From Flavobacterium sp. LC2016-01 (GTDB lineage Bacteria; Bacteroidota; Bacteroidia; Flavobacteriales; Flavobacteriaceae), in NCBI RefSeq assembly GCF_009711135.1, contig NZ_WMIC01000002.1:124001-188000 (forward strand): a DNA stretch of 64,000 nucleotides, read 5' to 3'. The stretch's first letter is position 1, and each line of letters begins with the position of its first letter. Shown here piece by piece: positions 1 through 64,000 of this stretch. The notes under the pieces are model-generated. The model was given only the letters and a program-made list of their open reading frames with translations, did no database searches and was not told the origin of the DNA. Both the position numbers and the translations under genes were made by a program.

Positions 1-464
1 GCATTGTTACCTATAACTCTGAATTAGAGGAATTAGTGACTGAAATGCTGGTAATTGCCAGAGAAGAACTAGAACATTTACAAATGGTTCATGATGTAAT
101 CAAAAAACGCGGACTTACTTTGGGACGCGAACGCAAAGATCATTATGTAAATGAACTTTTTAAATTCATGAAGAAAGACGGAAGCCGAAGAGACGCGCTT
201 TGTGACCGATTATTATTTTCGGCCATGATTGAAGCCAGAAGCTGTGAGCGTTTTAAAGTACTTTCAGAAAATATTAAAGACGAAGAACTAGCTAAATTCT
301 ACCGCGATTTAATGATTTCTGAAGCAGGGCATTATACTACTTTTTTAGGATTCGCCAGAAAATATCAAGACAATATTGACATTGACAAACGCTGGAAAGA
401 ATGGATTGAATTCGAAGGCTCCATTATTACCAATTACGGAAAAAACGAAACTGTGCACGGATAA
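1..464 (+). CDS. miaE: tRNA-(ms2io6A) hydroxylase, MiaE-like (5' end outside window)
   Basis: Ferritin-like diiron enzyme that hydroxylates the isopentenyl group of 2-methylthio-N6-isopentenyladenosine at position 37 of tRNAs reading UNN codons. The reading frame is open from base 3 (bases 1-2 belong to a split codon), so the start lies upstream and the GTG at 36 is internal. Visible diiron signatures are EELEH (ExxH), the Glu of ARSCERF and a second ExxH in SEAGHY, spaced as in the MiaE four-helix bundle. About 154 residues are present of a family usually near 190-270. The stop is 39 bases before the AsmA gene, so the two may be co-transcribed. The family call is strong; the exact substrate is inferred. 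Confidence 0.88.
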   Translation, partial: IVTYNSELEELVTEMLVIAREELEHLQMVHDVIKKRGLTLGRERKDHYVNELFKFMKKDGSRRDALCDRLLFSAMIEARSCERFKVLSENIKDEELAKFYRDLMISEAGHYTTFLGFARKYQDNIDIDKRWKEWIEFEGSIITNYGKNETVHG

Positions 465-503
465 TTTTCCTGAATATTTTCCAAAAACAAATAACAAAAT
501 AAC

Positions 504-3260
504 ATGACTGCAAGTAAAAAGAAATCCATTATATTAAAAACCCTTAAATATCTTGGAATAACCTTTGTTGTTATTATAGGATTATTGTTTTTAACGCCAA
601 TTATTTTTGCAGATAAAATTAAAGAACAAATTAAAAAAACGGCAAACGAAAAGCTTAGTGCAGAATTAAATTATTCCGATGTTTCCGTTTCATTTTTTCA
701 CCATTTCCCTTCGCTGACATTGACATTAAGCGACTTGAATCTTAATGGCTCTGCTCCTTATGCAAAGGAAAAATTCATTACTGCAAAGGAAGTTTCTTTT
801 GGAATAAATGTTGCCAGTCTGGTTTTCAGTAAAACTGTAAAAATTGATCAAATTTACTTATCAGATTCTTTTATCAATGTAAAAGTAAATGCAAAAGGCG
901 AAGCCAATTATAATATTTACAAATCATCAAAACCTTCAAATCCTAAAGACAGCACTGAAACTGCTTTAAAACTGGAACGAATTGAGATTTTAAACAGCAA
1001 AATAATTTATGACGACCAGTCGACTAAAGTTCATTTTGATGCGTTTGGTTTTAACTATTTAGGAAAAGGAGATTTGAACAAATCTGTTTTTGATTTGTAT
1101 TCGAAAGCTAAAATCGAAAAGCTGAATGTAGTGTATGAAGGCGAACCGTATTTGATGAATAAAAAGGTCGATGCTGATTTGATTACCAAAGTAAATGTAA
1201 ACTCGCTTTCTTTCTTTTTTCAACAAAATAACTTAAAAATCAATCAACTTGTAGTTGATTTTAAAGGGAAATTCGACTTCCTGAAAGATGGCTACAATAT
1301 GGATTTTGTTATAAAATCAGAAAACAGCAAACTTAACGATGTTTTCACTGCATTCCCACCAAAATACATCACTTGGCTTTCTAAAACCGAATTAAAAGGA
1401 AACACAAATCTTCTTTTAACTTTAAAAGGCGATTATATTACTTCACAAAATATTGCACCAGAACTTGATTTGGATGTAAAAATCGACAGCGGATTTGTAA
1501 ATTATAACAAAAGTGCCTTCCCAGTTACTAACCTGAATTTAGAAGTTAAAACCAAAGTACCAAATCTAAATCCAGACCTGGCTGATATTGATGCTAAAAA
1601 TTTATCATTAAACATTAATACCGATTATTTGAAATCGAAATTTCACGTAGTCGGCGTAAACACTCCAGATATTGATGCCGATTTAAAGGCTAAAATAGAT
1701 CTCGGAAAATTGATGTCAGCTCTTGGAATTCCAAACATCGTATTAAAAGGAAATCTTGATGGAGATGCTGTTGTAAATGGAAAATTCGACCAAAAAAACA
1801 GACTTTTTCCAAAAACACAAGGAACAATTAATTTGGTAAACGGTTATTTAAAAACGCCTTATTATCCAAATCCAATTACAAATATTACAGTTAAATCGAG
1901 AATTGACAATCAAAAAGGCACTTACGATGATTTGAAAGTAAAACTAAAACCAGCGCAATTCACTTTTGAAGGAAAACCAGTTTTTGTAGAAGCCGACTTA
2001 AGCAATTTTGATGATTTGACTTATGACATAAAAGCCAAAGGCGAACTTGACGTAAACAAAATCTACAAAGTTTTTTCGCAAAAAGGACTTGATTTAGATG
2101 GTTTCGTAAAAGCCGATGTGACTTTAAAAGGAAAACAAAGCGATGCTGAAAAAGGCAATTATAGCAAACTGAATAATAAAGGAACTCTTGAGTTAAGAAA
2201 CATTGGTATTACATCAGAATATCTGCCAAAGAAATTCATCATTAAAGAAGGTATTTTTAAGATCAATCAGGATAAAATGTATTTCAATAATTTCCTAGCG
2301 GCCTACGGCCAGTCAGACTTTAAAATGAATGGTTATTTGCAGAACGTTTTTAATTACGCAACCACAAATACAGGCGTTTTAAAAGGCTCTTTTAATGTGA
2401 ACTCGCGTTATATTAATGCTGATGAGTTTATGTCAGAAACAACAGCTGGAGCCTCTGTAACAGAAAAATCAGCTCCAAAACCGGAGACAAAAACTGAAAA
2501 CACTCAAAAAGGCGTTATTATCATTCCGTCTAATTTGAATTTAAAATTTACTGCTAATGCTCAAAAAGTAAATTTCGACAAATTAAATCTTCAAAATGCT
2601 ACCGGAAACCTAAGCATGAACAAAGGCAAACTGACCATGCAAAATACAGGTTTTGATCTAATTGGCTGCAAGGTAACTATGAATGCCAATTACCAAGCTG
2701 TAACTCCTCAAAAAGCAAATTTTGATTATGCTATAAAAGCAACTGATTTTGACATTAAAAGAGCTTACAACGAAATTGAAGTTTTTAGAAAAATGGCCAG
2801 CGCTGCCGAAAAAGCACAAGGAATTGTCTCTTTAGATTATCAGCTAAAAGGCCGTTTGAATGCAAATATGGATCCCGTTTATCCTTCTCTAGTTGGAGGC
2901 GGAACGCTTTCTGTAAAAGATGTAAAAGTACGCGGATTGAAAATGTTTACTGCAGTAAGCAAAGAAACCAACACAGAATCCATAAAAAATCCAGATCTGT
3001 CAAAAGTTGATATCAAAACTACGATCAAAAACAACATAATGACTGTTGAACGTTTCAAATTTAAGTTTGCCGGTTTCCGACCAAGAATCGAAGGCAAAAC
3101 AACTTTAGATGGAAAACTAAACTTAAAAATGCGTTTAGGATTGCCTCCTTTCGGTATTTTCGGAATTCCTCTTACAGTTACAGGAACTCAGGATAATCCA
3201 AAAATAAAAGTGGGCAAAAAATCTGAAGATTTAGAAGAAACCAAGGATACTGAGGAATAA
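504..3260 (+). CDS. AsmA family protein, inner-membrane anchored
   Basis: A 918-residue protein with one N-terminal membrane helix (about residues 16-36) and a very long periplasmic part rich in alternating beta-strand pattern. Its start resembles AsmA (LNYSDVSVSFFHHFPSLTL region) and the last 200 residues resemble the AsmA C-terminal domain. The end is a short acidic, lysine-rich tail. AsmA/TamB-like proteins are thought to form hydrophobic grooves bridging inner and outer membrane and to affect lipid supply to the outer membrane. It follows miaE by 39 bases and is followed by a hairpin terminator. The family call is good; no specific partner can be inferred from the sequence. Confidence 0.85.
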   Translation: MTASKKKSIILKTLKYLGITFVVIIGLLFLTPIIFADKIKEQIKKTANEKLSAELNYSDVSVSFFHHFPSLTLTLSDLNLNGSAPYAKEKFITAKEVSFGINVASLVFSKTVKIDQIYLSDSFINVKVNAKGEANYNIYKSSKPSNPKDSTETALKLERIEILNSKIIYDDQSTKVHFDAFGFNYLGKGDLNKSVFDLYSKAKIEKLNVVYEGEPYLMNKKVDADLITKVNVNSLSFFFQQNNLKINQLVVDFKGKFDFLKDGYNMDFVIKSENSKLNDVFTAFPPKYITWLSKTELKGNTNLLLTLKGDYITSQNIAPELDLDVKIDSGFVNYNKSAFPVTNLNLEVKTKVPNLNPDLADIDAKNLSLNINTDYLKSKFHVVGVNTPDIDADLKAKIDLGKLMSALGIPNIVLKGNLDGDAVVNGKFDQKNRLFPKTQGTINLVNGYLKTPYYPNPITNITVKSRIDNQKGTYDDLKVKLKPAQFTFEGKPVFVEADLSNFDDLTYDIKAKGELDVNKIYKVFSQKGLDLDGFVKADVTLKGKQSDAEKGNYSKLNNKGTLELRNIGITSEYLPKKFIIKEGIFKINQDKMYFNNFLAAYGQSDFKMNGYLQNVFNYATTNTGVLKGSFNVNSRYINADEFMSETTAGASVTEKSAPKPETKTENTQKGVIIIPSNLNLKFTANAQKVNFDKLNLQNATGNLSMNKGKLTMQNTGFDLIGCKVTMNANYQAVTPQKANFDYAIKATDFDIKRAYNEIEVFRKMASAAEKAQGIVSLDYQLKGRLNANMDPVYPSLVGGGTLSVKDVKVRGLKMFTAVSKETNTESIKNPDLSKVDIKTTIKNNIMTVERFKFKFAGFRPRIEGKTTLDGKLNLKMRLGLPPFGIFGIPLTVTGTQDNPKIKVGKKSEDLEETKDTEE

Positions 3261-3319
3261 AAATTTTAAATTCCAAATCTTTAAAATTCCAAATTCCAAT
3301 TATTACTAATAATATAACG

Positions 3320-3356
3320 CCTTTGTCAAAGTTTAAAACTTTGACAAAGGTTTTTT
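3320..3356 (+). terminator. Palindromic terminator of the AsmA gene
   Basis: A 15-bp perfect inverted repeat (3320-3334 with 3336-3350, core CTTTGTCAAAG) is followed by six T. The same core recurs at 7997-8029 and 46129-46161, so this is a member of a repeat family as well as a probable intrinsic terminator. Confidence 0.75.
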
Positions 3357-3378
3357 GCTTAGAAACATAAGCAAACTC

Positions 3379-3490
3379 AGCGCAATCTTATCATCTTAAC
3401 GGAGGAAGGATCACACTAGAAACCCGATAAAGATTGGCAACATAGATTGCGGAATTTCGTGTGTGATCCTTCCTCCGTCAGGATGACAAA
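3379..3490. repeat. Intergenic inverted-repeat element
   Basis: A 17-bp perfect inverted repeat (3400-3416 with 3461-3477, CGGAGGAAGGATCACAC) is extended by partial matches to both sides. Its outer end (TCAGGATGACA) resembles the ends of the elements at 8046 and 15914. The 310-base gap 3261-3571 holds only this element and the two terminators; no gene is seen. Confidence 0.7.
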
Positions 3491-3519
3491 ACATATACAG
3501 AACAAACATTCTAAAAACA

Positions 3520-3552
3520 AAAAACCCGATCATTTCTGAACGGGTTTTTTAT
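3520..3552. terminator. Bidirectional terminator, rplU-rpmA side
   Basis: Stem AAAAACCCG/CGGGTTTTT with a 12-base loop and T-runs on both strands, immediately downstream of rpmA on the minus strand. Confidence 0.8.
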
Positions 3553-3571
3553 AAAAAGTAATCTATGATTA

Positions 3572-3832
3572 TTATGCCTCGAATGGGATAATAGATACAT
3601 AAGACTTGTTATCTCTTTTCTTTTGGAACTTAACAACTCCAGCTACTCTTGCGTGTAGTGTGTGATCTTTACTGATGTAAACATTTTCACCTGGATTATG
3701 TTTTGAACCTCTTTGTCTAACGATGATGTTTCCAGCAATAGCAGCTTGACCACCATAAATCTTAACGCCTAAACGTTTTGATTCTGATTCTCTACCATTC
3801 TTCGAACTACCGACACCTTTCTTGTGAGCCAT
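3572..3832 (-). CDS. rpmA: 50S ribosomal protein L27
   Basis: An 86-residue bL27. The N-terminus [16 protein letters not shown] is the mature-like form without the cleaved Firmicutes-type leader, and the body ([32 protein letters not shown]) is characteristic. The N-terminal arm reaches the peptidyl-transferase centre. It is translated after rplU, 24 bases apart, the usual L21-L27 operon, and ends at a strong terminator. Confidence 0.97.
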
Positions 3833-3856
3833 GACGTATGAGTTTAAATATTGTTA

Positions 3857-4294
3857 TTATTCTTTAGTAGCTTCTTTTTTTGCTTTTGGAGCCGCTTTTT
3901 TAGCTTTTGGAGCTTCTACTTCTTCAGTAGCTGCTTCTTCTGCTACAACCGCTTTTTTAGCTGCTGCTTTTTTAGTTCCTCCTGCTGCAATAATACCTTC
4001 AATTACAATTTGAGTAAGATATTGTCTGTGACCATTTCTTTTTTTGTATCCTTTTCTTCTTTTCTTTTTGAAAACGATAACTTTATCACCTTTTAAGTGT
4101 TGTAACACTTTAGCTTCTACTGAAGCACCTTCTATAGCTGGGGCGCCTAAAGTTACATTTCCGTTATCATCTAATAAAAGAACTTTGTCAAAAGAAACTT
4201 TTGAACCTTCTTCGTTAGCTAAACGGTGAACATAAACCTTTAAGTCTTTGCTTACTTTAAATTGTTGCCCTGCTATCTCTACGATTGCATACAT
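3857..4294 (-). CDS. rplU: 50S ribosomal protein L21 with Ala/Lys-rich C-terminal tail
   Basis: bL21, which binds 23S rRNA. Residues 1 to about 103 are a normal L21 ([28 protein letters not shown] near the end of the core). The protein is 145 residues against a usual 100-105. The extra 40 residues are low-complexity Ala, Lys and Glu (for example [18 protein letters not shown]), probably disordered and rRNA- or solvent-exposed. It is the first gene of the rplU-rpmA operon, behind a good Bacteroidetes promoter. The start is supported by the conserved N-terminus. Confidence 0.96.
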
Positions 4295-4324
4295 ATCAAA
4301 TTGATTTATTGATTTTTAAGGTTG

Positions 4325-4354
4325 CAAATATACAACTAAAAATTTACTACGCAA
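4325..4354 (-). promoter_or_regulatory. Promoter of rplU-rpmA
   Basis: On the minus strand, -7 box TATATTTG (4332-4325) and a -33 TTG (4354-4352) with 19 bases between them fit the Bacteroidetes consensus. Confidence 0.7.
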
Positions 4355-4498
4355 TCCCTTGCTGCAAAAATATTTTCTTTGGCTTTAAAGACTGTTTTAC
4401 AGGGCTTTTTAATTATTTCAAAAACAAAAAAACGATGTAAAATACTGTTAATTATTAACCCTGAATACATAAAATTTAAAACAATCCACAAAAAACAC

Positions 4499-4506
4499 TA
4501 TTTTTG
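4499..4506 (+). promoter_or_regulatory. Probable -7 box for the M16 peptidase operon
   Basis: TATTTTTG matches TAnnTTTG and lies 63 bases before the start of the first M16 gene. No clear -33 TTG is present, so confidence is moderate. Confidence 0.4.
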
Positions 4507-4569
4507 AAGTAACATAATCAACTTTTTGCTACCTATTTGTTCTAGGTATTATAAATTTATTAATCGTAT

Positions 4570-5892
4570 ATGAAAAATTCAATAATGATGTTAAGTGCAG
4601 CACTAATGCTCGGCGGAGTGGCTCATGCTCAAAAGGTGGCTTTTGAAGAGTATAATTTAGATAACGGAATGCATATAATTCTGCATAACGACCCATCGGC
4701 ACCAGTAGTTATAACTTCTGTAATGTATCACGTTGGCTCAAAAGACGAACGTCCTGACAGAACTGGTTTTGCACATTTTTTCGAACATTTATTATTTGAA
4801 GGAACTCAAAATATAAAACGCGGTGAATGGATGAAAATCGTTACTGCAAACGGAGGCGTAAATAATGCCAACACTTCAGACGACAGAACTTATTATTATG
4901 AAGTTTTTCCATCAAACAATTTAGAATTAGGTTTATGGATGGAATCTGAAAGATTAATGCATCCTATTATTAATAAAATTGGAGTTGACACGCAAAATGA
5001 AGTGGTAAAAGAAGAAAAAAGAATGCGTTACGACAATCAGCCTTACGGAAATATTCTTCCAGAGGTTAAAAAGAATATGTTCAAAAATCATCCGTATCGC
5101 TGGACAACTATCGGTTCTATGAAAGATTTAGATGCCGCAACTCTTGAAGAATTTCAGGCATTCAATAAAAAATTCTATACGCCAAATAATGCTGTTTTAG
5201 TAGTTGCTGGAGATTTTGACAAAGCAAAAGCCAAAGAATGGGTTCAGAAATATTTTGGCCCAATTCCAAAAGGTGAAGAAGTTAAAAAACAAACTTTTAA
5301 CGAAGAACCTATTACGCAGACTATAAAAGCCACTTACGAAGATCCTAACATTCAGATTCCAATGGTTGTTGCTTCTTACAGAACGCCTTCAATGAAAACG
5401 AGAGACGCTAGAGTTTTAGATTTAATATCTTCTTATTTGAGCGACGGAAAAAGTTCAAAATTGTACAAAAAAATCGTTGACGACAAAAAAATGGCACTTC
5501 AAATTGGTGCAGTAGGTTTTAGTCAGGAAGATTACGGAACATACATTTTATATGGTTTACCAATGGCACCATATACTTCAGCCGACATTTTAAAAGAAAT
5601 GGATGAAGAAATCGTAAAAATTCAGACTGATTTGATTTCTGAAAAAGATTACGAAAAATTACAAAACAAATTCGATAATAATTTTGTGAACGCGAATGCA
5701 AGCGTAGAAGGAATTGCTGAAAATCTTGCTTCTTACTACCTTCTTTACGGAGATGTGAACTTGATCAATACTGAAATTGACATGTACCATTCTATAACGA
5801 GAGAAGAAATCAGAGAAGTTGCCAAGAAATATTTAAATCCGAACCAGCGCTTGATTTTAGATTATGTACCAACCGTAAAATCTCAAAACTAA
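4570..5892 (+). CDS. Exported M16 family zinc peptidase, catalytic subunit
   Basis: A 440-residue pitrilysin/processing-peptidase-like protein. It has a signal peptide (cut probably after VAHA, residue 20), then an M16 N-terminal domain with the inverted zinc motif HFFEH (H69, E72, H73) and the distal glutamate in VVKEEKRM (E148/E149). The C-terminal M16 domain begins near residue 190. M16B enzymes of this type degrade or process peptides in the periplasm and commonly work as pairs with a partner lacking the zinc site. That partner is the next gene, 12 bases downstream. It is shorter than the fused 900-residue forms, as expected for one half of a two-chain enzyme. Confidence 0.92.
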   Translation: MKNSIMMLSAALMLGGVAHAQKVAFEEYNLDNGMHIILHNDPSAPVVITSVMYHVGSKDERPDRTGFAHFFEHLLFEGTQNIKRGEWMKIVTANGGVNNANTSDDRTYYYEVFPSNNLELGLWMESERLMHPIINKIGVDTQNEVVKEEKRMRYDNQPYGNILPEVKKNMFKNHPYRWTTIGSMKDLDAATLEEFQAFNKKFYTPNNAVLVVAGDFDKAKAKEWVQKYFGPIPKGEEVKKQTFNEEPITQTIKATYEDPNIQIPMVVASYRTPSMKTRDARVLDLISSYLSDGKSSKLYKKIVDDKKMALQIGAVGFSQEDYGTYILYGLPMAPYTSADILKEMDEEIVKIQTDLISEKDYEKLQNKFDNNFVNANASVEGIAENLASYYLLYGDVNLINTEIDMYHSITREEIREVAKKYLNPNQRLILDYVPTVKSQN

Positions 5893-5904
5893 GAATATCG
5901 AATC

Positions 5905-7953
5905 ATGAAAAATATACATACTTTTTTAATCCTTTTTTTCCTAACTGGAATTATGACAGCACAAGATCGTCCACAACCAAAACCAGGAAACGCCCCTGTA
6001 GTCAATATTAAAAAGCCTCAAACTTTTGTGTTGGCAAACGGCATGAAAGTTTTAGTTGTTGAAAACCATAAATTACCGAGAGTCAGTTTTAACTTAACAC
6101 TTGACAACGCTCCTTTTACTGAAGGAAACAAAAAAGGTGTAGACGAATTAACGAGCAGCTTAATTGGCAACGGGACTAAAAAAACAACAAAAGAAGCTTT
6201 TAATGAAGAAATTGACTTTTACGGAGCAAGCATCAACTTTTCTTCACAAGGTGCTTATGGAAGTTCTTTATCAAAATATTCTGGACGTGTTTTAGAACTT
6301 CTTGCTGAAGGTGCTTTACAGCCAAATTTCACTCAAACCGAATTTGATAAAGAAAAAGCAAAACTTTTAGAAGGACTTAAAGCCGACGAAAAAAGCGTTC
6401 CTGCCATTGCTAACCGAGTGGTTGATGTTTTGGCTTTCGGAAAAAATCATCCTTCTGGAGAATTTTTATCTGAAGAAACAGTAAAAAATGTAACACTGCC
6501 AGATGTTCAAGCAAATTACAACACTTATTTTGTTCCTGAAAACGCCTATTTAGTTGTTATTGGAGATGTTAAGTTTAAAGAAACTAAAGCTGCCGTAGAA
6601 AAACTTTTTGGCGGATGGAAAAAACAAGCTGCACCAAAAAACACGTATCCAAATCCGGAAAATGCATCTAAACTTCAAATCGATTTTGTAGATGTTCCAA
6701 ATGCAGTACAATCTGAGATTTCATTGGTAAATACGGTGAATTTAAAAATGAGTGATCCAGATTTTTTCCCTGCTGTTATTGCCAATCAAATTTTAGGAGG
6801 CGATTTCAACAGTTATTTAAATATGAATCTACGCGAACAGCACGCTTGGACATATGGTGCAAATTCAAACATTGGAAGTGGTAAATATGTAACCAAATTC
6901 AAAGCTTCTTCTGCAGTTAGAAACTCAGTTACTGACAGCGCAGTCGTTCAGTTTATAAAAGAAATCAAAAGAATTCGCACGGAAAGAGTTGATCCAGAAG
7001 TTTTAAGAAATGTAAAAGCAGGATATATTGGCCGTTTTGTTATGCAGGTTGAAAAACCTCAAGCGGTAGCGCGTTACGCCTTAAACATTGAAACAGAAAA
7101 ACTTCCAGCTGATTTCTACGAAAAATACATCCAAACCATCAACAACGTAACTGCTGATGATATTTACCGCGTTGCAAACAAGTATTTCTTACTTGATAAT
7201 ATGCGAATTGTTATTGCAGGAAAAGGTTCTGATGTAATTTCTGGCTTAGAAAAACTTCAAATTCCGATTTATTATTTTGACAAGTACGGAACTCCTGTTG
7301 AAAAACCAGCAACTAAAAAAGAAGCTCCTTCAAATGTTACAGCACAAACCGTTTTCCAAAATTACATTAAAGCAATTGGCGGCGAAAAAGCAGTAACAGC
7401 AGTAAAAACACTTTACATGAACGGAAGCACTACAATTCCGCAAGCTCCAACTCCACTTACTTTTACTTCAAAATTAGATTCAAAAGGAAAAATGATGGTT
7501 TCTCTTGCTATGGGAACTATGAATTTAATGAAACAAGTTGTAAATGATAAAGGCGCTTATATTGAACAGCAAGGACAGCGCAAAAATTTAGAAGGCGATG
7601 ATCTTAAAGAAATGAAAGCAAATGCTGCACCTTTTGAAGAATTACAATTGCAAAAAAGAACAGATTTAAAAGTTGACAGTATCGAATCAATTAACGGAAG
7701 CGAGGCTTACGCTATTAAGGATGGAAAAACAACTTATTTCTATGATGTAAAATCAGGATTGAAAGTTGCAGAATCTAAAGTTCGTGAGCAAGGTGGAAAA
7801 TCGGCAACGCAAATAACAAACTTTGGTGATTATAAAGAAGTAAAAGGAGTAAAAGTCCCTTTTAATTTAATTCAGAATGTAGGTTTTGAATTGGACATCA
7901 AAATGTCTGATATCAAAATAAACGAAGGAGTTTCTGATGCAGATTTTTTGTAG
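5905..7953 (+). CDS. Exported M16 family protein, non-catalytic partner with C-terminal extension
   Basis: 682 residues: signal peptide (MKNIHTFLILFFLTGIMTAQ), M16 N- and C-domains to about residue 460, then about 210 more residues. Where the partner has HFFEH this protein has GVDEL, so zinc binding is lost. It keeps the substrate-side pair in LREQHAWTYG, typical of the R/Y subunit of M16B heterodimers. The extension (after VEKPATKKEAPSN) is beta-rich and resembles the outer-membrane-lipoprotein-sorting type fold; that likeness is my inference. It is co-transcribed with the catalytic subunit and ends at a palindromic terminator. Confidence 0.88.
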   Translation: MKNIHTFLILFFLTGIMTAQDRPQPKPGNAPVVNIKKPQTFVLANGMKVLVVENHKLPRVSFNLTLDNAPFTEGNKKGVDELTSSLIGNGTKKTTKEAFNEEIDFYGASINFSSQGAYGSSLSKYSGRVLELLAEGALQPNFTQTEFDKEKAKLLEGLKADEKSVPAIANRVVDVLAFGKNHPSGEFLSEETVKNVTLPDVQANYNTYFVPENAYLVVIGDVKFKETKAAVEKLFGGWKKQAAPKNTYPNPENASKLQIDFVDVPNAVQSEISLVNTVNLKMSDPDFFPAVIANQILGGDFNSYLNMNLREQHAWTYGANSNIGSGKYVTKFKASSAVRNSVTDSAVVQFIKEIKRIRTERVDPEVLRNVKAGYIGRFVMQVEKPQAVARYALNIETEKLPADFYEKYIQTINNVTADDIYRVANKYFLLDNMRIVIAGKGSDVISGLEKLQIPIYYFDKYGTPVEKPATKKEAPSNVTAQTVFQNYIKAIGGEKAVTAVKTLYMNGSTTIPQAPTPLTFTSKLDSKGKMMVSLAMGTMNLMKQVVNDKGAYIEQQGQRKNLEGDDLKEMKANAAPFEELQLQKRTDLKVDSIESINGSEAYAIKDGKTTYFYDVKSGLKVAESKVREQGGKSATQITNFGDYKEVKGVKVPFNLIQNVGFELDIKMSDIKINEGVSDADFL

Positions 7954-7996
7954 AAGATTCTAAGTTTCTGAGATACTAAGATTCTAAGATTTCGAG

Positions 7997-8037
7997 AGCT
8001 TTGTCAAAGTTTTAACCTTTGACAAAGCTTTTTTTTT
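7997..8037 (+). terminator. Palindromic terminator of the M16 operon
   Basis: Stem AGCTTTGTCAAAG (7997-8009) with CTTTGACAAAGCT (8017-8029), then a run of nine T. It belongs to the CTTTGTCAAAG family. It is preceded at 7958-7990 by words of the type CTAAGATTCTAAG that recur at 49890 and 52757. Confidence 0.8.
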
Positions 8038-8045
8038 GCAACGTT

Positions 8046-8126
8046 TTGTCAGGCTGAGCGGAGTCGAAGCCCCGTTCCAATTGGCAAGCCCTTCTCCCGA
8101 AGCCTCGGGATCGCTCAGGGTGACAA
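8046..8126. repeat. TGTCAGGCTGAGCGGAG inverted-repeat element
   Basis: Ends TTGTCAGGCTGAGCG (8046-8060) and CGCTCAGGGTGACAA (8112-8126) pair with one mismatch. An inner hairpin CCCGAAGCCTCGGG lies at 8097-8110. It is related to the element at 15914-15979. Confidence 0.75.
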
Positions 8127-8147
8127 TAATAGATCCAAACAAATCTC

Positions 8148-9020
8148 TTATTTCTTCGCCGATAAATAAACTCCAATCAAAATAATAAACGCACCAAAAA
8201 ACTGAATTGGCGTAAGCATTTCATTATCCAACAATCCCCAAAAGAAAGCCACAATCGGAATTAGATAAGTAACTGAAGTTGCAAAAACAGGAGACGACAT
8301 TTGTATTAATTTAAAGAACAAAACATTTGCTATTCCTGTTCCCAATACGCCAAGGATCATCACAAAAAATATGGAATGCTGCGTGATATCAATATTTATT
8401 CTTTGAGGAATATCAGTTGTACTTAAAATGATTAATGCAGGCAAAAGCAAAACGGTAAAATTTCCGGTTGTAATACTTAATGAATTTAAATCAGATAAAT
8501 ACTTTTTGATCAAATTGACATTTATCGCATAACAAAGCGTTGCAATTACTACCAAAACAACGTAATAATAATTTTGCCCCGGATGTGCTGATGCTCCGCT
8601 CAAAACCAAAAGCAAACAACCTATTAATCCAACAAAAACACCTAAAACCTGTCGTTTTTGAAATTGTATTCCGAAAATCAGAATTCCTAAAACCAATGTA
8701 TTTAAAGGTGTAAGCGAATTTAAAATCGCTACAATCGAACTGTCAACCTGTGTTTCGGCAATAGCAAAAAGATAGGCCGGAGTAAAAGTTCCGAAAAACG
8801 AAGTTATGGCAACAAATTTCCATTGGCGAAGCGAAATTTTCTTCAGACTCTTAAATCCGATGATCAATAAAAACAAGGCTGCAAAAATAATTCGGAATGA
8901 ACCTACCTGAATTGCAGTCAAACCAACCAAACCTCTTTTGATCAAAATAAAAGAACTTCCCCAGATTAGTGAAAGAACCAATAAATAAGCCCACTTTAAT
9001 TGTTTTGCATCCATAAACAC
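8148..9020 (-). CDS. EamA (drug/metabolite transporter) family permease
   Basis: A 290-residue inner-membrane protein with ten predicted helices arranged as two EamA repeats. The first repeat starts LVLSLIWGSSFILIKRG and the second around VLVVIATLCYAINVNLIKK. Such carriers export amino acids or other small metabolites; the substrate cannot be read from sequence. A start at the second ATG (9014, MDAKQL) is equally plausible. It is a single gene, convergent with the M16 operon and divergent from the metal-binding lipoprotein gene. Confidence 0.88.
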   Translation of the reverse strand: MFMDAKQLKWAYLLVLSLIWGSSFILIKRGLVGLTAIQVGSFRIIFAALFLLIIGFKSLKKISLRQWKFVAITSFFGTFTPAYLFAIAETQVDSSIVAILNSLTPLNTLVLGILIFGIQFQKRQVLGVFVGLIGCLLLVLSGASAHPGQNYYYVVLVVIATLCYAINVNLIKKYLSDLNSLSITTGNFTVLLLPALIILSTTDIPQRINIDITQHSIFFVMILGVLGTGIANVLFFKLIQMSSPVFATSVTYLIPIVAFFWGLLDNEMLTPIQFFGAFIILIGVYLSAKK

Positions 9021-9053
9021 CTTTTTACTGCAAATTTGTACTATTTTTACGAA

Positions 9054-9080
9054 TTGACCTCTCCAATTTTATTAATTTTG
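9054..9080 (+). promoter_or_regulatory. Promoter of the HMA lipoprotein gene
   Basis: TTG (9054-9056) and TAATTTTG (9073-9080) match -33/-7 boxes, with a short 16-base spacer. Confidence 0.45.
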
Positions 9081-9114
9081 CAACAAACATATTGACAATT
9101 TAAAATTCTATATA

Positions 9115-9492
9115 ATGAAATTCACTAAAATAATAGCATCGATAGCCATTGCCGGTTTAGTATTTGTAAGCTGTAAAAAGGAAGAAGATAAAAATTTGGC
9201 TAACATAAAACCGTTAGAAACAACTTCTAAAGAACAAAAGCCAATTGCTGCAGAAAATGTACAAACTGCAAGTTTTGAAATCGAAGGAATGACTTGCGCA
9301 ATGGGATGTGCCAAAACTATTGAAAAAGAATTATCAAATCTTGACGGAGTTGAAAAAGCTGCGGTTGATTTCGACAAAAAAACGGCAACTGTTACTTTTG
9401 ACAAAACGCTACAAAATCAAGAGTCTTTAACTAGAATTGTTCAAGGAACTGGAGACGGAAAAACATATAAAGTTTCGAAGTTTAAATCTTAA
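9115..9492 (+). CDS. Heavy-metal-associated (HMA) domain lipoprotein
   Basis: A 125-residue lipoprotein. The lipobox VFVSC puts the lipidated Cys at position 20, followed by a charged linker and one HMA ferredoxin-like domain (about 52-122). The metal loop reads GMTCAMGC (C61, C65), so the cysteines are separated by three residues instead of the two of the usual MxCxxC. HMA domains bind Cu(I) or other soft metals; this would be an envelope metal chaperone or scavenger. It stands alone, with its own promoter and terminator. No metal-transporting ATPase is nearby. Confidence 0.85.
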   Translation: MKFTKIIASIAIAGLVFVSCKKEEDKNLANIKPLETTSKEQKPIAAENVQTASFEIEGMTCAMGCAKTIEKELSNLDGVEKAAVDFDKKTATVTFDKTLQNQESLTRIVQGTGDGKTYKVSKFKS

Positions 9493-9510
9493 ATTCTAAA
9501 ACTTTCCAAT

Positions 9511-9545
9511 AAAAAAAAGGCGTTCAATTTGAACGCCTTTTTTTT
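9511..9545 (+). terminator. Terminator of the HMA lipoprotein gene
   Basis: Stem GGCGTTCAA/TTGAACGCC (9519-9537) flanked by A- and T-runs; probably bidirectional with the convergent lipoprotein gene. Confidence 0.85.
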
Positions 9546-9586
9546 ATTTTCCTTCCAGTTACAACACATATCTTACAAGTGAGTCT

Positions 9587-9979
9587 TTAAGGCGATTTTT
9601 GCTTTTCCAGATAGATTTCAGCCAAATTTTCATAGAATAATTTTTCACCATTATAGATACGTATACCTACTTGCTGTCCTTCTCCAAGTACTACTCCTTC
9701 TGCAATTTTATTGTTAATCATAAATTTAATCACAGTTCTGTCACCATCATCATATACATCCCATTCTCCAAATGTTATTGCCTTATCTGTAGAAATTTTG
9801 ATTTTTTTATTTTGACATATAATAACTTTTAAATTATCAATCCCTTCATCTTGAACCTCGTTAATAGTTTTATATCTATTTACTTCATAAGTTCCGATGA
9901 CAGCTTTTTCATATTCATCATCACAGGATATAAATATTGTTATGCTAAATACTAGGAATATTATATATCTATATCTCAT
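9587..9979 (-). CDS. Hypothetical lipoprotein
   Basis: 130 residues with a hydrophobic N-terminus and lipobox IFISC (Cys19), followed by acidic DDEYEKA and a predominantly beta-strand body. I recognise no family; the phrase GTYEVNRYKT and the later WDVYDDG suggest a small lipocalin-like or META-like beta barrel, but this is a guess. It lies between the HMA gene and gldD with terminators on both sides, so it is probably monocistronic. Confidence 0.65.
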   Translation of the reverse strand: MRYRYIIFLVFSITIFISCDDEYEKAVIGTYEVNRYKTINEVQDEGIDNLKVIICQNKKIKISTDKAITFGEWDVYDDGDRTVIKFMINNKIAEGVVLGEGQQVGIRIYNGEKLFYENLAEIYLEKQKSP

Positions 9980-10040
9980 AATTATTATTTCGTATCTCCG
10001 CTAGAATATTGTTAGATAACTTAAATAAAGTTACATAAAT

Positions 10041-10073
10041 AAAAAAAGAATCCAAATTGGATTCTTTTTTTAT
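10041..10073. terminator. Terminator of the gld operon
   Basis: A 15-bp perfect stem (AAAAAAAGAATCCAA with TTGGATTCTTTTTTT) right after gldD on the minus strand. Confidence 0.85.
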
Positions 10074-10634
10074 TTATTTCCATTTCAAAGTTTCCATAAG
10101 CCTTTGCATATCATTTTTGATATAACTCGCCGCCGGCATAATCGAATCAAAATTAGGTTTAGCGTAAAAATAAACCGAACCCGTTATAAAATGTTTTGTA
10201 CTGTCTGTAACGTAAAATTGAGAGTTTGTAGCCGCGTTTCCGTCTACTTGGTAAAACATTCCGTAAACCTTTTTTTCTGGATTTAAATACGGCTGTTCTA
10301 AAATATCATCGGCTTTGATAACGTGCTCGTATGTCAGTTTTTGAGCATCTTTTAAAAGCTTATTAATGTCACCGTGGACCGGTTTATAAGTCAAATAAAT
10401 AGTAGCTTTCATTTTTGGATAGGTAATTGCAAATCCGCAGTCTTTTTCGCCTTTAATAATTGCCGCTTCATTCATATCAAAAGCAAACGGACAGTTATTT
10501 TCAAAATGAACATATTTTGCTTCTGGATAATCTAAACGCAGAAAACTTGCCGGTTTTGGCAATACATCATCTTTACAGCTTACTACAGTCAGAGTCAGTA
10601 AAATTACTGCCGTTGAAATTATCTTTTTTAACAT
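10074..10634 (-). CDS. gldD: Gliding motility lipoprotein GldD
   Basis: A 186-residue lipoprotein (lipobox TVVSC, Cys20) with the GldD signature: KPASFLRLDYPE after the lipobox, NCPFAFDMN, and a C-terminal MQRLMETLKWK. GldD is required for gliding and for the type IX secretion/gliding machinery in Flavobacterium johnsoniae; its molecular role is unsettled. It is the last gene of mutY-ssb-gldE-gldD and starts one base after the gldE stop, so it is translationally tied to gldE. Confidence 0.95.
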   Translation of the reverse strand: MLKKIISTAVILLTLTVVSCKDDVLPKPASFLRLDYPEAKYVHFENNCPFAFDMNEAAIIKGEKDCGFAITYPKMKATIYLTYKPVHGDINKLLKDAQKLTYEHVIKADDILEQPYLNPEKKVYGMFYQVDGNAATNSQFYVTDSTKHFITGSVYFYAKPNFDSIMPAASYIKNDMQRLMETLKWK

Positions 10635-10635
10635 C

Positions 10636-11931
10636 TTAATCTATCGTTACTTTTATTTGTTTTACACGCTTTTTATCGACTGTTTCTATTGTAAAAACAC
10701 AGTTTTCAAAAGCTATTTTTTGATCTTTTTTAGGGAAATTGCCTAAAATTTCCAATATAAATCCTGCCAGAGTTTCTGCTTCTCCTTTACGAGATTCAAA
10801 AATATTTTCATCGACATCGATAATTCTGTAGAAATCTTTCAAATTAATTTTTCCTTCAAACAGAAAATTCTTTTCATCAATCTGCGAAAAGTTTAAATTT
10901 TCATCATCAAACTCATCACTGATATCCCCTACTATTTCCTCTATAACATCTTCTAAAGAAACCAATCCAGAAGTTCCGCCATATTCATCCACTACAATTG
11001 CCAAATGGCTTTTTAGGCTCTGGAAATCCTTTAATAAATTATCCAATTTTTTATTCTCAGGAACAAAAAAGGCTTCTCTCATTAAAGAAGTCCACTCGAA
11101 CTCTTTTTTATCAATATGAGGCAGTAAATCTTTTACAAACAAAACGCCTTCAATTTGATCGATATTGTCTCTATAAACCGGAATTCTCGAAAATCCTTTT
11201 TCTATAATCTTAGAACAAACTGCTGCAAAAGACTCTGAAATTTCCAAGGCAAAAATATCAATTCGCGGACTCATGACCTGCTTGGTATCTGTGTTTCCAA
11301 AAGAAACAATTCCCTCTAATATTTTCTGTTCTTCGGTTGATGTTCCTTCAGAATCTGTCAATTCTAACGCCTGAGAAATTTGATTTATAGAAAAACTGTT
11401 CTTTTGTTTTCCCAATTTACGCTGCAAATATAAGGTAATAGCACGCATCGGTAAACTTATTGGCGAAAGTAATTTGTCTAAAAAAGCGATGGGATACGCA
11501 ACGCGTTTAGCAAATTTTAAATTATTTCGGCTGGCATAAACTTTAGGCAAAACTTCTGCAAATAATAAAATCAGAAAAGTAACCAGAATTACTTCTAAAA
11601 AGAATTTAAAAGCAGGCGAAGTTATATTAGAAAAGATATTTCGTCCAATAAAGGAGAACAAAATAACCACCCCAATATTCAAGAAATTATTAGCAACTAA
11701 AAGCGTTGCCAGCAATTTTTTTGGTTTATCCAAAAGATTGGAAATGGTTTTTCCTTTTGAGAGGTTTTCCTGCAAGGCTTCGTCTAAATCTTTTTGTGAT
11801 AATGAAAAAAGAGCGACTTCGGCGCCTGAAACAATGGCTGATAAAAACAGCAAAATAAATATTCCGACAAAACCAATGATTAAATTGGTGTCTAAAGTTG
11901 TAGTAAAAAGTAAACTGGGCTCTGGGTCCAA
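10636..11931 (-). CDS. gldE: Gliding motility protein GldE (CNNM/CorC-type membrane protein)
   Basis: 431 residues: DUF21/CNNM transmembrane domain (about 15-190, several helices, SAIVSGAEVALFSLS), a CBS pair (about 205-335, with VMSPRIDIFALE and DEYGGTSGLVSLEDVIEEIVG) and a C-terminal CorC_HlyC domain. The family includes Mg2+/Co2+ transport-associated proteins; GldE partially overlaps GldD in function. The adjacency to gldD makes the gliding assignment firm. It is downstream of ssb by 23 bases. Confidence 0.95.
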   Translation of the reverse strand: MDPEPSLLFTTTLDTNLIIGFVGIFILLFLSAIVSGAEVALFSLSQKDLDEALQENLSKGKTISNLLDKPKKLLATLLVANNFLNIGVVILFSFIGRNIFSNITSPAFKFFLEVILVTFLILLFAEVLPKVYASRNNLKFAKRVAYPIAFLDKLLSPISLPMRAITLYLQRKLGKQKNSFSINQISQALELTDSEGTSTEEQKILEGIVSFGNTDTKQVMSPRIDIFALEISESFAAVCSKIIEKGFSRIPVYRDNIDQIEGVLFVKDLLPHIDKKEFEWTSLMREAFFVPENKKLDNLLKDFQSLKSHLAIVVDEYGGTSGLVSLEDVIEEIVGDISDEFDDENLNFSQIDEKNFLFEGKINLKDFYRIIDVDENIFESRKGEAETLAGFILEILGNFPKKDQKIAFENCVFTIETVDKKRVKQIKVTID

Positions 11932-11954
11932 ATTAAAAAGAATTAGTTAAACAA

Positions 11955-12395
11955 TCAAAAAGGCAAGTCGTTTACAGGCAGGCCTTCATTTGCTGCGTCA
12001 AAGTTAGTGTTTTTTGTGGATTCTGACTCGTGATTTGGCCTATGATTTCCTGTTTCTTTTTTGGTAGTCAAGAAAGTAAACTCCGTTACCTGAATTTCTG
12101 TAGTATATTTTGTTGTACCATCTTCTGCCTGCCATTGGCGTGATTTTATTCGGCCTTCAACGTATATTTTATCTCCTTTAGATAAATACTTTTCACAAAT
12201 TTCGGCGGCTTTGTTACGTACAACTAAATTATGCCACTCTGTCGAAGTTATTTTTTCGTTCGTTGTTTTATTGATGTACACTTCGTTTGTAGCCAGCTGA
12301 AAACGTCCTATGCAATTTCCTCCATCAAAATAATGCATTTTCACGTCATCTCCCAAATGGCCAATTAACATCACCTTATTTAATGTTCCGTTCAT
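11955..12395 (-). CDS. ssb: Single-stranded DNA-binding protein
   Basis: 146-residue SSB. OB fold in residues 1 to about 110 (MNGTLNKVMLIGHLGDD; STEWHNLVV; KGDKIYVEGRI) and the acidic C-terminal tip GLPVNDLPF that recruits repair and replication proteins. An in-frame ATG at 12428 would add 11 residues (MYLWEKYHKKT), but the OB fold begins at MNGTL, so I start at 12395. Here it sits in the repair/gliding operon after mutY. Confidence 0.93.
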   Translation of the reverse strand: MNGTLNKVMLIGHLGDDVKMHYFDGGNCIGRFQLATNEVYINKTTNEKITSTEWHNLVVRNKAAEICEKYLSKGDKIYVEGRIKSRQWQAEDGTTKYTTEIQVTEFTFLTTKKETGNHRPNHESESTKNTNFDAANEGLPVNDLPF

Positions 12396-12432
12396 AGTTT
12401 TTTTGTGGTATTTCTCCCAAAGATACATTTTT

Positions 12433-13479
12433 TTAGCAATTTATTTCCTGCTTTTCAATAAAATTATAAATCACAATTGGAAAAGGAAAACTTTTTAACT
12501 CTCTGACGTTCACGCCGTTCTGAAGTTTATCACTGATTTTTACTTTCCAAAACTGTATGTGGAGATGCTGGTGCGAAAGTTTGTGTATAACGGTCGTTTC
12601 TACACATTCCTCTATACCTATAATAGTATAGGAAGGAAAAATATCGTTTTGTACCGCTTTTGAAACCAAATCAAAGCCAACAATTTCATCAGTTTCTAAA
12701 AGTGGAAATTCATATAAATTGTGCCAGATTCCTTTAGCAGTTCTTTTTTGAATTATTGTATTTCCTGAAACATCTTCTAAAACCAAATAATTAAAGAAGC
12801 GGTTTGTCACTTTTGTCTTTTTCAATTTTACAGGCAAAACTGCGACTTTCTTTTTTTGCAATGCAGCACAGCTATCATTAAAGTCACAAACCATACAATT
12901 AGGACTTTTAGGAACACATTGCAGCGCGCCAAATTCCATTATTGCCTGATTAAAGATCGCTGGGTTATCTTTTGGCATTAATTCAGATGCCAATTCGGTA
13001 AACTCTTTTTTTGTAGCCGGCAAAGCAATATCAGATTCTATATCAAAATAACGAGAAAGAACTCTAAAAACATTTCCGTCAACAACGGGAACCGCTTCAT
13101 TGTAAGAAAAAGAAGCAATGGCAGCAGCGGTATATTCGCCTACACCTTTTAATTTTAATAAACTTTTATAATTTTCTGGAAAAATACCGTTGAGCTCATT
13201 TGCCACATATTGAGCTGTTTTATGTAAATTTCGAGCTCTGGAATAATATCCTAATCCCTGCCAAAGTTTTAAAACTTGCTCTTCTGAGGCATTTGCCAAA
13301 TGAAATACAGTAGGAAATTCCTTCGTAAAAGCAAAAAAATAAGGCATTCCTTGAGCAACTCTTGTTTGCTGCAACATAATTTCTGAGAGCCAAATCAGGT
13401 ACGGATCGGCCGTTTTACGCCAAGGCAAATCGCGCTTGTTTTGTAAATACCAATTTATCAATACTTTATGAAAATCCAT
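12433..13479 (-). CDS. mutY: A/G-specific adenine DNA glycosylase
   Basis: A 348-residue base-excision enzyme removing adenine mispaired with 8-oxoguanine. Catalytic Glu in SEIMLQQTRV, helix-hairpin-helix LKGVGEYTAAA, catalytic Asp in VPVVDGNV, the [4Fe-4S] set C-x6-C-x2-C-x5-C (CVPKSPNCMVCDFNDSC) and a C-terminal NUDIX-like domain for 8-oxoG recognition are all visible. It is the first gene of the mutY-ssb-gldE-gldD unit, an arrangement seen in other flavobacteria. It diverges from the HU gene. Confidence 0.96.
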   Translation of the reverse strand: MDFHKVLINWYLQNKRDLPWRKTADPYLIWLSEIMLQQTRVAQGMPYFFAFTKEFPTVFHLANASEEQVLKLWQGLGYYSRARNLHKTAQYVANELNGIFPENYKSLLKLKGVGEYTAAAIASFSYNEAVPVVDGNVFRVLSRYFDIESDIALPATKKEFTELASELMPKDNPAIFNQAIMEFGALQCVPKSPNCMVCDFNDSCAALQKKKVAVLPVKLKKTKVTNRFFNYLVLEDVSGNTIIQKRTAKGIWHNLYEFPLLETDEIVGFDLVSKAVQNDIFPSYTIIGIEECVETTVIHKLSHQHLHIQFWKVKISDKLQNGVNVRELKSFPFPIVIYNFIEKQEINC

Positions 13480-13538
13480 TTAAAAATACTTAGAAAACAA
13501 AAGTAAATGTTTATGTAATTAAAATTTAACGATTTAGC

Positions 13539-13570
13539 TTGATTAATTATTTTTTTAATTCCTATATTTG
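13539..13570 (+). promoter_or_regulatory. Promoter of the HU gene
   Basis: -33 TTG (13539-13541) and -7 TATATTTG (13563-13570), 21 bases apart, about 50 bases before the start codon. Confidence 0.7.
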
Positions 13571-13619
13571 CAAACTCAAAAAAATAGTACATCATTTATA
13601 AAATAAAATAGGAAAGAAA

Positions 13620-13910
13620 ATGACGAAAGCAGATATCGTAGCGAAAATTTCAGAGAAACTAGGTCTTGAAAAAGGAGATGTTCAAGCAACAGTAGAAACT
13701 TTTATGGAAGAAGTTAAAACTTCATTGGAAACTGGAGATAATGTTTACCTAAGAGGTTTTGGAAGCTTTATCGTTAAAACTAGAGCTGAAAAGACTGGTA
13801 GAAACATTTCAAAAAACACTACAATTAAAATTCCAGCACACAACATCCCTGCGTTTAAACCTGCAAAAGTTTTTGTAGAAGGAGTAAAAACGAACAACGA
13901 AGCAAAATAA
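13620..13910 (+). CDS. hup: HU family DNA-binding protein
   Basis: A 96-residue histone-like protein. N-terminal helices MTKADIVAKISEKLG, the conserved GFGSF turn, and the DNA-clasping arm with the intercalating proline (KIPAHNIPAFKPAK; arm sequence diverges from E. coli HU) are present. It bends and compacts DNA. It lies 28 bases upstream of a tiny basic protein gene and probably shares its transcript. In Bacteroidetes this class is sometimes labelled integration host factor; HU is the safer call. Confidence 0.95.
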   Translation: MTKADIVAKISEKLGLEKGDVQATVETFMEEVKTSLETGDNVYLRGFGSFIVKTRAEKTGRNISKNTTIKIPAHNIPAFKPAKVFVEGVKTNNEAK

Positions 13911-13938
13911 TATTAATTAACATAAAATCTGACACGAT

Positions 13939-14031
13939 ATGCCAAGTGGTAAAAAAAGAAAGAGACATAAGGTAGCTACTCACAAACGTAAAAAAAGAGC
14001 GAGAGCTAACCGTCACAAAAAGAAAAAGTAG
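13939..14031 (+). CDS. 30-residue basic AURKAIP1/COX24-like (mS38/bS22-type) protein
   Basis: MPSGKKRKRHKVATHKRKKR continuing to a K/R/H-rich end; 30 residues, 18 of them Lys, Arg or His-adjacent basic. This matches the tiny Bacteroidetes proteins placed in the AURKAIP1/COX24 C-terminal family, which are relatives of mitochondrial mS38 and mycobacterial bS22, small-subunit ribosomal proteins. It follows the HU gene by 28 bases, and its stop codon lies inside the stem of the terminator. A ribosomal role is inferred from the family. It is easily missed because of its length. Confidence 0.8.
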   Translation: MPSGKKRKRHKVATHKRKKRARANRHKKKK

Positions 14032-14050
14032 TTTTAAACTACTTTTTTCT
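14023..14050 (+). terminator. Terminator of the HU operon
   Basis: 12-bp perfect stem AAAAAGTAGTTT/AAACTACTTTTT around a single base; it overlaps the last codons and stop of the COX24-like gene. Confidence 0.85.
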
Positions 14051-14196
14051 TTTTAAACGTTCATTGAAATTGAAAATTAGTATTCAGTCATCAGTTTATA
14101 GTCTTTAGTCTACTGATTACTCAAAACTGCAAACTGCCAGCTAGTTTTCACCGGGTTAATACCTGTTAAAAATATTGTTTAATCCATCTGTAGATA

Positions 14197-14233
14197 AGAT
14201 TTTAGATTTTAGATTTCAGATTTTAGATTTTTA
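14197..14233. repeat. TTTTAGATTTTAGATTT word repeat
   Basis: Short tandem words of TTTAGATT type upstream of the RNase G gene. They would be translated only if an upstream ATG at 14175 were used, which argues against that start. Confidence 0.6.
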
Positions 14234-14294
14234 CGAAGTCTATATTCTTTACTCTTTACTCTATTTTCTGAAAAAACAGATAAAAATTTACAGT

Positions 14295-15839
14295 GTGAAT
14301 AAAGAATTAATCATTAGATCTAGTTCTGATGCCGTAGATTTTGCCTTATTAAAAGATGGAAAACTAATTGAATTACACAAAGAAGAAGAGAAAAGCAACT
14401 TTCAGGTTGGTGATATTTTTATTGCCAAAATCAGAAAACCAGTTGCAGGACTTAATGCTGCTTTTGTAAATGTAGGCTTCGAAAAAGATGCCTTTTTGCA
14501 TTATCACGATTTAGGCCCAAACTTAGCTTCTCAGCTGAAATTCATAAAACTTGTAAGCGCAGGTAAAATAAAAGATTTCTCCCTAAAAACCTTTCAGTTT
14601 GAAAAAGAGATTGACAAAGATGGCATCATTACTGATATTTTAAGTGCCAATCAATCTGTTTTAGTTCAAGTAGTTAAAGAACCTATATCGACCAAAGGCC
14701 CAAGAATAAGTGCTGAGCTTTCTCTTGCCGGAAGATTTATCGTTCTAGTTCCTTTTTCTGATCGTGTTTCTATTTCTCAAAAAATAGAAGACAAAAAAGA
14801 AAAGGATCGTCTAAAAAAACTTGTTCTATCGATCAAACCTAAAGGATTTGGTGTTATTGTTCGCACAGTAGCAGAAGGCAAAAACGTAGCCGAATTAGAA
14901 AAAGATTTGCAGAACCTGCTTGGCAGATGGACTGCAATGTGTAAAAAATTACCAACTGCTCATCATCCATCAAAAGTATTAGGAGAGCTCAACAGAGCTT
15001 CTTCAATATTAAGAGATGTATTTAACGATACCTTCAGCGGTATCCAGATAGATGACGAAGAGTTGTACCATCAAACGAAGGAATATCTGCAAGAAATTGC
15101 ACCTTCTAAACAATCGATTGTTAAGTTTTATCAATCAAATGATACTCCCATTTTCGAGAAATACAATATAGAGAGACAAATCAAAACTTCTTTTGGCAGA
15201 ACCGTTTCTATGAGTAAAGGTGCTTACCTTATCATTGAACATACTGAAGCTCTTCACGTTATAGACGTAAACAGCGGAAACCGTTCAAACAAAGCAACCA
15301 ACCAGGAAGACACCGCCATGGAAGTAAATATGATCGCTGCAGCAGAAATCGCCAGACAATTACGTCTGCGAGATATGGGAGGCATCATAGTTGTTGATTT
15401 TATCGATATGTCTAATCCAGAAAACAGGAAAGTTTTGTTCGACTTCTTGCGAGAAGAAATGAGCGACGATAAAGCAAAGCATAAAATATTACCGCCGAGT
15501 AAATTTGGTTTGGTCCAAATTACCAGACAGCGCGTAAGACCAGAAGTTAACATTAAAACTAGAGAAGAAGATCCAAATAAAGTCAACGGTGAAATTGAAG
15601 CACCAATATTAATAATTGACAAGATCACCTCTGACTTAGAAAGACTTTTAAAAACCCACAATAAAGTTGTGCTTAATACACATCCGTTTGTGGCTGCATA
15701 CCTCAGCAAAGGTTTTCCATCATTACGTTCAAAATGGTTTTTTGAACATAAGAAATGGGTGAAAATCATACCTCGTGACGCTTACACGTACTTAGAATAC
15801 CATTTCTATGATAAAAAAGGAAATGTTATTTCAGAATAA
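14295..15839 (+). CDS. rng: Ribonuclease E/G family endoribonuclease
   Basis: 514 residues from a GTG start at 14295 (VNKELIIRSSSDAVDF). The frame is open further upstream to an ATG at 14175, but that stretch is low-complexity repeat. An S1 RNA-binding domain spans about 35-120 (VGDIFIAKIRKPVAGLNAAFVNVG). The DNase-I-like catalytic region holds the metal-binding aspartates in HVIDVNSG and VVDFIDM. Members process 16S rRNA and decay mRNA. Unlike E. coli RNase E/G, no CPxC zinc-link is present after LVQITRQRVRPEV; the only cysteine is near residue 215. Single gene with its own terminator. Confidence 0.92.
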   Translation: MNKELIIRSSSDAVDFALLKDGKLIELHKEEEKSNFQVGDIFIAKIRKPVAGLNAAFVNVGFEKDAFLHYHDLGPNLASQLKFIKLVSAGKIKDFSLKTFQFEKEIDKDGIITDILSANQSVLVQVVKEPISTKGPRISAELSLAGRFIVLVPFSDRVSISQKIEDKKEKDRLKKLVLSIKPKGFGVIVRTVAEGKNVAELEKDLQNLLGRWTAMCKKLPTAHHPSKVLGELNRASSILRDVFNDTFSGIQIDDEELYHQTKEYLQEIAPSKQSIVKFYQSNDTPIFEKYNIERQIKTSFGRTVSMSKGAYLIIEHTEALHVIDVNSGNRSNKATNQEDTAMEVNMIAAAEIARQLRLRDMGGIIVVDFIDMSNPENRKVLFDFLREEMSDDKAKHKILPPSKFGLVQITRQRVRPEVNIKTREEDPNKVNGEIEAPILIIDKITSDLERLLKTHNKVVLNTHPFVAAYLSKGFPSLRSKWFFEHKKWVKIIPRDAYTYLEYHFYDKKGNVISE

Positions 15840-15845
15840 AAAAAC

Positions 15846-15879
15846 AAAACCGCCTTTCGTGAGATTGGCGGTTTTTTTG
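15846..15879 (+). terminator. Terminator of rng
   Basis: Stem AAAACCGCC/GGCGGTTTT with a 12-base loop followed by seven T. Confidence 0.85.
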
Positions 15880-15913
15880 TGCTTTATTATTTGTTATGAA
15901 GCAGCCTCATGAG

Positions 15914-15979
15914 TGTCACCCTGAGCGGAGTCGAAGGCATTTAAAACGAAAAAGGGCTTCGACTCCGCTCAGCCTGACA
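15914..15979. repeat. TGTCA..CTGAGCGGAGTCGAAG inverted-repeat element
   Basis: Left arm 15914-15936 and right arm 15957-15979 are 23 bases each and pair with two mismatches (GAGCGGAGTCGAAG perfect). It shares the arm sequence with 8047-8068 and lies between the convergent rng and pbpC. Confidence 0.8.
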
Positions 15980-15987
15980 ATCCGTTA

Positions 15988-18363
15988 TTATTCTCTTATT
16001 ATTTCAATTTTACGCCTAATTTCATTCCCAGAAGCATCTACAACAGTGATATAATGCGTTCCTGTTGTTGGCGTAATTGGCAGTTCATGGAATGTTTTTG
16101 TGGTGGCTTTATAAACATCATCTACATACCAAAACAATTCTTTATCTCTTTCAGAATACGCTACTTTTAAAATTACCGGTTGCACATTACTATTGAAATC
16201 TTTAGTCAAGTAAATTTTGCTGTTTGTTTTTGGATAAATAAAATCCACTGTTGTGGTTTGCGTTCCTTCACAGCCTTCTTTGAAAGGCGGTAAAGGCAAA
16301 TATTCAATATGCTGACTTTTATAATACCAAGCTATAACCGGAGGCAATACAAACCAATTTTTGGTTACAATATTCTCAATGCTTTCACAGCTGCTGTTTA
16401 CCTGAAATTGTTCTGTTTTATCTAAATGAACCGTTTTATGATACGGACAAACTTTTGTTGATTTTCCTTTTTTAGAAACCCACTGTTTTATTTTCGGACA
16501 GTTTTCTTTTGCCAGATAACCACTTAATCGGCAAACCTCAACTTCTTCCAAATCTTTATACGGAATATCAAACCATCTTTGCCTTGGCAGTAAATTAAAA
16601 ACGTCGAATAAAATTGGTGCGGCGCTGGTAACTCCTGTTAAAGTCGGCCTTCCTTCTCCGGTTGCATTTCCAACCCAAATCCCAACCACATATCTTGAAT
16701 TTGTTCCAATGGCCCACGCATCTCTATTTCCGAAACTTGTTCCGGTTTTCCATGCAATTTTTAAGGAACTGTCATAAAATTTCCATGCTTCGTCTCCTTC
16801 TGGCCTATTAACTTCTTCCATTGCATTATAAGTCAGCCAAATTGATCCTGCACCCAAAATATTCTTTTGATCGGTTTCTGAACCAAAATCGGGCTTGAAA
16901 TCATTTTTATAATTCAATTCCGTAAACTCATTTGTTCTATATTTTGCCTGATTTTTAGTAAAATAATTTAATGTTGAAGATAAATTAGCATACGTTCGGC
17001 ACAAATCCCACAAATTACTTTCGGCACCGCCCAAAATAAGAGACAAACCATAATGATCTGGAGTTTTATTGATATCTCTCAATTTAAATTTCTGGAGTTC
17101 TTCATAGAATTTATTTACGCCAAAATCCTGTAACATCAATACAGCAGGAATATTAAGCGAACGCGACAATGCGCGATGTGCAGGAACAGCTCCATCAAAT
17201 GTCAAATTAAAATTTTGTGGTGTATAACCTGAAATTTGGGTTGGAATATCAGCCACGAGCGTATTTGGCAATAATTCGCCGTCATCTAGCATGGCGCCGT
17301 ACAAAAGCGGTTTTAAAATACTTCCGGTACTTCGCGGTGCATCAATAATATCAACATCTTTTTGGTGATCTGAATCTGCCGGAGCATTCCCAACATAACT
17401 CATTACATTTCTATTTTGAACATCAATTACCAAAATAGCCAGATTATGTACTTCATTTTGCTTGTATTGATTGTAATAATACCTCGCAATTTGATTTACA
17501 CGATTCTGCAATGCATAATCTATCGTTGTCTTCACTCTAGTTCCTTCTTCATTTTTAGCCACTCGCTGCAGTAAATGCGGTGCAATTTGAGGCAAATCAT
17601 ATGGCTTTTGAGGCAAAGGTTCTTCTATAGAAAGTTCGTACGTCTGTTTATCAATAATTCCTTCCTGATGAAGTTTCAATAAAAGTCGGTTGCGTTTTTT
17701 AAGTAATTTTATCTGATTTTTTCCGGGATAAATCAAGCTTGGGGCATTTGGCAACACAGCCAAAACAGCATTCTCTGCCCAAGATAATTGATTGGCCTGA
17801 ACACCAAAATAACGCCAAGAAGCCATTTCTAATCCCACAACATTCCCACCAAATGGTGCGTGCGCCGCATACATCTCCAGAATTTCATCCTTAGAATAAC
17901 CTAATTCTAATCTTGTAGCAAGAATAATTTCGATGATTTTCTCAAAATAAGTTCTGTTTTTCCCTTTTCTGGATAATCGGATAACTTGCTGTGTCAAGGT
18001 GCTTCCGCCTCTGACCACTTTTCCAGCTTTTTTATTCTGTTTAAAAGCATTTACCATCGCTCCCGGATTAAAACCCGGATGTTTGTAGAAATACTCGTCT
18101 TCAAAATAAACGATGCATTTTTTAAATTTATCTGGAACGCTGTCCTGCGCTGGAAATCGCCATTGTCCGTCACGTGCAATTTTAGCTCCCAGTAATTCTC
18201 CTTCTTTGCTTTCAATCACCGTTGAATAAGGCTCTTTGAATAAAGTTCTTGGTATAGAAAAATAGTACAGCAGCAAGAGCAGAAATGCAATTGCCGATTT
18301 TATTTTATTTCTTTTTATCCCGTTTATAATGCGTTGGAAAAACGCTATAAGTTTATTTTTCAA
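15988..18363 (-). CDS. pbpC: Penicillin-binding protein 1C (bifunctional class A PBP)
   Basis: 791 residues: a membrane anchor near residues 20-38, a GT51 glycosyltransferase (EDEYFYKHPGFNPGAM, RGGSTLTQQVIRL), a transpeptidase with the three penicillin-binding motifs SILK, SLN and KTGTS, and a BiPBP_C domain with Cys-rich segment at the end. It polymerises and cross-links peptidoglycan in the periplasm. It is downstream of the alpha-2-macroglobulin gene on the same strand. The pairing is the same as yfhM-pbpC in E. coli and suggests a shared envelope-defence or repair role. Confidence 0.94.
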   Translation of the reverse strand: MKNKLIAFFQRIINGIKRNKIKSAIAFLLLLLYYFSIPRTLFKEPYSTVIESKEGELLGAKIARDGQWRFPAQDSVPDKFKKCIVYFEDEYFYKHPGFNPGAMVNAFKQNKKAGKVVRGGSTLTQQVIRLSRKGKNRTYFEKIIEIILATRLELGYSKDEILEMYAAHAPFGGNVVGLEMASWRYFGVQANQLSWAENAVLAVLPNAPSLIYPGKNQIKLLKKRNRLLLKLHQEGIIDKQTYELSIEEPLPQKPYDLPQIAPHLLQRVAKNEEGTRVKTTIDYALQNRVNQIARYYYNQYKQNEVHNLAILVIDVQNRNVMSYVGNAPADSDHQKDVDIIDAPRSTGSILKPLLYGAMLDDGELLPNTLVADIPTQISGYTPQNFNLTFDGAVPAHRALSRSLNIPAVLMLQDFGVNKFYEELQKFKLRDINKTPDHYGLSLILGGAESNLWDLCRTYANLSSTLNYFTKNQAKYRTNEFTELNYKNDFKPDFGSETDQKNILGAGSIWLTYNAMEEVNRPEGDEAWKFYDSSLKIAWKTGTSFGNRDAWAIGTNSRYVVGIWVGNATGEGRPTLTGVTSAAPILFDVFNLLPRQRWFDIPYKDLEEVEVCRLSGYLAKENCPKIKQWVSKKGKSTKVCPYHKTVHLDKTEQFQVNSSCESIENIVTKNWFVLPPVIAWYYKSQHIEYLPLPPFKEGCEGTQTTTVDFIYPKTNSKIYLTKDFNSNVQPVILKVAYSERDKELFWYVDDVYKATTKTFHELPITPTTGTHYITVVDASGNEIRRKIEIIRE

Positions 18364-18419
18364 TGCTGATTATTTTACCGCAAAGGCGCTAAGTTATTCG
18401 CTAAGTCCGCTAAGTTTTT

Positions 18420-18492
18420 TTTCACGCAGATTTAGCAGATTATGGCAGATTTTCTTTTTTGATCCGCTAAAAACTGCTAAATCTGCGTGAAA
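18420..18492. repeat. CACGCAGATTTAGCAG inverted repeat
   Basis: 19-bp perfect arms (18420-18438 with 18474-18492, TTTCACGCAGATTTAGCAG). Just before it, 18378-18416 has words of CGCTAAGT type, similar to 52252-52270. It lies between the macroglobulin gene and pbpC and could attenuate pbpC. Confidence 0.75.
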
Positions 18493-18494
18493 CT

Positions 18495-21400
18495 TTATTT
18501 CACCACCTCAACCCAGAATCCTTTTGTTCTCGCTAAGAAAGTGTTATCATACATGGCTTCACATTGCAATCCTGGCAAATAATAATTCCCTAAATACGAT
18601 GCATTTAACAGAATTCGGAAAACTTTGGTTTCTCTGGATTTCATTCCGAAGTAGAAATTAGTTCTGTCGTCACGAATATCAATATAATCAGCAGTATTAT
18701 TAACTGCGTCTCCATAATCGGTAAAACGGGTATTTACAATTTCGAATCCAGAAGGTAGAATCTGAGATAATGCAACATTCTGAACACTTTCATTTCTTTG
18801 GTTTTTAATGGTAACCTCAGCAATAAATTCTGTTCCCTGATTAATTTTTGAAACATTGATCACACTTCCTTTTCTGTTTTTGAAAACAATAGAAGCCGAA
18901 ACATCAGTTTGAACAGCATTTTCCTGTCCAATTGGCAATATTCCTGTATTTAACACACGAACATAAACTGTATTATTTTTAATGTTTTTCAACGTAATAC
19001 TATTTGTTCCGCTTGCAGTAGGCAAACTGCGGTCAGCGATTGTTTTTTGAGTGTTTATCGTTTCTCCCTTGCCGTTTTTACTAAACTGAATATTGATTCC
19101 TTTTGGACCATTACCTATTGCAAATTTCGACATCGAATACAAACAATAAGCCGTAGTCTGTGTGCTCATCCATTGATTCGCTGACATTTCTTTAGCTAAT
19201 TTTGTAGCCGTTGTAAATGCTTTTTGTTTTTGTCCCAAAAGCAGTAATGTTTCTAAAGCCATTGCACGGTTTCTTTCACTAGAGCCATAATAGTAATAAC
19301 TATATCCATCTGAATCGCCTTCAATACTTGTTGACAAGAACAAACTTTGTCCAGCCGATTTTTGACCTGCTAAAACATAAGCAGCCGCCAATCGAAGTTT
19401 ACTTTCGTTCGAAATTCCTTTTGTTTCACGCAATCTGTTCATTGACGATAAATCGGCGTTTCCTGCTAAAGCCAGAGTATATAATCTATAAGCTTGAGCC
19501 AGATCGTTGCCATATTTAGGTTCAAAACGCCATTGTTTTGCTTCTTTTTGCTGATAGGAAAGCCATTTTGATTTGAAATTAATTGGAAGGACATATCCTT
19601 TTTTCTCGGCTTCAATTAAGAAATGTCCAGCGTAAGATGTTCCCCAGTCATCTGCTATTGCATTTCCTTGCCAATACGGCATCCCACCATTAGACAATTG
19701 GAAATTTCCTAGTCTTGCAATTCCTGCTGTAACATTCTTTTGAATTAATCCTTTACGAACAGCGTCAATATCAGCAACATCTCCTAAATACAATTGTGGG
19801 AAAACAGACGAAGTTGTCTGCTCAACACAGCCATGCGGATACTGAATTAAAAACTGCATTCTTCCGTTCAAATTCATTGAAGGCATTGACGAAACTTCTA
19901 ATCTGGCTTTATTGCTTCCGGCTACTCCAAATGTTTTCCACGAAAGTGTTTTTGTACTGTTTGGAGCCAAAATAACATCCGTAAAAGTACTTGTAACCGG
20001 ATTCGGATTTGTCATGTCAATTTCGACATCATAACTTGATTTTTCATTTCCCGAAGTTGCGATAACCTGAACTTTTGCTATTCCTGTTGCTGCACCAACG
20101 ACCAAATTAAAATAGGCCATTTTTTCGTCAGGCGAAGTAAAACTTAATGATTGTGTTGCGCTTCCCATTACTTTTAAACCATTACTAGTTTTAATCTGAA
20201 CCGAAACATTTTTAATATTATTCTCTGTTGCAAAAACAGTAACCGGAATTGTTACTTTTTCTGAAGGCGAAATTTTTCTCGGCAACGATGCCAAAACCAT
20301 CAACGGACTTTTAACTGGAGTTGCTTTTTCAACACTTCCGTAAGCGCTTGTATTTGCATCACCAGCGACAACCATAGTTCTCACAGAACCAATGTATTTT
20401 GGCAATTTTAACTGATGCGATTTTGTTTGTCCTTTTTCTAATTTAAATGGTCCGTAATACAATACAACTGGCTTAAAGCGGTTTGCTTTTTTAGCTTTCC
20501 CGCCTCCTAAATCCTGATCTCCACCAATACTGAAAATTTGATTTATTTTTCCGCCGTAAGCACCAATGACATCATCATAAACGTCCCAAGTTTTTACTCC
20601 TAAAGCTTCACGAACATAAAAACTGTCCCAGGCATTAGGTGTTTTAAAACGAGTTAAATCCAAAAGCCCTTCATCAACAACGGCAATTGTATACGTCATT
20701 TCTTTACCTGATTTCTCTCCCACTTTTACCGTAAACGGCTGTTCTGGTTTCAAAACATCCGGCATATTAATAGTTGGTGCCTGAATCGTGTTTTTGTCTA
20801 CAACTTCAATCGGAACAATTCCATACATACGAATTGGCGAATCATTTTTAGTTGATGCATGAGGCTGTAATAATGTAATATTAAAATACACATTTGGCGC
20901 CATCGCTCCGGTAATTGGAACTTCAACTTTTGTTTCTCCCTGTTTTGTTTTTGCCCAAAGTGTCTGAACCACTTTTGATCCATTTTCGATTGAAATCAAA
21001 GCGCGTCCGCCTTCACTTGAAGGAAAAGAAATTTGTGCTTTTTCACCAACGGCATAGTTCTTTTTATCAGTAGAAAACACCAGCATATTAGCTGTAGAAG
21101 CATCTCTGTTTCGCGTTTTTCCAGACCAGATTGGCCAGTCAATATTTACCGTTAAAGCTGTTGCGTGTCCATCTGCAGTATCTGAAACACGAATTAAATA
21201 ACGTCCCCACTCTTCATCGGTTAAAGAAAACTGAACACTTCCTTTTCCACTTGAATCCGTATTTACTACAAAGGTTTTATACGAAGTTGTAGCATTCGAT
21301 GAATTATAATTTGATAAATTATCGCTTGAAGCATCCCACCACCAGCGCCAGTCTACTTTAAACACTTTTACTTCTAAGTTTCGTACTGATTTTGGTCTTC

Positions 21401-24164
21401 CGTTTTCATCAACTGTAACAATATCAAAACGATTATTCGTTCTGGTTTCAAGCATATTGTATTTGTTTAATTCTGGAGATTTAATTCCGACATACGTTTT
21501 ATACGGAGAATAAGTGGTTGACATAACATCAGTACTAAAATCACCTCCTTCTTCATACACTTTTGTGATGAACGAAGCGCGAAGCATTCCCGGCGCCTGA
21601 CCTTGCAATTTTGGCTGAATATTTACCGATGCTTTTCCGTTTTCATTTAATTTTCCGGAGAAAACATTAATTTCTTCGGTGCTGAATTGACGTACCAAAT
21701 CATCAAAACTATATTTCTCATAACCTTTGAATGTTGTTGCTTGTTGCGAAAATTTAGCCTGCATTTCTACATTTAAATTTTTAGCAATCGCACCGTGAAG
21801 CCAAGTCACTTCAAGATTATCGGTATTAGGATAAGATGAAGAAAGGGTTTTTCTGGTAAACGTATTTTTGATTTTTAAACGGTTTGGTTTAATCGTTTCA
21901 ATCTTGATGCTTTTATAAAATTTTGCTCCGCCAACACTTACCATCGCTTCCCAATTTCCTGTTGGTGCATCTTGATTTGTAGGAACCGTGAAAGCATAAT
22001 GATTTAGTTCATTTGTTTTTTGAACTGTTTGATAAACCGTTTTTCCGTTCGGGTCATTTAATCTGAATTTAATTGGATGTGATTTTGGCAATTTGTTAGA
22101 GGCATCATTTAAAATGAAAGACAAATACAAATTATCGCCCGGACGCCAAACGCCTCGTTCTCCATAAATAAATCCTTTTAAGCCTTTTTGAAGCGTCTCC
22201 CCAGCAACATCAAAATTACTCACGGACAACGAAAGTCCGTCATCAAGTTTTACATAAGTGGATTGCTGGCCCAAAGTTACAATTGCAAAATAAGCGAATT
22301 TATCCAGTTGAAAAGATGCAATTCCTTCACTGCTGGTTGCTTGCGTTCCTATTTTTTGTTGTTGAAAATTGTATAAATCAATTCTTGCATTCGAAACTGG
22401 TTCTGTCGTAACAATATTGTTTACAGCAAACACATACGATTTATTTTCTCCTCGTTTAGCAATAACACCCAAATCTGTTGCTAAAATATTGGTTGTTATT
22501 TTAGAGTTGTAATAATACGAACTTGAACAAGGATCTTGGCTTTCTCTCCACTCATAATCATCATAATAATAATCGTCGTACGAGTTGCCGCTGTAGTTTA
22601 CGTCATTTTCATCAACCTCTTCTTCCTCTTCATCGTTTTCATCGCCGTCTGAAGTTGCACATTTATAAAGTGAATATTTCTTTTTAAAGAGAAATTCAAC
22701 TCTATAAATCGCTCCCGGTTCTGGAGTAATTAATTTGGATAAATCCAATGCAAAAGTGTTCCATTTACTCGGATTTATAAGTTTGCTTTCAATTAAATTC
22801 AGTGTTGTTTTTGCGACAGGCTGTGCGACTTTCTTAAGATTTTGGCCTCCGTTTAATTCATTGTATTGAAGAAACTGCAAGATATTATTCTTGTAGATTT
22901 TATAAACTTTCACATCAACAGCGCTCAAGTTTACTGCTTCAAAATTTAATTTCAAATTGTTTGAACTTGGCAGAATTGTTCCATTTTTAATAAAGCGGAC
23001 ATTGGGTTTTATCTGATCAAAAGAAATTTTCTCGGTAAAGTTCGCCTCCAGTTTTTTGCCGTATTGGCTCTCAATTCCCTGAAAAACCTCAAGCGTCAAA
23101 TCTCCAACGACAATCTCATCAGAAGCTGTTTCTTCATTTTGAACCACTTCTACAGGTTCATCTACTACCGCGGCAGCACTATCTACAACAACTGCTGCAG
23201 AATCTACCAATGAAACTGCTGTTTCTTCTACAGCAACCGGATTCGGCTTTTCTTTTTTAGCTTCCTTTTCATTATTAAAATAAACTTTCAACAGATTTCC
23301 TTGCGTAGAAAATTTTAAATTATTGGTATTTTGAATTGAAACTAGACCTTTAAAGTCCTGGCCTTTTTCCAGAGGTTCTGAGAAATTAATCGAAACCGAT
23401 TGATTATTTCCATCTGGAACTTCAACTTTTATGATCTTAAATTCGTTTATGTTAGTAATCGGGAAATCGATTTGTCCTTTCTGATCAATATCAAAATCGC
23501 TTCCATCGTATAAAATTTCAAGATTTGATGCTTCAGAATAACGTTGAATACTATCAATGATGAAATTGAATTCTTTGCCGAATCCTGATTTTTTCTCAAA
23601 CTTAACTTTAAGATTATTTCCTTTTTGTTTTGCTAAAACTAATTTCTTAGCAGTTTCAACATCAATATTATCAGCCGTTTTTAAAACACAGTTCAAATAT
23701 TGATATTCTTTACTGTACGACTGAATATCGGCAGTATTGATAGTAAAATCCTGTTTTATTGTTTTGACTGTAAAGTTGAATTCAGAAAGTGCCGCCTCTT
23801 TCTCTTTCGGAAGTGTAATAAGTTTATTCAACTTCAAAGTCACCTGATATTCTGTACCAGGCTTCAGCTTTTTTTCTGGAATAAAAGCAATTGTATTTGG
23901 CGAAAGCGCCACCACTTTTCCGTCAACGCTTGGCGAAATATCAAATAAATCGCTGTCTAAAACCTGATTGGCTTTCCACTCTTTTTTATCAAAAGCCAAA
24001 ACCACCCTAATATCTGATTCCGACGAGACTATTCCCCCTGTGAAACTGACTATATACTCTTTAAATAATGAAAAATCAGAATTGAAATCGGCTGCTGATT
24101 TTCTGCCGCAAGATTGAAAAATAAAAAACACACAAAACACGAGAACTAATCCTTTTGCTTTCAC
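18495..24164 (-). CDS. Bacterial alpha-2-macroglobulin lipoprotein with thioester motif
   Basis: An 1889-residue giant lipoprotein (lipobox FIFQSC, Cys19). The order is an N-terminal Ig-like region, successive MG domains, the bait region and A2M domain, then the thioester domain with PHGCVEQTT near residue 1445 (CxEQ retained) and a terpenoid-cyclase-like alpha-barrel and C-terminal receptor-like domain. Such proteins trap invading proteases in the periplasm by covalent linkage. Two low-complexity insertions are odd: Ala/Val/Glu-rich near 315-350 and an Asp/Glu/Tyr tract near 505-545. It is paired with pbpC downstream, as in enterobacteria. Confidence 0.93.
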   Translation of the reverse strand: MKAKGLVLVFCVFFIFQSCGRKSAADFNSDFSLFKEYIVSFTGGIVSSESDIRVVLAFDKKEWKANQVLDSDLFDISPSVDGKVVALSPNTIAFIPEKKLKPGTEYQVTLKLNKLITLPKEKEAALSEFNFTVKTIKQDFTINTADIQSYSKEYQYLNCVLKTADNIDVETAKKLVLAKQKGNNLKVKFEKKSGFGKEFNFIIDSIQRYSEASNLEILYDGSDFDIDQKGQIDFPITNINEFKIIKVEVPDGNNQSVSINFSEPLEKGQDFKGLVSIQNTNNLKFSTQGNLLKVYFNNEKEAKKEKPNPVAVEETAVSLVDSAAVVVDSAAAVVDEPVEVVQNEETASDEIVVGDLTLEVFQGIESQYGKKLEANFTEKISFDQIKPNVRFIKNGTILPSSNNLKLNFEAVNLSAVDVKVYKIYKNNILQFLQYNELNGGQNLKKVAQPVAKTTLNLIESKLINPSKWNTFALDLSKLITPEPGAIYRVEFLFKKKYSLYKCATSDGDENDEEEEEVDENDVNYSGNSYDDYYYDDYEWRESQDPCSSSYYYNSKITTNILATDLGVIAKRGENKSYVFAVNNIVTTEPVSNARIDLYNFQQQKIGTQATSSEGIASFQLDKFAYFAIVTLGQQSTYVKLDDGLSLSVSNFDVAGETLQKGLKGFIYGERGVWRPGDNLYLSFILNDASNKLPKSHPIKFRLNDPNGKTVYQTVQKTNELNHYAFTVPTNQDAPTGNWEAMVSVGGAKFYKSIKIETIKPNRLKIKNTFTRKTLSSSYPNTDNLEVTWLHGAIAKNLNVEMQAKFSQQATTFKGYEKYSFDDLVRQFSTEEINVFSGKLNENGKASVNIQPKLQGQAPGMLRASFITKVYEEGGDFSTDVMSTTYSPYKTYVGIKSPELNKYNMLETRTNNRFDIVTVDENGRPKSVRNLEVKVFKVDWRWWWDASSDNLSNYNSSNATTSYKTFVVNTDSSGKGSVQFSLTDEEWGRYLIRVSDTADGHATALTVNIDWPIWSGKTRNRDASTANMLVFSTDKKNYAVGEKAQISFPSSEGGRALISIENGSKVVQTLWAKTKQGETKVEVPITGAMAPNVYFNITLLQPHASTKNDSPIRMYGIVPIEVVDKNTIQAPTINMPDVLKPEQPFTVKVGEKSGKEMTYTIAVVDEGLLDLTRFKTPNAWDSFYVREALGVKTWDVYDDVIGAYGGKINQIFSIGGDQDLGGGKAKKANRFKPVVLYYGPFKLEKGQTKSHQLKLPKYIGSVRTMVVAGDANTSAYGSVEKATPVKSPLMVLASLPRKISPSEKVTIPVTVFATENNIKNVSVQIKTSNGLKVMGSATQSLSFTSPDEKMAYFNLVVGAATGIAKVQVIATSGNEKSSYDVEIDMTNPNPVTSTFTDVILAPNSTKTLSWKTFGVAGSNKARLEVSSMPSMNLNGRMQFLIQYPHGCVEQTTSSVFPQLYLGDVADIDAVRKGLIQKNVTAGIARLGNFQLSNGGMPYWQGNAIADDWGTSYAGHFLIEAEKKGYVLPINFKSKWLSYQQKEAKQWRFEPKYGNDLAQAYRLYTLALAGNADLSSMNRLRETKGISNESKLRLAAAYVLAGQKSAGQSLFLSTSIEGDSDGYSYYYYGSSERNRAMALETLLLLGQKQKAFTTATKLAKEMSANQWMSTQTTAYCLYSMSKFAIGNGPKGINIQFSKNGKGETINTQKTIADRSLPTASGTNSITLKNIKNNTVYVRVLNTGILPIGQENAVQTDVSASIVFKNRKGSVINVSKINQGTEFIAEVTIKNQRNESVQNVALSQILPSGFEIVNTRFTDYGDAVNNTADYIDIRDDRTNFYFGMKSRETKVFRILLNASYLGNYYLPGLQCEAMYDNTFLARTKGFWVEVVK

Positions 24165-24396
24165 TTTTATTTAGAGTTAATGGGTTACAATTTTTAGGAA
24201 ATCAGAGAACATTTTAACATTTGACAGTTACATCCTATAACTATCAAATAATAAATATATTGTAGTAAATATAAAATATTTTCCGCGCTCTTTTAAGAAG
24301 AAATTTCTCTAGTAAAACATTTAACTTTTGTTGAAGTTTTTTATCAAATCATACCAAAATATAATATCTTGCTAAAGCATTTAATTTAGTTAATTT

Positions 24397-24909
24397 ATGT
24401 CTCAATACTCCTCGGAAAGTGAATTTATAATAAAGTACAAATCATTTGTCATTCGTGCGTTAGCGGTAGTTACTTTTTTTATCGCAATATCTTTTGCTGA
24501 TTTTTTTCTTTTGCCAACAACAAAAGCTAATGATATTATAATTTCTTATTCGACAAGAGAAGTAAAAGGCAAAAGCATTTCTTACCATTTTTTCACAAAA
24601 AAAGGATTCACTTTTACAACTGAAAAATATGTTGTTGATGACGCTGATATAGCAATTGAATACTCACTGCTTTTTAAAAGTGTTACAAATGTTAAGTCAA
24701 AAAATAAGGATTACACTAAACTACTTGTCAATGGTTTAAGTCCAAAAGGAATTCAATTTTACTTTTTTCTCGTATTACTTTTTTCAATAGCGATCAGTTT
24801 GAAGATACTTCTTTCTGAAAAACAATTTACTGAAAACGCATTTTACAATATAATTTGTTTTAATGGTTTTATGGTGTTTTTATGCTTTTATATGTTTTAT
24901 TTATTTTAG
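24397..24909 (+). CDS. Hypothetical membrane protein
   Basis: 170 residues with three hydrophobic segments (about 18-40, 117-138, 148-170) and a hydrophilic, beta-like loop of 75 residues between the first and second, probably periplasmic. I recognise no family. The 231-base upstream region is AT-rich with no clear promoter. The gene is convergent with tadA, 12 bases apart, and is bordered upstream by the divergent macroglobulin gene. Confidence 0.6.
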   Translation: MSQYSSESEFIIKYKSFVIRALAVVTFFIAISFADFFLLPTTKANDIIISYSTREVKGKSISYHFFTKKGFTFTTEKYVVDDADIAIEYSLLFKSVTNVKSKNKDYTKLLVNGLSPKGIQFYFFLVLLFSIAISLKILLSEKQFTENAFYNIICFNGFMVFLCFYMFYLF

Positions 24910-24921
24910 AAAAAAACTAGC

Positions 24922-25365
24922 CTACTTCCGTCTTTCAAGAAAAAAACGTTTCATTAAATCAGCCGCTTCATTTGCCATAACTCCAGAAACAACGGTAGTT
25001 TTAGGATGCAGTTTAGTTCCCATAGCAATAAAGCCACGCTGTTCGTCGCGTGCGCCAAAAACAATTTTTGAAATTTGGCTCCAATACAGCGCACCTGCAC
25101 ACATTTGGCAAGGTTCAAGCGTTACATAAAGTGTGCAATCCTTTAAATATTTCCCGCCAAGGAAATTTGCCGCCGCAGTAATGGACTGCATTTCGGCATG
25201 AGCGGTAACGTCGTTCAGCAATTCAGTTAAATTATGACTTCTTGCAATAACTTTATCAGCAACAACAACAATGGCTCCAACAGGAATTTCGCCTTTATCA
25301 AAAGCCATTTCAGCTTCTTGCAAAGCTTTTTTCATAAAATATTCGTCGGTGAAAGGATTTATCAT
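24922..25365 (-). CDS. tadA: tRNA-specific adenosine deaminase (TadA-type nucleoside deaminase)
   Basis: 147-residue zinc cytidine-deaminase-fold enzyme. The HAE motif (VTAHAEMQSI) supplies the zinc histidine and catalytic glutamate, and PCQMC the two zinc cysteines (LEPCQMCAGAL). TadA converts A34 to inosine in tRNA-Arg(ACG). The N-terminus DEYFMKKALQEAEMA and overall length fit TadA better than guanine deaminase. It is divergent from the first TonB-like paralogue, 59 bases away. Confidence 0.9.
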   Translation of the reverse strand: MINPFTDEYFMKKALQEAEMAFDKGEIPVGAIVVVADKVIARSHNLTELLNDVTAHAEMQSITAAANFLGGKYLKDCTLYVTLEPCQMCAGALYWSQISKIVFGARDEQRGFIAMGTKLHPKTTVVSGVMANEAADLMKRFFLERRK

Positions 25366-25392
25366 AAGTGCAAAAATAAGGTTTTGAAATAA

Positions 25393-25424
25393 TTTTTATT
25401 ACATTTAATTTCTGATATCTGAAT
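25393..25424 (+). promoter_or_regulatory. Duplicated leader of TonB-like paralogue 1
   Basis: These 32 bases directly before the start codon recur at 26437-26468 with a single difference (G25414/A26458). The upstream region was therefore duplicated with the gene; any cis control is shared. Confidence 0.6.
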
Positions 25425-26390
25425 ATGGAAAGAAAATACAAAATAACAATTCCGGAACCATGCCATGAAAATTGGGACGAAATGACGCCAAATGAAAATG
25501 GCCGATTTTGTATAAGCTGTTCTAAAACCGTTGTTGATTTTACTTTGATGCTTCCTAATGAAATTCAGCATTTTTTTGTTCAAAATCAAAACAATAAAAT
25601 TTGTGGAAGATTTAAAAAATCACAATTAGATACTATTATAATTCAAATTCCGAGTGCCGTTTTATATTCACAAACGCATTATCACAAAATGTTTTTATTG
25701 GCATTGTTTATTGCTATGGGAACTACTTTGTTTAGCTGTCAGGATAAAGATGGAAATAAACAAAAGATCGACAAAGTTGAAGTAATTGAAGATTCTTTGG
25801 TTACAAAAACTCCTCATAAAGAAGAGATTGCAGTAAGCAATGATACAACTCCAGAAACAAAATATACAAAACGCAAAAGTCGTTCACTACTCAAAAAAGA
25901 AAAATTCTTTTCCTTCACAGAAACAAAACCCGCAGAAACAATGCCTTACGCTGAAATTTATGAAGACACTACAGTTTATGGAGGCGTAGGGATTGATGTT
26001 TTACCTGATTATCCGGGGGGAATTGAACTATTTTATGATGTTTTGAGAAAAGAATTCAAAATCCCTAAAGATTTAAAAAAATCAACCGGAGTAATTAAAA
26101 TGTCATTTGTGATTGAAAAAAATGGAAGTTTAGATGATGTCAAAATAATTGAAGACCTTGGTTTTGGAACTGGGGAAGAAGCAAAACGGGTTCTCGAAAA
26201 ATCCAGAAATTGGACTCCGGGCGAAACCATGGGAAAGAAAGTTAGAACTTATTACAATCTACCTATCACACTTGAACTCGACACTTTGAATCCGGAAAAA
26301 AGAAAAAGAAAATTTTCAAAAATTACCTCCATGCAAATTTTTAAAACCGGAGAGAGTAAGGAAGAAACAGAATTAAATTTAAGTCAATAA
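25425..26390 (+). CDS. TonB-C protein with N-terminal Cys-rich domain, paralogue 1
   Basis: 321 residues. Residues 1-65 form a compact domain with C13-H14, C29-x2-C32 and C60 (PEPCHENW, GRFCISCSK, KICGRF), likely zinc-binding. A hydrophobic helix (89-104) ends in TLFSC, a lipobox-like Cys105. A charged linker then leads to a TonB C-terminal domain (about 195-275: DYPGGIELFYDV, FVIEKNGSLDDVKI, NWTPGETMGKKV). Topology would be N-terminus in the cytosol and TonB domain in the periplasm. It is the first of three adjacent paralogues. An Arg/Lys-rich extension of about 40 residues follows the TonB domain only here. Function unknown. Confidence 0.75.
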   Translation: MERKYKITIPEPCHENWDEMTPNENGRFCISCSKTVVDFTLMLPNEIQHFFVQNQNNKICGRFKKSQLDTIIIQIPSAVLYSQTHYHKMFLLALFIAMGTTLFSCQDKDGNKQKIDKVEVIEDSLVTKTPHKEEIAVSNDTTPETKYTKRKSRSLLKKEKFFSFTETKPAETMPYAEIYEDTTVYGGVGIDVLPDYPGGIELFYDVLRKEFKIPKDLKKSTGVIKMSFVIEKNGSLDDVKIIEDLGFGTGEEAKRVLEKSRNWTPGETMGKKVRTYYNLPITLELDTLNPEKRKRKFSKITSMQIFKTGESKEETELNLSQ

Positions 26391-26436
26391 ATAATTGCTC
26401 CCAATACGTTTTAAAAATCAATTAATTGGTATGTAT

Positions 26437-26468
26437 TTTTTATTACATTTAATTTCTAATATCTGAAT
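26437..26468 (+). promoter_or_regulatory. Duplicated leader of TonB-like paralogue 2
   Basis: Copy of 25393-25424 with one substitution; it precedes the start of paralogue 2 directly. Paralogue 3 has no such leader. Confidence 0.6.
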
Positions 26469-27302
26469 ATGGAAAGAAATCTTAAAATAACAATTCCGGA
26501 ACCATGCCATGAAAATTGGGACGAAATGACGCCAAATGAAAATGGCCGTTTTTGTATGAGCTGTTCTAAAACCGTTGTTGATTTTACGTCCATGCTTCCG
26601 CAAGAAGTTCAGCATTTTTTTATTCAGAATCAAAACAATACTATTTGCGGAAGATTTAAAAATGAACAATTAGAAACAATCACATTTCAAATTCCGAGTC
26701 GGATTGTTTATTCTCAAACACATTATCATAAGATGTTTTTACTGGCTTTATTCATTGCTATGGGAACAACTTTATTTAGTTGTCAAGACAACGATGGAAA
26801 CAAAAAGAAAATTGCTTCTATAGAAGTTGTTGATAATGCAGAACAAAATCAAGAAGAAAGTGAAGCTCCTTCTGTATGTTATGGACATCAATTCGAATCT
26901 AAAAGAGCAAACTCAAAAAAAACTAGACAGAAATTTGTAATGGGAAATCTAATTGCTCCAAATTCTATTCAAACTGGAAGTTTTAACTATCACCCAATAT
27001 ACAATTCAACTGATTTAGATATTTCTCCAGTTCCAGAAAATGGAATGAAAAAATTCGTTGAGTTTTTTAAACAAAACTATGTTATCTCAAAACCTACAGA
27101 AAAATCTAAAGAAAGAGCTTTTGTTGTATTTGTTGTAGAAGAAGATGGTACTTTAAGCAATTTCAACATCGTTAGAAATACATCAAAAGAAATTGGAGAA
27201 GAAGCCATTAGAGTTTTGAAAACAGCTCCAAAATGGATTCCCGGAAAGCTTAACGGCAAAATTGTCCGTTCTTCTTATATTTTACCAATTACAATTAAAT
27301 AA
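26469..27302 (+). CDS. TonB-C protein with N-terminal Cys-rich domain, paralogue 2
   Basis: 277 residues. The first 105 residues are nearly identical to paralogue 1, with the same C13, C29, C32, C60 and the helix ending in LFSC. The linker then differs completely (EQNQEESEAPSVCYGH and a basic stretch) before a divergent TonB-C domain (about 190-277; FVVEEDGTLSNFNIV, KWIPGKLNGKIV). The canonical YPGG of the TonB domain is replaced by VPENG. Its stop overlaps the start of paralogue 3 by one base (TAATG), so the two are co-translated. Confidence 0.75.
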   Translation: MERNLKITIPEPCHENWDEMTPNENGRFCMSCSKTVVDFTSMLPQEVQHFFIQNQNNTICGRFKNEQLETITFQIPSRIVYSQTHYHKMFLLALFIAMGTTLFSCQDNDGNKKKIASIEVVDNAEQNQEESEAPSVCYGHQFESKRANSKKTRQKFVMGNLIAPNSIQTGSFNYHPIYNSTDLDISPVPENGMKKFVEFFKQNYVISKPTEKSKERAFVVFVVEEDGTLSNFNIVRNTSKEIGEEAIRVLKTAPKWIPGKLNGKIVRSSYILPITIK

Positions 27303-28186
27303 TGGAAAGAAATCTTAAAATTACAATTCCTGAACCATGCCACGAAAACTGGAACAAAATGACTCCAAATGAAAATGGCCGATTTTGTATGAGCTGTTCT
27401 AAAACTGTTATTGATTTTACGTCAATGCTTCCGGAGGAAATTCAGCATTTTTTTATTCAAAATCAAAGCAATAAAATTTGCGGAAGATTCAAAAAATCGC
27501 AATTAGATTCAATAACCATTCAAATTCCTAATCGTATTTTGTATTCTCAAACTCATTATAGTAAAATGTTTCTTTTAGCATTGTTCATTGCTATGGGAAC
27601 GACTTTGTTTAGCTGTCAAAATAAAGATGGTAAAAAGCAAAAAATTGATAAAGTTGAAGTTGTAACAGATACTGTGGCGAAAGAGCGAATCGTTGTTGGA
27701 GAAACTCCTCTTGATCCAAAAGATACTGCGAAGGCAAATGTACCGCCTCCTCCACCGCCTCCAAAAGTTGATCAGGTAAAATTTGTTAACTCTCCAATTA
27801 ATACTAAAAAAACAAGCACTCAAAAATCAGTAAAAATCAATTGCGAGAAGGCAAAAGGAGAAGAAGAAGATGATGTTGCTTTTGTTACAGGCGCTGTAAT
27901 GCAGACAAATGCAGAGTTCCCGGGCGGTATCGAACAATTCTATAACTTTTTCGCAAAAGAGTTTAAACAACCCGAAAACATTTCTGATTCAAATCTAAAA
28001 ATTAGAATTGCGTTTGCGGTAGAGAAAAATGGCTCAATGTCTTTTTTACAAGCTGATCCAGCTATTGATAAAAGCATAGAAAATGAAATTATCAGAGTTT
28101 TAAAATCTTGTCCAAAATGGCAGCCTGGAGAATCCAATGGAAAAAAAATAAGAATACAATATTCATTGCCAATAACATTACAATAG
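27302..28186 (+). CDS. TonB-C protein with N-terminal Cys-rich domain, paralogue 3
   Basis: 294 residues with the same N-terminal Cys-rich domain and helix ending in LFSC. The periplasmic linker contains a run of seven prolines (PPPPPPPK), as in classical TonB spanning segments, and then EFPGGIEQFYNFF and a TonB-C domain with KWQPGESNGKKI. It starts inside the stop codon of paralogue 2. The triplet shares a nearly constant N-terminal 105 residues but diverged C-terminal parts. No TonB-dependent receptor or ExbB/ExbD is adjacent. Confidence 0.75.
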   Translation: MERNLKITIPEPCHENWNKMTPNENGRFCMSCSKTVIDFTSMLPEEIQHFFIQNQSNKICGRFKKSQLDSITIQIPNRILYSQTHYSKMFLLALFIAMGTTLFSCQNKDGKKQKIDKVEVVTDTVAKERIVVGETPLDPKDTAKANVPPPPPPPKVDQVKFVNSPINTKKTSTQKSVKINCEKAKGEEEDDVAFVTGAVMQTNAEFPGGIEQFYNFFAKEFKQPENISDSNLKIRIAFAVEKNGSMSFLQADPAIDKSIENEIIRVLKSCPKWQPGESNGKKIRIQYSLPITLQ

Positions 28187-28229
28187 CGTATCGTTAAATA
28201 TCTCATTCATAAAATTAAATTTAAAACCG

Positions 28230-28237
28230 TAAATTTG
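28230..28237 (+). promoter_or_regulatory. Possible -7 box of dxs
   Basis: TAAATTTG lies 15-22 bases before the dxs start; no convincing -33 element is seen, so the mRNA would have a very short leader. Confidence 0.4.
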
Positions 28238-28251
28238 CTTTTTACCTTACA

Positions 28252-30039
28252 ATGAAAAGCAATTTACTTTCAAACATATACAATCCTGCTGATTTACGTT
28301 TACTCGACGAAACTCAATTACCACAGCTGGCCAAAGAATTACGAGATTTTATAATTGATATTGTCTCTGTAAAAGAAGGTCATTTAGGAGCCAGTTTAGG
28401 AGTTGTAGAACTTACAATTGCTTTGCATTACGTTTTCAATACACCCGAAGATTTATTGGTCTGGGATGTTGGCCATCAGGCGTATGGACATAAAATCTTA
28501 ACTGAAAGAAGAGAAAATTTTCATACTAACCGACAAATAAACGGTATTTCTGGCTTTCCTAAAAGAAGCGAAAGTGTGTACGATACTTTTGGAGTTGGGC
28601 ATTCCTCCACTTCTATTTCTGCAGCGCTCGGAATGGCGATTGCTTCTAAATTAAAAGGCGATTTTGATAAACAGCATGTTGCTGTAATTGGCGACGCTTC
28701 CATCGCAAGCGGAATGGCTTTTGAAGGATTAAATCACGCCGGAGTTACGGATGCTAATATTTTAGTTATTCTAAATGACAACGCTATCGGAATTGATCCA
28801 AGTGTCGGCGCATTAAAAAAATACTTAACTGCTGTTAAAAACGGGAAAAATCCGAGACAGAATAATATCATCAAATCACTGAATTTCGATTATTCGGGAC
28901 CCATTGACGGACATGATTTCCCGACATTAATCAAAGAATTAAATCGCCTAAAAAAGATAAAAGGTCCGAAATTTCTTCACATTGTAACCATAAAAGGAAA
29001 AGGTTTACAGCAAGCTGAAGAAAATCAGGTGAAATACCATGCCCCTGGAAAATTTGATGCTTCGACCGGAGAAATTCATATAAAATCGGAAGAAAATCTT
29101 CCTCCAAAATATCAGGATGTTTTTGGCTTAACTATTTTAGATTTGGCCAAAAAGAATGAAAAAATTATCGGAATCACGCCTGCAATGCCATCAGGAAGTT
29201 CATTAAAATTCATGATGGATGAATTGCCTCAGCGTGCTTTTGATGTTGGAATTGCCGAACAGCATGCCGTAACACTTTCTGCAGGAATGGTTACACAAGG
29301 TATGATCGTATACTGCAATATTTACTCGACTTTTTTACAGCGCGCCTACGATCAAGTGATTCATGATGTGGCTCTGCAAGATTTGCCCGTTATTTTCTGT
29401 CTCGACAGAGCCGGATTAGTCGGCGAAGACGGCGCAACGCATCACGGCGTTTTTGATATTGCTTATTTAAGAGCAATTCCGAATCTGATTATTTATGCGC
29501 CAATCAACGAAATTGAACTGCAAAACATTTTATATACGGCACAATTAGGGTTAAATCACCCCATCGCGATTCGATATCCGCGCGGCAGAGGTGTTTTACC
29601 AAATTGGGAAGTAGAAAATTTCGGACAATATGAAAAAATTGAAATTGGTCCTGCAAAATGTCTAAAAAACGGTACGAAAGTTGCAGTGCTTTCGACCGGA
29701 ACAATTGGAAATAATGTTATTGAAGCTTTACAAGAATGCGGCAATCCAGACAATATTGCTCATTACGGCTTCAGTTTTATTAAACCATTAGACATCAATA
29801 CATTAAAACACATATTCTCTACCTTTGAAGCCATTATTACAATTGAAGACGGGGTTAAAAATGGCGGTTTTGGAAGCGCTGTTTTAGAATATGCAGCAGC
29901 AAATAATTTTAAAAATAAGATTGAAATTTTAGGTATTCCAGACCATTTTATTGAGCATGGAAGCATTCCGGAACTGCAACATTTATGTAAAATTGACGTT
30001 AAAAGTTTAATAAATCTTTTTTCAAACGATTCAAAATAA
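28252..30039 (+). CDS. dxs: 1-deoxy-D-xylulose-5-phosphate synthase
   Basis: 595-residue thiamine-diphosphate transketolase-family enzyme that joins pyruvate and glyceraldehyde 3-phosphate, the first step of the MEP isoprenoid pathway. Visible are WDVGHQAYGHKIL, the ThDP site VIGDASIASGMAFEG with NDN 30 residues on, the Pyr-domain glutamate in VGIAEQHAVT, and DRAGLVGEDGATHHG. The usual GDG is GDA here, and HLGASLG replaces the usual HLASGLG. It is slightly shorter than the 620-residue E. coli enzyme. It may be co-transcribed with the following barrel gene, 34 bases on. Confidence 0.94.
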   Translation: MKSNLLSNIYNPADLRLLDETQLPQLAKELRDFIIDIVSVKEGHLGASLGVVELTIALHYVFNTPEDLLVWDVGHQAYGHKILTERRENFHTNRQINGISGFPKRSESVYDTFGVGHSSTSISAALGMAIASKLKGDFDKQHVAVIGDASIASGMAFEGLNHAGVTDANILVILNDNAIGIDPSVGALKKYLTAVKNGKNPRQNNIIKSLNFDYSGPIDGHDFPTLIKELNRLKKIKGPKFLHIVTIKGKGLQQAEENQVKYHAPGKFDASTGEIHIKSEENLPPKYQDVFGLTILDLAKKNEKIIGITPAMPSGSSLKFMMDELPQRAFDVGIAEQHAVTLSAGMVTQGMIVYCNIYSTFLQRAYDQVIHDVALQDLPVIFCLDRAGLVGEDGATHHGVFDIAYLRAIPNLIIYAPINEIELQNILYTAQLGLNHPIAIRYPRGRGVLPNWEVENFGQYEKIEIGPAKCLKNGTKVAVLSTGTIGNNVIEALQECGNPDNIAHYGFSFIKPLDINTLKHIFSTFEAIITIEDGVKNGGFGSAVLEYAAANNFKNKIEILGIPDHFIEHGSIPELQHLCKIDVKSLINLFSNDSK

Positions 30040-30073
30040 TTATTTTGCACAACCAAAAACTAAAATAAGCCTA

Positions 30074-31075
30074 ATGAAATTATTGCGTTCTACCCTTTTG
30101 CTGTTATTGCTATTGTGTACTTCACATAACTTTGCTCAAATTATTCAAACAACTTTAGACCCAAATCAACTGCCGAAACTTCCATCAAACTGGACTAAAA
30201 AAAATCAGCTGGGTTTTGATATTTCTGAGATTGCTTTTGTGAACTGGAGCGCGGGGGGAACAAGTTCGATTTCTGGATTATTTAAAGGCGAATTTGGAAG
30301 AACTTACGTTAAAGGAAATCATAAGTGGGTAAACGAACTTATTGTTAAATACGGCTTAAATAAACAAGACGGAATTGAATTAAGAAAAACCGATGACGCC
30401 GTTCAATTCAATTCAACTTACGGTTTTAGAAAAGATACCGTTTCAAACTGGTATTACTCTTCAAAATTCAATTTCAATACCCAGTTTACAAACGGTTACA
30501 ATTATCCAAACCGAGACATTGCAATCTCTAAACCTTTTGCACCAGCGTACATTTTCCTTGGAGCTGGAGCTGAGAATTCAAACAAAAAGAAAAACAGAAC
30601 GTTCTATTTCTCTCCAATTACATTAAAGACTACTTTGGTTTTAGATCAATATTTAGCCAATCAAGGATCATTTGGGGTTAAAAAAGCTGTTTATATAGCT
30701 GATCCTGCTGATCCTAATAATCAAATATTGGTTCAGGAAGGCCAGAAAGTAAAAGCCGAATTTGGTATACTTGCTACAGGATATATGAAAACAGAGATTT
30801 ATAAAAACGTTTTTTACGAAAATCGTCTGAGCTTATATACGGATTACTTAAATAAATTTGGAAACGTCGATGTTGATTATGACACCAAATTAGATCTTGT
30901 TGTAAATGCTTACGTTAAAGCAAATATAGGCTTGCATCTTGTTTATGATGACGATATTAAAACCAAAAAAGATGTTATTGACCCAATTACTGGAGCAAAA
31001 TCACAAGTTAACGATGGACCACGAACACAATTACGTCAAGTTCTTGGTGTTGGTTTAGTTTATGCTTTTCAATAA
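30074..31075 (+). CDS. DUF3078 outer-membrane beta-barrel protein
   Basis: 333 residues with a signal peptide (cut after HNFA, about residue 21) and a DUF3078 body: WTKKNQLGFDISEIAFVNWSAGG, then paired amphipathic strands ending in VLGVGLVYAFQ, an aromatic terminal residue typical of outer-membrane barrels. DUF3078 proteins are widespread in Bacteroidetes and of unknown function. The gene follows dxs and ends at a strong hairpin. Confidence 0.85.
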   Translation: MKLLRSTLLLLLLLCTSHNFAQIIQTTLDPNQLPKLPSNWTKKNQLGFDISEIAFVNWSAGGTSSISGLFKGEFGRTYVKGNHKWVNELIVKYGLNKQDGIELRKTDDAVQFNSTYGFRKDTVSNWYYSSKFNFNTQFTNGYNYPNRDIAISKPFAPAYIFLGAGAENSNKKKNRTFYFSPITLKTTLVLDQYLANQGSFGVKKAVYIADPADPNNQILVQEGQKVKAEFGILATGYMKTEIYKNVFYENRLSLYTDYLNKFGNVDVDYDTKLDLVVNAYVKANIGLHLVYDDDIKTKKDVIDPITGAKSQVNDGPRTQLRQVLGVGLVYAFQ

Positions 31076-31090
31076 ATAACTTCTCACATA

Positions 31091-31134
31091 AAGAAACAGC
31101 CGATAAAACAAATATTTTATCGGCTGTTTCTTTT
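31091..31134. terminator. Bidirectional terminator between DUF3078 gene and dgt
   Basis: An 18-bp perfect stem (31091-31108 with 31115-31132, AAGAAACAGCCGATAAAA) serves two convergent genes. Confidence 0.9.
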
Positions 31135-31148
31135 ATAGCAAAAGGACA

Positions 31149-32495
31149 TTATCTCTTTTTTCGTCCTTGAATCATTTCATATAATTCCAGTGCATTTCCA
31201 TCTGTCAAAAGCGAAACATAATGGCAAATATGAAGCAGACGCTCATATAAGTTGCCTTTTTCTAAATGATGTTTTTCAGGAAGCATTTTCAGAATCAGCT
31301 TATCGTAATTTGATGCCGTTCCTTCAAATTTGTTGTTAAATGCTGTAATAAATTTATCTAGTAAAGTCTGGATAATCTGGTAGCCCACAATTTCTTTCTC
31401 GATAACTTCGCGGCTTTGATAAATTTTCTCGACACTTAAGTTGATAATATCATTCATCTGCGCTTTGTATTTGCTTTTATCAGTTAAAGCAAAAGGGAAA
31501 TTTCCAGACAGAATCGCTTCTTCATTTTCGATAAAAACATCAACGGCATCATTGATCAATGCACCAATTGCCAAAGCACGCAAATAACTGATTCTATCTT
31601 CTTTGGTTTCCAATAATTTGTATTTGGCAACACCAATATTATCTTTTACCAGTTTAATCAAGTATTCTAAAGCATAATCTTCAGAAACCAAACCTAAATT
31701 GATTCCGTCTTCAAAGTCAATTATCGTGTAGCAAATATCATCTGCTGCTTCAACAAGATATGCCAAAGGATGGCGTTCAAAACCAATATCGCCTTCTTCT
31801 TTATTGGCAATCATTCCCATATCCTGAGCGACTTCCTCAAAAAATGCTTTATCAGACTGAAAGAAACCATACTTTTTATCGGCAATATTAGTGGTCGGTT
31901 TTTTAGGAAGACTTTCTTTTGGATATTTCATAAAAGCGCCCAGAGTCGCATACGAAATTCTAAGTCCGCCTTCAATTCCCGGACGACTAGCTGTAAGTAC
32001 CGAAAATCCGTTGGCATTTCCTTCAAAATCAATTAAATCCTGCCATTGTTTTGCTGTAAGCTTGTCTTTGTATTTCAATCCTTTTCCAATCGAAAAATAT
32101 TCCCCAATTGCTTTTTCACCAGAATGTCCAAACGGAGGATTCCCAATATCATGCGCCAAAGATGCCGCCGCAACAATAGCACCGAAATCATTCATATGAT
32201 AACCGTGAATTTCTTTTAAATAAGGATATTTTTCAATGATTTTTTTACCAACCAAACGCCCTAAAGATCTTCCTACAACAGAAACTTCTAAACTATGCGT
32301 CAATCTTGTATGCACAAAATCTGTTTTTGAAAGCGGAATAACCTGTGTTTTATCCTGCAAAGATCGAAATGCCGATGAAAAGATAATTCGGTCATAATCG
32401 ACCTCAAAACCTAAACGTGTATCATCTTGTTCTACGCGTAATCTTTTGCTTGTATCTCCTTGACGTTTTAATGATAAAAGTTGTTCCCAGTTCAT
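31149..32495 (-). CDS. dgt: dGTP triphosphohydrolase (HD-domain dNTPase)
   Basis: 448-residue HD hydrolase converting dGTP/dNTPs to nucleoside and tripolyphosphate, controlling dNTP pools. The N-terminus has the dNTPase signature (DYDRIIFSSAFRSLQDKTQV), the first metal His in THSLEVSVVG, the HD pair in AHDIGNPPFGHSGE, and DDICYTIIDFEDG carrying the fourth metal Asp. Its length fits the long Bacteroidetes type. It is monocistronic, with a -7 box 30 bases upstream. Confidence 0.92.
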   Translation of the reverse strand: MNWEQLLSLKRQGDTSKRLRVEQDDTRLGFEVDYDRIIFSSAFRSLQDKTQVIPLSKTDFVHTRLTHSLEVSVVGRSLGRLVGKKIIEKYPYLKEIHGYHMNDFGAIVAAASLAHDIGNPPFGHSGEKAIGEYFSIGKGLKYKDKLTAKQWQDLIDFEGNANGFSVLTASRPGIEGGLRISYATLGAFMKYPKESLPKKPTTNIADKKYGFFQSDKAFFEEVAQDMGMIANKEEGDIGFERHPLAYLVEAADDICYTIIDFEDGINLGLVSEDYALEYLIKLVKDNIGVAKYKLLETKEDRISYLRALAIGALINDAVDVFIENEEAILSGNFPFALTDKSKYKAQMNDIINLSVEKIYQSREVIEKEIVGYQIIQTLLDKFITAFNNKFEGTASNYDKLILKMLPEKHHLEKGNLYERLLHICHYVSLLTDGNALELYEMIQGRKKR

Positions 32496-32524
32496 TTTGA
32501 TATTTTAGATTGTAGATTTCACTT

Positions 32525-32532
32525 CAAAAATA
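32525..32532 (-). promoter_or_regulatory. -7 box of dgt
   Basis: Minus-strand TATTTTTG matches TAnnTTTG, 29-37 bases before the dgt ATG. Confidence 0.5.
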
Positions 32533-32559
32533 CATTTTATTTTAAGATTTTCTTTCTCT

Positions 32560-33021
32560 TTAAAATTCTAATGCCGTACTATGTTTAATTTCTCCCATTA
32601 CAAAAATACTATTCGTATTTCCAATATTTTCAATTGTAGAAAGCTTATTCATTACAAAATCCTGATAACTAGCCATATCCTTTACTAGAATTTTCAGCAT
32701 AAAATCATAATCGCCGGCAATGTTATAACATTCTATAATTTCTGGAAGGGCGACAATATCTTTCACAAAATTGCTTCCCACATTCTTGGCGTGTTCTTTT
32801 AAACGAACGTTGCAAAAAACCGTCATACCCCGATTCATTTTTTGCTTGTCTAACAACGCTACATATTTAGTTATAAAACCATCTCTTTCTAATCGTTTTA
32901 TTCGTTCATAAACTGGCGTAACCGTTAAGAATAATTTACTCGCAAGGTCTTTTGTATTGATATTTGAGTTCTCTTGAAGATGTTTCAGGATCAACAAATC
33001 AGTTTTATCTAGATTTTCCAT
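32560..33021 (-). CDS. Lrp/AsnC family transcriptional regulator
   Basis: 153 residues from the ATG at 33021 (MENLDKTDLLILKHLQ). An in-frame ATG at 33120 would add 33 unrelated residues and run through the promoter region, so I reject it. A winged helix-turn-helix (about 5-60, NTKDLASKLFLTVTPVYERIKRLERDG) is followed by a RAM ligand-binding domain (about 68-150, ECYNIAGDYDFMLKI). It lies back-to-back with metE across a 158-base region full of CAGTAAA half-sites. It therefore probably controls metE and itself, perhaps sensing methionine or another amino acid. Confidence 0.92.
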   Translation of the reverse strand: MENLDKTDLLILKHLQENSNINTKDLASKLFLTVTPVYERIKRLERDGFITKYVALLDKQKMNRGMTVFCNVRLKEHAKNVGSNFVKDIVALPEIIECYNIAGDYDFMLKILVKDMASYQDFVMNKLSTIENIGNTNSIFVMGEIKHSTALEF

Positions 33022-33028
33022 AGTTTTT

Positions 33029-33171
33029 TTTACTGCTAAAGGTTCATTAAAAAGACATTCCCAGTAAATAAATCTTTTAAATTCCAATTTAAAAACACAT
33101 TTTACTGAAATAAACCTCAAATATAAGTTTTAAAATCCATTAACATAAATTTGTTCAGTAAAAAATACTGA
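33029..33171. promoter_or_regulatory. Divergent lrp-metE control region with CAGTAAA half-sites
   Basis: CAGTAAA occurs at 33062-33068 and 33156-33162 (plus) and as TTTACTG at 33029-33035 and 33101-33107. The last site is part of the perfect palindrome TCAGTA-n5-TACTGA (33155-33171). The metE -7 box TAAATTTG is at 33146-33153, so that palindrome sits at the transcription start. Inferred operator array for the adjacent Lrp/AsnC protein. No cobalamin or SAM riboswitch is visible here. Confidence 0.55.
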
Positions 33172-33179
33172 GTGAAAAA

Positions 33180-35510
33180 ATGAAAACAAATAACTTAGGT
33201 TACCCACGAATTGGCAGCAACAGAGAACTTAAAAAAGCATCTGAATTGTACTGGGCTGAAAAAATTTCTGCAGAAGAACTTATCACAGTCGGAAAAGAAA
33301 TTCGCAGCAAAAACTGGCATTTACAAGCTTCAGCAGGCGTTGATTTAATTCCGTCTAATGATTTCTCTTTTTATGATCAAGTTTTGGATTTAACTTTAAC
33401 AGTTGGAGCAATTCCGGCACGTTACCATGAATTGGCAAAAAACAATTCGGCTCTGGATTTGTATTTTGCAATGGCAAGAGGATCGCAAAAAGAAGGTCAG
33501 GATGTTGTGGCAATGGAAATGACAAAATGGTTCGATACCAATTACCATTATATTGTTCCCGAATTCACAAAGAACCAAAAGTTTGAATTGTTTTCTGAAA
33601 AAATAATCGATGAATTCAAAGAAGCAAATGCAATCGGAATTAAAACAAAACCCGTTTTAATTGGGCCAATTTCGTATTTGCTTCTAGGAAAAGAAAAAGA
33701 AGAAGAAGAAGGTTTTCACCGAATTGATCTTATTGATAAATTGCTTCCTGTTTACTTCGAAATTTTTGAAAAATTACAGGCCGAAAACGCCGAATATATT
33801 CAATTAGACGAGCCTTTCTTAGCTCTAAATCTAACTGATAAAGAAAGAAAAACGTTTACACAAGTTTACAACGAAATCAACATTCGTTTTCCAAAACTTA
33901 AAATTGTTTTGGCGAATTATTTTGACTGTTTCGGAGAGAATTTGGAAACCGCTTTGGCTTTGCCAGTTCATACTTTCCATTTAGATTTAGTGCGTTGTCC
34001 GCTTCAATTAGATGATATTTTAGAATCTGGAAAACTGGCTTCAAACGTAAATCTTTCACTTGGAGTTGTTGACGGAAGAAATATCTGGAAAAATGATTTC
34101 AAAAAATCATTAGAAATAATCAAAAAAGCGGTTGATACTTTAGGTGAAAGCCGAATTTTAATCGCTCCATCTTGTTCTTTAATTCACAGTCCGTGCGATT
34201 TAGAATTAGAAACGAATGATGAAACACTAACGCCAGAAATCAAACAATGGCTGGCTTTCGCGAAGCAAAAAATCAATGAAATTGTAATTTTAAAACAATT
34301 ATCGGCTTCAAACGAAATTGACTTTAAAAACTCAATTGATTACGAAAGAAACGTGATTGCAAATGAAAACCGAAAAACTTCAAAATTAATTCATAACAGC
34401 GAAGTTAAAGCGCGTGTTGCCGGAATTACAGCTTCTGATGATCAACGAAAAAGTACATTTTCTGTAAGAAGAAAAAGCCAGATTGAAGCCTTAAAATTAC
34501 CGTTATTCCCAACAACAACAATTGGTTCTTTCCCTCAAACTGCTGAAGTAAGAAGCTGGAGAGCAAAATTCAAAAAAGGAGAATTATCTACCCAAGAATA
34601 CAACGATTTAATCGAAAAAGAAACCGAAGCTACAATTCGTTTTCAGGAAGAAACTGGAATTGACGTTTTAGTTCACGGAGAATTCGAACGTAATGATATG
34701 GTGGAATATTTTGGAGAGCAATTATCCGGATTTACGTTCACTAAAAATGGCTGGGTTCAGAGTTACGGAAGCCGTTGCGTGAAACCTCCAGTTATTTACG
34801 GTGACGTTTCAAGACCAAATCCTATGACTGTAAAATGGTCAGAATATGCGCAATCATTGACTCCAAAATGGATAAAAGGAATGCTTACAGGTCCTGTAAC
34901 CATTTTACAATGGTCGTTTGTACGTAACGATCAGCCTCGTTCTGAAACTTGTACACAGATCGCGTTGGCAATTCGTGACGAAGTGGTCGATTTAGAAAAA
35001 GCCGGAATCAAAATCATTCAAATTGATGAACCAGCCATTCGCGAAGGTTTGCCTTTAAGAAAAGAAGAATGGGCAAAATATTTAGATTGGGCCGTTAAAG
35101 CTTTCAGAATTTCGGCAAGCGGTGTAAATGACGACACACAAATTCACACACACATGTGTTACAGCGAATTCAACGACATTATTCAAAATATTGCCGATAT
35201 GGATGCTGATGTTATCACGATCGAATGTTCGCGTTCGCAAATGGAACTTTTAGATGCGTTTGCCAACTTCAAATATCCAAACGAAATTGGACCAGGAGTT
35301 TATGATATTCACTCGCCTCGTGTGCCATCAAGTCAGGAAATGGTGAAACTGTTACAGAAAGCTTCATCTGTAATTCCGGTAGATCAATTATGGGTAAATC
35401 CGGATTGTGGTTTAAAAACGCGTCATTGGGACGAAACTAAAAAAGCCCTAATTGAAATGGTAAAAGCGGCTCAAGAAATGAGAACTGCCGTTGAAAACCC
35501 TGTGGATTAA
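33180..35510 (+). CDS. metE: Cobalamin-independent methionine synthase
   Basis: 776 residues in two barrels. It transfers a methyl group from 5-methyltetrahydropteroyl-triglutamate to homocysteine. The N-terminus NNLGYPRIGSNRELKKA is typical, and the C-terminal barrel has FPTTTIGSFPQT, EFERNDMVEYFGE and the zinc ligands His/Cys in THMCYSE (near 655), the Glu of TIECSRSQ, and Cys in NPDCGLKTR (near 741). Lone gene divergent from the Lrp/AsnC regulator. The same window also encodes the B12-dependent enzyme. Confidence 0.96.
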   Translation: MKTNNLGYPRIGSNRELKKASELYWAEKISAEELITVGKEIRSKNWHLQASAGVDLIPSNDFSFYDQVLDLTLTVGAIPARYHELAKNNSALDLYFAMARGSQKEGQDVVAMEMTKWFDTNYHYIVPEFTKNQKFELFSEKIIDEFKEANAIGIKTKPVLIGPISYLLLGKEKEEEEGFHRIDLIDKLLPVYFEIFEKLQAENAEYIQLDEPFLALNLTDKERKTFTQVYNEINIRFPKLKIVLANYFDCFGENLETALALPVHTFHLDLVRCPLQLDDILESGKLASNVNLSLGVVDGRNIWKNDFKKSLEIIKKAVDTLGESRILIAPSCSLIHSPCDLELETNDETLTPEIKQWLAFAKQKINEIVILKQLSASNEIDFKNSIDYERNVIANENRKTSKLIHNSEVKARVAGITASDDQRKSTFSVRRKSQIEALKLPLFPTTTIGSFPQTAEVRSWRAKFKKGELSTQEYNDLIEKETEATIRFQEETGIDVLVHGEFERNDMVEYFGEQLSGFTFTKNGWVQSYGSRCVKPPVIYGDVSRPNPMTVKWSEYAQSLTPKWIKGMLTGPVTILQWSFVRNDQPRSETCTQIALAIRDEVVDLEKAGIKIIQIDEPAIREGLPLRKEEWAKYLDWAVKAFRISASGVNDDTQIHTHMCYSEFNDIIQNIADMDADVITIECSRSQMELLDAFANFKYPNEIGPGVYDIHSPRVPSSQEMVKLLQKASSVIPVDQLWVNPDCGLKTRHWDETKKALIEMVKAAQEMRTAVENPVD

Positions 35511-35541
35511 TATTTTATTACAATATAATTTTTGTTTTTTT

Positions 35542-35723
35542 ATGTCAGCAAGTGGAGCTCGAAATTAGTTATGATTCGGTTTCAGCTTCACTCTTGCTGG
35601 CATTATTTTTTGAAGCAGAAATTTCGTTTTCATAACACCTTCTGTCCCGCTATCCGCTATATCTTTTATGGCTCCCGATAGCTATCGGGACTGCCATAAA
35701 AGGATACCGCTTCTATCGGGGCT
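35542..35723. repeat. Composite intergenic hairpin elements after metE
   Basis: Two stacked inverted repeats fill the 303-base gap 35511-35813. The first is an imperfect hairpin whose arms contain CAGCAAG (35542-35564 with about 35590-35612). The second is a long one, 35645-35723, in which CCCGCTATCCGC and GATACCGCTTCTATCGGGG flank CCATAAAA arms and an inner CCCGATAGCTATCGGG. The second type is repeated, diverged, at about 52405-52475 and 49985-50090. No gene is seen here. Confidence 0.7.
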
Positions 35724-35763
35724 AGACTAGAACTTTATATTTTTAAAAGACCTTTTAGTTAAA

Positions 35764-35793
35764 AAAAAGCATCCACTTTCGCAGATGCTTTTT
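35764..35793 (-). terminator. Terminator of barrel gene 1
   Basis: AAAAAGCATC/GATGCTTTTT stem after the first barrel gene. The same stem words occur after each of the three barrel genes. Confidence 0.8.
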
Positions 35794-35813
35794 AATTATA
35801 TACTGTTTCGAAA

Positions 35814-36398
35814 TTAAAAATTCTTTGAAACTCCTACAGAAAATGCCTGGCCTAAACTAAAATTAAAGTTTTTAATATCTCTTCCGCCATTATCATAGTT
35901 TAAAGTATTATAACCTAAACCGCCAATATTGAAGTTGATGCCAAAACCTTTATCAACATTGATAAAAATAGCTGGAGTAGCAGTAACATATACTCCATCA
36001 GCTTTTTGATCATTTCCTCCATCTGCCGGGTTTATAATTCTTTCTTTTTGGTTTTGAAAACCTAAACCCAAATCAGTATAAAATGAAAAGGTTTGATTTA
36101 ATGGTTTTGTATAACGAACAAAACCTCCAACCTTAAAATTATTTGTTTTTTGCAGCAACAAATCTTCATCTTTATTTTCATAAGTTCCTACAGCACCTTC
36201 GATACCCGCTGTCCAGTTTTCATGGAACTGATAACCTACTTTTGGAGCAAAAGAAAAATAATGCTGTTTATTATCTCCAGCATTATAAGAAGTTGTCTGA
36301 GAGTTGTAACTAATACTTCCCATTACTAAAATTGACCCTTTTTGGGCGTTCGCAAAGCTAAAAATAGCCAATGCAGCAATAACTAGAATTTTTTTCAT
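35814..36398 (-). CDS. Small outer-membrane beta-barrel protein, copy 1
   Basis: 194 residues with a signal peptide (MKKILVIAALAIFSFANA) and an 8-stranded OmpW/OmpX-like barrel. Landmarks are APKVGYQFHENWTAGIEGAVG, RYTKPLNQTFSFYTDLGLGFQ and a terminal GVSKNF ending in aromatic Phe, the outer-membrane insertion signal. It is one of three tandem paralogues, each with its own terminator. Substrate or ligand unknown; probably a structural or adhesion-type porin-like protein. Confidence 0.85.
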   Translation of the reverse strand: MKKILVIAALAIFSFANAQKGSILVMGSISYNSQTTSYNAGDNKQHYFSFAPKVGYQFHENWTAGIEGAVGTYENKDEDLLLQKTNNFKVGGFVRYTKPLNQTFSFYTDLGLGFQNQKERIINPADGGNDQKADGVYVTATPAIFINVDKGFGINFNIGGLGYNTLNYDNGGRDIKNFNFSLGQAFSVGVSKNF

Positions 36399-36517
36399 AT
36401 GTGGTATTTATTAAATTTTATATAGTTTTAACAATAAAGATGCCACAAAAAACATGTAATTGTTTTAATAACAATTACATAACAAGTGCATCTAAAAAAC
36501 ACAAACTTTAAAACAAA

Positions 36518-36545
36518 AAAGCATCCGCCGTGGCGGATGCTTTCT
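36518..36545 (-). terminator. Terminator of barrel gene 2
   Basis: 12-bp stem AAAGCATCCGCC/GGCGGATGCTTT. Confidence 0.85.
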
Positions 36546-36568
36546 AAAATTGAATATTTATTTCCCGA

Positions 36569-37159
36569 TTAAAAATTCTTTGAAATACCTACAGAAAATG
36601 CTTTTCCGAAAGAGAAATTAAAGTTTTTAAAATCGTTTACATTTTCATTTTCATAATTAAAAGTATTGTACCCTAAACCTCCTACATTAAAATTTAAACC
36701 AAACCCATTATTAACATTAATGAAAATTGCAGGGGTAAGGCTAACATAAAACCCATTGCCTTTATCAACTGACGAAATAGACCCGTTACTATTTGTACTC
36801 TTCTGGTTCTGAAATCCCGATCCTAAATCAACATAAGCAGAAAAAGTTTGATTTAAAGGTTTAGAGTAACGCAAAAAACCTCCTAACGAAAAAACATCTG
36901 ATTTACTTTCAGAACTTTCAACAAACTTGGATTCCGTTTTTGCATTCCCAATTCCTCCTTCAATACCGGCTGTCCAGTTTTCGTGAAATTGGTACCCCAC
37001 TTTTGGCCAAAAAACAAAAGATCTAGATTTGATTTCTGAATTTACAGCTGTTCCATTTTGAGAATTATATTCAAGATTTCCCATAACCAAAACAGATCCT
37101 TTTTGAGCGTTCATAACACCAAAAACAGTTAACATTGCAATAAGTAACATTTTTTTCAT
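36569..37159 (-). CDS. Small outer-membrane beta-barrel protein, copy 2
   Basis: 196 residues with a signal peptide (MKKMLLIAMLTVFGVMNA) and the same barrel layout as copy 1: PKVGYQFHENWTAGIEGGIG is identical over 17 of 20 positions, and it ends in AFSVGISKNF. Differences are concentrated between strands (the Ser/Asn-rich loop near 120-135), as expected for surface loops. Its upstream region (TTTTATATAG.TTTAACAATAAAGATGCCAC) is duplicated before copy 1. Confidence 0.85.
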   Translation of the reverse strand: MKKMLLIAMLTVFGVMNAQKGSVLVMGNLEYNSQNGTAVNSEIKSRSFVFWPKVGYQFHENWTAGIEGGIGNAKTESKFVESSESKSDVFSLGGFLRYSKPLNQTFSAYVDLGSGFQNQKSTNSNGSISSVDKGNGFYVSLTPAIFINVNNGFGLNFNVGGLGYNTFNYENENVNDFKNFNFSFGKAFSVGISKNF

Positions 37160-37275
37160 AATTGTTGAGATTTGTTAAATTTTATATAGATTTAACAATA
37201 AAGATGCCACAAAAACTGAGCAATTATTTTCATAACAATTAATTAACAAGCAGTTGTAAAAACATAAATTAAAAA

Positions 37276-37305
37276 AAAAAGCATCCGCCGGAGCAGATGC
37301 TTTTT
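37276..37305 (-). terminator. Terminator of barrel gene 3
   Basis: AAAAAGCATC/GATGCTTTTT stem preceded by an A-run. Confidence 0.8.
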
Positions 37306-37326
37306 GAAATTGAATAAAAATTAAGA

Positions 37327-37908
37327 TTAGAAGTTTTTAGAAACTCCAATATTAAATGTCTGACCAAAATTGAAGAAGAATTTGCTGTAATCTTCTCCAT
37401 TGTTATCAAAACTTAATGTTTCGTATCCTAAACCACCAATATTGAAGTTTAGACCAAAACCTTTTTTCATGTTAATAAAAAGAGCCGGTGTTACACCAAT
37501 ATAAACACCATTTCCTTTATATTTCACATAACTATTTCCGTTATTAGCGTAGATCTTGTTTTTTTCGCTTTGGAAACCTGCTCCCATATCTGCAAAAACC
37601 GAAAACGTTTGGCTTAACGGCACAGAATAACGTACAAAACCTCCAATTCTAAAATTATTGTCTTTACGTTTCGTACCTGCATCCACATCAGATGAAGTTG
37701 CTGCAATTTCTCCTCCTACTGTCCAGTTGTCGTTAAATTGGTAACCTACTTTTGGAGAAAAAGTAAACGTACTTGTTTTGTCTTCGCTAAATTGGTATTC
37801 TGATTTTTCAGAAGTGTAACCAATGCTTCCAGCTACTAAAATTGTTCCTTTTTGTGCATTTGCAAAACTGCAGATAGCTAGGGCAGCTATCACTAAAAAA
37901 TTTTTCAT
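37327..37908 (-). CDS. Small outer-membrane beta-barrel protein, copy 3
   Basis: 193 residues with a signal peptide (MKNFLVIAALAICSFANA), then strands with PKVGYQFNDNWTVGGEIAA, RYSVPLSQTFSVFADMGAG and a terminal FNIGVSKNF. It is the most diverged of the three and the first on the minus strand, suggesting it is the oldest copy. The cysteine in its signal peptide is not in a lipobox. It is divergent from gldA. Confidence 0.85.
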   Translation of the reverse strand: MKNFLVIAALAICSFANAQKGTILVAGSIGYTSEKSEYQFSEDKTSTFTFSPKVGYQFNDNWTVGGEIAATSSDVDAGTKRKDNNFRIGGFVRYSVPLSQTFSVFADMGAGFQSEKNKIYANNGNSYVKYKGNGVYIGVTPALFINMKKGFGLNFNIGGLGYETLSFDNNGEDYSKFFFNFGQTFNIGVSKNF

Positions 37909-38029
37909 GATTTGGGTGTATTTTAATTTAGCATTCCTTTAACAATAACGATGCCGTGAATAAAGGACTCTCCTATTTTTTATCATCATTTTTAGAAGAC
38001 AAAATGTAGTAATCGAAACTATTTCTGTT

Positions 38030-38037
38030 TACTTTTG
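38030..38037 (+). promoter_or_regulatory. -7 box of gldA
   Basis: TACTTTTG (TAnnTTTG) 18-25 bases before the gldA start; no clear -33 box. Confidence 0.5.
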
Positions 38038-38054
38038 CAGTAAATAAAAAGTCA

Positions 38055-38951
38055 ATGTCGATAGAAGTAAACAGCATATCAAAAAGTTACGGAGAGCAAA
38101 AAGCTTTAAATGAAATTTCTTTTAAAATCAACAAAGGAGAAATCGTCGGATTTCTTGGTCCAAATGGAGCTGGAAAATCTACTTTAATGAAAATTTTGAC
38201 CACTTATTTACTTGCTGATAGTGGCGCAGCCCTTGTAAATGGCCACGATGTCATGACAAACACTAAAGAGGTGCAACGCTCGATTGGGTATTTGCCAGAG
38301 CATAATCCGCTGTATTTAGATTTGTATGTTCGTGAATATTTGGCTTTTAATGCCGATGTTTATAAAGTTCCAAAATCAAGAATCGAAGAAGTAATTCAAC
38401 TGACAGGACTGACACCGGAAAGTCATAAAAAGATAAGCCAATTATCAAAAGGATACCGCCAGCGTGTTGGACTTGCCAATGCTTTATTGCACAATCCTGA
38501 TGTTTTAATTCTGGATGAACCAACTACAGGTCTGGATCCGAATCAGTTAATGGAAATTCGAAATGTAATTAAAAATGTGGGAAAAGATAAAACCGTTTTT
38601 TTATCGACACACATTATGCAGGAAGTCGAAGCGATTTGTGATCGTGTCATAATTATTGACAAAGGACAAATTGTAGCCGATAATAAATTAGATCATTTAG
38701 TATCTGCCAATAAAGAGCAAGTTATAGAAGTTGAATTTGATTATCAGGTAGAACAACAGCTGTTGGCAAAACTGGAAAACATCACTTCATATGTTAACAC
38801 ACATGACATGACTTGGGAACTTACTTTTGTAACCGAGAAAGACATGCGCCCAGCCATCTTCGATTTTGCCAATGAAAATGGCTTAAAAACATTACAATTG
38901 AATCAAAAAAACAAAAATCTGGAAGCGGTTTTTAGAGAAATTACTAAGTAG
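38055..38951 (+). CDS. gldA: Gliding motility ABC transporter ATP-binding protein GldA
   Basis: 298-residue ABC ATPase with Walker A GPNGAGKST, Q-loop region IGYLPEHNPLY, signature LSKGYRQRVG and Walker B VLILDEPTTGLDP with the H-loop STHIMQEVE. The C-terminal 70 residues match the GldA type (LDHLVSANKEQVIEVEF). GldA works with GldF and GldG, which are not in this window. It was genetically required for gliding in F. johnsoniae, though the transporter is not universal in gliders. Single gene, followed by a hairpin terminator. Confidence 0.92.
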   Translation: MSIEVNSISKSYGEQKALNEISFKINKGEIVGFLGPNGAGKSTLMKILTTYLLADSGAALVNGHDVMTNTKEVQRSIGYLPEHNPLYLDLYVREYLAFNADVYKVPKSRIEEVIQLTGLTPESHKKISQLSKGYRQRVGLANALLHNPDVLILDEPTTGLDPNQLMEIRNVIKNVGKDKTVFLSTHIMQEVEAICDRVIIIDKGQIVADNKLDHLVSANKEQVIEVEFDYQVEQQLLAKLENITSYVNTHDMTWELTFVTEKDMRPAIFDFANENGLKTLQLNQKNKNLEAVFREITK

Positions 38952-38974
38952 TTTTTTCAAATCACTATACTATT

Positions 38975-39014
38975 AAAACCAATTTGTTCTTAAGAATAAA
39001 TTGGTTTTTCTTTT
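38975..39014 (+). terminator. Terminator of gldA
   Basis: Stem AAAACCAATTT/AAATTGGTTTT with inner TTCTTAAGAA and a T-run. Confidence 0.85.
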
Positions 39015-39133
39015 TTAGATAGCTCTTAAAGCTTTCTTTCTTTTCAAACACACTTTATCATCTCGTTTTCAAACGATTAATAATTTATATGCTTTTTTTA
39101 TTTATTTTTATTTAGACTTGATATAAATAGTAT

Positions 39134-39141
39134 TATATTTG
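39134..39141 (+). promoter_or_regulatory. -7 box of the miniature transcription unit
   Basis: TATATTTG is a full match to TAnnTTTG, 10 bases before the 20-codon frame. A TTG at 39118-39120 is only 13 bases upstream, so the -33 part is poor. Confidence 0.5.
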
Positions 39142-39150
39142 CAAAGAGAA

Positions 39151-39213
39151 ATGGTACAATTTCATACTTTAATCAACCTTTCGATTCTTGTTTTTTGTTT
39201 TTTTTTGTGTTAG
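39151..39213 (+). CDS. Possible 20-residue hydrophobic peptide (tiny gene or leader)
   Basis: ATG at 39151 to TAG at 39211 reads MVQFHTLINLSILVFCFFLC: a short hydrophobic helix, enough for one membrane span, with two cysteines. It is bracketed by a -7 box and a hairpin terminator, and the gldA transcript ends before it. The downstream gene is on the opposite strand, so this is not a leader for it. It could equally be a small non-coding RNA of about 100 bases. The 309-base gap 38952-39261 holds only this unit and the gldA terminator. Confidence 0.35.
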   Translation: MVQFHTLINLSILVFCFFLC

Positions 39214-39247
39214 TAAAGAGCCTGTATGTAGTTAACAGGCTCTTTTA
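39214..39247 (+). terminator. Terminator of the miniature unit
   Basis: AAGAGCCTGT/ACAGGCTCTT stem followed by TTATATTTTT. The T-run is on the plus side only. Confidence 0.75.
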
Positions 39248-39261
39248 TATTTTTAGAACCT

Positions 39262-40671
39262 TTATATTTCAAGATCTAAAATAGAAGTTTTCATTTCGTC
39301 AATAATAATCTTAATATCATCTTCGGTTGTGCGCCAATTCACGAAAGAAGCTCTGATTCCTTTTTTATTCTGATAAAATGTCGGCGTCATAAAAACTTTT
39401 CCTTTATCATTCAAAATCGTCAAAAACTCATTTACTTTCTCTTGATTATGATTTCCTTTTAAAGTAAAACAAACATTATTAAGACGAATTGGAGCCAACA
39501 ATTCAAAACTTCCTGTTTCAATCAAAGCGTTGGCAAAATGAAGCGCCAATGCTGTACTGTTTTCAACAATATCTTTAAATCCGTCTTTCCCATAAGCGCG
39601 CAGCGCAAACCACGCCGGAAGTGCACGTAAACGTCGTGAATTTTCAGGAAGAACATTTAAATAATTAAAATTCTCCAGCGGATTTCCTAAATAAGGTGCA
39701 TTAGAATTCTGGAACGTTTCGATCTGTAAACTTAAATGGTCTTTTTTTATCAAATAAAAAGCACTTTCATAAGGTACATTCAGCCATTTATGACAATCAA
39801 TTGTAATGCTGTCTGCTCCTTCCCAACCTTCAACTAAATGTTTGAATTTATCTGAAACAGCTGCAAATCCGCCAAAAGCAGCGTCAATATGCCACCAGAA
39901 ATTATATTTTTCACGTAATGCTGCAATGGCTTCAAAATCGTCAAAATCGGCTGTATTAACCGTTCCTGCACTTGAAATTAAGATAAAAGGTTTTCCGTTT
40001 AATTTTTTAATATTTTCTTCTAAATCAGATAAATCTATGGCTTCACGATTGCCTTCAATTGTTTTTACAGCCGTATAATTTTGACTGCCAATTCCTAACA
40101 TTGATAAACATTTGATAGAAGAAGAATGTGGTGTTGCAGTTAAAATTGAAATAGGTTCAGAAATTCCGTTTCTAGCAAAATCTTTTCCTGACTGTTTTCC
40201 AAACCACTGTCTGGCAACTCCTAAACAGGTAAAATTTGACATCGTAGCACCAGTTACAAATCCGCCAGAAAATGTATCCGGCAATTCTAATAACTGTAAT
40301 AAAAAATTAATGGTTTCGAATTCAATCAATGCCGATGCACCTCCCTGCGCTTTGATCGCCTGTGTGTTTTGATCGTAAACCGAAGCCAGCCAATCACCAA
40401 CAATTGATGCTGGAGTCGAACCTCCGGTAACAAATCCTAAATAACGCGGTCCCGGCGAAGAAACCATAAGCGGTGCCAGTCTTTCATTAAATTCATTTAA
40501 TGCTGCAATTGAACCTAAACCAAACTCGTTTAAAGTAGCCGCAGGATCAATTGTGTTTTTATTTGAAGTAGGAATCGTTTCGAGATTATTTAAGAAATCA
40601 ATTCCCTGCTGTTTTGTTTTTTCAAGAATATTTTCAAAATCATTAAGATCATTTTGCAATACTGAGTTCAT
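39262..40671 (-). CDS. Pyridoxal-phosphate-dependent decarboxylase family protein
   Basis: A 469-residue group II decarboxylase-like, fold-type I PLP enzyme. The Schiff-base lysine is in DCHKWLNVPYE (near residue 294), the PLP Asp/His region in WHIDAAFGGFAA, and the TGGSTPASIVGDWL segment is typical. The substrate, such as an aromatic amino acid, glutamate or diaminobutyrate, cannot be assigned. The gene is sometimes annotated as an aspartate aminotransferase family protein. Its neighbours (T9SS cargo upstream) give no pathway clue. Confidence 0.85.
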   Translation of the reverse strand: MNSVLQNDLNDFENILEKTKQQGIDFLNNLETIPTSNKNTIDPAATLNEFGLGSIAALNEFNERLAPLMVSSPGPRYLGFVTGGSTPASIVGDWLASVYDQNTQAIKAQGGASALIEFETINFLLQLLELPDTFSGGFVTGATMSNFTCLGVARQWFGKQSGKDFARNGISEPISILTATPHSSSIKCLSMLGIGSQNYTAVKTIEGNREAIDLSDLEENIKKLNGKPFILISSAGTVNTADFDDFEAIAALREKYNFWWHIDAAFGGFAAVSDKFKHLVEGWEGADSITIDCHKWLNVPYESAFYLIKKDHLSLQIETFQNSNAPYLGNPLENFNYLNVLPENSRRLRALPAWFALRAYGKDGFKDIVENSTALALHFANALIETGSFELLAPIRLNNVCFTLKGNHNQEKVNEFLTILNDKGKVFMTPTFYQNKKGIRASFVNWRTTEDDIKIIIDEMKTSILDLEI

Positions 40672-40748
40672 TTTTTCTGCTTTAAAATGTTTTTCCCGAA
40701 TTTAGTGAATAATCTCCATTTCATCCGAAAAAATACACCAAAAAACAG

Positions 40749-43700
40749 CTACCTTTTCATACTAAAATGTCCTTTATAAACTTTTCCGTTTTCTCGTGTT
40801 ACAACAAACCAATAATCTGAAGATGGAAGTTCTTTTCCGTTAAAAGTACCATCCCAAGTACTGTAAGCATTTAATTCTTTCAAAAATTTTCCGTAACGGT
40901 CAAATATCTTGGTAATTATTGAGGGTTCTGTTTCTGAAAATTTTATTCCCCAAGTATCATTATAACCGTCTTGGTTTGGAGTAAAAAACTTCGGGTAATT
41001 CAGCAGAAATACTTCTTGATTTACAATTCCGCAGCCATTTTTATCACGAACATATACGATGTAATCACCTGTTGCTAATCCCGAAAAAATGTTGCTGTCC
41101 TGATACGTATTTCCATCAACTGAATATTCGTAATTTCCTAAACTTGAATCCGCCAATTGTACTTCAATTACATTATCTGAATCTGTCCAATCCTGAACAG
41201 CTAGATTTTTAATTGTGGCACTATTAGAGAGTTTAACCTGAAAATCTTTTGTCGAAGAACAAATGACGTTTCCATGATTTTGAGTAACAGTTACCGAATA
41301 AGAACCGGCTTCTGTAATAATTATTGATTCTGAAGAAGCTCCATTTGACCACAAATAACCATCAAAACCAGAGCCTGCATGAACTTCGACATCTTTATTT
41401 TGGCATAAAGAAACAGTATCAGAAATTGAAATTACAGGGACATTTACAAGTGTCAGATTTAGTTCCGCAATTTGAAAACACTTATCATCAGAATCAATTC
41501 TGACATAAATTAAAGTTGTTCCATCTGCTAAATTATAACTTGAAGCATTCTCGATTTTCTCAACAGTAATCTGATTTTCGGCACCGCTTAATGTAGTGTA
41601 ATAATTAAAAATGCATGAAGGACATGAAGTTATTTCGGCATTATAATTATTAAGATTTAATATTTCAGTTCCATCGTTTAATTCATCACAAACATTAGCC
41701 GAAACATTATTCAATAATAAAGATGGGACAGCTATAGAAACCGAAACTGCCAGACGATTTCCACTTTCACACCCATTTAAAGTCTGTGATGCAAAGTAGG
41801 CTGTCCCATTTATTAAATTTGTTGTTGAAGATAAAATTTGACCATTTACTGCACTGTCATACCAAACAACATTTGTCCCAACAGCAGTTAGATTTCCAAT
41901 TGTTGGTTTTTGTGAGGTACAAAAATTTTGTTCTGAATCTCCTACTGGAGGTAGTGTATTTTGAATAATTACAAGAACTGGAATTCTTTCGCTTTCGCAA
42001 ATGGAAATTGCTTGTGATGCGTAATAGGTTTTGTTTCCTAGAATTGTCGCCGCAGACAATAAATTCCCATTTGAAGAAGCATCGTACCATTTTATATTCT
42101 GGCCGTTTATTGAAATGTCCTGTAAACTCGCATTTTGCTGTATACAAAAAGTCTGCGGACTTACTGCTGACGGAAGTGGTTCTGTATTGATATAAGCCTT
42201 TATTTCAACTTCATTTGGCACTAAAGAAACACAGCCTAAATTGTTTTTAATAAGAATTTTATAAATTCCCGGAACTAGTTTATCTTTTGAATTGGAAGTT
42301 ATCCAAGATGCTCCATTATCAAAACTATAAGATGCTGCCGAATCAGAAACTGTTATTGTTCCCGTTGAGAGCATACAATCCGGCTGAATTACCGAAGTTG
42401 TTGGTGTTGGCGGATAACCAGGTGGCACTAAAATTGAAACTGTAACAGCCGTTGTTTCGCAGCCCGAACTGTTTCTGCTTTTTATTAAATAATCTCCAGC
42501 TTCTAATCCTGATTTAGAATTACTGACAGACCAACTTATACCATTATCAAAACTATATTCGTAATCTAAACTTGTAAAAGTAATTGTTCCTAAAGGATTA
42601 GAACAAATAACAGGCTGTATTACAGAAAATGTCGGGACAGCACTTGATGAAGCAACTGTATTGATATGTGCCACAATTGGTGTTGAAGCACAACCTGTAC
42701 TCAGTTTTGCCGTAACATTATAATCGCCGCCCGGCAAATTAGAAAAAATACCAGATGCCTGATAATTGGTTCCATCAATACTATAAGTTGTATTTGCCGA
42801 AGCAGTAATACTTATAGTTCCAGTTGGCACATCGCATGTTGGCTGCACAGTTGTGAAAGTTGGAACAACGGTGCTTTCATTTACTTTAAAGCTGATAGTG
42901 TTTGATACAACCCGGCAAGATGCCGAGGAAATATTTGCGCTTTGTGCAACCGCCATGCGATATAAATAAGTGCCCACTGTCGAGTTGGGGACAAAAGAGT
43001 AGGTTAATGTATTTGCTCCTGAAATGTCAGTCCAAGTTGTTCCATTATCACTGCTGACTTGCCATTGATAAGCCGGATTTGAATATCCCGAAGATACCGT
43101 TCCTGTCAAGGTATAACTTTGAGAATCGCCTTGACAAATCGTTAAATTAGTGCTGGTATTGTTTTGTACAGAGGAAGTAACTGTTGGTCCACACGCTCTA
43201 AAAGTAATATCGTCTAAAGCAATATCGTTTCCTGGCGCAGCACCGGCTTTATTATTTCGCATTCTGATAACTACAGTAGAAATTCCCGTCGGAGTCGTAA
43301 AAAAGAAACCATATTGTTTCCAGACTGCACTTGAACTCAAACCAATGTCTCCTGTATTATAAGTTCCTAAAATAGTTCCAGAAGTTGATTCGATAGTAAA
43401 AGTAATATTGGGCGGACTAGTATCGTTTGAGCGCAGTAAGTTCATAATCCAGGCCGCAAACTCATAAGTAGTATCTGGACAAAGACCTGTAACCGTGTTT
43501 TTATAAAAATAATCAGTGGTTGAAAGACTCGCATTGACAACCATCATATAACCTCCGCCTGTATGATCTGTCGTTGTCCACCAGGTGCCGGGCGTATTGG
43601 TTGTTTTTTCGATGGTATAAGAACCGTCGTTTGGAAAATCTGCAGTTGTCCAAGTGTAGCTTGTAATTCCAGTTCCCAGAGCTGTTCCGTGGGAAGCTGT

Positions 43701-43817
43701 TCCTGATCCAAAATCGAGCTTCACAACAGCATCACCTAAGCTTCCAGTACACAATTGTGCCTGTATTTTTAATACAAGAAAAAATAAGATTATTACTAAG
43801 ACAGTTTTACGATTCAA
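40749..43817 (-). CDS. T9SS type B sorting domain protein (secreted, gliding-associated C-terminus)
   Basis: 1022 residues: signal peptide (MNRKTVLVIILFFLVLKIQAQ), an N-terminal beta-sandwich region (about 25-210), an Ig-like domain, several SprB-type or PKD-like modules of about 75 residues with recurrent YSFDNG.SW and GDY.V motifs, and a C-terminal type B sorting domain (KFFTPNQDGYNDTWGI to YKGHFSMKR). Such proteins cross the outer membrane by the type IX system and are either released or attached to the surface, often as adhesins. No T9SS machinery gene is adjacent. Confidence 0.9.
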   Translation of the reverse strand: MNRKTVLVIILFFLVLKIQAQLCTGSLGDAVVKLDFGSGTASHGTALGTGITSYTWTTADFPNDGSYTIEKTTNTPGTWWTTTDHTGGGYMMVVNASLSTTDYFYKNTVTGLCPDTTYEFAAWIMNLLRSNDTSPPNITFTIESTSGTILGTYNTGDIGLSSSAVWKQYGFFFTTPTGISTVVIRMRNNKAGAAPGNDIALDDITFRACGPTVTSSVQNNTSTNLTICQGDSQSYTLTGTVSSGYSNPAYQWQVSSDNGTTWTDISGANTLTYSFVPNSTVGTYLYRMAVAQSANISSASCRVVSNTISFKVNESTVVPTFTTVQPTCDVPTGTISITASANTTYSIDGTNYQASGIFSNLPGGDYNVTAKLSTGCASTPIVAHINTVASSSAVPTFSVIQPVICSNPLGTITFTSLDYEYSFDNGISWSVSNSKSGLEAGDYLIKSRNSSGCETTAVTVSILVPPGYPPTPTTSVIQPDCMLSTGTITVSDSAASYSFDNGASWITSNSKDKLVPGIYKILIKNNLGCVSLVPNEVEIKAYINTEPLPSAVSPQTFCIQQNASLQDISINGQNIKWYDASSNGNLLSAATILGNKTYYASQAISICESERIPVLVIIQNTLPPVGDSEQNFCTSQKPTIGNLTAVGTNVVWYDSAVNGQILSSTTNLINGTAYFASQTLNGCESGNRLAVSVSIAVPSLLLNNVSANVCDELNDGTEILNLNNYNAEITSCPSCIFNYYTTLSGAENQITVEKIENASSYNLADGTTLIYVRIDSDDKCFQIAELNLTLVNVPVISISDTVSLCQNKDVEVHAGSGFDGYLWSNGASSESIIITEAGSYSVTVTQNHGNVICSSTKDFQVKLSNSATIKNLAVQDWTDSDNVIEVQLADSSLGNYEYSVDGNTYQDSNIFSGLATGDYIVYVRDKNGCGIVNQEVFLLNYPKFFTPNQDGYNDTWGIKFSETEPSIITKIFDRYGKFLKELNAYSTWDGTFNGKELPSSDYWFVVTRENGKVYKGHFSMKR

Positions 43818-43950
43818 AACAAAGTGTTTTTGTGTCGGTAAAACTACTTTATAATAAAATAACGGCTTAAAATTTTATACTAATGCCAAGAAACAATCGA
43901 TGTATTTAAAAGTATTATCTACCAAAGATTTACTTCGAAATTGAAATAGT

Positions 43951-45174
43951 CTACCATTTGGTTTTTTCCGAAAATCGCGAAACCATCATCGAACAAATTA
44001 CATCCCCATTTGCATTTAGCAAAGTTGCAATTGGATCAACTAAAGTTCCTAAAATCATGGCGACTGGCAGTGCTTGTTCCATCGGGAAACCATAAACGGT
44101 TATGGCTAAGATTTCGCCAATATAACCTCCATTTGGAATTCCGCCTTCAACAATCGAAACAATTACAGTAATTCCTAACGCTAAAAGAATCGTCATAGGA
44201 TCTGTAAAATCTTTCCCAAACATGGCGAATAAAAAAGTTATTTTTAAGATAGATGACATACTCGAACCGTCTTTATGCAAAGGCGCACCAAGCGGAATTA
44301 CCAAATTTCGAACATGTGCCGGAATGCCCATTTTTTCTGCTGCATCCAAATTCGCAGGAATAGTTGCAATACTGCTGCAAGTTCCTACCGCTGTTAATGA
44401 CGGTGTGATATTATTGCTCCAAAAAACTTTAAAAGCTCTTTTTCCGCCAGCAACAAGTGCGTACAAACTAAAAAAGACAAAGAAATAAAAAACACAGGCA
44501 GCATAATAAACCGCCATAGGTTTTGCATAAACACCAAACAGCTGTGGTCCAAAAATACCAACCTGATAAGCAAAATATGCTCCCAAACCAATTGGGGCAA
44601 ATTTCATTATAATGTTTAAAAGCTGTTTCATTACCTCGTTTCCAGAATCCAGAAAACTCTTGAAAGCATTTCCTTTTTCTCCTGACTGTAAGGTTGCAAA
44701 TCCAATTAAAAAAGAAAAAATAATCAAAGCCAACATGCTTTTTCGTGACAGCAGTTCAAAGAAATCATTTGTCGTAACCAATTTTGCAATTTGATCTCCC
44801 ACTGATCCTGATTCAATTTTTTCAAACGGAACTTTGGTAATGGCTATATCCTGATGAATGGGAAAAAGATAAACGGCGAAAATCATCACAATTGCTGAAA
44901 TAAGAATCGTAGCCAGAAAAACCAATACCATAATAACAAACAGTTTTCCTAATTTCTCCGTTCTCTCCAAATTAGCAATCGAAGAACCAATTGTAAAAAA
45001 GATAAGCGGAATAATAGCTGTAAAAAGTAAGTTCAGAAATATATCACCAATTGGTTTTATTACTAAAACTTCTTCTCCGAATACTAATCCAAAAATGCTT
45101 CCGATTATAATACCGCCCAGAAGCAAAAGTATGCTACTGTAATTCTGTAAAAAATTGATTTTTTTAACTTCCAT
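43951..45174 (-). CDS. Dicarboxylate/amino acid:cation symporter (DAACS family)
   Basis: 407-residue membrane carrier of the GltP/DctA fold with eight membrane helices and two re-entrant loops. The Ser-rich hairpin and transport-site motifs are visible as TAVGTCSSIATIPANLDAAEKMG and PLGAPLHKDGSSMSS. The end VDPIATLLNANGDVICSMMVSR is the substrate-binding helix 8 region. It imports glutamate, aspartate or C4-dicarboxylates with H+ or Na+. Single gene with repeats upstream. Confidence 0.92.
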   Translation of the reverse strand: MEVKKINFLQNYSSILLLLGGIIIGSIFGLVFGEEVLVIKPIGDIFLNLLFTAIIPLIFFTIGSSIANLERTEKLGKLFVIMVLVFLATILISAIVMIFAVYLFPIHQDIAITKVPFEKIESGSVGDQIAKLVTTNDFFELLSRKSMLALIIFSFLIGFATLQSGEKGNAFKSFLDSGNEVMKQLLNIIMKFAPIGLGAYFAYQVGIFGPQLFGVYAKPMAVYYAACVFYFFVFFSLYALVAGGKRAFKVFWSNNITPSLTAVGTCSSIATIPANLDAAEKMGIPAHVRNLVIPLGAPLHKDGSSMSSILKITFLFAMFGKDFTDPMTILLALGITVIVSIVEGGIPNGGYIGEILAITVYGFPMEQALPVAMILGTLVDPIATLLNANGDVICSMMVSRFSEKTKW

Positions 45175-45240
45175 AAATTTTAAGGATTATAATTCAGAAA
45201 CATGAAAGTACTCAAAAAAACAATCTTATAAGCAATTATT

Positions 45241-45380
45241 TTTAACACATAGAAACATAGCTTTTCTTTGTCTAAAAAGGCATTTCATTTATTTAAACAA
45301 ACATAGCTATGTGTGAAAAATGTATTTTTCTTTTAGTTCTTTTCGACTGAACTATAAACCTATGTTTCTATGTGTTTAAA
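45241..45380. repeat. AACACATAGAAACATAG inverted-repeat element
   Basis: 17-bp perfect arms (45244-45260 with 45360-45376) around an inner palindrome ACATAGCTATGT (45301-45312). It fills the space between the symporter and methyltransferase genes. Confidence 0.75.
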
Positions 45381-45392
45381 AAAAACTTCATT

Positions 45393-46046
45393 CTATTTCT
45401 CCAAAACAATCGTCGTAAAAACCCTGTCGGCAAGTTCGCCTGTTTTGCTTTTTACTTGTTCTGTCTGGCTTTCAATATAAACAATTTTAAAAGCTGTTTT
45501 TTCAATTAGTTTTTGTGCTTTTTCAGTACTGTAAAGTTCAAATTCAAATTGAGTAAACGGAAGTTGTTTCATGAAATCTTCCTGAGCAAATGTCAAACAG
45601 AAATTTCCGCTTGATTTTAAAACTCTGTAAATTTCTAAAAGTAATTTTTCTGGTTCTTGCCAGAAGTAAATCGTATTTACGGTAAATATTTTATCGAAAG
45701 AATCATCTTCAAACGGAACTGCGTTTCCGTCATAAAGTGAAAAGAAAGCCTGTTTTTGAGAGACAAAATTTCGGTTAATCTGGCGTGCTTCCTGAAACAT
45801 TAGTTCCGACATTTCCAGTCCGTAATATTTCAAATTGTCTGCTTGTTCCATCAGAAATTCAAGGTGTCCAGCGTTTCCGTGGCCCAATTCCAGAATTTTA
45901 TTTTCTTTGGATATATTTAGATTCTGAATTGAATGGCGCGTCATATTGATGTTCGTTTCGTTCATCATGTTCGCCATTTCTATTCCTTTTTCTCCCGATG
46001 GAAGTTTTAATTGAGAGGCTATGGCTTGTAGTTCTTCGTTTTTCAT
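45393..46046 (-). CDS. Class I SAM-dependent methyltransferase
   Basis: 217 residues from the ATG at 46046 (MKNEELQAIASQLKLPSG). An in-frame ATG at 46157 would start inside the upstream palindrome and is rejected. Motif I is ILELGHGNAGHLEFL, the acidic residue after beta-2 is in YYGLEMSELM, and the post-I motif is DKIFTVNTIYFWQEPEKLL. The substrate is unknown. It sits downstream of metF on the same strand, with the CTTTGTCAAAG palindrome between them, so co-transcription is uncertain. Confidence 0.85.
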   Translation of the reverse strand: MKNEELQAIASQLKLPSGEKGIEMANMMNETNINMTRHSIQNLNISKENKILELGHGNAGHLEFLMEQADNLKYYGLEMSELMFQEARQINRNFVSQKQAFFSLYDGNAVPFEDDSFDKIFTVNTIYFWQEPEKLLLEIYRVLKSSGNFCLTFAQEDFMKQLPFTQFEFELYSTEKAQKLIEKTAFKIVYIESQTEQVKSKTGELADRVFTTIVLEK

Positions 46047-46128
46047 AATTCTTAAATTAAATTCCAATAAAAAAATACCAAATTCCAAATTAAGCCTATT
46101 CTTGTCTTCCGAGGAACTAGACTCGAAC

Positions 46129-46161
46129 AACTTTGTCAAAGTTTTAAACTTTGACAAAGTT
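46129..46161. repeat. CTTTGTCAAAG palindrome between metF and methyltransferase
   Basis: 16-bp perfect arms (46129-46144 with 46146-46161) of the same family as 3320-3350 and 7997-8029. No T-run follows on the minus strand, so terminator function is doubtful here. Confidence 0.75.
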
Positions 46162-46176
46162 CAATCCGTAAAAACC

Positions 46177-47133
46177 TTAAAAAACCTGACTCGCGATCTG
46201 GCGAATATTTTCCGATTTCCCCATTGAATAATAATGTAAAAAAGGAACTCCGGCAGCTTTTAATTCTAATGACTGCTGAATTGCCCATTCAATTCCGACT
46301 TGTTTAATTTCAGCGTTATTTTTGCATTTATCTACGGCATCGATTAAATCTTCCGGTAGATCAATTCTAAAAATCTGTGGTAAAACTTGTAAATGTCTTT
46401 GAACAGCAATTGGTTTAATTCCAGGAATAATCGGAATTGTGATGCCCATTTCTCTTGCTTTTTCTACAAAGGCAAAATATTTAGAGTTGTCAAAAAACAT
46501 TTGTGTTACCACATAATCTGCTCCTGCGTCAACTTTTTCTTTTAATCTTTTTAAATCTGATTGTAAAGAGGGTGATTCTAAATGTTTTTCAGGATAACCT
46601 GCAACACCAATACAAAAATCAGCTTTGTTGTCAATATCCATCACTTCATGCAGATATTTCCCGCAGTTTAGATCGTTGATTTGGCGAACCAAATCAATCG
46701 CATAATGATTTCCACCCGCTTTTGGCACAAAAGATTGTTCGTCTTTCATGGCATCACCGCGAAGTGCCATTACATTGTTGATTCCCAAATACTGGCAATC
46801 CACCAGCATATATTCGGTTTCTTCCTGCGTAAATCCACCGCAAAGCAAATGCGGAACGGTATCAACATTGTATTTATGCTTTATAGAAGCGCAAATTCCA
46901 AGCGTTCCCGGACGCATACGAGTCAATTTTTTGTCCAAAAGTCCGTTACCGCGATCAATATAAATATACTCTTCACGAGACGTTGTTACGTCAATAAATG
47001 GTGGCTTAAACTCCATCAACGGATCGATATTATCGTATAATTCCTGAATGCTTTTCCCCTTTTGAGGCGGAATAATTTCAAATGAGAATAATGTTTTTCC
47101 TTTGGCGTTTTCTATATGCTCTGTTACTTTCAT
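46177..47133 (-). CDS. metF: 5,10-methylenetetrahydrofolate reductase
   Basis: A 318-residue FAD-dependent TIM barrel making 5-methyl-THF for methionine synthase. It has the FEIIPPQKG N-terminal motif with the catalytic Glu, HLLCGGFTQEETEYML, NVMALRGDAMKD (folate/FAD loop), CIGVAGYPEKHLESPS and VTQMFFDNSKYFAFVE. It follows the C-terminal metH gene by 77 bases, filled by an inverted repeat. The clustering with metH puts methyl donor and acceptor enzymes in one operon. Confidence 0.95.
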   Translation of the reverse strand: MKVTEHIENAKGKTLFSFEIIPPQKGKSIQELYDNIDPLMEFKPPFIDVTTSREEYIYIDRGNGLLDKKLTRMRPGTLGICASIKHKYNVDTVPHLLCGGFTQEETEYMLVDCQYLGINNVMALRGDAMKDEQSFVPKAGGNHYAIDLVRQINDLNCGKYLHEVMDIDNKADFCIGVAGYPEKHLESPSLQSDLKRLKEKVDAGADYVVTQMFFDNSKYFAFVEKAREMGITIPIIPGIKPIAVQRHLQVLPQIFRIDLPEDLIDAVDKCKNNAEIKQVGIEWAIQQSLELKAAGVPFLHYYSMGKSENIRQIASQVF

Positions 47134-47136
47134 TTT

Positions 47137-47194
47137 AAGTCTTAAAGTTTGAAAGTCGAAAGTCGAAAGTCTTTCCTTTCGGACTTTAAGACTT
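47137..47194. repeat. AAGTCTTAAAGT inverted repeat between metH and metF
   Basis: 12-bp perfect arms (47137-47148 with 47183-47194) with inner GAAAGTC words. Confidence 0.65.
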
Positions 47195-47210
47195 TTGACT
47201 TTAGACTAAT

Positions 47211-49886
47211 TTAATCTGCTATATTAGGATTTAACCACTTCATTGCGTAATCCGTTGGAACATTGCGTCGTTTGGCGTAATCTACTACCTGATCTTCTTT
47301 TATTTTTCCGAGTCCGAAATACCTGCTTTTTGGATTTCCGAAATAATACCCAGAAACCGATGAAGCTGGCCACATCGCCATACTTTCTGTCAACGTAACT
47401 CCAATTTCTTCGGCTACATTTAAAAGCTTCCAAATCGTTGGTTTTTCTAAGTGATCTGGACAAGCTGGATAACCCGGAGCCGGACGAATTCCTTTATAAT
47501 TTTCTTTAATCAATTCTTCGTTGGTTAACGATTCTTCTTTATCGTAACCCCAGAAATCTTTACGAACTTTTTCGTGAAGATATTCGGCGAAAGCTTCTGC
47601 AAAACGATCCGCAAGTGCTTTCACCATAATCGAATTATAATCGTCTAAATTCTTTTCAAATTCTGCTGCCCATTCATCTACACCAAAACCGGTGGTCACA
47701 CAAAAGGCTCCCATATAATCTTCTATTCCGCTTTCTTTTGGCAGAATAAAATCGGCTAAAGCGATGTTTGGAGCACCTTTTGTTTTTTGTGACTGCTGAC
47801 GAAGCGTTAGGAATTTCTCCAAAACTTTTCCATTTTCATCACGCAATTCGATATCGTCATCATCAACCTGATTCGCAGGGAAAATTCCGTAAATACCTTT
47901 GGCTTTTAGTTTTTTCTCAGCTAGAATAGTTTTTAACATTTCTCTAGCATCGTTATAAACAGAAGTTGCCTGCTCTCCCACAATCTCATCGGTTAAAATT
48001 GCAGGAAACTTTCCATGTAATTCCCAAGTTTGAAAAAATGGTGTCCAGTCGATATATGGTTCTAAAACATCTAATTCAACTTCGACAATTTGTTTTCCAA
48101 TTACTTTTGGTTTAGTTGGTGTGTATTCACTCCAATCCAATGGTAATTTATTTTTACGGGCATCTTCAATCGTCAGGAAGTTTTTGTCTCTTGAGCGATT
48201 CAAAAACGTTTCTCTAAAAGCATCATATTCTGCACGAATATCGCTTGCATATATTTTTCGGTTATGATCTAACAGATTTCCTGCAACGGTAACGGCTCTT
48301 GAAGCATCGTTTACGTGAATTACAGTTTCTCTATATTGAGGTGCGATTTTCACGGCTGTATGCGCGCGCGAAGTCGTTGCCCCGCCAATCATAATCGGGA
48401 TTTTAATTCCTTGTTTGTCTAATTCTTTGGCTAAATACACCATTTCGTCAAGCGAAGGCGTGATCAATCCGCTTAGACCAATAATGTCAACTTCGTGCTC
48501 GATTGCCGCTGCAATAATTTTTTCCGGAGGCACCATAACACCAAGATCTACAATCTCGTAGTTGTTACAGGCCAAAACCACCGAAACGATGTTTTTACCA
48601 ATATCGTGAACGTCACCTTTTACAGTTGCCATCAGGATTTTTCCATTTCCTTGTTTGTCTCCGGCTTGTTTACTTGCTTCAATAAAAGGCAATAAATAAG
48701 CCACCGCTTTTTTCATTACACGTGCCGATTTTACCACCTGAGGCAGGAACATTTTTCCGCTTCCAAATAAATCTCCGACCACATTCATTCCCGTCATCAA
48801 ATTGATTTCGATAACTTCAATTGGTTTTGTTGCCGCTAAACGAGCTTCTTCAACATCTTCTTCAATAAAAGCATCAATTCCTTTTACCAATGAATGTGTA
48901 ATACGTTCCTGAACCGTTCCAAAACGCCATTCCTGAACCGCTTTTTCATCACTTTTTACTTCGCCTTTTACGTTTTCAGCAAAATCCAAAAGTCGTTCCG
49001 TCGCATCGTCGCGTCTGTCTAAAATTACGTCTTCAACGTGTTCTAATAAGTCTTTTGGAATATCATCATAAATCGTCAACATCTCCGGATTTACGATTCC
49101 CATCGTCATTCCGTTTTTAATCGCGTGGTATAAAAATACCGAGTGCATGGCTTCACGAACGGTATCATTTCCTCTAAAAGAGAACGAAACGTTACTTACG
49201 CCACCACTGATATGTGCGTGCGGAAGGTTTTCACGAACCCATTTTGTCCCTCTAAAAAAGTCCAAAGCGTTTAAGCGATGTTCTTCCATTCCCGTTGCAA
49301 CCGGGAAAATATTCAAATCGAAAATAATATCCTGCGGAGGAAAACCAACTTTATTCACCAAAATATCATACGAACGCTGACAAATCTCCACTCGACGATC
49401 GTAATTATCGGCCTGACCTACTTCGTCAAAAGCCATGATAATGGCCGCCGCCCCGTAACGTTTGATTAATTTGGCGTGGTGAATAAAGGCTTCTTCGCCT
49501 TCCTTCAACGAAATCGAGTTGACAACACTTTTTCCTTGAACTACTTTAAGACCCGCTTCGATGATTTCCCATTTCGAACTGTCGATCATAATCGGCACTC
49601 TCGAAATGTCTGGTTCTGCCGCAATTAAATTCAAAAATTTAGTCATCGCAGTAACACCGTCAAGCATTCCTTCATCCATATTAATATCGATGATTTGTGC
49701 TCCACCTTCTACCTGTTGCCTTGCAATATCAAGCGCCTCGTCATATTTCTCTTCCTTGATTAATCTTAGGAATTTTCTTGAACCTGTTACATTTGTACGT
49801 TCCCCAACGTTTACAAAAACACTTTCGGGCGTAATAATTAACGGTTCTAATCCTGCTAATACAAGGTCTCTTCTTTTTTCTGTCAT
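47211..49886 (-). CDS. metH: Methionine synthase, C-terminal polypeptide (pterin, B12 and activation domains)
   Basis: 891 residues corresponding to E. coli MetH without its homocysteine domain. The pterin-binding barrel spans about 15-290 ([18 protein letters not shown]), followed by the cobalamin cap, then the B12 domain with the lower-ligand motif DVHDIG near residue 425 and the GLSGLITPS loop. The SAM-binding activation domain is C-terminal ([14 protein letters not shown]). The missing homocysteine-binding barrel is encoded separately at 51234-52238; two unrelated small genes lie between. metF follows. Confidence 0.96.
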
Positions 49887-49984
49887 TTCTTTCTAAGTTA
49901 CTAAGATCCTGAGATATTAAGGTTCTAAGTTTTTTATTCTATATTTTTTTAGGTGTTTAAACCTGTAATCTTTTATATTAATTT

Positions 49985-50090
49985 GGGCGTGTCCCTCCGG
50001 GCCGGGCTATCCACTATTAGTCCTCGCTCTTCCTTCGTCAGGCTGTGGGCTAACCGCTTCTATCCCTCACGCAAACTCGGTTTCATAAGA
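49985..50090. repeat. Mosaic intergenic element
   Basis: GGCCGGGCTATCC ... GGGCTAACCGCTTCTATCCCTC shares word order with the hairpin at 35645-35723. It lies between the metH C-part and the exported protein gene and is GC-richer than its surroundings. Upstream, 49890-49935 has CTAAG/CTGAG words. Confidence 0.5.
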
Positions 50091-50102
50091 TGTCTTTCGT
50101 TT

Positions 50103-50615
50103 TCATTCATAAAAATAATCCGACTTTGGCATTCTATTTATTTCTTCTTTTTTATATAAAATTTCCCAAATCTTATGATATAAATCTAAAAAGGGTTTGG
50201 CATTTTTATCGTTCTTAATACTAGTTAAACCAGTATCATAACTAACTAATTTTTTTTTACCATTTGCCCGAATTAATATACTTTGTAAAAAACTTGGGAC
50301 AGTTATTACGATATTTTTCTTGTCATCTGGTTCAAATTTTGTTGGCATTTCAAAAAATTTGACCTTCAAAATGAGCGAATATATTTTCTCTTTTTCTTCC
50401 TTTGTTAGTTTTACTTTTATTTTTTTTTCTCCTTTCACATATTTTCTATGAAAATTGCCATTCTGAGAATCATAATAATTATTTCCTCCGTCTTCTATCA
50501 CAAAATAAAAATCAGAAGGCATGTCTTCTTTAACAACTAGTTTTTGCTTCTCATTATTAAAACTGAATAAACCAAAAAGCACAAAAAAAGTTGATATGAT
50601 TTTTATTTTTTTCAT
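50103..50615 (-). CDS. Hypothetical exported protein inside the met operon
   Basis: 170 residues. The N-terminal hydrophobic stretch (MKKIKIISTFFVLFGLFSF) looks like a signal peptide without a lipobox cysteine. The rest is Lys-rich and beta-like, with FYFVIEDGGNNYYDS. I recognise no family. It is placed between the two halves of metH on the same strand, so it would be transcribed with them. A link to methionine synthesis is not supported by anything in the protein. Confidence 0.6.
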   Translation of the reverse strand: MKKIKIISTFFVLFGLFSFNNEKQKLVVKEDMPSDFYFVIEDGGNNYYDSQNGNFHRKYVKGEKKIKVKLTKEEKEKIYSLILKVKFFEMPTKFEPDDKKNIVITVPSFLQSILIRANGKKKLVSYDTGLTSIKNDKNAKPFLDLYHKIWEILYKKEEINRMPKSDYFYE

Positions 50616-50649
50616 ATTTAATTAAATATAAAATTCTACACTCCTTGCT

Positions 50650-51213
50650 TTATTTTGCAGGTACAAGTGGGAGGCTTGCGCTAGCTGTGCTATCCAAAGC
50701 TGTTTCATTTAACGATTCAAGCAACGCTTTAATGTTATTTTTTGCCGAAATTTCATTTGCCAATCGCAATCTTTTAGCGCCATAAAAAGCATCTGACATC
50801 GTAGCATTTCCTGATTGATTAATACTTTTACTAAAAACCAAATTATTTTTATTATACAACTTGTATTCTACTGTTGTTTTTACAGTTAAATTAAACCACT
50901 TAGGTCTACTTACAGAAATTATACTTACTTCAAGAACCCAATCACCATCTATAATAGCTTCTGTTTTTGTAAATGCATTAGATTCAATAAATGATTTTTT
51001 TAATGCTTCTTCAAAATTTTTATTGGAAATATTAGATACCCATAATGGGTTTGTCTTTTTTCCACCTATAACAGGTTTTATAAAAATCTTATCTCCAATC
51101 TTTTTTTCAACTTTATAATCTTTAACAGTCATACCTTTTACAGAGGCACCAATTGCGCATCGACTGAAGAATACTGAAATAAAAATCAGTAAAATTATAT
51201 GTTTAAATTTCAT
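50650..51213 (-). CDS. Hypothetical lipoprotein inside the met operon
   Basis: 187 residues; lipobox VFFSRC (Cys19) after a short hydrophobic leader, then a mixed alpha/beta body (DGDWVLEVSIISVSRP, VEYKLYNKNNLVFSKSI) reminiscent of small lipoproteins that assemble on other envelope proteins, and a low-complexity Ala/Ser end. Family not recognised. It starts 20 bases after the metH N-part stop and is 34 bases before the next exported protein. Confidence 0.65.
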   Translation of the reverse strand: MKFKHIILLIFISVFFSRCAIGASVKGMTVKDYKVEKKIGDKIFIKPVIGGKKTNPLWVSNISNKNFEEALKKSFIESNAFTKTEAIIDGDWVLEVSIISVSRPKWFNLTVKTTVEYKLYNKNNLVFSKSINQSGNATMSDAFYGAKRLRLANEISAKNNIKALLESLNETALDSTASASLPLVPAK

Positions 51214-51233
51214 GCTTATACTAAATAAATAGA

Positions 51234-52238
51234 TTATGCCAACACAGGCGCAACACGTGGCTTATAATCCTTCGCAACCTCAGCCATTAATCGAATATGA
51301 TCTGGAGTTGTTCCGCAACATCCACCGATTATATTAATTAAATTATCATCTAAATATTCTTTAATGAAGGCCTGAGTTTGTTCTGGCGTTTCATCATATT
51401 GTCCGAAAGCATTTGGCAATCCTGCATTTGGATGCGCTGAAACATTAAACTGCGTATGCTGCGATAATGTTTTTAAATACGGTTTTAACAAATCGGCTCC
51501 AAGAGCGCAATTGAAACCTACGCTTAATAAAGGAATATGCGAAACGGATATCAAAAATGCTTCAACAGTTTGCCCAGAAAGTGTTCTTCCTGAAGCATCG
51601 GTAATTGTTCCTGAAACCATGATTGGAATATCCAAATTACGTTCGTCTTTTACTTCTTCGATCGCAAAAAGTGCTGCTTTAGCATTTAAAGTATCGAAAA
51701 TGGTTTCTACCAAAAGTAAATCACAGCCTCCATCCATTAAAGCTTCTGCTTGTTGTTTGTAAGCAATTCGTAAATCGTCAAACGTTACAGCTCTGTAACC
51801 CGGATCGTTTACGTCTGGAGACATACTTGCGGTTCTGTTTGTCGGTCCAATTGAACCGGCTACGAAACGTGGCTTATCCGGATTTTTCGCGGTAAATTCA
51901 TCGGCTACTTGTCTTGCAATTTTAGCCGATTCGTAGTTTAACTCGTAAACCAAATCTTCCATGTGATAATCGGCCATACCGATTGTCGTTCCAGAGAAAG
52001 TATTAGTTTCTACGATATCAGCACCAGCTTCGTAATAAGCAGCATGAACATCGCGGATCGCTTGTGGTTGTGTTAGAGATAGTAAATCATTATTTCCTTT
52101 TAATGGATGCGGAAAATCTTTGAAACGCTCTCCTCTGAAATCTTCTTCTGAGAAATTATAGCGCTGCAACATTGTTCCCATTGCTCCGTCAAGGATTAGG
52201 ATATTTTTTTTTATTGCTTCCTGAATTGTTATTGCCAT
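51234..52238 (-). CDS. metH: Methionine synthase, N-terminal polypeptide (homocysteine S-methyltransferase domain)
   Basis: 334 residues forming the homocysteine-binding barrel of B12-dependent MetH. The N-terminus [22 protein letters not shown] is characteristic, and the zinc cysteines are in GFNCALG and [12 protein letters not shown]. In E. coli this is fused to the rest of MetH; here it is a separate first gene behind a SAM-I riboswitch. Both polypeptides must act together for catalysis. The split form is common in flavobacteria. Confidence 0.95.
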
Positions 52239-52281
52239 CTTGTATTTGCCGCAAAGACGCTAAGGCGCCAAGCTTTTTTAA

Positions 52282-52357
52282 TTATAATTTTGAAGGCTCT
52301 AATTAAACCCGACAGTCCCGAAGCCTCGGGATTAAAAACCTGTCGGGTTTAGCCTTC
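52282..52357. repeat. GACAG/CTGTC composite hairpin in the metH leader
   Basis: Nested arms GAAGGCT...AAACCCGACAG / CTGTCGGGTTT-AGCCTTC around an inner CCCGAAGCCTCGGG. A T-run follows on the plus side only, so it is not an obvious terminator for the minus-strand leader. Confidence 0.65.
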
Positions 52358-52404
52358 GATATTTTTTTTACATTAATTCCAAAAGTGCACTATTGCTGGC
52401 TCAT

Positions 52405-52475
52405 TAGCCCCGATTGAGCCGGTATCCTCGTAATGAAATGGAGAGATAAAGGCGAAAGCGGGAACTGTTGACTGC
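52405..52475. repeat. Mosaic intergenic element inside the metH leader
   Basis: On the minus strand the word order CCCGCTTTCGCC ... GGATACCGGCTCAATCGGGGCTA matches the plus-strand element at 35645-35723. Together with 52282-52357 it makes up much of the 335-base spacer between aptamer and start codon. Confidence 0.55.
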
Positions 52476-52573
52476 AAAAATGCGCCAATGATTCGCTCCT
52501 GATACAGCATCTGTTTCAGTAAATATTATAAGTTGTCAGGAAAAGTTTTGAGAAATACGAGTAATGTATTTGT

Positions 52574-52686
52574 GTTATCTATCTTTAATACTGGAAAATG
52601 TTGTATAAAGTAGAATTTAGCACCTTCTTTATGATAAAGGGTTGCTAAGGTTTCATCGGGTCTATCCCTCCGCCTTTCGTGATAAC
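52574..52686 (-). promoter_or_regulatory. SAM-I riboswitch (S-box leader) of the split-metH operon
   Basis: Read on the minus strand. P1 is GTTATC (52686-52681) with GATAAC (52579-52574). The conserved core is GGCGGAGGGA, GACCCGATGAAACC (52662-52649), AGCAACC, the CTTTATCATAAAG hairpin, and GGTGCTAAATTC (52624-52613). These match the S-box consensus in order and spacing. It binds S-adenosylmethionine and should shut down metH/metF when SAM is high. No clear expression-platform hairpin with T-run is seen downstream. A 204-base open frame over the same region (52526-52729) is a by-product. Confidence 0.9.
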
Positions 52687-52709
52687 TGACAATAATTTTA
52701 AGAACAGCG

Positions 52710-52741
52710 CAAAGGTATGAAATAGCCATTCGATTTGCAAA
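52710..52741 (-). promoter_or_regulatory. Promoter of the SAM-riboswitch/metH leader
   Basis: -33 TTTG (52741-52738), a 20-base spacer, and -7 TACCTTTG (52717-52710). The predicted start at about 52703 would place the aptamer some 17 bases into the transcript. Confidence 0.75.
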
Positions 52742-52756
52742 TGTTTTTTTTTAAGA

Positions 52757-52836
52757 TGCTGAGACTCTAAGATACTGAGTTTCTAAGTTTTTCAAATAGA
52801 TGCTAAGACGCTGAGATACTAAGATGCTAAGTTTAA
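52757..52836. repeat. GATGCTGAGACTCTAAG word repeats
   Basis: Strings of CTAAGATGCT / CTGAGATACT words, with an inverted partner at 52888-52920 (CTTAGTGTCTTAG). The same words are at 7958-7990 and 49890-49935. The 685-base gap 52239-52924 contains this, the terminator below, the promoter and riboswitch, and two repeat hairpins; no other gene. Confidence 0.65.
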
Positions 52837-52844
52837 AGTTTAAT

Positions 52845-52880
52845 TCAATAAAAAAGCCCAAACTAAAAGTTTGAGCTTTA
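52845..52880 (-). terminator. Terminator of the sulfate-assimilation operon
   Basis: Stem AAAGCCCAAACT/AGTTTGAGCTTT with one mismatch and a T-run on the minus strand, downstream of the ferredoxin-NADP reductase gene. It separates the cys and met units. Confidence 0.75.
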
Positions 52881-52924
52881 TATATAAAAATCTTAGTGTC
52901 TTAGAAACTTACTATCTTAGCAAC

Positions 52925-53977
52925 TTACACAATTGCCTTCACAACCGCTTTTGGCGCTTCTTTACGAGTTCCGTCGAAACCGTCTACTCCTGAAACTGTT
53001 GTATATTTCAATACGTATTTTTTACCCGGATTGATGATTCCGTATGCAGCCTGACACATTAAAGTTGCTTCGTGGAAACCACAAAGAATCAGCTTTAATT
53101 TTCCTGGATACGTGTTGATATCTCCAATAGCGAAGATTCCCGGAATGTTAGTCTGGTAATCTAATGCATTGTTTACTTTGATGGCATTTTTCTCGATTTC
53201 TAATCCCCAGTCTCCAATTGGACCTAATTTTGGCGTTAATCCGAAAAGTGGAATGAAATAATCGGTTTCAATTTTACGGTGTGCTCCGTTTTCTTCGATG
53301 TCTAATGATTCAACATGCTCAGCGCCATTGATTCCGATAACTTCTGCAGGTGTAATTAATTTGATTTTTCCTGCTGTTTTTAATTCTTGTACTTTTTCTA
53401 CAGAATCAAGAGCTCCTCTAAATTCATTTCTTCTGTGAATTAAAGTTACTTCTGAAGCTACATTTGCCAGGAAAATACTCCAGTCTAAAGCTGAATCTCC
53501 TCCTCCTGCAATTACAACTTTTTTATCTCTGAATTTCTCCGGATTTTTAATGAAGTATTTTACTCCTTTATCTTCATAAAACTCGATATCTTCAATAAGT
53601 GGTTTACGAGGCTCAAAACTTCCTAAACCTCCCGCAATTGCGATAACTGGCGCGTGAAATTTAGTTCCTTTATTTGAAGTTACAATGAAAGATCCGTCTT
53701 CTTGTTTGTCGATGGTTTCAGCACGTTCTCCTAATGTAAAACCTGGTTCAAACTGCTTAATTTGTTCCATTAAACCATCCACTAAATCTCCTGCTAAAAC
53801 TTCTGGAAATCCCGGAATATCATAAATAGGTTTCTTAGGATATAATTCTGAAAGCTGTCCTCCTGGCTGAGGCAACGCATCTAAAATGTGGCATTTTAAT
53901 TTTAATAATCCTGCCTCGAAAACGGCAAATAAACCTGTTGGGCCTGCTCCAATTATAAGTATATCTGTTTTAATCAT
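52925..53977 (-). CDS. Ferredoxin-NADP+ reductase, thioredoxin-reductase-like type
   Basis: 350 residues. FAD GxGxxG motif GAGPTGL, then PGGQLSELYPKK, an NADPH-binding GGGDSALD motif, and a C-terminal GDINTYPGK with FAD. There is no CxxC redox pair, which separates it from thioredoxin reductase and matches the bacterial type 2 FNR family. It would reduce ferredoxin for the adjacent siroheme sulfite reductase. It ends the cys operon. Confidence 0.88.
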   Translation of the reverse strand: MIKTDILIIGAGPTGLFAVFEAGLLKLKCHILDALPQPGGQLSELYPKKPIYDIPGFPEVLAGDLVDGLMEQIKQFEPGFTLGERAETIDKQEDGSFIVTSNKGTKFHAPVIAIAGGLGSFEPRKPLIEDIEFYEDKGVKYFIKNPEKFRDKKVVIAGGGDSALDWSIFLANVASEVTLIHRRNEFRGALDSVEKVQELKTAGKIKLITPAEVIGINGAEHVESLDIEENGAHRKIETDYFIPLFGLTPKLGPIGDWGLEIEKNAIKVNNALDYQTNIPGIFAIGDINTYPGKLKLILCGFHEATLMCQAAYGIINPGKKYVLKYTTVSGVDGFDGTRKEAPKAVVKAIV

Positions 53978-54074
53978 TATGGTTGTTGTTTATAATCATT
54001 CTTAATAATACAAAGAAACGAATAATTTATTCTTTAATCAATGATTTTTATCATTGATTTCTTTGTTCAATTTT

Positions 54075-54656
54075 CTACTCTTTATTTTTTAATGAAGAGG
54101 TAATCTCATTCATTCTTTTAACCTTTTCTTCAAAATTACCTTTTAAGGTTTTTCGGTATTCATTCAGATTTTCAACCATTTGATTGATATCTTCCGGAAT
54201 TACTTCTTCGAAAAACTCACGCAATCTCTTTGCCGTTGTTGGTGATTTTCCGTTGGTTGAAATGGCAATTTTCACATTTCCTTTCGTTACGATTCCACCT
54301 AAATAATAATCGCATAAATCGGGCGTGTCGGCGATATTGCAAATCAAATAGCGTTTTCTCGATAATTCGTAAACTCTTTTATTTACTTTTAAATCGTCTG
54401 TACACGCAATTACCATGTGACGTTTTTTGAGCATTTTCTTTTTGAACTTCGATTTTGTCAATTTAATCGAAGGATGATTTTCAGCTAAAACTTTAATTTC
54501 TAAATGAAATTCTTTTGCTACTACCTCAACATTTGCATTCGGACTTGACTTTAGCAAGAAAGAAAGCTTTTCCAATCCTACATTTCCTCCGCCCACAATT
54601 AAAACGTTCAAGTTGTGAAGTTTCAGGAATATGGGATATAATTCGTTCTGTTCCAT
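54075..54656 (-). CDS. Precorrin-2 dehydrogenase/sirohydrochlorin ferrochelatase (Met8/CysG-N type)
   Basis: 193 residues with an NAD-binding GGGNVGLEKL motif near the N-terminus, IACTDDLKVNKRV, and the conserved NGKSPTTAKRLREFFEE near residue 135-150. The enzyme oxidises precorrin-2 and inserts iron to make siroheme, needed by the sulfite reductase two genes upstream. The C-terminal methylase of CysG is absent, and that function is the separate cobA gene. It is 97 bases before the FNR gene. Confidence 0.9.
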   Translation of the reverse strand: MEQNELYPIFLKLHNLNVLIVGGGNVGLEKLSFLLKSSPNANVEVVAKEFHLEIKVLAENHPSIKLTKSKFKKKMLKKRHMVIACTDDLKVNKRVYELSRKRYLICNIADTPDLCDYYLGGIVTKGNVKIAISTNGKSPTTAKRLREFFEEVIPEDINQMVENLNEYRKTLKGNFEEKVKRMNEITSSLKNKE

Positions 54657-54722
54657 TTTAATTTAATTTCATCTAAACAAAATTAGATGATTTTTTGATG
54701 AATATTGAATTAAATATCCATG

Positions 54723-54843
54723 CGTTCCCGAGGTTGAAACCTCGGGCTATGTTTTCCAATCTTTCGTCTTATTTCCCAGATTAAAATCCAACGTTATTAC
54801 CATGCGTACATCGGGTTGAAACCCGACGCTACAATATGAACCG
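54723..54843. repeat. REP-like palindromes between cobA and siroheme synthase gene
   Basis: Three short stem-loops in a row: CCCGAGG-TTGAAA-CCTCGGG (54728 on), TCGGGTTGAAACCCGA (54808 on) and GTTCC-TTCG-GAAC (54840 region). This resembles REP units mobilised by RAYT transposases in Bacteroidetes; no transposase is in the window. Confidence 0.6.
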
Positions 54844-54856
54844 TTCCTTCGGAACT

Positions 54857-55630
54857 TTATCTTGCGATTTCTTTTGATAGAAATTCTTCGTAAAAACCTT
54901 TTAATTTGTTGCTTTCTCTGACAACTTCGCCTAGAACAATAATCGCTGGCGAACCTAATTCTTTTTCTTTTACAATATTTAGAATCGAATCTACTGTTCC
55001 TACGCCCACTTTTTCTTCTGCTGTTGTTCCGTTTTGGATGATCGCAACGGGCAAATTTCCTTTGTCTTCTTTTTGAAACAAATCGATGATTTGAGGCAAT
55101 TTGTGCATTCCCATCAAAATCACTACGGTTGCTGATGATTTGGCTGATAAAGCAATATCCAAAGATAATTTTCTATCAGAAGTTGTTCCCGTAATTGCCC
55201 AAAAGCTTTCTGAAACTCCTCTTTTTGTAATCGAAATTCCCTGACTTGCAGGAACAGCTACTACTGATGAAATTCCGGGAACTACGATGGTTTCTATTCC
55301 GAAACTTTCTGCAAATTCCACTTCTTCGCTTCCTCTTCCAAAAATAAATGGATCTCCACCTTTTAACCGAACTACATTTCCGTAAGTCAAAGCATTATCC
55401 ACAATTAATTGATTGATTTGATCTTGCGTGTAAGCATGATTTCCGATTCTTTTTCCAACAAAAATTCTAATTGCACTTTTTGGTGCGTAATCCAGAATTT
55501 CTTCGTTGGCCAAAGCATCGTACAAAACCACATTCGCTTCAGCTAGTGCTTTTACGGCTTTCAGCGTAAGCAAATCAGGATCGCCGGGACCTGCGCCAAC
55601 TAAAGTTATTTTGGGTTTGATATTAAGCAT
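54857..55630 (-). CDS. cobA: Uroporphyrinogen-III C-methyltransferase
   Basis: 257-residue SAM-dependent methylase making precorrin-2. The N-terminal signature VGAGPGDPDLLTLKAVKAL, the SAM-site VRLKGGDPFIFGRG and VPGISSVVAVPASQGI are all there. Its start overlaps the sulfite reductase stop by 8 bases, so the two are translationally coupled, fitting siroheme supply to that enzyme. Confidence 0.95.
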   Translation of the reverse strand: MLNIKPKITLVGAGPGDPDLLTLKAVKALAEANVVLYDALANEEILDYAPKSAIRIFVGKRIGNHAYTQDQINQLIVDNALTYGNVVRLKGGDPFIFGRGSEEVEFAESFGIETIVVPGISSVVAVPASQGISITKRGVSESFWAITGTTSDRKLSLDIALSAKSSATVVILMGMHKLPQIIDLFQKEDKGNLPVAIIQNGTTAEEKVGVGTVDSILNIVKEKELGSPAIIVLGEVVRESNKLKGFYEEFLSKEIAR

Positions 55631-57713
55631 TTGCTAATTCTTGAGCTCTGTATTTTTCGATGGTATCAAAAAATGAAATTCCTTGTTGAATGTATGCTTT
55701 TGCAAATGCTTCTGAAGGCTCATTTTGATTGATTTGATATACCAATTCTCTGAATGTTGTTGCCAATTCTATTTTAGAACTTGCAATGAAAACAGTGTCG
55801 AATAAGTCTACAATTCCTGCGTGATTATTTGTTTTTTCATTTTCAGCAAGCAATAATGCTTTAGCACCATTTACAAATCCTGCATAAGCGTGATAAATTG
55901 CATCTGACCATTTTCCTTCGTCGAAAGATTCTTGCGCGAATGTCAATTTATCTTTGGCTTCTAATAATAATGTAGCAACCAAATCAATAACAACTCCCGC
56001 ACATTCTCCCACTCCAACTGCTTTTACGTAATTGTCTGCGTTACCCCAATCTACAAAATCGGCTTCTGTTAAATTGGTAACATCAGCATACGGTTTTAAG
56101 ATTTCGTAAAAATATTTTTCTCCTTTTGCATCATAATAATCTAGGAATTTTTGTCCGCTTCCGTTAGCATCAAAATCATTTAAAATGGTACGCAACGCAT
56201 CTGGACCTCTACGACTAGGCACTTTAATTACTTTATCAGCAAAACGTCCAGCACCATTTCCTAATCTTCCTCCGCCCAATAAAACTTGTAAAGCTGGAGC
56301 TACTAGTTTTCCTGAGTTGATAGACATTCCCTGGAATCCAATTGCAGACATATTATGTTGTCCGCAAGCATTCATACAACCTGAAATTTTAATTTCGATT
56401 TCGCGGTTGTTTAAATACTGAGGATATTCTGCCGTTAAAACTCTTTCCAATTCTTCTGCAATACCGGTACTACTTGCAATCCCCAAATTACAAGTATCAG
56501 TACCCGGACATGCCGTAATATCTCCAACTGAATTATATCCTAGCTGAACAAAATCCAACTTCGCTAATTCTTGATAAAAGAAAGGAAGATTCTCCTCTTT
56601 TATGTGACGTATTACAATATTTTGACGCAATGAAAAACGTAATTCATTTGCTCCGTAATTCTTAATTAAAGCGGCTAATAATCTGGCTTTATCCGTATAA
56701 AAATCTCCTAATAAAACTTTGATCCCGATAGCGTAATAACCGTCTTGTTTCTGTTTGATTACATTCGAATTTTTCCACGCTTCATACGCTTTTGTATCTT
56801 CGATTGTAACTTGAGGAACTTCTAATAACGGCGCTGTAATTGGACCTTCAAAAGCGGTTGTATCAATTTCGTATGTTTCAAAAGCGATGGCTTTTTTCTC
56901 TTGTTCAACCAGATCAAGGAAAACATCTCTTCCCATTTCTTTGATTAAGAATTTCATACGCGCTTTCATTCTTTTTGCACGTTCTCCGTATCTGTCAAAA
57001 ATACGGATGATTCCTTCTGCCGTTGGAATGATTTCGTTTACTGGAACGAATTCCGAAAGCAATTCAGCATGTGCTGGCTGAGATCCTAAACCTCCTCCAA
57101 ACATGATTTTGAATCCGCGTTGCCCATCTTTAATTTTCGGAATAAATCCTAAATCGTGTAAATAACTCAAAGCCGTATCTTCATCTGAAGAGGAGAACGA
57201 AATTTTGAATTTACGTCCCATTTCCTGACAAATTGGATTTCTTAACAGATATTGGAAAAGTCCGTGTGCATAAGGCGAAACATCAAATGGTTCGTTTACG
57301 TCAACTCCAGCTAATTCGCTTCCTGTAATATTTCTAACAGTATTTCCACAAGCTTCACGAAGCGTAATATCGTCTTTAGCCAAATCTGCCCAAAGCTCAG
57401 GAGTTCTGTCTAAACTCACATAGTGAATCTGGATATCCTGACGCGTTGTAATGTGCAAACGTCCTGTAGAATATTCATCAGAAACCTGAGTGATGCGCAC
57501 TAATTGCTCGCTGGTTACTTTACCATAAGGCAATTTGATACGAATCATCTGAACACCTTCCTGACGTTGCCCGTAGATTCCACGCGCTAAACGAAGACTA
57601 CGAAAACGCTCATCATCAATTTTTCCTCCACGGAATAAATGAATCTTTTTTTCTAATTCGATAATCTCTCTTTGAACTATCGGATTTTCTATTTCTGTTC
57701 TAAAACTTTCCAT
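55623..57713 (-). CDS. Siroheme sulfite (nitrite) reductase with C-terminal HEPN-like domain
   Basis: 696 residues. Two nitrite/sulfite reductase repeats (ferredoxin-like plus [4Fe-4S] domains) occupy about 1-560. The cluster and siroheme ligands are in CPGTDTCNLG (about 400-407) and SGCMNACGQH (about 445-449). Residues 570-690 form an all-helical domain (LLLEAKDKLTFAQESFDEGK, AIYHAYAGFVNGAKALLLAEN) typical of HEPN, which is unusual for this enzyme class. Placement among cysD, cysN, cysH and siroheme genes makes sulfite reduction the likely activity. Confidence 0.9.
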   Translation of the reverse strand: MESFRTEIENPIVQREIIELEKKIHLFRGGKIDDERFRSLRLARGIYGQRQEGVQMIRIKLPYGKVTSEQLVRITQVSDEYSTGRLHITTRQDIQIHYVSLDRTPELWADLAKDDITLREACGNTVRNITGSELAGVDVNEPFDVSPYAHGLFQYLLRNPICQEMGRKFKISFSSSDEDTALSYLHDLGFIPKIKDGQRGFKIMFGGGLGSQPAHAELLSEFVPVNEIIPTAEGIIRIFDRYGERAKRMKARMKFLIKEMGRDVFLDLVEQEKKAIAFETYEIDTTAFEGPITAPLLEVPQVTIEDTKAYEAWKNSNVIKQKQDGYYAIGIKVLLGDFYTDKARLLAALIKNYGANELRFSLRQNIVIRHIKEENLPFFYQELAKLDFVQLGYNSVGDITACPGTDTCNLGIASSTGIAEELERVLTAEYPQYLNNREIEIKISGCMNACGQHNMSAIGFQGMSINSGKLVAPALQVLLGGGRLGNGAGRFADKVIKVPSRRGPDALRTILNDFDANGSGQKFLDYYDAKGEKYFYEILKPYADVTNLTEADFVDWGNADNYVKAVGVGECAGVVIDLVATLLLEAKDKLTFAQESFDEGKWSDAIYHAYAGFVNGAKALLLAENEKTNNHAGIVDLFDTVFIASSKIELATTFRELVYQINQNEPSEAFAKAYIQQGISFFDTIEKYRAQELANA

Positions 57714-57795
57714 TTCTCTTTAGTTGTTGGTTGTCAGTTGCTGGTTGTTGGTTTGCTGGCAGAATATCTATCAACCAAAAACCATCAACTATCAA

Positions 57796-59040
57796 CTAGC
57801 GAATGAATCCTACTCCTGCTGTTGTGTTTGTTGCTGTATCAATTAAGATAAAAGCTCCGTTTGATTTGTTTTCGTTGTATGAATCAAAATATAACGGTTT
57901 ACTTAATTTGATCGTTACTTCTCCAATTTCGTTGATTGCTAATTGTGAAGCTTCTGTCGTTCCAGAGTAATCTGTAGCAATTGTATTTTTGATGCTTTCT
58001 ACTTTTGCTAAAACTCGGTTTGTATTGTGTTGTACCAAATATTTAGTTCCCGGAACCAGTTTTTTACTGTCCATCCAGCAAACTGTTGTGGTAATATCTT
58101 TTTCAATTTTTGGAAGCTCATCCGATTTTACAATCATATCACCTCTCGTCACATTGATATCATTTTCTAATTCGATTGTAATTGAAGATCCTGCAACAGC
58201 TTCGTCGAATGTTTTATCGAAAAAGTGAATTTTAGATACTTTTGATTCGGTTAAAGAAGGAAGAACCGTTACGGCATCTCCAACTTTAATGGAGTTTCCG
58301 TATAATTTTCCAGCGTAACCTCTAAAATCGTGGTATTCTTCTGTTTTTGGACGAATAACTGTCTGAACTGGAAAACGTGCTTTTCCTGCTTCAAAAACAT
58401 CAGAAGCATGTAATCCTTCTAAATGTTCCAAAACTGTTTGTCCGTCATACCAAGGCATGTTTTCTGATTGATCAACCACATTTCCGCCATTAATTGCACT
58501 TAACGGAATGTAACTTACGTTTTGTTCTTTGAATGTGCTTTTTGCATTTAATGCCTGAAAATCGGCTTTGATTTTATTGAAAACTTCTTCCGAATAATCA
58601 ACCAAATCCATTTTATTAATCGCTACAATTACCTCTTTTACTCTCAATAAATTATTGATAAAAAAGTGACGGTAAGTCTGCTCAATAACACCTTTTCTGG
58701 CATCAATCAAAATGATAGAAACCTGAGAAGTCGACGCTCCTGTAACCATATTTCTTGTATATTCTACGTGACCCGGAGTATCGGCAATAATGTAACTTTT
58801 CTTTGCAGTCGAAAAATAAATATGCGCAACATCAATTGTGATTCCTTGTTCTCTTTCCGCCACTAAACCATCAGTTGCCAAAGAAAAATCAAGATAATCG
58901 TATCCTTTTTGTTTACTGCTTTTTTCGATTGCTTCTATTTTATCAGTCGTCAATGATTTTGTATCATACAATAATCTCCCGATCAAAGTACTTTTTCCGT
59001 CATCTACACTTCCTGCTGTTGCTATTTTTAAAACTTCCAT
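57796..59040 (-). CDS. cysN: Sulfate adenylyltransferase subunit 1 (GTPase)
   Basis: 414-residue EF-Tu-like GTPase that drives ATP sulfurylase. G1 GSVDDGKSTLIGRLLYDTK, G2/G3 in GITIDVAHIYF and DTPGHVEYTRNM, G4 NKMDLVD, then two beta-barrel domains. No APS kinase (CysC) is fused at the C-terminus and none is nearby, so APS itself is the next substrate. It follows cysD by 157 bases that hold TTTCAAG word repeats. The upstream 82 bases before the sulfite reductase are word repeats too. Confidence 0.95.
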   Translation of the reverse strand: MEVLKIATAGSVDDGKSTLIGRLLYDTKSLTTDKIEAIEKSSKQKGYDYLDFSLATDGLVAEREQGITIDVAHIYFSTAKKSYIIADTPGHVEYTRNMVTGASTSQVSIILIDARKGVIEQTYRHFFINNLLRVKEVIVAINKMDLVDYSEEVFNKIKADFQALNAKSTFKEQNVSYIPLSAINGGNVVDQSENMPWYDGQTVLEHLEGLHASDVFEAGKARFPVQTVIRPKTEEYHDFRGYAGKLYGNSIKVGDAVTVLPSLTESKVSKIHFFDKTFDEAVAGSSITIELENDINVTRGDMIVKSDELPKIEKDITTTVCWMDSKKLVPGTKYLVQHNTNRVLAKVESIKNTIATDYSGTTEASQLAINEIGEVTIKLSKPLYFDSYNENKSNGAFILIDTATNTTAGVGFIR

Positions 59041-59197
59041 TCTGTATTTTTTGTTTCAAGTTTAAATTTTGTTTCAAGTTTCAAGTTGAAAAACTTTGTC
59101 TAAAATTTAAATCCGTATGTTTTTGTTTTCTTGATTTTTTCTTTTAAAATTCCGTTCCGAATTGCATTTACAATTAACAATTCATAATTAACAATTA

Positions 59198-60097
59198 TTA
59201 AAAGTATCCTTGTTGTTTTCTCTTTTCCATTGCAGCTTCAGAACGTTTGTCGTCGATTCTGGCTCCTCTTTCAGAAATGGTTGATTCTCTAATTTCGCCT
59301 ACAACTTCTTTGATTGTGGCTGCGTACGATTCAACTGCAGCGGTACAACTCATATCTCCAACGGTTCTGAAGCGAACAATTCTTTCTTCGATTTGTTCGT
59401 CTTCTTCCTGGTACACAAAAGGAGAATGCGACCAGATTAAACCGTCTCTCAAAAAAACTTTTCTTTTATGTGAAAAATAGATTGACGGAATTTCGATGTG
59501 TTCTTTTTCGATATAACTCCAAACATCTAATTCTGTCCAGTTTGAAATTGGGAAAACACGAACGTTTTGTCCGTTTTCAATTTTTCCATTCAAAATATCA
59601 AACAACTCTGGTCTTTGATTTTTTTCGTCCCATTGTCCGAAATCATCACGAACAGAGAAAATACGTTCTTTCGCTCTTGCTTTTTCTTCATCACGACGTG
59701 CGCCTCCAATACAAGCATCAAACTTAAATTCTTCAATTGCATCTAAAAGTGTTGTCGTTTGCAGGCTGTTTCTACTAGAATATTTCCCTGTTTCTTCCAC
59801 CACTTTTCCTTCATCAATAGCATCCTGAACATTGCGAACGATCAACTCTAAACCTAATTCTTCTACCAATTTATCTCTGAAAGCAATTGTTTCAGGGAAA
59901 TTATGTCCCGTATCAACGTGCAATAGAGGAAACGGAATCTTAGCAGGGAAAAATGCTTTTTGTGCCAAACGCACTAACGTGATAGAATCTTTTCCTCCTG
60001 AGAAAAGTAAAACCGGTTTGTCAAACTGTGAAATTACTTCTCTGAAAATGTATATCGCTTCACTCTCTAAAGCGTTTGTTTTTAATACTGAACTCAT
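59198..60097 (-). CDS. cysD: Sulfate adenylyltransferase subunit 2
   Basis: 299-residue PP-loop enzyme of the ATP sulfurylase complex. It activates sulfate to adenosine 5'-phosphosulfate with CysN. The PP-loop LFSGGKDSITLVRLA, the HVDTGHNFPE segment and CIGGARRDEEKARAKERIFSVRD are typical CysD. It ends in the conserved AAMEKRKQQGYF. Confidence 0.96.
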   Translation of the reverse strand: MSSVLKTNALESEAIYIFREVISQFDKPVLLFSGGKDSITLVRLAQKAFFPAKIPFPLLHVDTGHNFPETIAFRDKLVEELGLELIVRNVQDAIDEGKVVEETGKYSSRNSLQTTTLLDAIEEFKFDACIGGARRDEEKARAKERIFSVRDDFGQWDEKNQRPELFDILNGKIENGQNVRVFPISNWTELDVWSYIEKEHIEIPSIYFSHKRKVFLRDGLIWSHSPFVYQEEDEQIEERIVRFRTVGDMSCTAAVESYAATIKEVVGEIRESTISERGARIDDKRSEAAMEKRKQQGYF

Positions 60098-60247
60098 TGT
60101 TTTTTTGTTTGATATTTTGTGAGTTTCAAGTTTTAAGTTTCAGGTTTCAGGTTTCAAGTTCCCTGATCTAAAAAATCTTCACTCTTTATTCTATAATCTA
60201 TATTCTATTCTCTAGCAGAAGTCTTGCATCTTGCTTCTTTCTTCTAC

Positions 60248-60958
60248 TTACTCTTTCTTAGCGCTATGAAGCCCACACTCTTTATGGCTTGATTCCCACC
60301 ACCATCTTCCGGCTCTGATATCTTCACCAGGAAAAATGGCTCTTGTGCAAGGCGCACATCCAATACTTACAAAACCTTGTTTGTGTAATGCATTTTGCGG
60401 TACATTGTTTTCCGAAAGGTAAACTTCAACTTCTTCTAAAGTCCATTTTAACAACGGATTGAATTTTATGATTTCGAAGTTTCCATCATATTCAAACAGA
60501 TTTAAATCGTGTCTGTTTTCTGATTGTTCTGCTCTTAATCCCGTAATCCAAACTGAGTTTCCTGCCAAAGCTTTTCTTAACGGAACCACTTTACGAATAA
60601 AACAGCATTCTTTTCTATTCTCAACTGAATCGTAAAAGCTGTTTGGCCCTTTTGTTTTTAAAAGATTTTCTACCGCAGTCGCTTCTGGAAAAAAAACTTC
60701 AATAGGTCTTTTATACTTTTTTAATGTTTTATGAAAAACATCGTATGTTTCCTGAAATAATCTTCCGGTGTCCAATGTAAAAACGGTAATATCAGTATTG
60801 CTTTTTGCAATGAAATCTGTAATTACCTGATCTTCCTGACCAAAAGAAGTCGAGAAAATTACTTTTCCTGGAAATTCTTCTGCTAAAAAAACTAAAGTTT
60901 CGTCCAGCGAAAAATCTTTTGTTTTATCTAATAATTCTTGTACAATACTCGCACTCAT
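60248..60958 (-). CDS. cysH: Adenylyl-sulfate (APS) reductase, CysH family
   Basis: 236 residues: a PP-loop-derived fold with TFSTSFGQEDQVI-like start (FSTSFGQEDQVITDF), the sulfonucleotide Arg region KRPIEVFFPE, and paired cysteines CC (RKECCFIRK) plus CxxC (GCAPCTR). This set is the [4Fe-4S] signature of APS reductases; PAPS reductases lack the CC and CxxC. The catalytic Cys follows in HKECGLHSA. It reduces APS to sulfite with thioredoxin, agreeing with the absence of an APS kinase. It is 27 bases after the TauE gene. Confidence 0.93.
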   Translation of the reverse strand: MSASIVQELLDKTKDFSLDETLVFLAEEFPGKVIFSTSFGQEDQVITDFIAKSNTDITVFTLDTGRLFQETYDVFHKTLKKYKRPIEVFFPEATAVENLLKTKGPNSFYDSVENRKECCFIRKVVPLRKALAGNSVWITGLRAEQSENRHDLNLFEYDGNFEIIKFNPLLKWTLEEVEVYLSENNVPQNALHKQGFVSIGCAPCTRAIFPGEDIRAGRWWWESSHKECGLHSAKKE

Positions 60959-60985
60959 AATCTCTCTTCCTTTCTAAAATTATTT

Positions 60986-61888
60986 TTAAAATAACTTAGA
61001 TAATGTTTTTAAACTCAATAATATAATTAGAATCCCAACTGCAATCATCATTGGTTTTCTTTTGATTTTATTTACTAAATAAGCTCCTAATGGTGCTGAA
61101 ATTACGCCTCCTAAAATCAAACCAAAAATAACCTGCCAACCGTGAATTCCTCCAAAAAGCATAAATGTGATGCCGCTTGCAAATGAAATTGCAAACTCAG
61201 CTGCATTTACAGAACCTATCGTATATCGTGGATTTCTTCCTCTTCCTAATAACGTTGAAGTTACAATTGGCCCCCAGCCACCGCCACCAACCGCATCCAT
61301 AAAACCTCCAAAAGTGGCTAAATAACCCAACTTGGTTGTTTTCTTTTTTACAATCGTTTTTGCTAATGCTTTTCTTATAATAATAACCGCCAAAACAATC
61401 ATATAAACTGCAATGAATGGCTTTATAACATCTCCGTTAATCACATCAGACAATAAATAAGCTCCTGTAATAGAACCTAAAACACCCGGAATTAATAAAT
61501 GCTTTACCAGTTTTTTATTAATATTTCCGAATTTATGATGCGAAATTGCCGATGCCCCTGTTGTAAACATTTCTGCAACGTGAACTCCTGTACTGCTAAC
61601 AACTGGCGGAACTCCGTAAGCCAGCAAAAACGAAGTACAAGTTGCTCCATAACCCATTCCTAATGTTCCATCAACCAATTGAGCAAAAAGACCAATCGCA
61701 AAAAACACTAAAAACTCCTGGTTAAAACCTCCAATAAAGCCACTCCATGAAAACTCAGCGTAGTGATTAAAAATTAAGGCAGTCAACAAACCTACCAATA
61801 AAGCTACAGGCACTACAACCCATAATTTTTCTTTTAATGATGCATCAGACCTAACATCGTAATTATTGATTTTCAATTCTTTTTCCAT
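60986..61888 (-). CDS. TauE/SafE family permease of the cys operon
   Basis: 300-residue membrane protein with eight or nine helices in two repeats (LVDGTLGMGYGATCTSFLL and GGFMDAVGGGGWGPIVTSTLLGRG, the TauE glycine-rich signature). It is the first gene of the sulfate-assimilation operon, so it may import sulfate or handle sulfite rather than export sulfonates. It is preceded by a promoter with an operator-like palindrome. Confidence 0.9.
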   Translation of the reverse strand: MEKELKINNYDVRSDASLKEKLWVVVPVALLVGLLTALIFNHYAEFSWSGFIGGFNQEFLVFFAIGLFAQLVDGTLGMGYGATCTSFLLAYGVPPVVSSTGVHVAEMFTTGASAISHHKFGNINKKLVKHLLIPGVLGSITGAYLLSDVINGDVIKPFIAVYMIVLAVIIIRKALAKTIVKKKTTKLGYLATFGGFMDAVGGGGWGPIVTSTLLGRGRNPRYTIGSVNAAEFAISFASGITFMLFGGIHGWQVIFGLILGGVISAPLGAYLVNKIKRKPMMIAVGILIILLSLKTLSKLF

Positions 61889-61914
61889 ATCTCTGGATTG
61901 GCTTTTGATGCAAA

Positions 61915-61979
61915 ATCTATTACCCTATCGGGTTAATAGATTACTATGCAAAATTAATACTTATTTCTAAATATCAAAA
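61915..61979 (-). promoter_or_regulatory. Promoter and operator palindrome of the sulfate-assimilation operon
   Basis: On the minus strand: -33 TTTTG (61979-61975), an 18-base spacer, -7 TAATTTTG (61956-61949). Directly downstream is a 27-base imperfect palindrome (61941-61915), ATCTATTAACCC-n4-GGGTAATAGAT. Its position at the start of transcription is typical for a repressor site. A related half-site CTATAGGATAAT is at 62152-62163, before the second TauE gene. The gap 61889-62199 contains nothing else recognisable. Confidence 0.65.
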
Positions 61980-62199
61980 CATTATTTAATTTTTTTACAG
62001 CCCTAATTCTCTTTATGTTAAGTAAGCGGTATTTTTTTATAGTTTTATAAAATCGCTTCCTAAATTAAAAATCATACAACACTGTATTACAGCGAAATAA
62101 ACTAGTTATGACATTTGTTTACAAATATAGTATTTTAAAGTCTACCATATCTATAGGATAATTATAAAATTGTTATTATTTTTACGCCAAACTTTTTTT

Positions 62200-62982
62200 A
62201 TGGATTTTCAGATTGGTCTTGTAATTGCGGGCTTAGTAGTTGGCTTTATTGTTGGTTTAACAGGTGTTGGAGGCGGTTCTTTAATGACTCCGATTTTGTT
62301 GTTTTTTAATATTCCGCCAACAACTGCAGTAGGAACAGATTTGCTTTATGCTGCTTTTACAAAAGCTGGAGGTGTATTTGTACACCATAAAAAAGGAAAT
62401 ATCAACTGGAAAATTACAGGATGGCTAACATTAGGCAGTGTTCCTGCTGCTTTAGTGACTTTATGGATTCTAAACAGCATTAAAACTGATATTGAAACCA
62501 TTAATCATGTTATAAAGTTCAGTTTAGGCTGGGCATTATTATTCACATCAATTGCTATTATCTTCAAAAACAAAATTTTGAAATTTTCGCAAAAACATGC
62601 TGGAGATAAATTCCATAAGGAAAGCCACACTCAAAATATGCTGACTATTGCTATTGGGATTTTACTTGGTGCAACGGTAACGGTAACATCTATTGGTGCA
62701 GGCGCACTTGGAACGGTAACTTTATTTTTTCTATATCCGCTGTTGCCACTACCTCGTTTGGTGGGAACCGAAATTGCTCATGCTGTTCCATTAACGCTTG
62801 TTGCTGGAATTGGGCACGCCTCGATGGGAAATCTAGATTTAGGATTACTTGGCCAGCTGTTAATGGGATCGCTTCCTGGAATCTATATGGGAAGTATGCT
62901 GAGCGGAAAAGTACCGGATCAATTTCTTAGAAATGCAATAGCAGTAATGCTATTCTTCACTGGATATAAATTGATTTTTTAA
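62200..62982 (+). CDS. TauE/SafE family permease, second copy
   Basis: 260 residues from the ATG at 62200 (MDFQIGLVIAGLVVGFIVGL). A TTG at 62170 would add 10 residues and is less likely. Eight helices, with the glycine-rich TGVGGGSLMTPILL and TSIGAGALGTVTLFF repeat signatures. It is divergent from the cys operon and shares the 311-base control region. It is only distantly similar to the first copy, so it is probably a paralogue with different substrate or direction (sulfite export or sulfate import). Confidence 0.88.
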   Translation: MDFQIGLVIAGLVVGFIVGLTGVGGGSLMTPILLFFNIPPTTAVGTDLLYAAFTKAGGVFVHHKKGNINWKITGWLTLGSVPAALVTLWILNSIKTDIETINHVIKFSLGWALLFTSIAIIFKNKILKFSQKHAGDKFHKESHTQNMLTIAIGILLGATVTVTSIGAGALGTVTLFFLYPLLPLPRLVGTEIAHAVPLTLVAGIGHASMGNLDLGLLGQLLMGSLPGIYMGSMLSGKVPDQFLRNAIAVMLFFTGYKLIF

Positions 62983-62997
62983 CAAAATCATCATTAT

Positions 62998-63036
62998 AAA
63001 AAAAGACCATTTCTATTTTGAAATGGTCTTTTTTTC
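62998..63036. terminator. Bidirectional terminator between TauE-2 and rrf2
   Basis: AGACCATTTC/GAAATGGTCT stem with A- and T-runs on both flanks; it serves two convergent genes. Confidence 0.85.
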
Positions 63037-63447
63037 TTAGAAAGCAATATCTGCCAGAGAATTGCTTTCCAATATTTTAAGTGTATTATCTCTAACTTCG
63101 GTCATTAATCGTCGTGCTGCACAGGTAGATTCGTCATCACAATCGTCACATCTTTCATAAAAATTATGACTTGCGCAAGGAAGAAGTGCAATTGGCCCTT
63201 CAAGAATTCGGTAGACTTTAGCCATACTGATATCTTTTGGGTCTTTGATTAAGTAATAACCGCCGCCTTTTCCTTTTTTTGCTCCAAGAAAGCCTGAATT
63301 TCTAAGCAGCAGCAAAATACTTTCTAAAAACTTAATCGAAATATGCTCGTTTTTCGCTATTTCGGCAATTTGAACAGGATCATTATTTTCTCGTCTGGCC
63401 AAATAAGTCAACGCTTTTATTCCGTATTTTGTTTTCTTTGAAAGCAT
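63037..63447 (-). CDS. Rrf2 family transcriptional regulator with four clustered cysteines
   Basis: 136 residues. A winged helix at residues 1-75 (KTKYGIKALTYLARR, VQIAEIAKNEHISIKFLESILLLLRNSGFL, KGKGGGYYL) is followed by a C-x8-C-x2-C-x5-C cluster (PCASHNFYERCDDCDDESTC). Rrf2 members such as IscR, NsrR and RsrR bind Fe-S clusters, whereas CymR does not; the spacing here differs from all of these. It is the probable regulator of the adjacent cys genes. A palindrome upstream (63486-63507) may be its autoregulatory site. Confidence 0.9.
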   Translation of the reverse strand: MLSKKTKYGIKALTYLARRENNDPVQIAEIAKNEHISIKFLESILLLLRNSGFLGAKKGKGGGYYLIKDPKDISMAKVYRILEGPIALLPCASHNFYERCDDCDDESTCAARRLMTEVRDNTLKILESNSLADIAF

Positions 63448-63485
63448 CTTTAGATTTTAAATTGCAAAATAGTTGTTCCGAATTT

Positions 63486-63507
63486 AATGTATTGAAATCG
63501 ATACATT
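63486..63507. promoter_or_regulatory. Palindrome upstream of rrf2
   Basis: AATGTAT-n8-ATACATT (63486-63492 with 63501-63507), 39 bases before the rrf2 start. It differs in sequence from the cys operator. Confidence 0.45.
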
Positions 63508-63579
63508 TATTTCTGCAACAAAAATAGGCTTTTTAAATGAGAATAATAACAGAATAGAAATTATATTCTACTTATTCTA

Positions 63580-64000
63580 TCAGATTACTTCGCTATTTCC
63601 GATTAAATTGAATTCGTGGAATGATTTTATTTCTTCAACTAGTGCTTTTTTATTTACCACATAAGTATCCGTCATCGAATCGTGCCATCCTCTTGTTCCT
63701 AAACAGGAGAATATTTCAAAAGGAATAAAACGACACAAAGTTCTTCTTAGTATGGTCGCAAAATCAGTTTTTTCGCCATACTCGTTAACGACAGTAGTTC
63801 CTGTAATAAATTTGCCTAAAGATCTCCCAAACAGTCCCTCTGTGATTAAATAATAAAAAAAGTAGATTAGCATCATTATGAAATTCCATCCCCAATTTCC
63901 TAAATTATCCATCCAGACACTTAAGCCGGTCAAACCAAATAAACCAATCAGAATCCCAGTAAAAGCACAGAGTCCCGCAAAGATAAGAAATGCAAATATG
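63580..64000 (-). CDS. RDD family membrane protein (5' end outside window)
   Basis: The frame is open to the last base of the window on the minus strand, so the start is outside; a TTG at 63933 is internal. About 140 residues are seen: two hydrophobic helices (IFAFLIFAGLCAFTGIL and FIMMLIYFFYYLITEGLF), then the RDD loop GRSLGKFITGTTVVN and TILRRTLCRF, ending in WHDSMTDTYVV with the conserved Asp. Function of RDD proteins is poorly known; some are transporters. Family call from the GRSLGK and HD motifs. Confidence 0.8.
   Translation of the reverse strand, partial: IFAFLIFAGLCAFTGILIGLFGLTGLSVWMDNLGNWGWNFIMMLIYFFYYLITEGLFGRSLGKFITGTTVVNEYGEKTDFATILRRTLCRFIPFEIFSCLGTRGWHDSMTDTYVVNKKALVEEIKSFHEFNLIGNSEVI

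Follow-up and report, generated by a model that had tools for sequence, protein, structure and literature searches.

Three tandem Flavobacterium genes join a four-cysteine domain and a lipobox-ended helix to TonB C-terminal domains: a possible family of membrane-spanning regulators

Architecture of the tandem genes

The window, i.e., the whole stretch of 64,000 nucleotides from Flavobacterium sp. LC2016-01 that was analysed, contains three tandem open reading frames (ORFs) which share a four-cysteine (Cys4) domain and a helix ending in LFSC and then continue into divergent TonB C-terminal domains (Table 1). A first-pass annotation of this DNA had described tandem proteins with a Cys domain and a TonB domain, and this observation is confirmed; the interpretation attached to it is, as a whole, partly supported. 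C13-H14, C29-x2-C32, C60 and the LFSC helix are invariant across the three copies, copies 2 and 3 have the stop-start TAATG in common, and seven prolines can be counted in the translated linker of copy 3, all as the annotation had it.

Table 1. Features of the three tandem genes, in window positions.
Feature	Position	Strand	Remarks
Copy 1	25425..26390	+	321 aa; Cys4 domain, lipobox helix, linker, TonB_C
Copy 2	26469..27302	+	277 aa; architecture as copy 1
Copy 3	27302..28186	+	294 aa; architecture as copy 1 plus linker proline run
Cys4 domain, copy 1	25425..25664	+	residues 1-80; C13, C29, C32, C60
Cys4 domain, copy 2	26469..26708	+	
Cys4 domain, copy 3	27302..27541	+	AlphaFold2 block means 80-91, residues 11-70
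Hydrophobic helix and lipobox LFSC, copy 1	25686..25739	+	residues 88-105
Helix and lipobox, copy 2	26730..26783	+	
Helix and lipobox, copy 3	27563..27616	+	helix at residues 86-102 in AlphaFold2 model
TonB C-terminal domain, copy 1	26079..26270	+	Pfam match, residues 219-282
TonB C-terminal domain, copy 2	27120..27290	+	Pfam match, residues 218-274
TonB C-terminal domain, copy 3	27902..28183	+	AlphaFold2 model, residues 201-294
TAATG stop-start overlap, copies 2/3	27300..27304	+	

The C-terminal assignment to TonB stands on Pfam for two copies and on a predicted fold match for the third. TonB_C (PF03544) is matched above its curated cut-off by copy 1 (E 7e-7) and copy 2 (E 1.6e-6), and below it by copy 3 (E 0.0087). 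The AlphaFold2 model of copy 3, with pLDDT block means of 89-97 over this domain, matches TonB C-terminal domains of the PDB (Foldseek best E 1.3e-3, 6i97_D; VIA-align against the same chain, Z 8.9, rmsd 2.5, 84 aligned). Six ExbD matches are found in the genome, on contigs C6, C7 and C9 and none on C2, the contig of the window, which agrees with the earlier statement that no ExbD gene is adjacent. A fifth match to the Cys4 domain in this genome (C5:450332, E 0.009, two internal stops) was absent with profile A3 and was dropped.

The four-cysteine domain and the helix behind it

C13, C29 and C32 are each present in 58/58 diverse relatives (<60% identical) and C60 in 57 of them, in a count that covered 224/229 distinct ORFs (E <1e-6, 58 residues or more), with the Calothrix domain added; the relatives were found by profiles containing the cysteines, so that this conservation is partly one of ascertainment. 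H14, previously listed with the site residues, occurs in 28/58 and is not a family feature. One set of loci was seeded with EPCHENW and MER[NK][LY]KIT, by which C13-H14 was partly forced there; the profiles used to survey 395 Bacteroidota genomes were made without this seed.

The annotation had placed a likely zinc domain, foreign to the TonB proteins known to it, before the membrane segment; in its support, this domain has no credible match in the Pfam or NCBIfam libraries searched. Among 36 Cys4 domains, the best scores were obtained with Pfam DUF6887 (best E 0.013, 4 members) and NCBIfam Maf (best E 0.0071, 5 members), both taken as chance, the best zinc-ribbon score in Pfam was only E 0.016, in a single member, and no anti-sigma family of either library was among the matches listed (25/26 families for Pfam), which leaves room for a distant similarity. 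A search of PDB sequences with profile A2, which excludes two broken ORFs and L004, returned weak matches only (HMG box, best E 0.09, profile positions 11-28), and a moderate model of the isolated domain (pLDDT 72) gave no PDB fold match of weight with Foldseek and VIA-align; the domain is better modelled within full-length copy 3 (Table 1). Assignment to a known zinc-finger or iron-sulphur family was set aside, a convincing match being absent by sequence in these searches and by fold with the moderate model. The four near-invariant cysteines most likely make up a zinc site. The domain goes without mention in the titles and abstract openings listed by open-access literature searches.

Regarding the helix, its end is a lipobox in all three copies (LFSC) and in 103/104 full-length rows of alignment A5, whose rows were chosen as close relatives (2/139 proposed rows, L077:7114-7842 and L074:1642-1965, were excluded). 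In the wider family it ends in a lipobox or in a signal peptidase (SPase) I-like x-[AGS]-Q in 65/77 relatives, compared with 23.8% when that segment is shuffled and 4.9% for windows of mature sequence, with patterns that were written after the sequences had been seen and with 77/80 representatives, the rest being too short. Neither motif is present in 12/77, and 10/80 relatives have no segment reaching a mean hydropathy of 1.5. The annotation had named poor conservation of Cys105 across homologues as grounds against its reading, and this is partly borne out: 114/142 ORFs have this cysteine, and many wider relatives end in x-[AGS]-Q instead; this may be read as conservation of cleavability with a change of peptidase.

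SPase II cuts lipoproteins just before the cysteine, and hence after the helix. The proposal that such a cut would release the Cys domain into the cytosol therefore fails: after cleavage before Cys105 the domain would still be held in the membrane by its helix. Bacterial lipoproteins typically have a short N-terminal region before the hydrophobic segment, where the copies have about 87 residues. Judged from its sequence, the helix is probably a signal peptide of an internal, cleavable kind. The 12 residues before it carry a mean net charge of +1.9; the stretch after Cys105 in the Flavobacterium copies is also lysine-rich, so that charge is no proof of topology in these copies. The commonest residues after the cysteine are (Q/A)-D-K-(D/N/E)-G (103 rows). 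Surface export by the Capnocytophaga-type signal C-X-K-(D/E)2 was considered and rejected, the signal being found in 0/103 rows; the consensus given for F. johnsoniae is SDDFE (PMC5080379).

The helix through Cys105 is 90% identical between Flavobacterium loci, compared with 63% for a neighbouring plain signal peptide, counting only copies with a recognised lipobox and leaving unused an alpha-2-macroglobulin-like lipoprotein control that was parsed in 2 sequences. Between the three copies, codons 81-108 have dN values of 0.015-0.077 and dS values of 0.91, 2.19 and saturation (28 codons only); as the differences are synonymous but hardly ever change an amino acid, these codons appear to be under purifying selection. 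For codons 1-80 (dN 0.09-0.12, dS 0.28-0.64) such selection is less clear.

Distribution, exported halves and gene neighbourhoods

The Cys4 domain was detected in 55/395 sampled Bacteroidota genomes (about 1 in 7), and 5/24 Flavobacterium genomes of the sample have no match, which makes the family dispensable. A collection of plasmids yielded one cyanobacterial match with the L159 domain as query (E 2e-9), which was missed with the domain of copy 3; the 107-aa protein shows the Cys pattern and lacks a visible signal sequence, which suggests that a cytosolic location is possible for the domain. A broader family may exist in other phyla.

The annotation had supposed that a conserved front half is followed by varied exported halves, and several types of C-terminal domain are indeed found across relatives. 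Among 80 diverse Cys4 proteins, CarbopepD_reg_2 (PF13715) is matched by 35, TonB_C by 5 and Plug by 3, and 9 have a tail of the type IX secretion system (T9SS). The exported domains named by Pfam thus belong largely to the TonB-receptor system, with no receptor barrel family in the match list for these 80 proteins. T9SS tails require an exported mature protein, and their presence supports an exported part behind the helix. A motif MGx[VIMPALT], written after the sequences had been seen, occurs in 30/74 representatives (the rest of the 80 being too short) against a mean of 6.3 and a maximum of 12 in shuffled sequences, and resembles the SusC TonB box, DEVVVTG (PMC7782687).

The nearest neighbours of the Flavobacterium locus recur in 53-55/99 loci. 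We take them, by eye, to be a tadA-like deaminase, dxs, a dGTPase-like and an alpha-2-macroglobulin-like gene, which look housekeeping or unrelated, and a functional operon was rejected on these grounds; nor was an evident regulatory neighbour, a sigma gene included, seen by eye at this locus. An annotated alpha-2-macroglobulin gene also lies near a locus on an Aureibacter plasmid. In 7/99 loci examined, the Cys4 genes have an ECF-like sigma gene together with a partner protein next to them; the seven have one gene order, and so count as one ancestral site, and the sigma domains were tested in one of them. All three partners tested match TonB_C (one below cut-off) and two of them also CarbopepD_reg_2.

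Possible roles and known systems compared

In the proteins seen, the Cys4 domain stands at the front, typically before an export signal and often on a part related to TonB uptake. It can be proposed, with a probability of about 0.45, that the family consists of membrane-spanning regulators with an exported TonB-system module and not of energy transducers. Architecture, distribution and conservation are what the sequences show, whereas topology, cleavage, metal and signalling are inferred from them. Each gene would encode a two-part precursor, of which the first ~75 residues would fold in the cytosol as the small Cys4 domain, most likely around zinc, followed by the internal signal peptide, which would be inserted with its N-terminus inside. 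In this clade SPase II would probably cut at the lipobox. The TonB C-terminal domain would then sit in the envelope on a lipid anchor, and the Cys4 domain would remain in the inner membrane on a helix that is unusually conserved. With this front half, relatives would export other parts related to the TonB system, such as a SusC-type CarbopepD_reg domain, which often carries a motif resembling a TonB box, or a Plug domain, often by way of an SPase I-like site. The family would then regulate or sense the traffic of TonB or of TonB-dependent receptors across the inner membrane, as anti-sigma or other membrane-spanning regulators do, and would not itself transduce ExbBD energy. It speaks against this reading that, if cleavage frees the exported half, a permanent sensor would need an additional step. 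A more specific form of the proposal, unlikely in our estimate, is that one precursor makes two proteins: SPase I or II would cut behind the internal signal peptide and so send the TonB-system module (a TonB C-terminal domain, a Plug, or a SusC-type domain with TonB box) to the envelope, and the Cys4 metal domain, on a sequence-specific helix and at the inner face of the inner membrane, would report export or TonB engagement.

The Cys4 domain could instead be a pro-region for export, governing how the precursor is targeted, timed or folded at Sec before being discarded, with no signalling, the TonB, CarbopepD or Plug parts acting alone in the envelope. The domain does precede the signal sequence on several unrelated cargos. 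On the Aureibacter plasmid, a TonB_C protein with an apparently plain signal peptide adjoins two Cys4 genes; between the first and third genes, the TonB_C parts have 45% identity over 106 residues. Two relatives have a Cys4 ORF that ends at a stop, followed in frame by the exported protein, for which a start and a signal peptide of its own are possible, a picture which decay or sequencing error would also give. This account is nevertheless considered rather unlikely, given the related cyanobacterial domain without signal peptide, a helix far more constrained than the neighbouring signal peptide, and six other TonB_C proteins which the genome appears to export with ordinary signals (read by eye), so that the domain is not needed for their export.

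Less likely still are ordinary TonB transducers with an added cytosolic domain, the uncleaved helix serving as inner-membrane anchor and coupling to ExbB/ExbD. In favour of this, the TonB C-terminal fold is predicted to be intact, the linkers are long (about 95-115 residues) and the proline run of copy 3 leads into KVDQVKFV, in common with the ExbD-linked TonB of the genome; the region before the linker, however, has no convincing similarity to that protein, and the lipobox of close relatives and the SPase I-like ends elsewhere speak against an uncleaved helix. The motor-binding motif of the TonB transmembrane helix, Ser-X-His-X-Leu-X-Ser (PMC12204202), although perhaps not exact in Bacteroidota TonBs, cannot be formed by residues 88-105 of the three copies or by the eight commonest 18-residue helix strings (81/103), all without His. 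With the 18-residue window started one residue before the helix string, His is found in 56/103 rows, counted over all positions together; copies 1 and 2 have His87 at the added first position. Highly improbable is a conserved front half that has no function of its own and merely results from gene conversion among the tandem copies. In 17/72 copies the N-domain has its nearest relative within the same genome (0/72 for the C-terminal part), and dS over codons 1-80 is only 0.28 between copies 1 and 2, yet the helix codons, with dS high or saturated, have changed few amino acids and the four cysteines are kept in distant relatives.

If Cys4 proteins sense or control the TonB system, as the regulator reading would have it, they would add a regulatory layer to the nutrient uptake of a phylum reliant on this system. 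The data suggest, moreover, that some TonB-domain proteins of Bacteroidota are not energy transducers. The copies resemble a TonB energy transducer in the fold predicted for the C-terminal domain of copy 3, and the exported halves are 38% (copies 1 and 3) or 44% (copy 2) identical to the ExbD-linked TonB (PF03544; C7:7534-8334), from which they differ by an unrelated front half of Cys4 domain and lipobox helix and by a contig without an ExbD match. The N-terminal extension of SusC-type receptors with its TonB box (PF13715; PMC7782687) has its likeness in the CarbopepD_reg_2 relatives, several of which continue into LGEVV/MGEVV-like motifs; here the Cys4 domain comes before the signal peptide, and the barrel of the receptors is missing from the Pfam matches. 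A precedent of mechanism only, in an unrelated protein and organism, is animal iRhom2, a membrane protein that is cut by signal peptidase and for which a signalling role is proposed (PMC7618786). The partners of the ECF-like sigma genes (for example L077:3684-5183 and L079:308-1747) lie next to Cys4-family genes and are built from the same CarbopepD_reg_2/TonB_C modules, with an N-terminus that is not Cys4, being unmarked by the profile. FecR-type anti-sigma regulators of TonB-dependent receptors (cf. PMC9249621), lastly, are set apart by the signal-peptidase-like site after the helix of the copies, by the lack of an anti-sigma or FecR Pfam match in the Cys4 domains scanned and by the Flavobacterium locus, at which no sigma gene is seen by eye; with them the copies would have in common a cytosolic regulatory domain, one helix and an exported part drawn from the TonB/receptor system.

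Three tandem proteins and the family of their N-terminal domain

Copies 1 to 3 have residues 1-108 in common, comprising C13, C29-x2-C32 and C60 followed by a hydrophobic helix with an LFSC end, while the linkers and TonB C-terminal domains have diverged beyond residue 108; both the arrangement of Cys domain, helix and TonB domain and the near-constant front with its diverged remainder are as the first-pass annotation described. The Pfam TonB_C match exceeds its cut-off in copies 1 and 2, whereas that of copy 3 falls short of it. An AlphaFold2 model of copy 3 (pLDDT block means 89-97 across residues 201-294) has as top PDB match 6i97_D, a TonB CTD bound to FoxA (Foldseek E 1.3e-3; Z 8.9, rmsd 2.5, 84 aligned), which supports a TonB CTD despite the sub-cut-off Pfam score.

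For the Cys4 domain (residues 1-80), no credible Pfam or NCBIfam match and no convincing PDB chain match was found. A bacterial genome scan found 186 relatives, of which 80 (78 loci) were kept, with records of Flavobacterium, Tenacibaculum, Niastella, Chitinophagaceae and others. Among 395 Bacteroidota genomes, including that of the window, 53 matched the profile and 55 a broader one (25 of 170 genera); of 24 same-genus genomes, 5 lacked a Cys4-profile match. All 58 domains less than 60% identical have C13, C29 and C32, and 57 have C60, a conservation that is partly ascertainment since the search profiles contain the cysteines; H14, formerly listed alongside them, occurs in only 28 and does not hold as a family feature. 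A further member elsewhere in the window's own genome (L004, C5:414594) has no Pfam match, and one relative's ORF of 568 aa (L019:5995-7701) contains two copies of the domain, apparently a fusion of two array members. The domain may extend beyond Bacteroidota, as a 107-aa protein of Calothrix brevissima plasmid AP018211.1 (L168:2447-2770) carries the Cys4 pattern, together with RSDGT and a fifth Cys; it was matched with the domain of relative L159 as query (E 2e-9) and not recovered with that of copy 3, and no signal or membrane segment is visible in it.

The helix as a putative internal signal peptide

The 20 residues ending at Cys105 have an identity of 0.90, whether 99 copies with a recognised lipobox are compared or a single copy from each of 53 loci. 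For the neighbouring gene at 30074, the plain signal peptide reaches 0.63 (52 loci; mature part 0.84), and the array proteins have 0.39 between genomes in their final 110 residues; to judge by these alignments, the Flavobacterium helix is beyond a generic signal. Between the window copies, codons 81-108 show dN of 0.015-0.077 and dS of 0.91, 2.19 and saturation, which, on only 28 codons, argues against recent gene conversion of the helix. In codons 1-80 dS is lower (0.28-0.64), and for 17 of 72 copies the closest relative comes from their own genome, so some conversion is possible there.

Regarding cleavage, 77 of the 80 diverse relatives were long enough for the test. Directly behind the hydrophobic segment, 28 carry a lipobox, 39 an x-[AGS]-Q site and 65 one or other of the two; these patterns, written once the sequences had been seen, occur in 4.9% of mature-part windows and 23.8% of same-segment shuffles. 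Ten of the 80 have no segment whose mean hydropathy comes up to 1.5. The helix resembles an internal signal peptide, and the occurrence of two peptidase types at one position suggests that cleavage, not one particular peptidase, is the conserved feature. Release of the Cys domain into the cytosol, as had been proposed, does not follow: the predicted cut falls after the helix, so that the domain would remain in the membrane. In L122:603-1415 and L130:491-1015, from two relatives, a stop closes the Cys4 ORF and the exported protein comes next, in frame, and may have a start and a signal peptide of its own; decay or sequencing error is possible, and the L130 domain has lost its fourth Cys.

Exported modules and gene neighbourhoods

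At E 0.001, Pfam matched domains in the 80 diverse proteins include the overlapping models CarbopepD_reg_2 (35) and CarboxypepD_reg (30), Por_Secre_tail (9), TonB_C (5, an undercount, since copy 3 itself misses this limit) and Plug (3); Por_Secre_tail is a T9SS sorting tail, expected on exported mature proteins. By these matches, the front half is joined to modules of both sides of the TonB-receptor contact. Of 74 mature parts, 30 contain the pattern MGx[VIMPALT] (shuffled mean 6.3, maximum 12, 200 shuffles), which was picked after inspection and is thus a lead to a TonB-box-like motif. The related LGEVVVTGG resembles the SusC TonB box DEVVVTG, which a passage of PMC7782687 places after the PF13715 extension. 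Several CarbopepD-type relatives (L118, L143, L148, L111) have a similar basic-aromatic C-terminal stretch, e.g., FFGRLFHKLGNLFR and FFQRIRNWFRNE.

The Cys4 genes keep a conserved gene order, with tadA and dxs as flanks (named by eye), in 53-55 of the 99 loci examined; 53 loci hold between 1 and 5 full-length copies each. Class 0 ends all stand ahead of class 1 ends in 21 of 28 loci with at least two copies, and a proline run is found in 26 of 37 class 1 ends. A sigma gene and a partner protein adjoin Cys4-family genes in 7 of 99 loci, counted as one ancestral site because they have neighbours in common; five are in records of Chitinophagaceae bacteria, Niastella and Paraflavitalea. The one sigma gene tested (L077) matches Pfam Sigma70 regions 2 and 4, and the three partners tested all match TonB_C (one below cut-off), two also matching CarbopepD_reg_2. 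On an Aureibacter plasmid, a TonB_C gene with an apparently plain signal is followed by two genes with a Cys4 domain, the TonB_C parts of genes 1 and 3 being 45% identical over 106 residues. An annotated alpha-2-macroglobulin-family gene lies near two Cys4-type genes on an Aureibacter plasmid, and a large alpha-2-macroglobulin-like protein (by eye) is encoded near the array, at 18495-24164 (-) of the window.

Overall reading and the TonB_C proteins of the genome

The most economical account of the Cys4-helix proteins is a membrane-spanning regulator: the Cys4 domain, which may bind a metal and take part in signalling, would lie on the cytosolic side, joined to a specific helix that would span the membrane, and the exported TonB-system module would be cut or lipidated. 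Of its two main rivals, one takes the Cys4 front half for an export pro-region and the other takes the copies for uncleaved energy transducers. What the data establish is the architecture, distribution and conservation of the family, from which its topology, cleavage, metal binding and signalling are inferred. The whole genome has 12 TonB_C matches, copies 1-3 included.

TonB_C matches in the genome of Flavobacterium sp. LC2016-01 (C1-C13, contigs; L227-L230, loci)
Feature	Position	Remarks
Copy 1	25425-26390 (window)	
Copy 2	26469-27302 (window)	
Copy 3	27302-28186 (window)	
ExbD-linked TonB	C7:7534-8334	adjoins two ExbD genes, proline-rich linker
Ordinary signal peptide	C2:336806-337243 (L227)	by eye
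Two genes, ordinary signal peptides	C13:111641 and C13:112310, within C13:111641-112744 (L228)	by eye
Ordinary signal peptide	C6:97540-98667 (L230)	by eye
Ordinary signal peptide	C5:21883	by eye; cut by end of stretch
Ordinary lipoprotein	C1:606514-607896 (L229)	by eye
M56-like fusion	C2:331552	by eye
Helix looks uncleaved	C8:55225	by eye

Given this set of signal-peptide and lipoprotein forms, TonB CTDs lacking an inner-membrane anchor seem common in this genome. The proteins of L227 to L230, read by eye, have an apparent ordinary signal or a lipobox, lack an inner-membrane anchor and are unlikely to perform ExbBD energy transduction. Compared with the ExbD-linked TonB, the exported halves of copies 1, 2 and 3 are 38%, 44% and 38% identical, with no convincing similarity in the region ahead of the linker; the unusual feature of the three copies is the Cys4 domain ahead of the signal.
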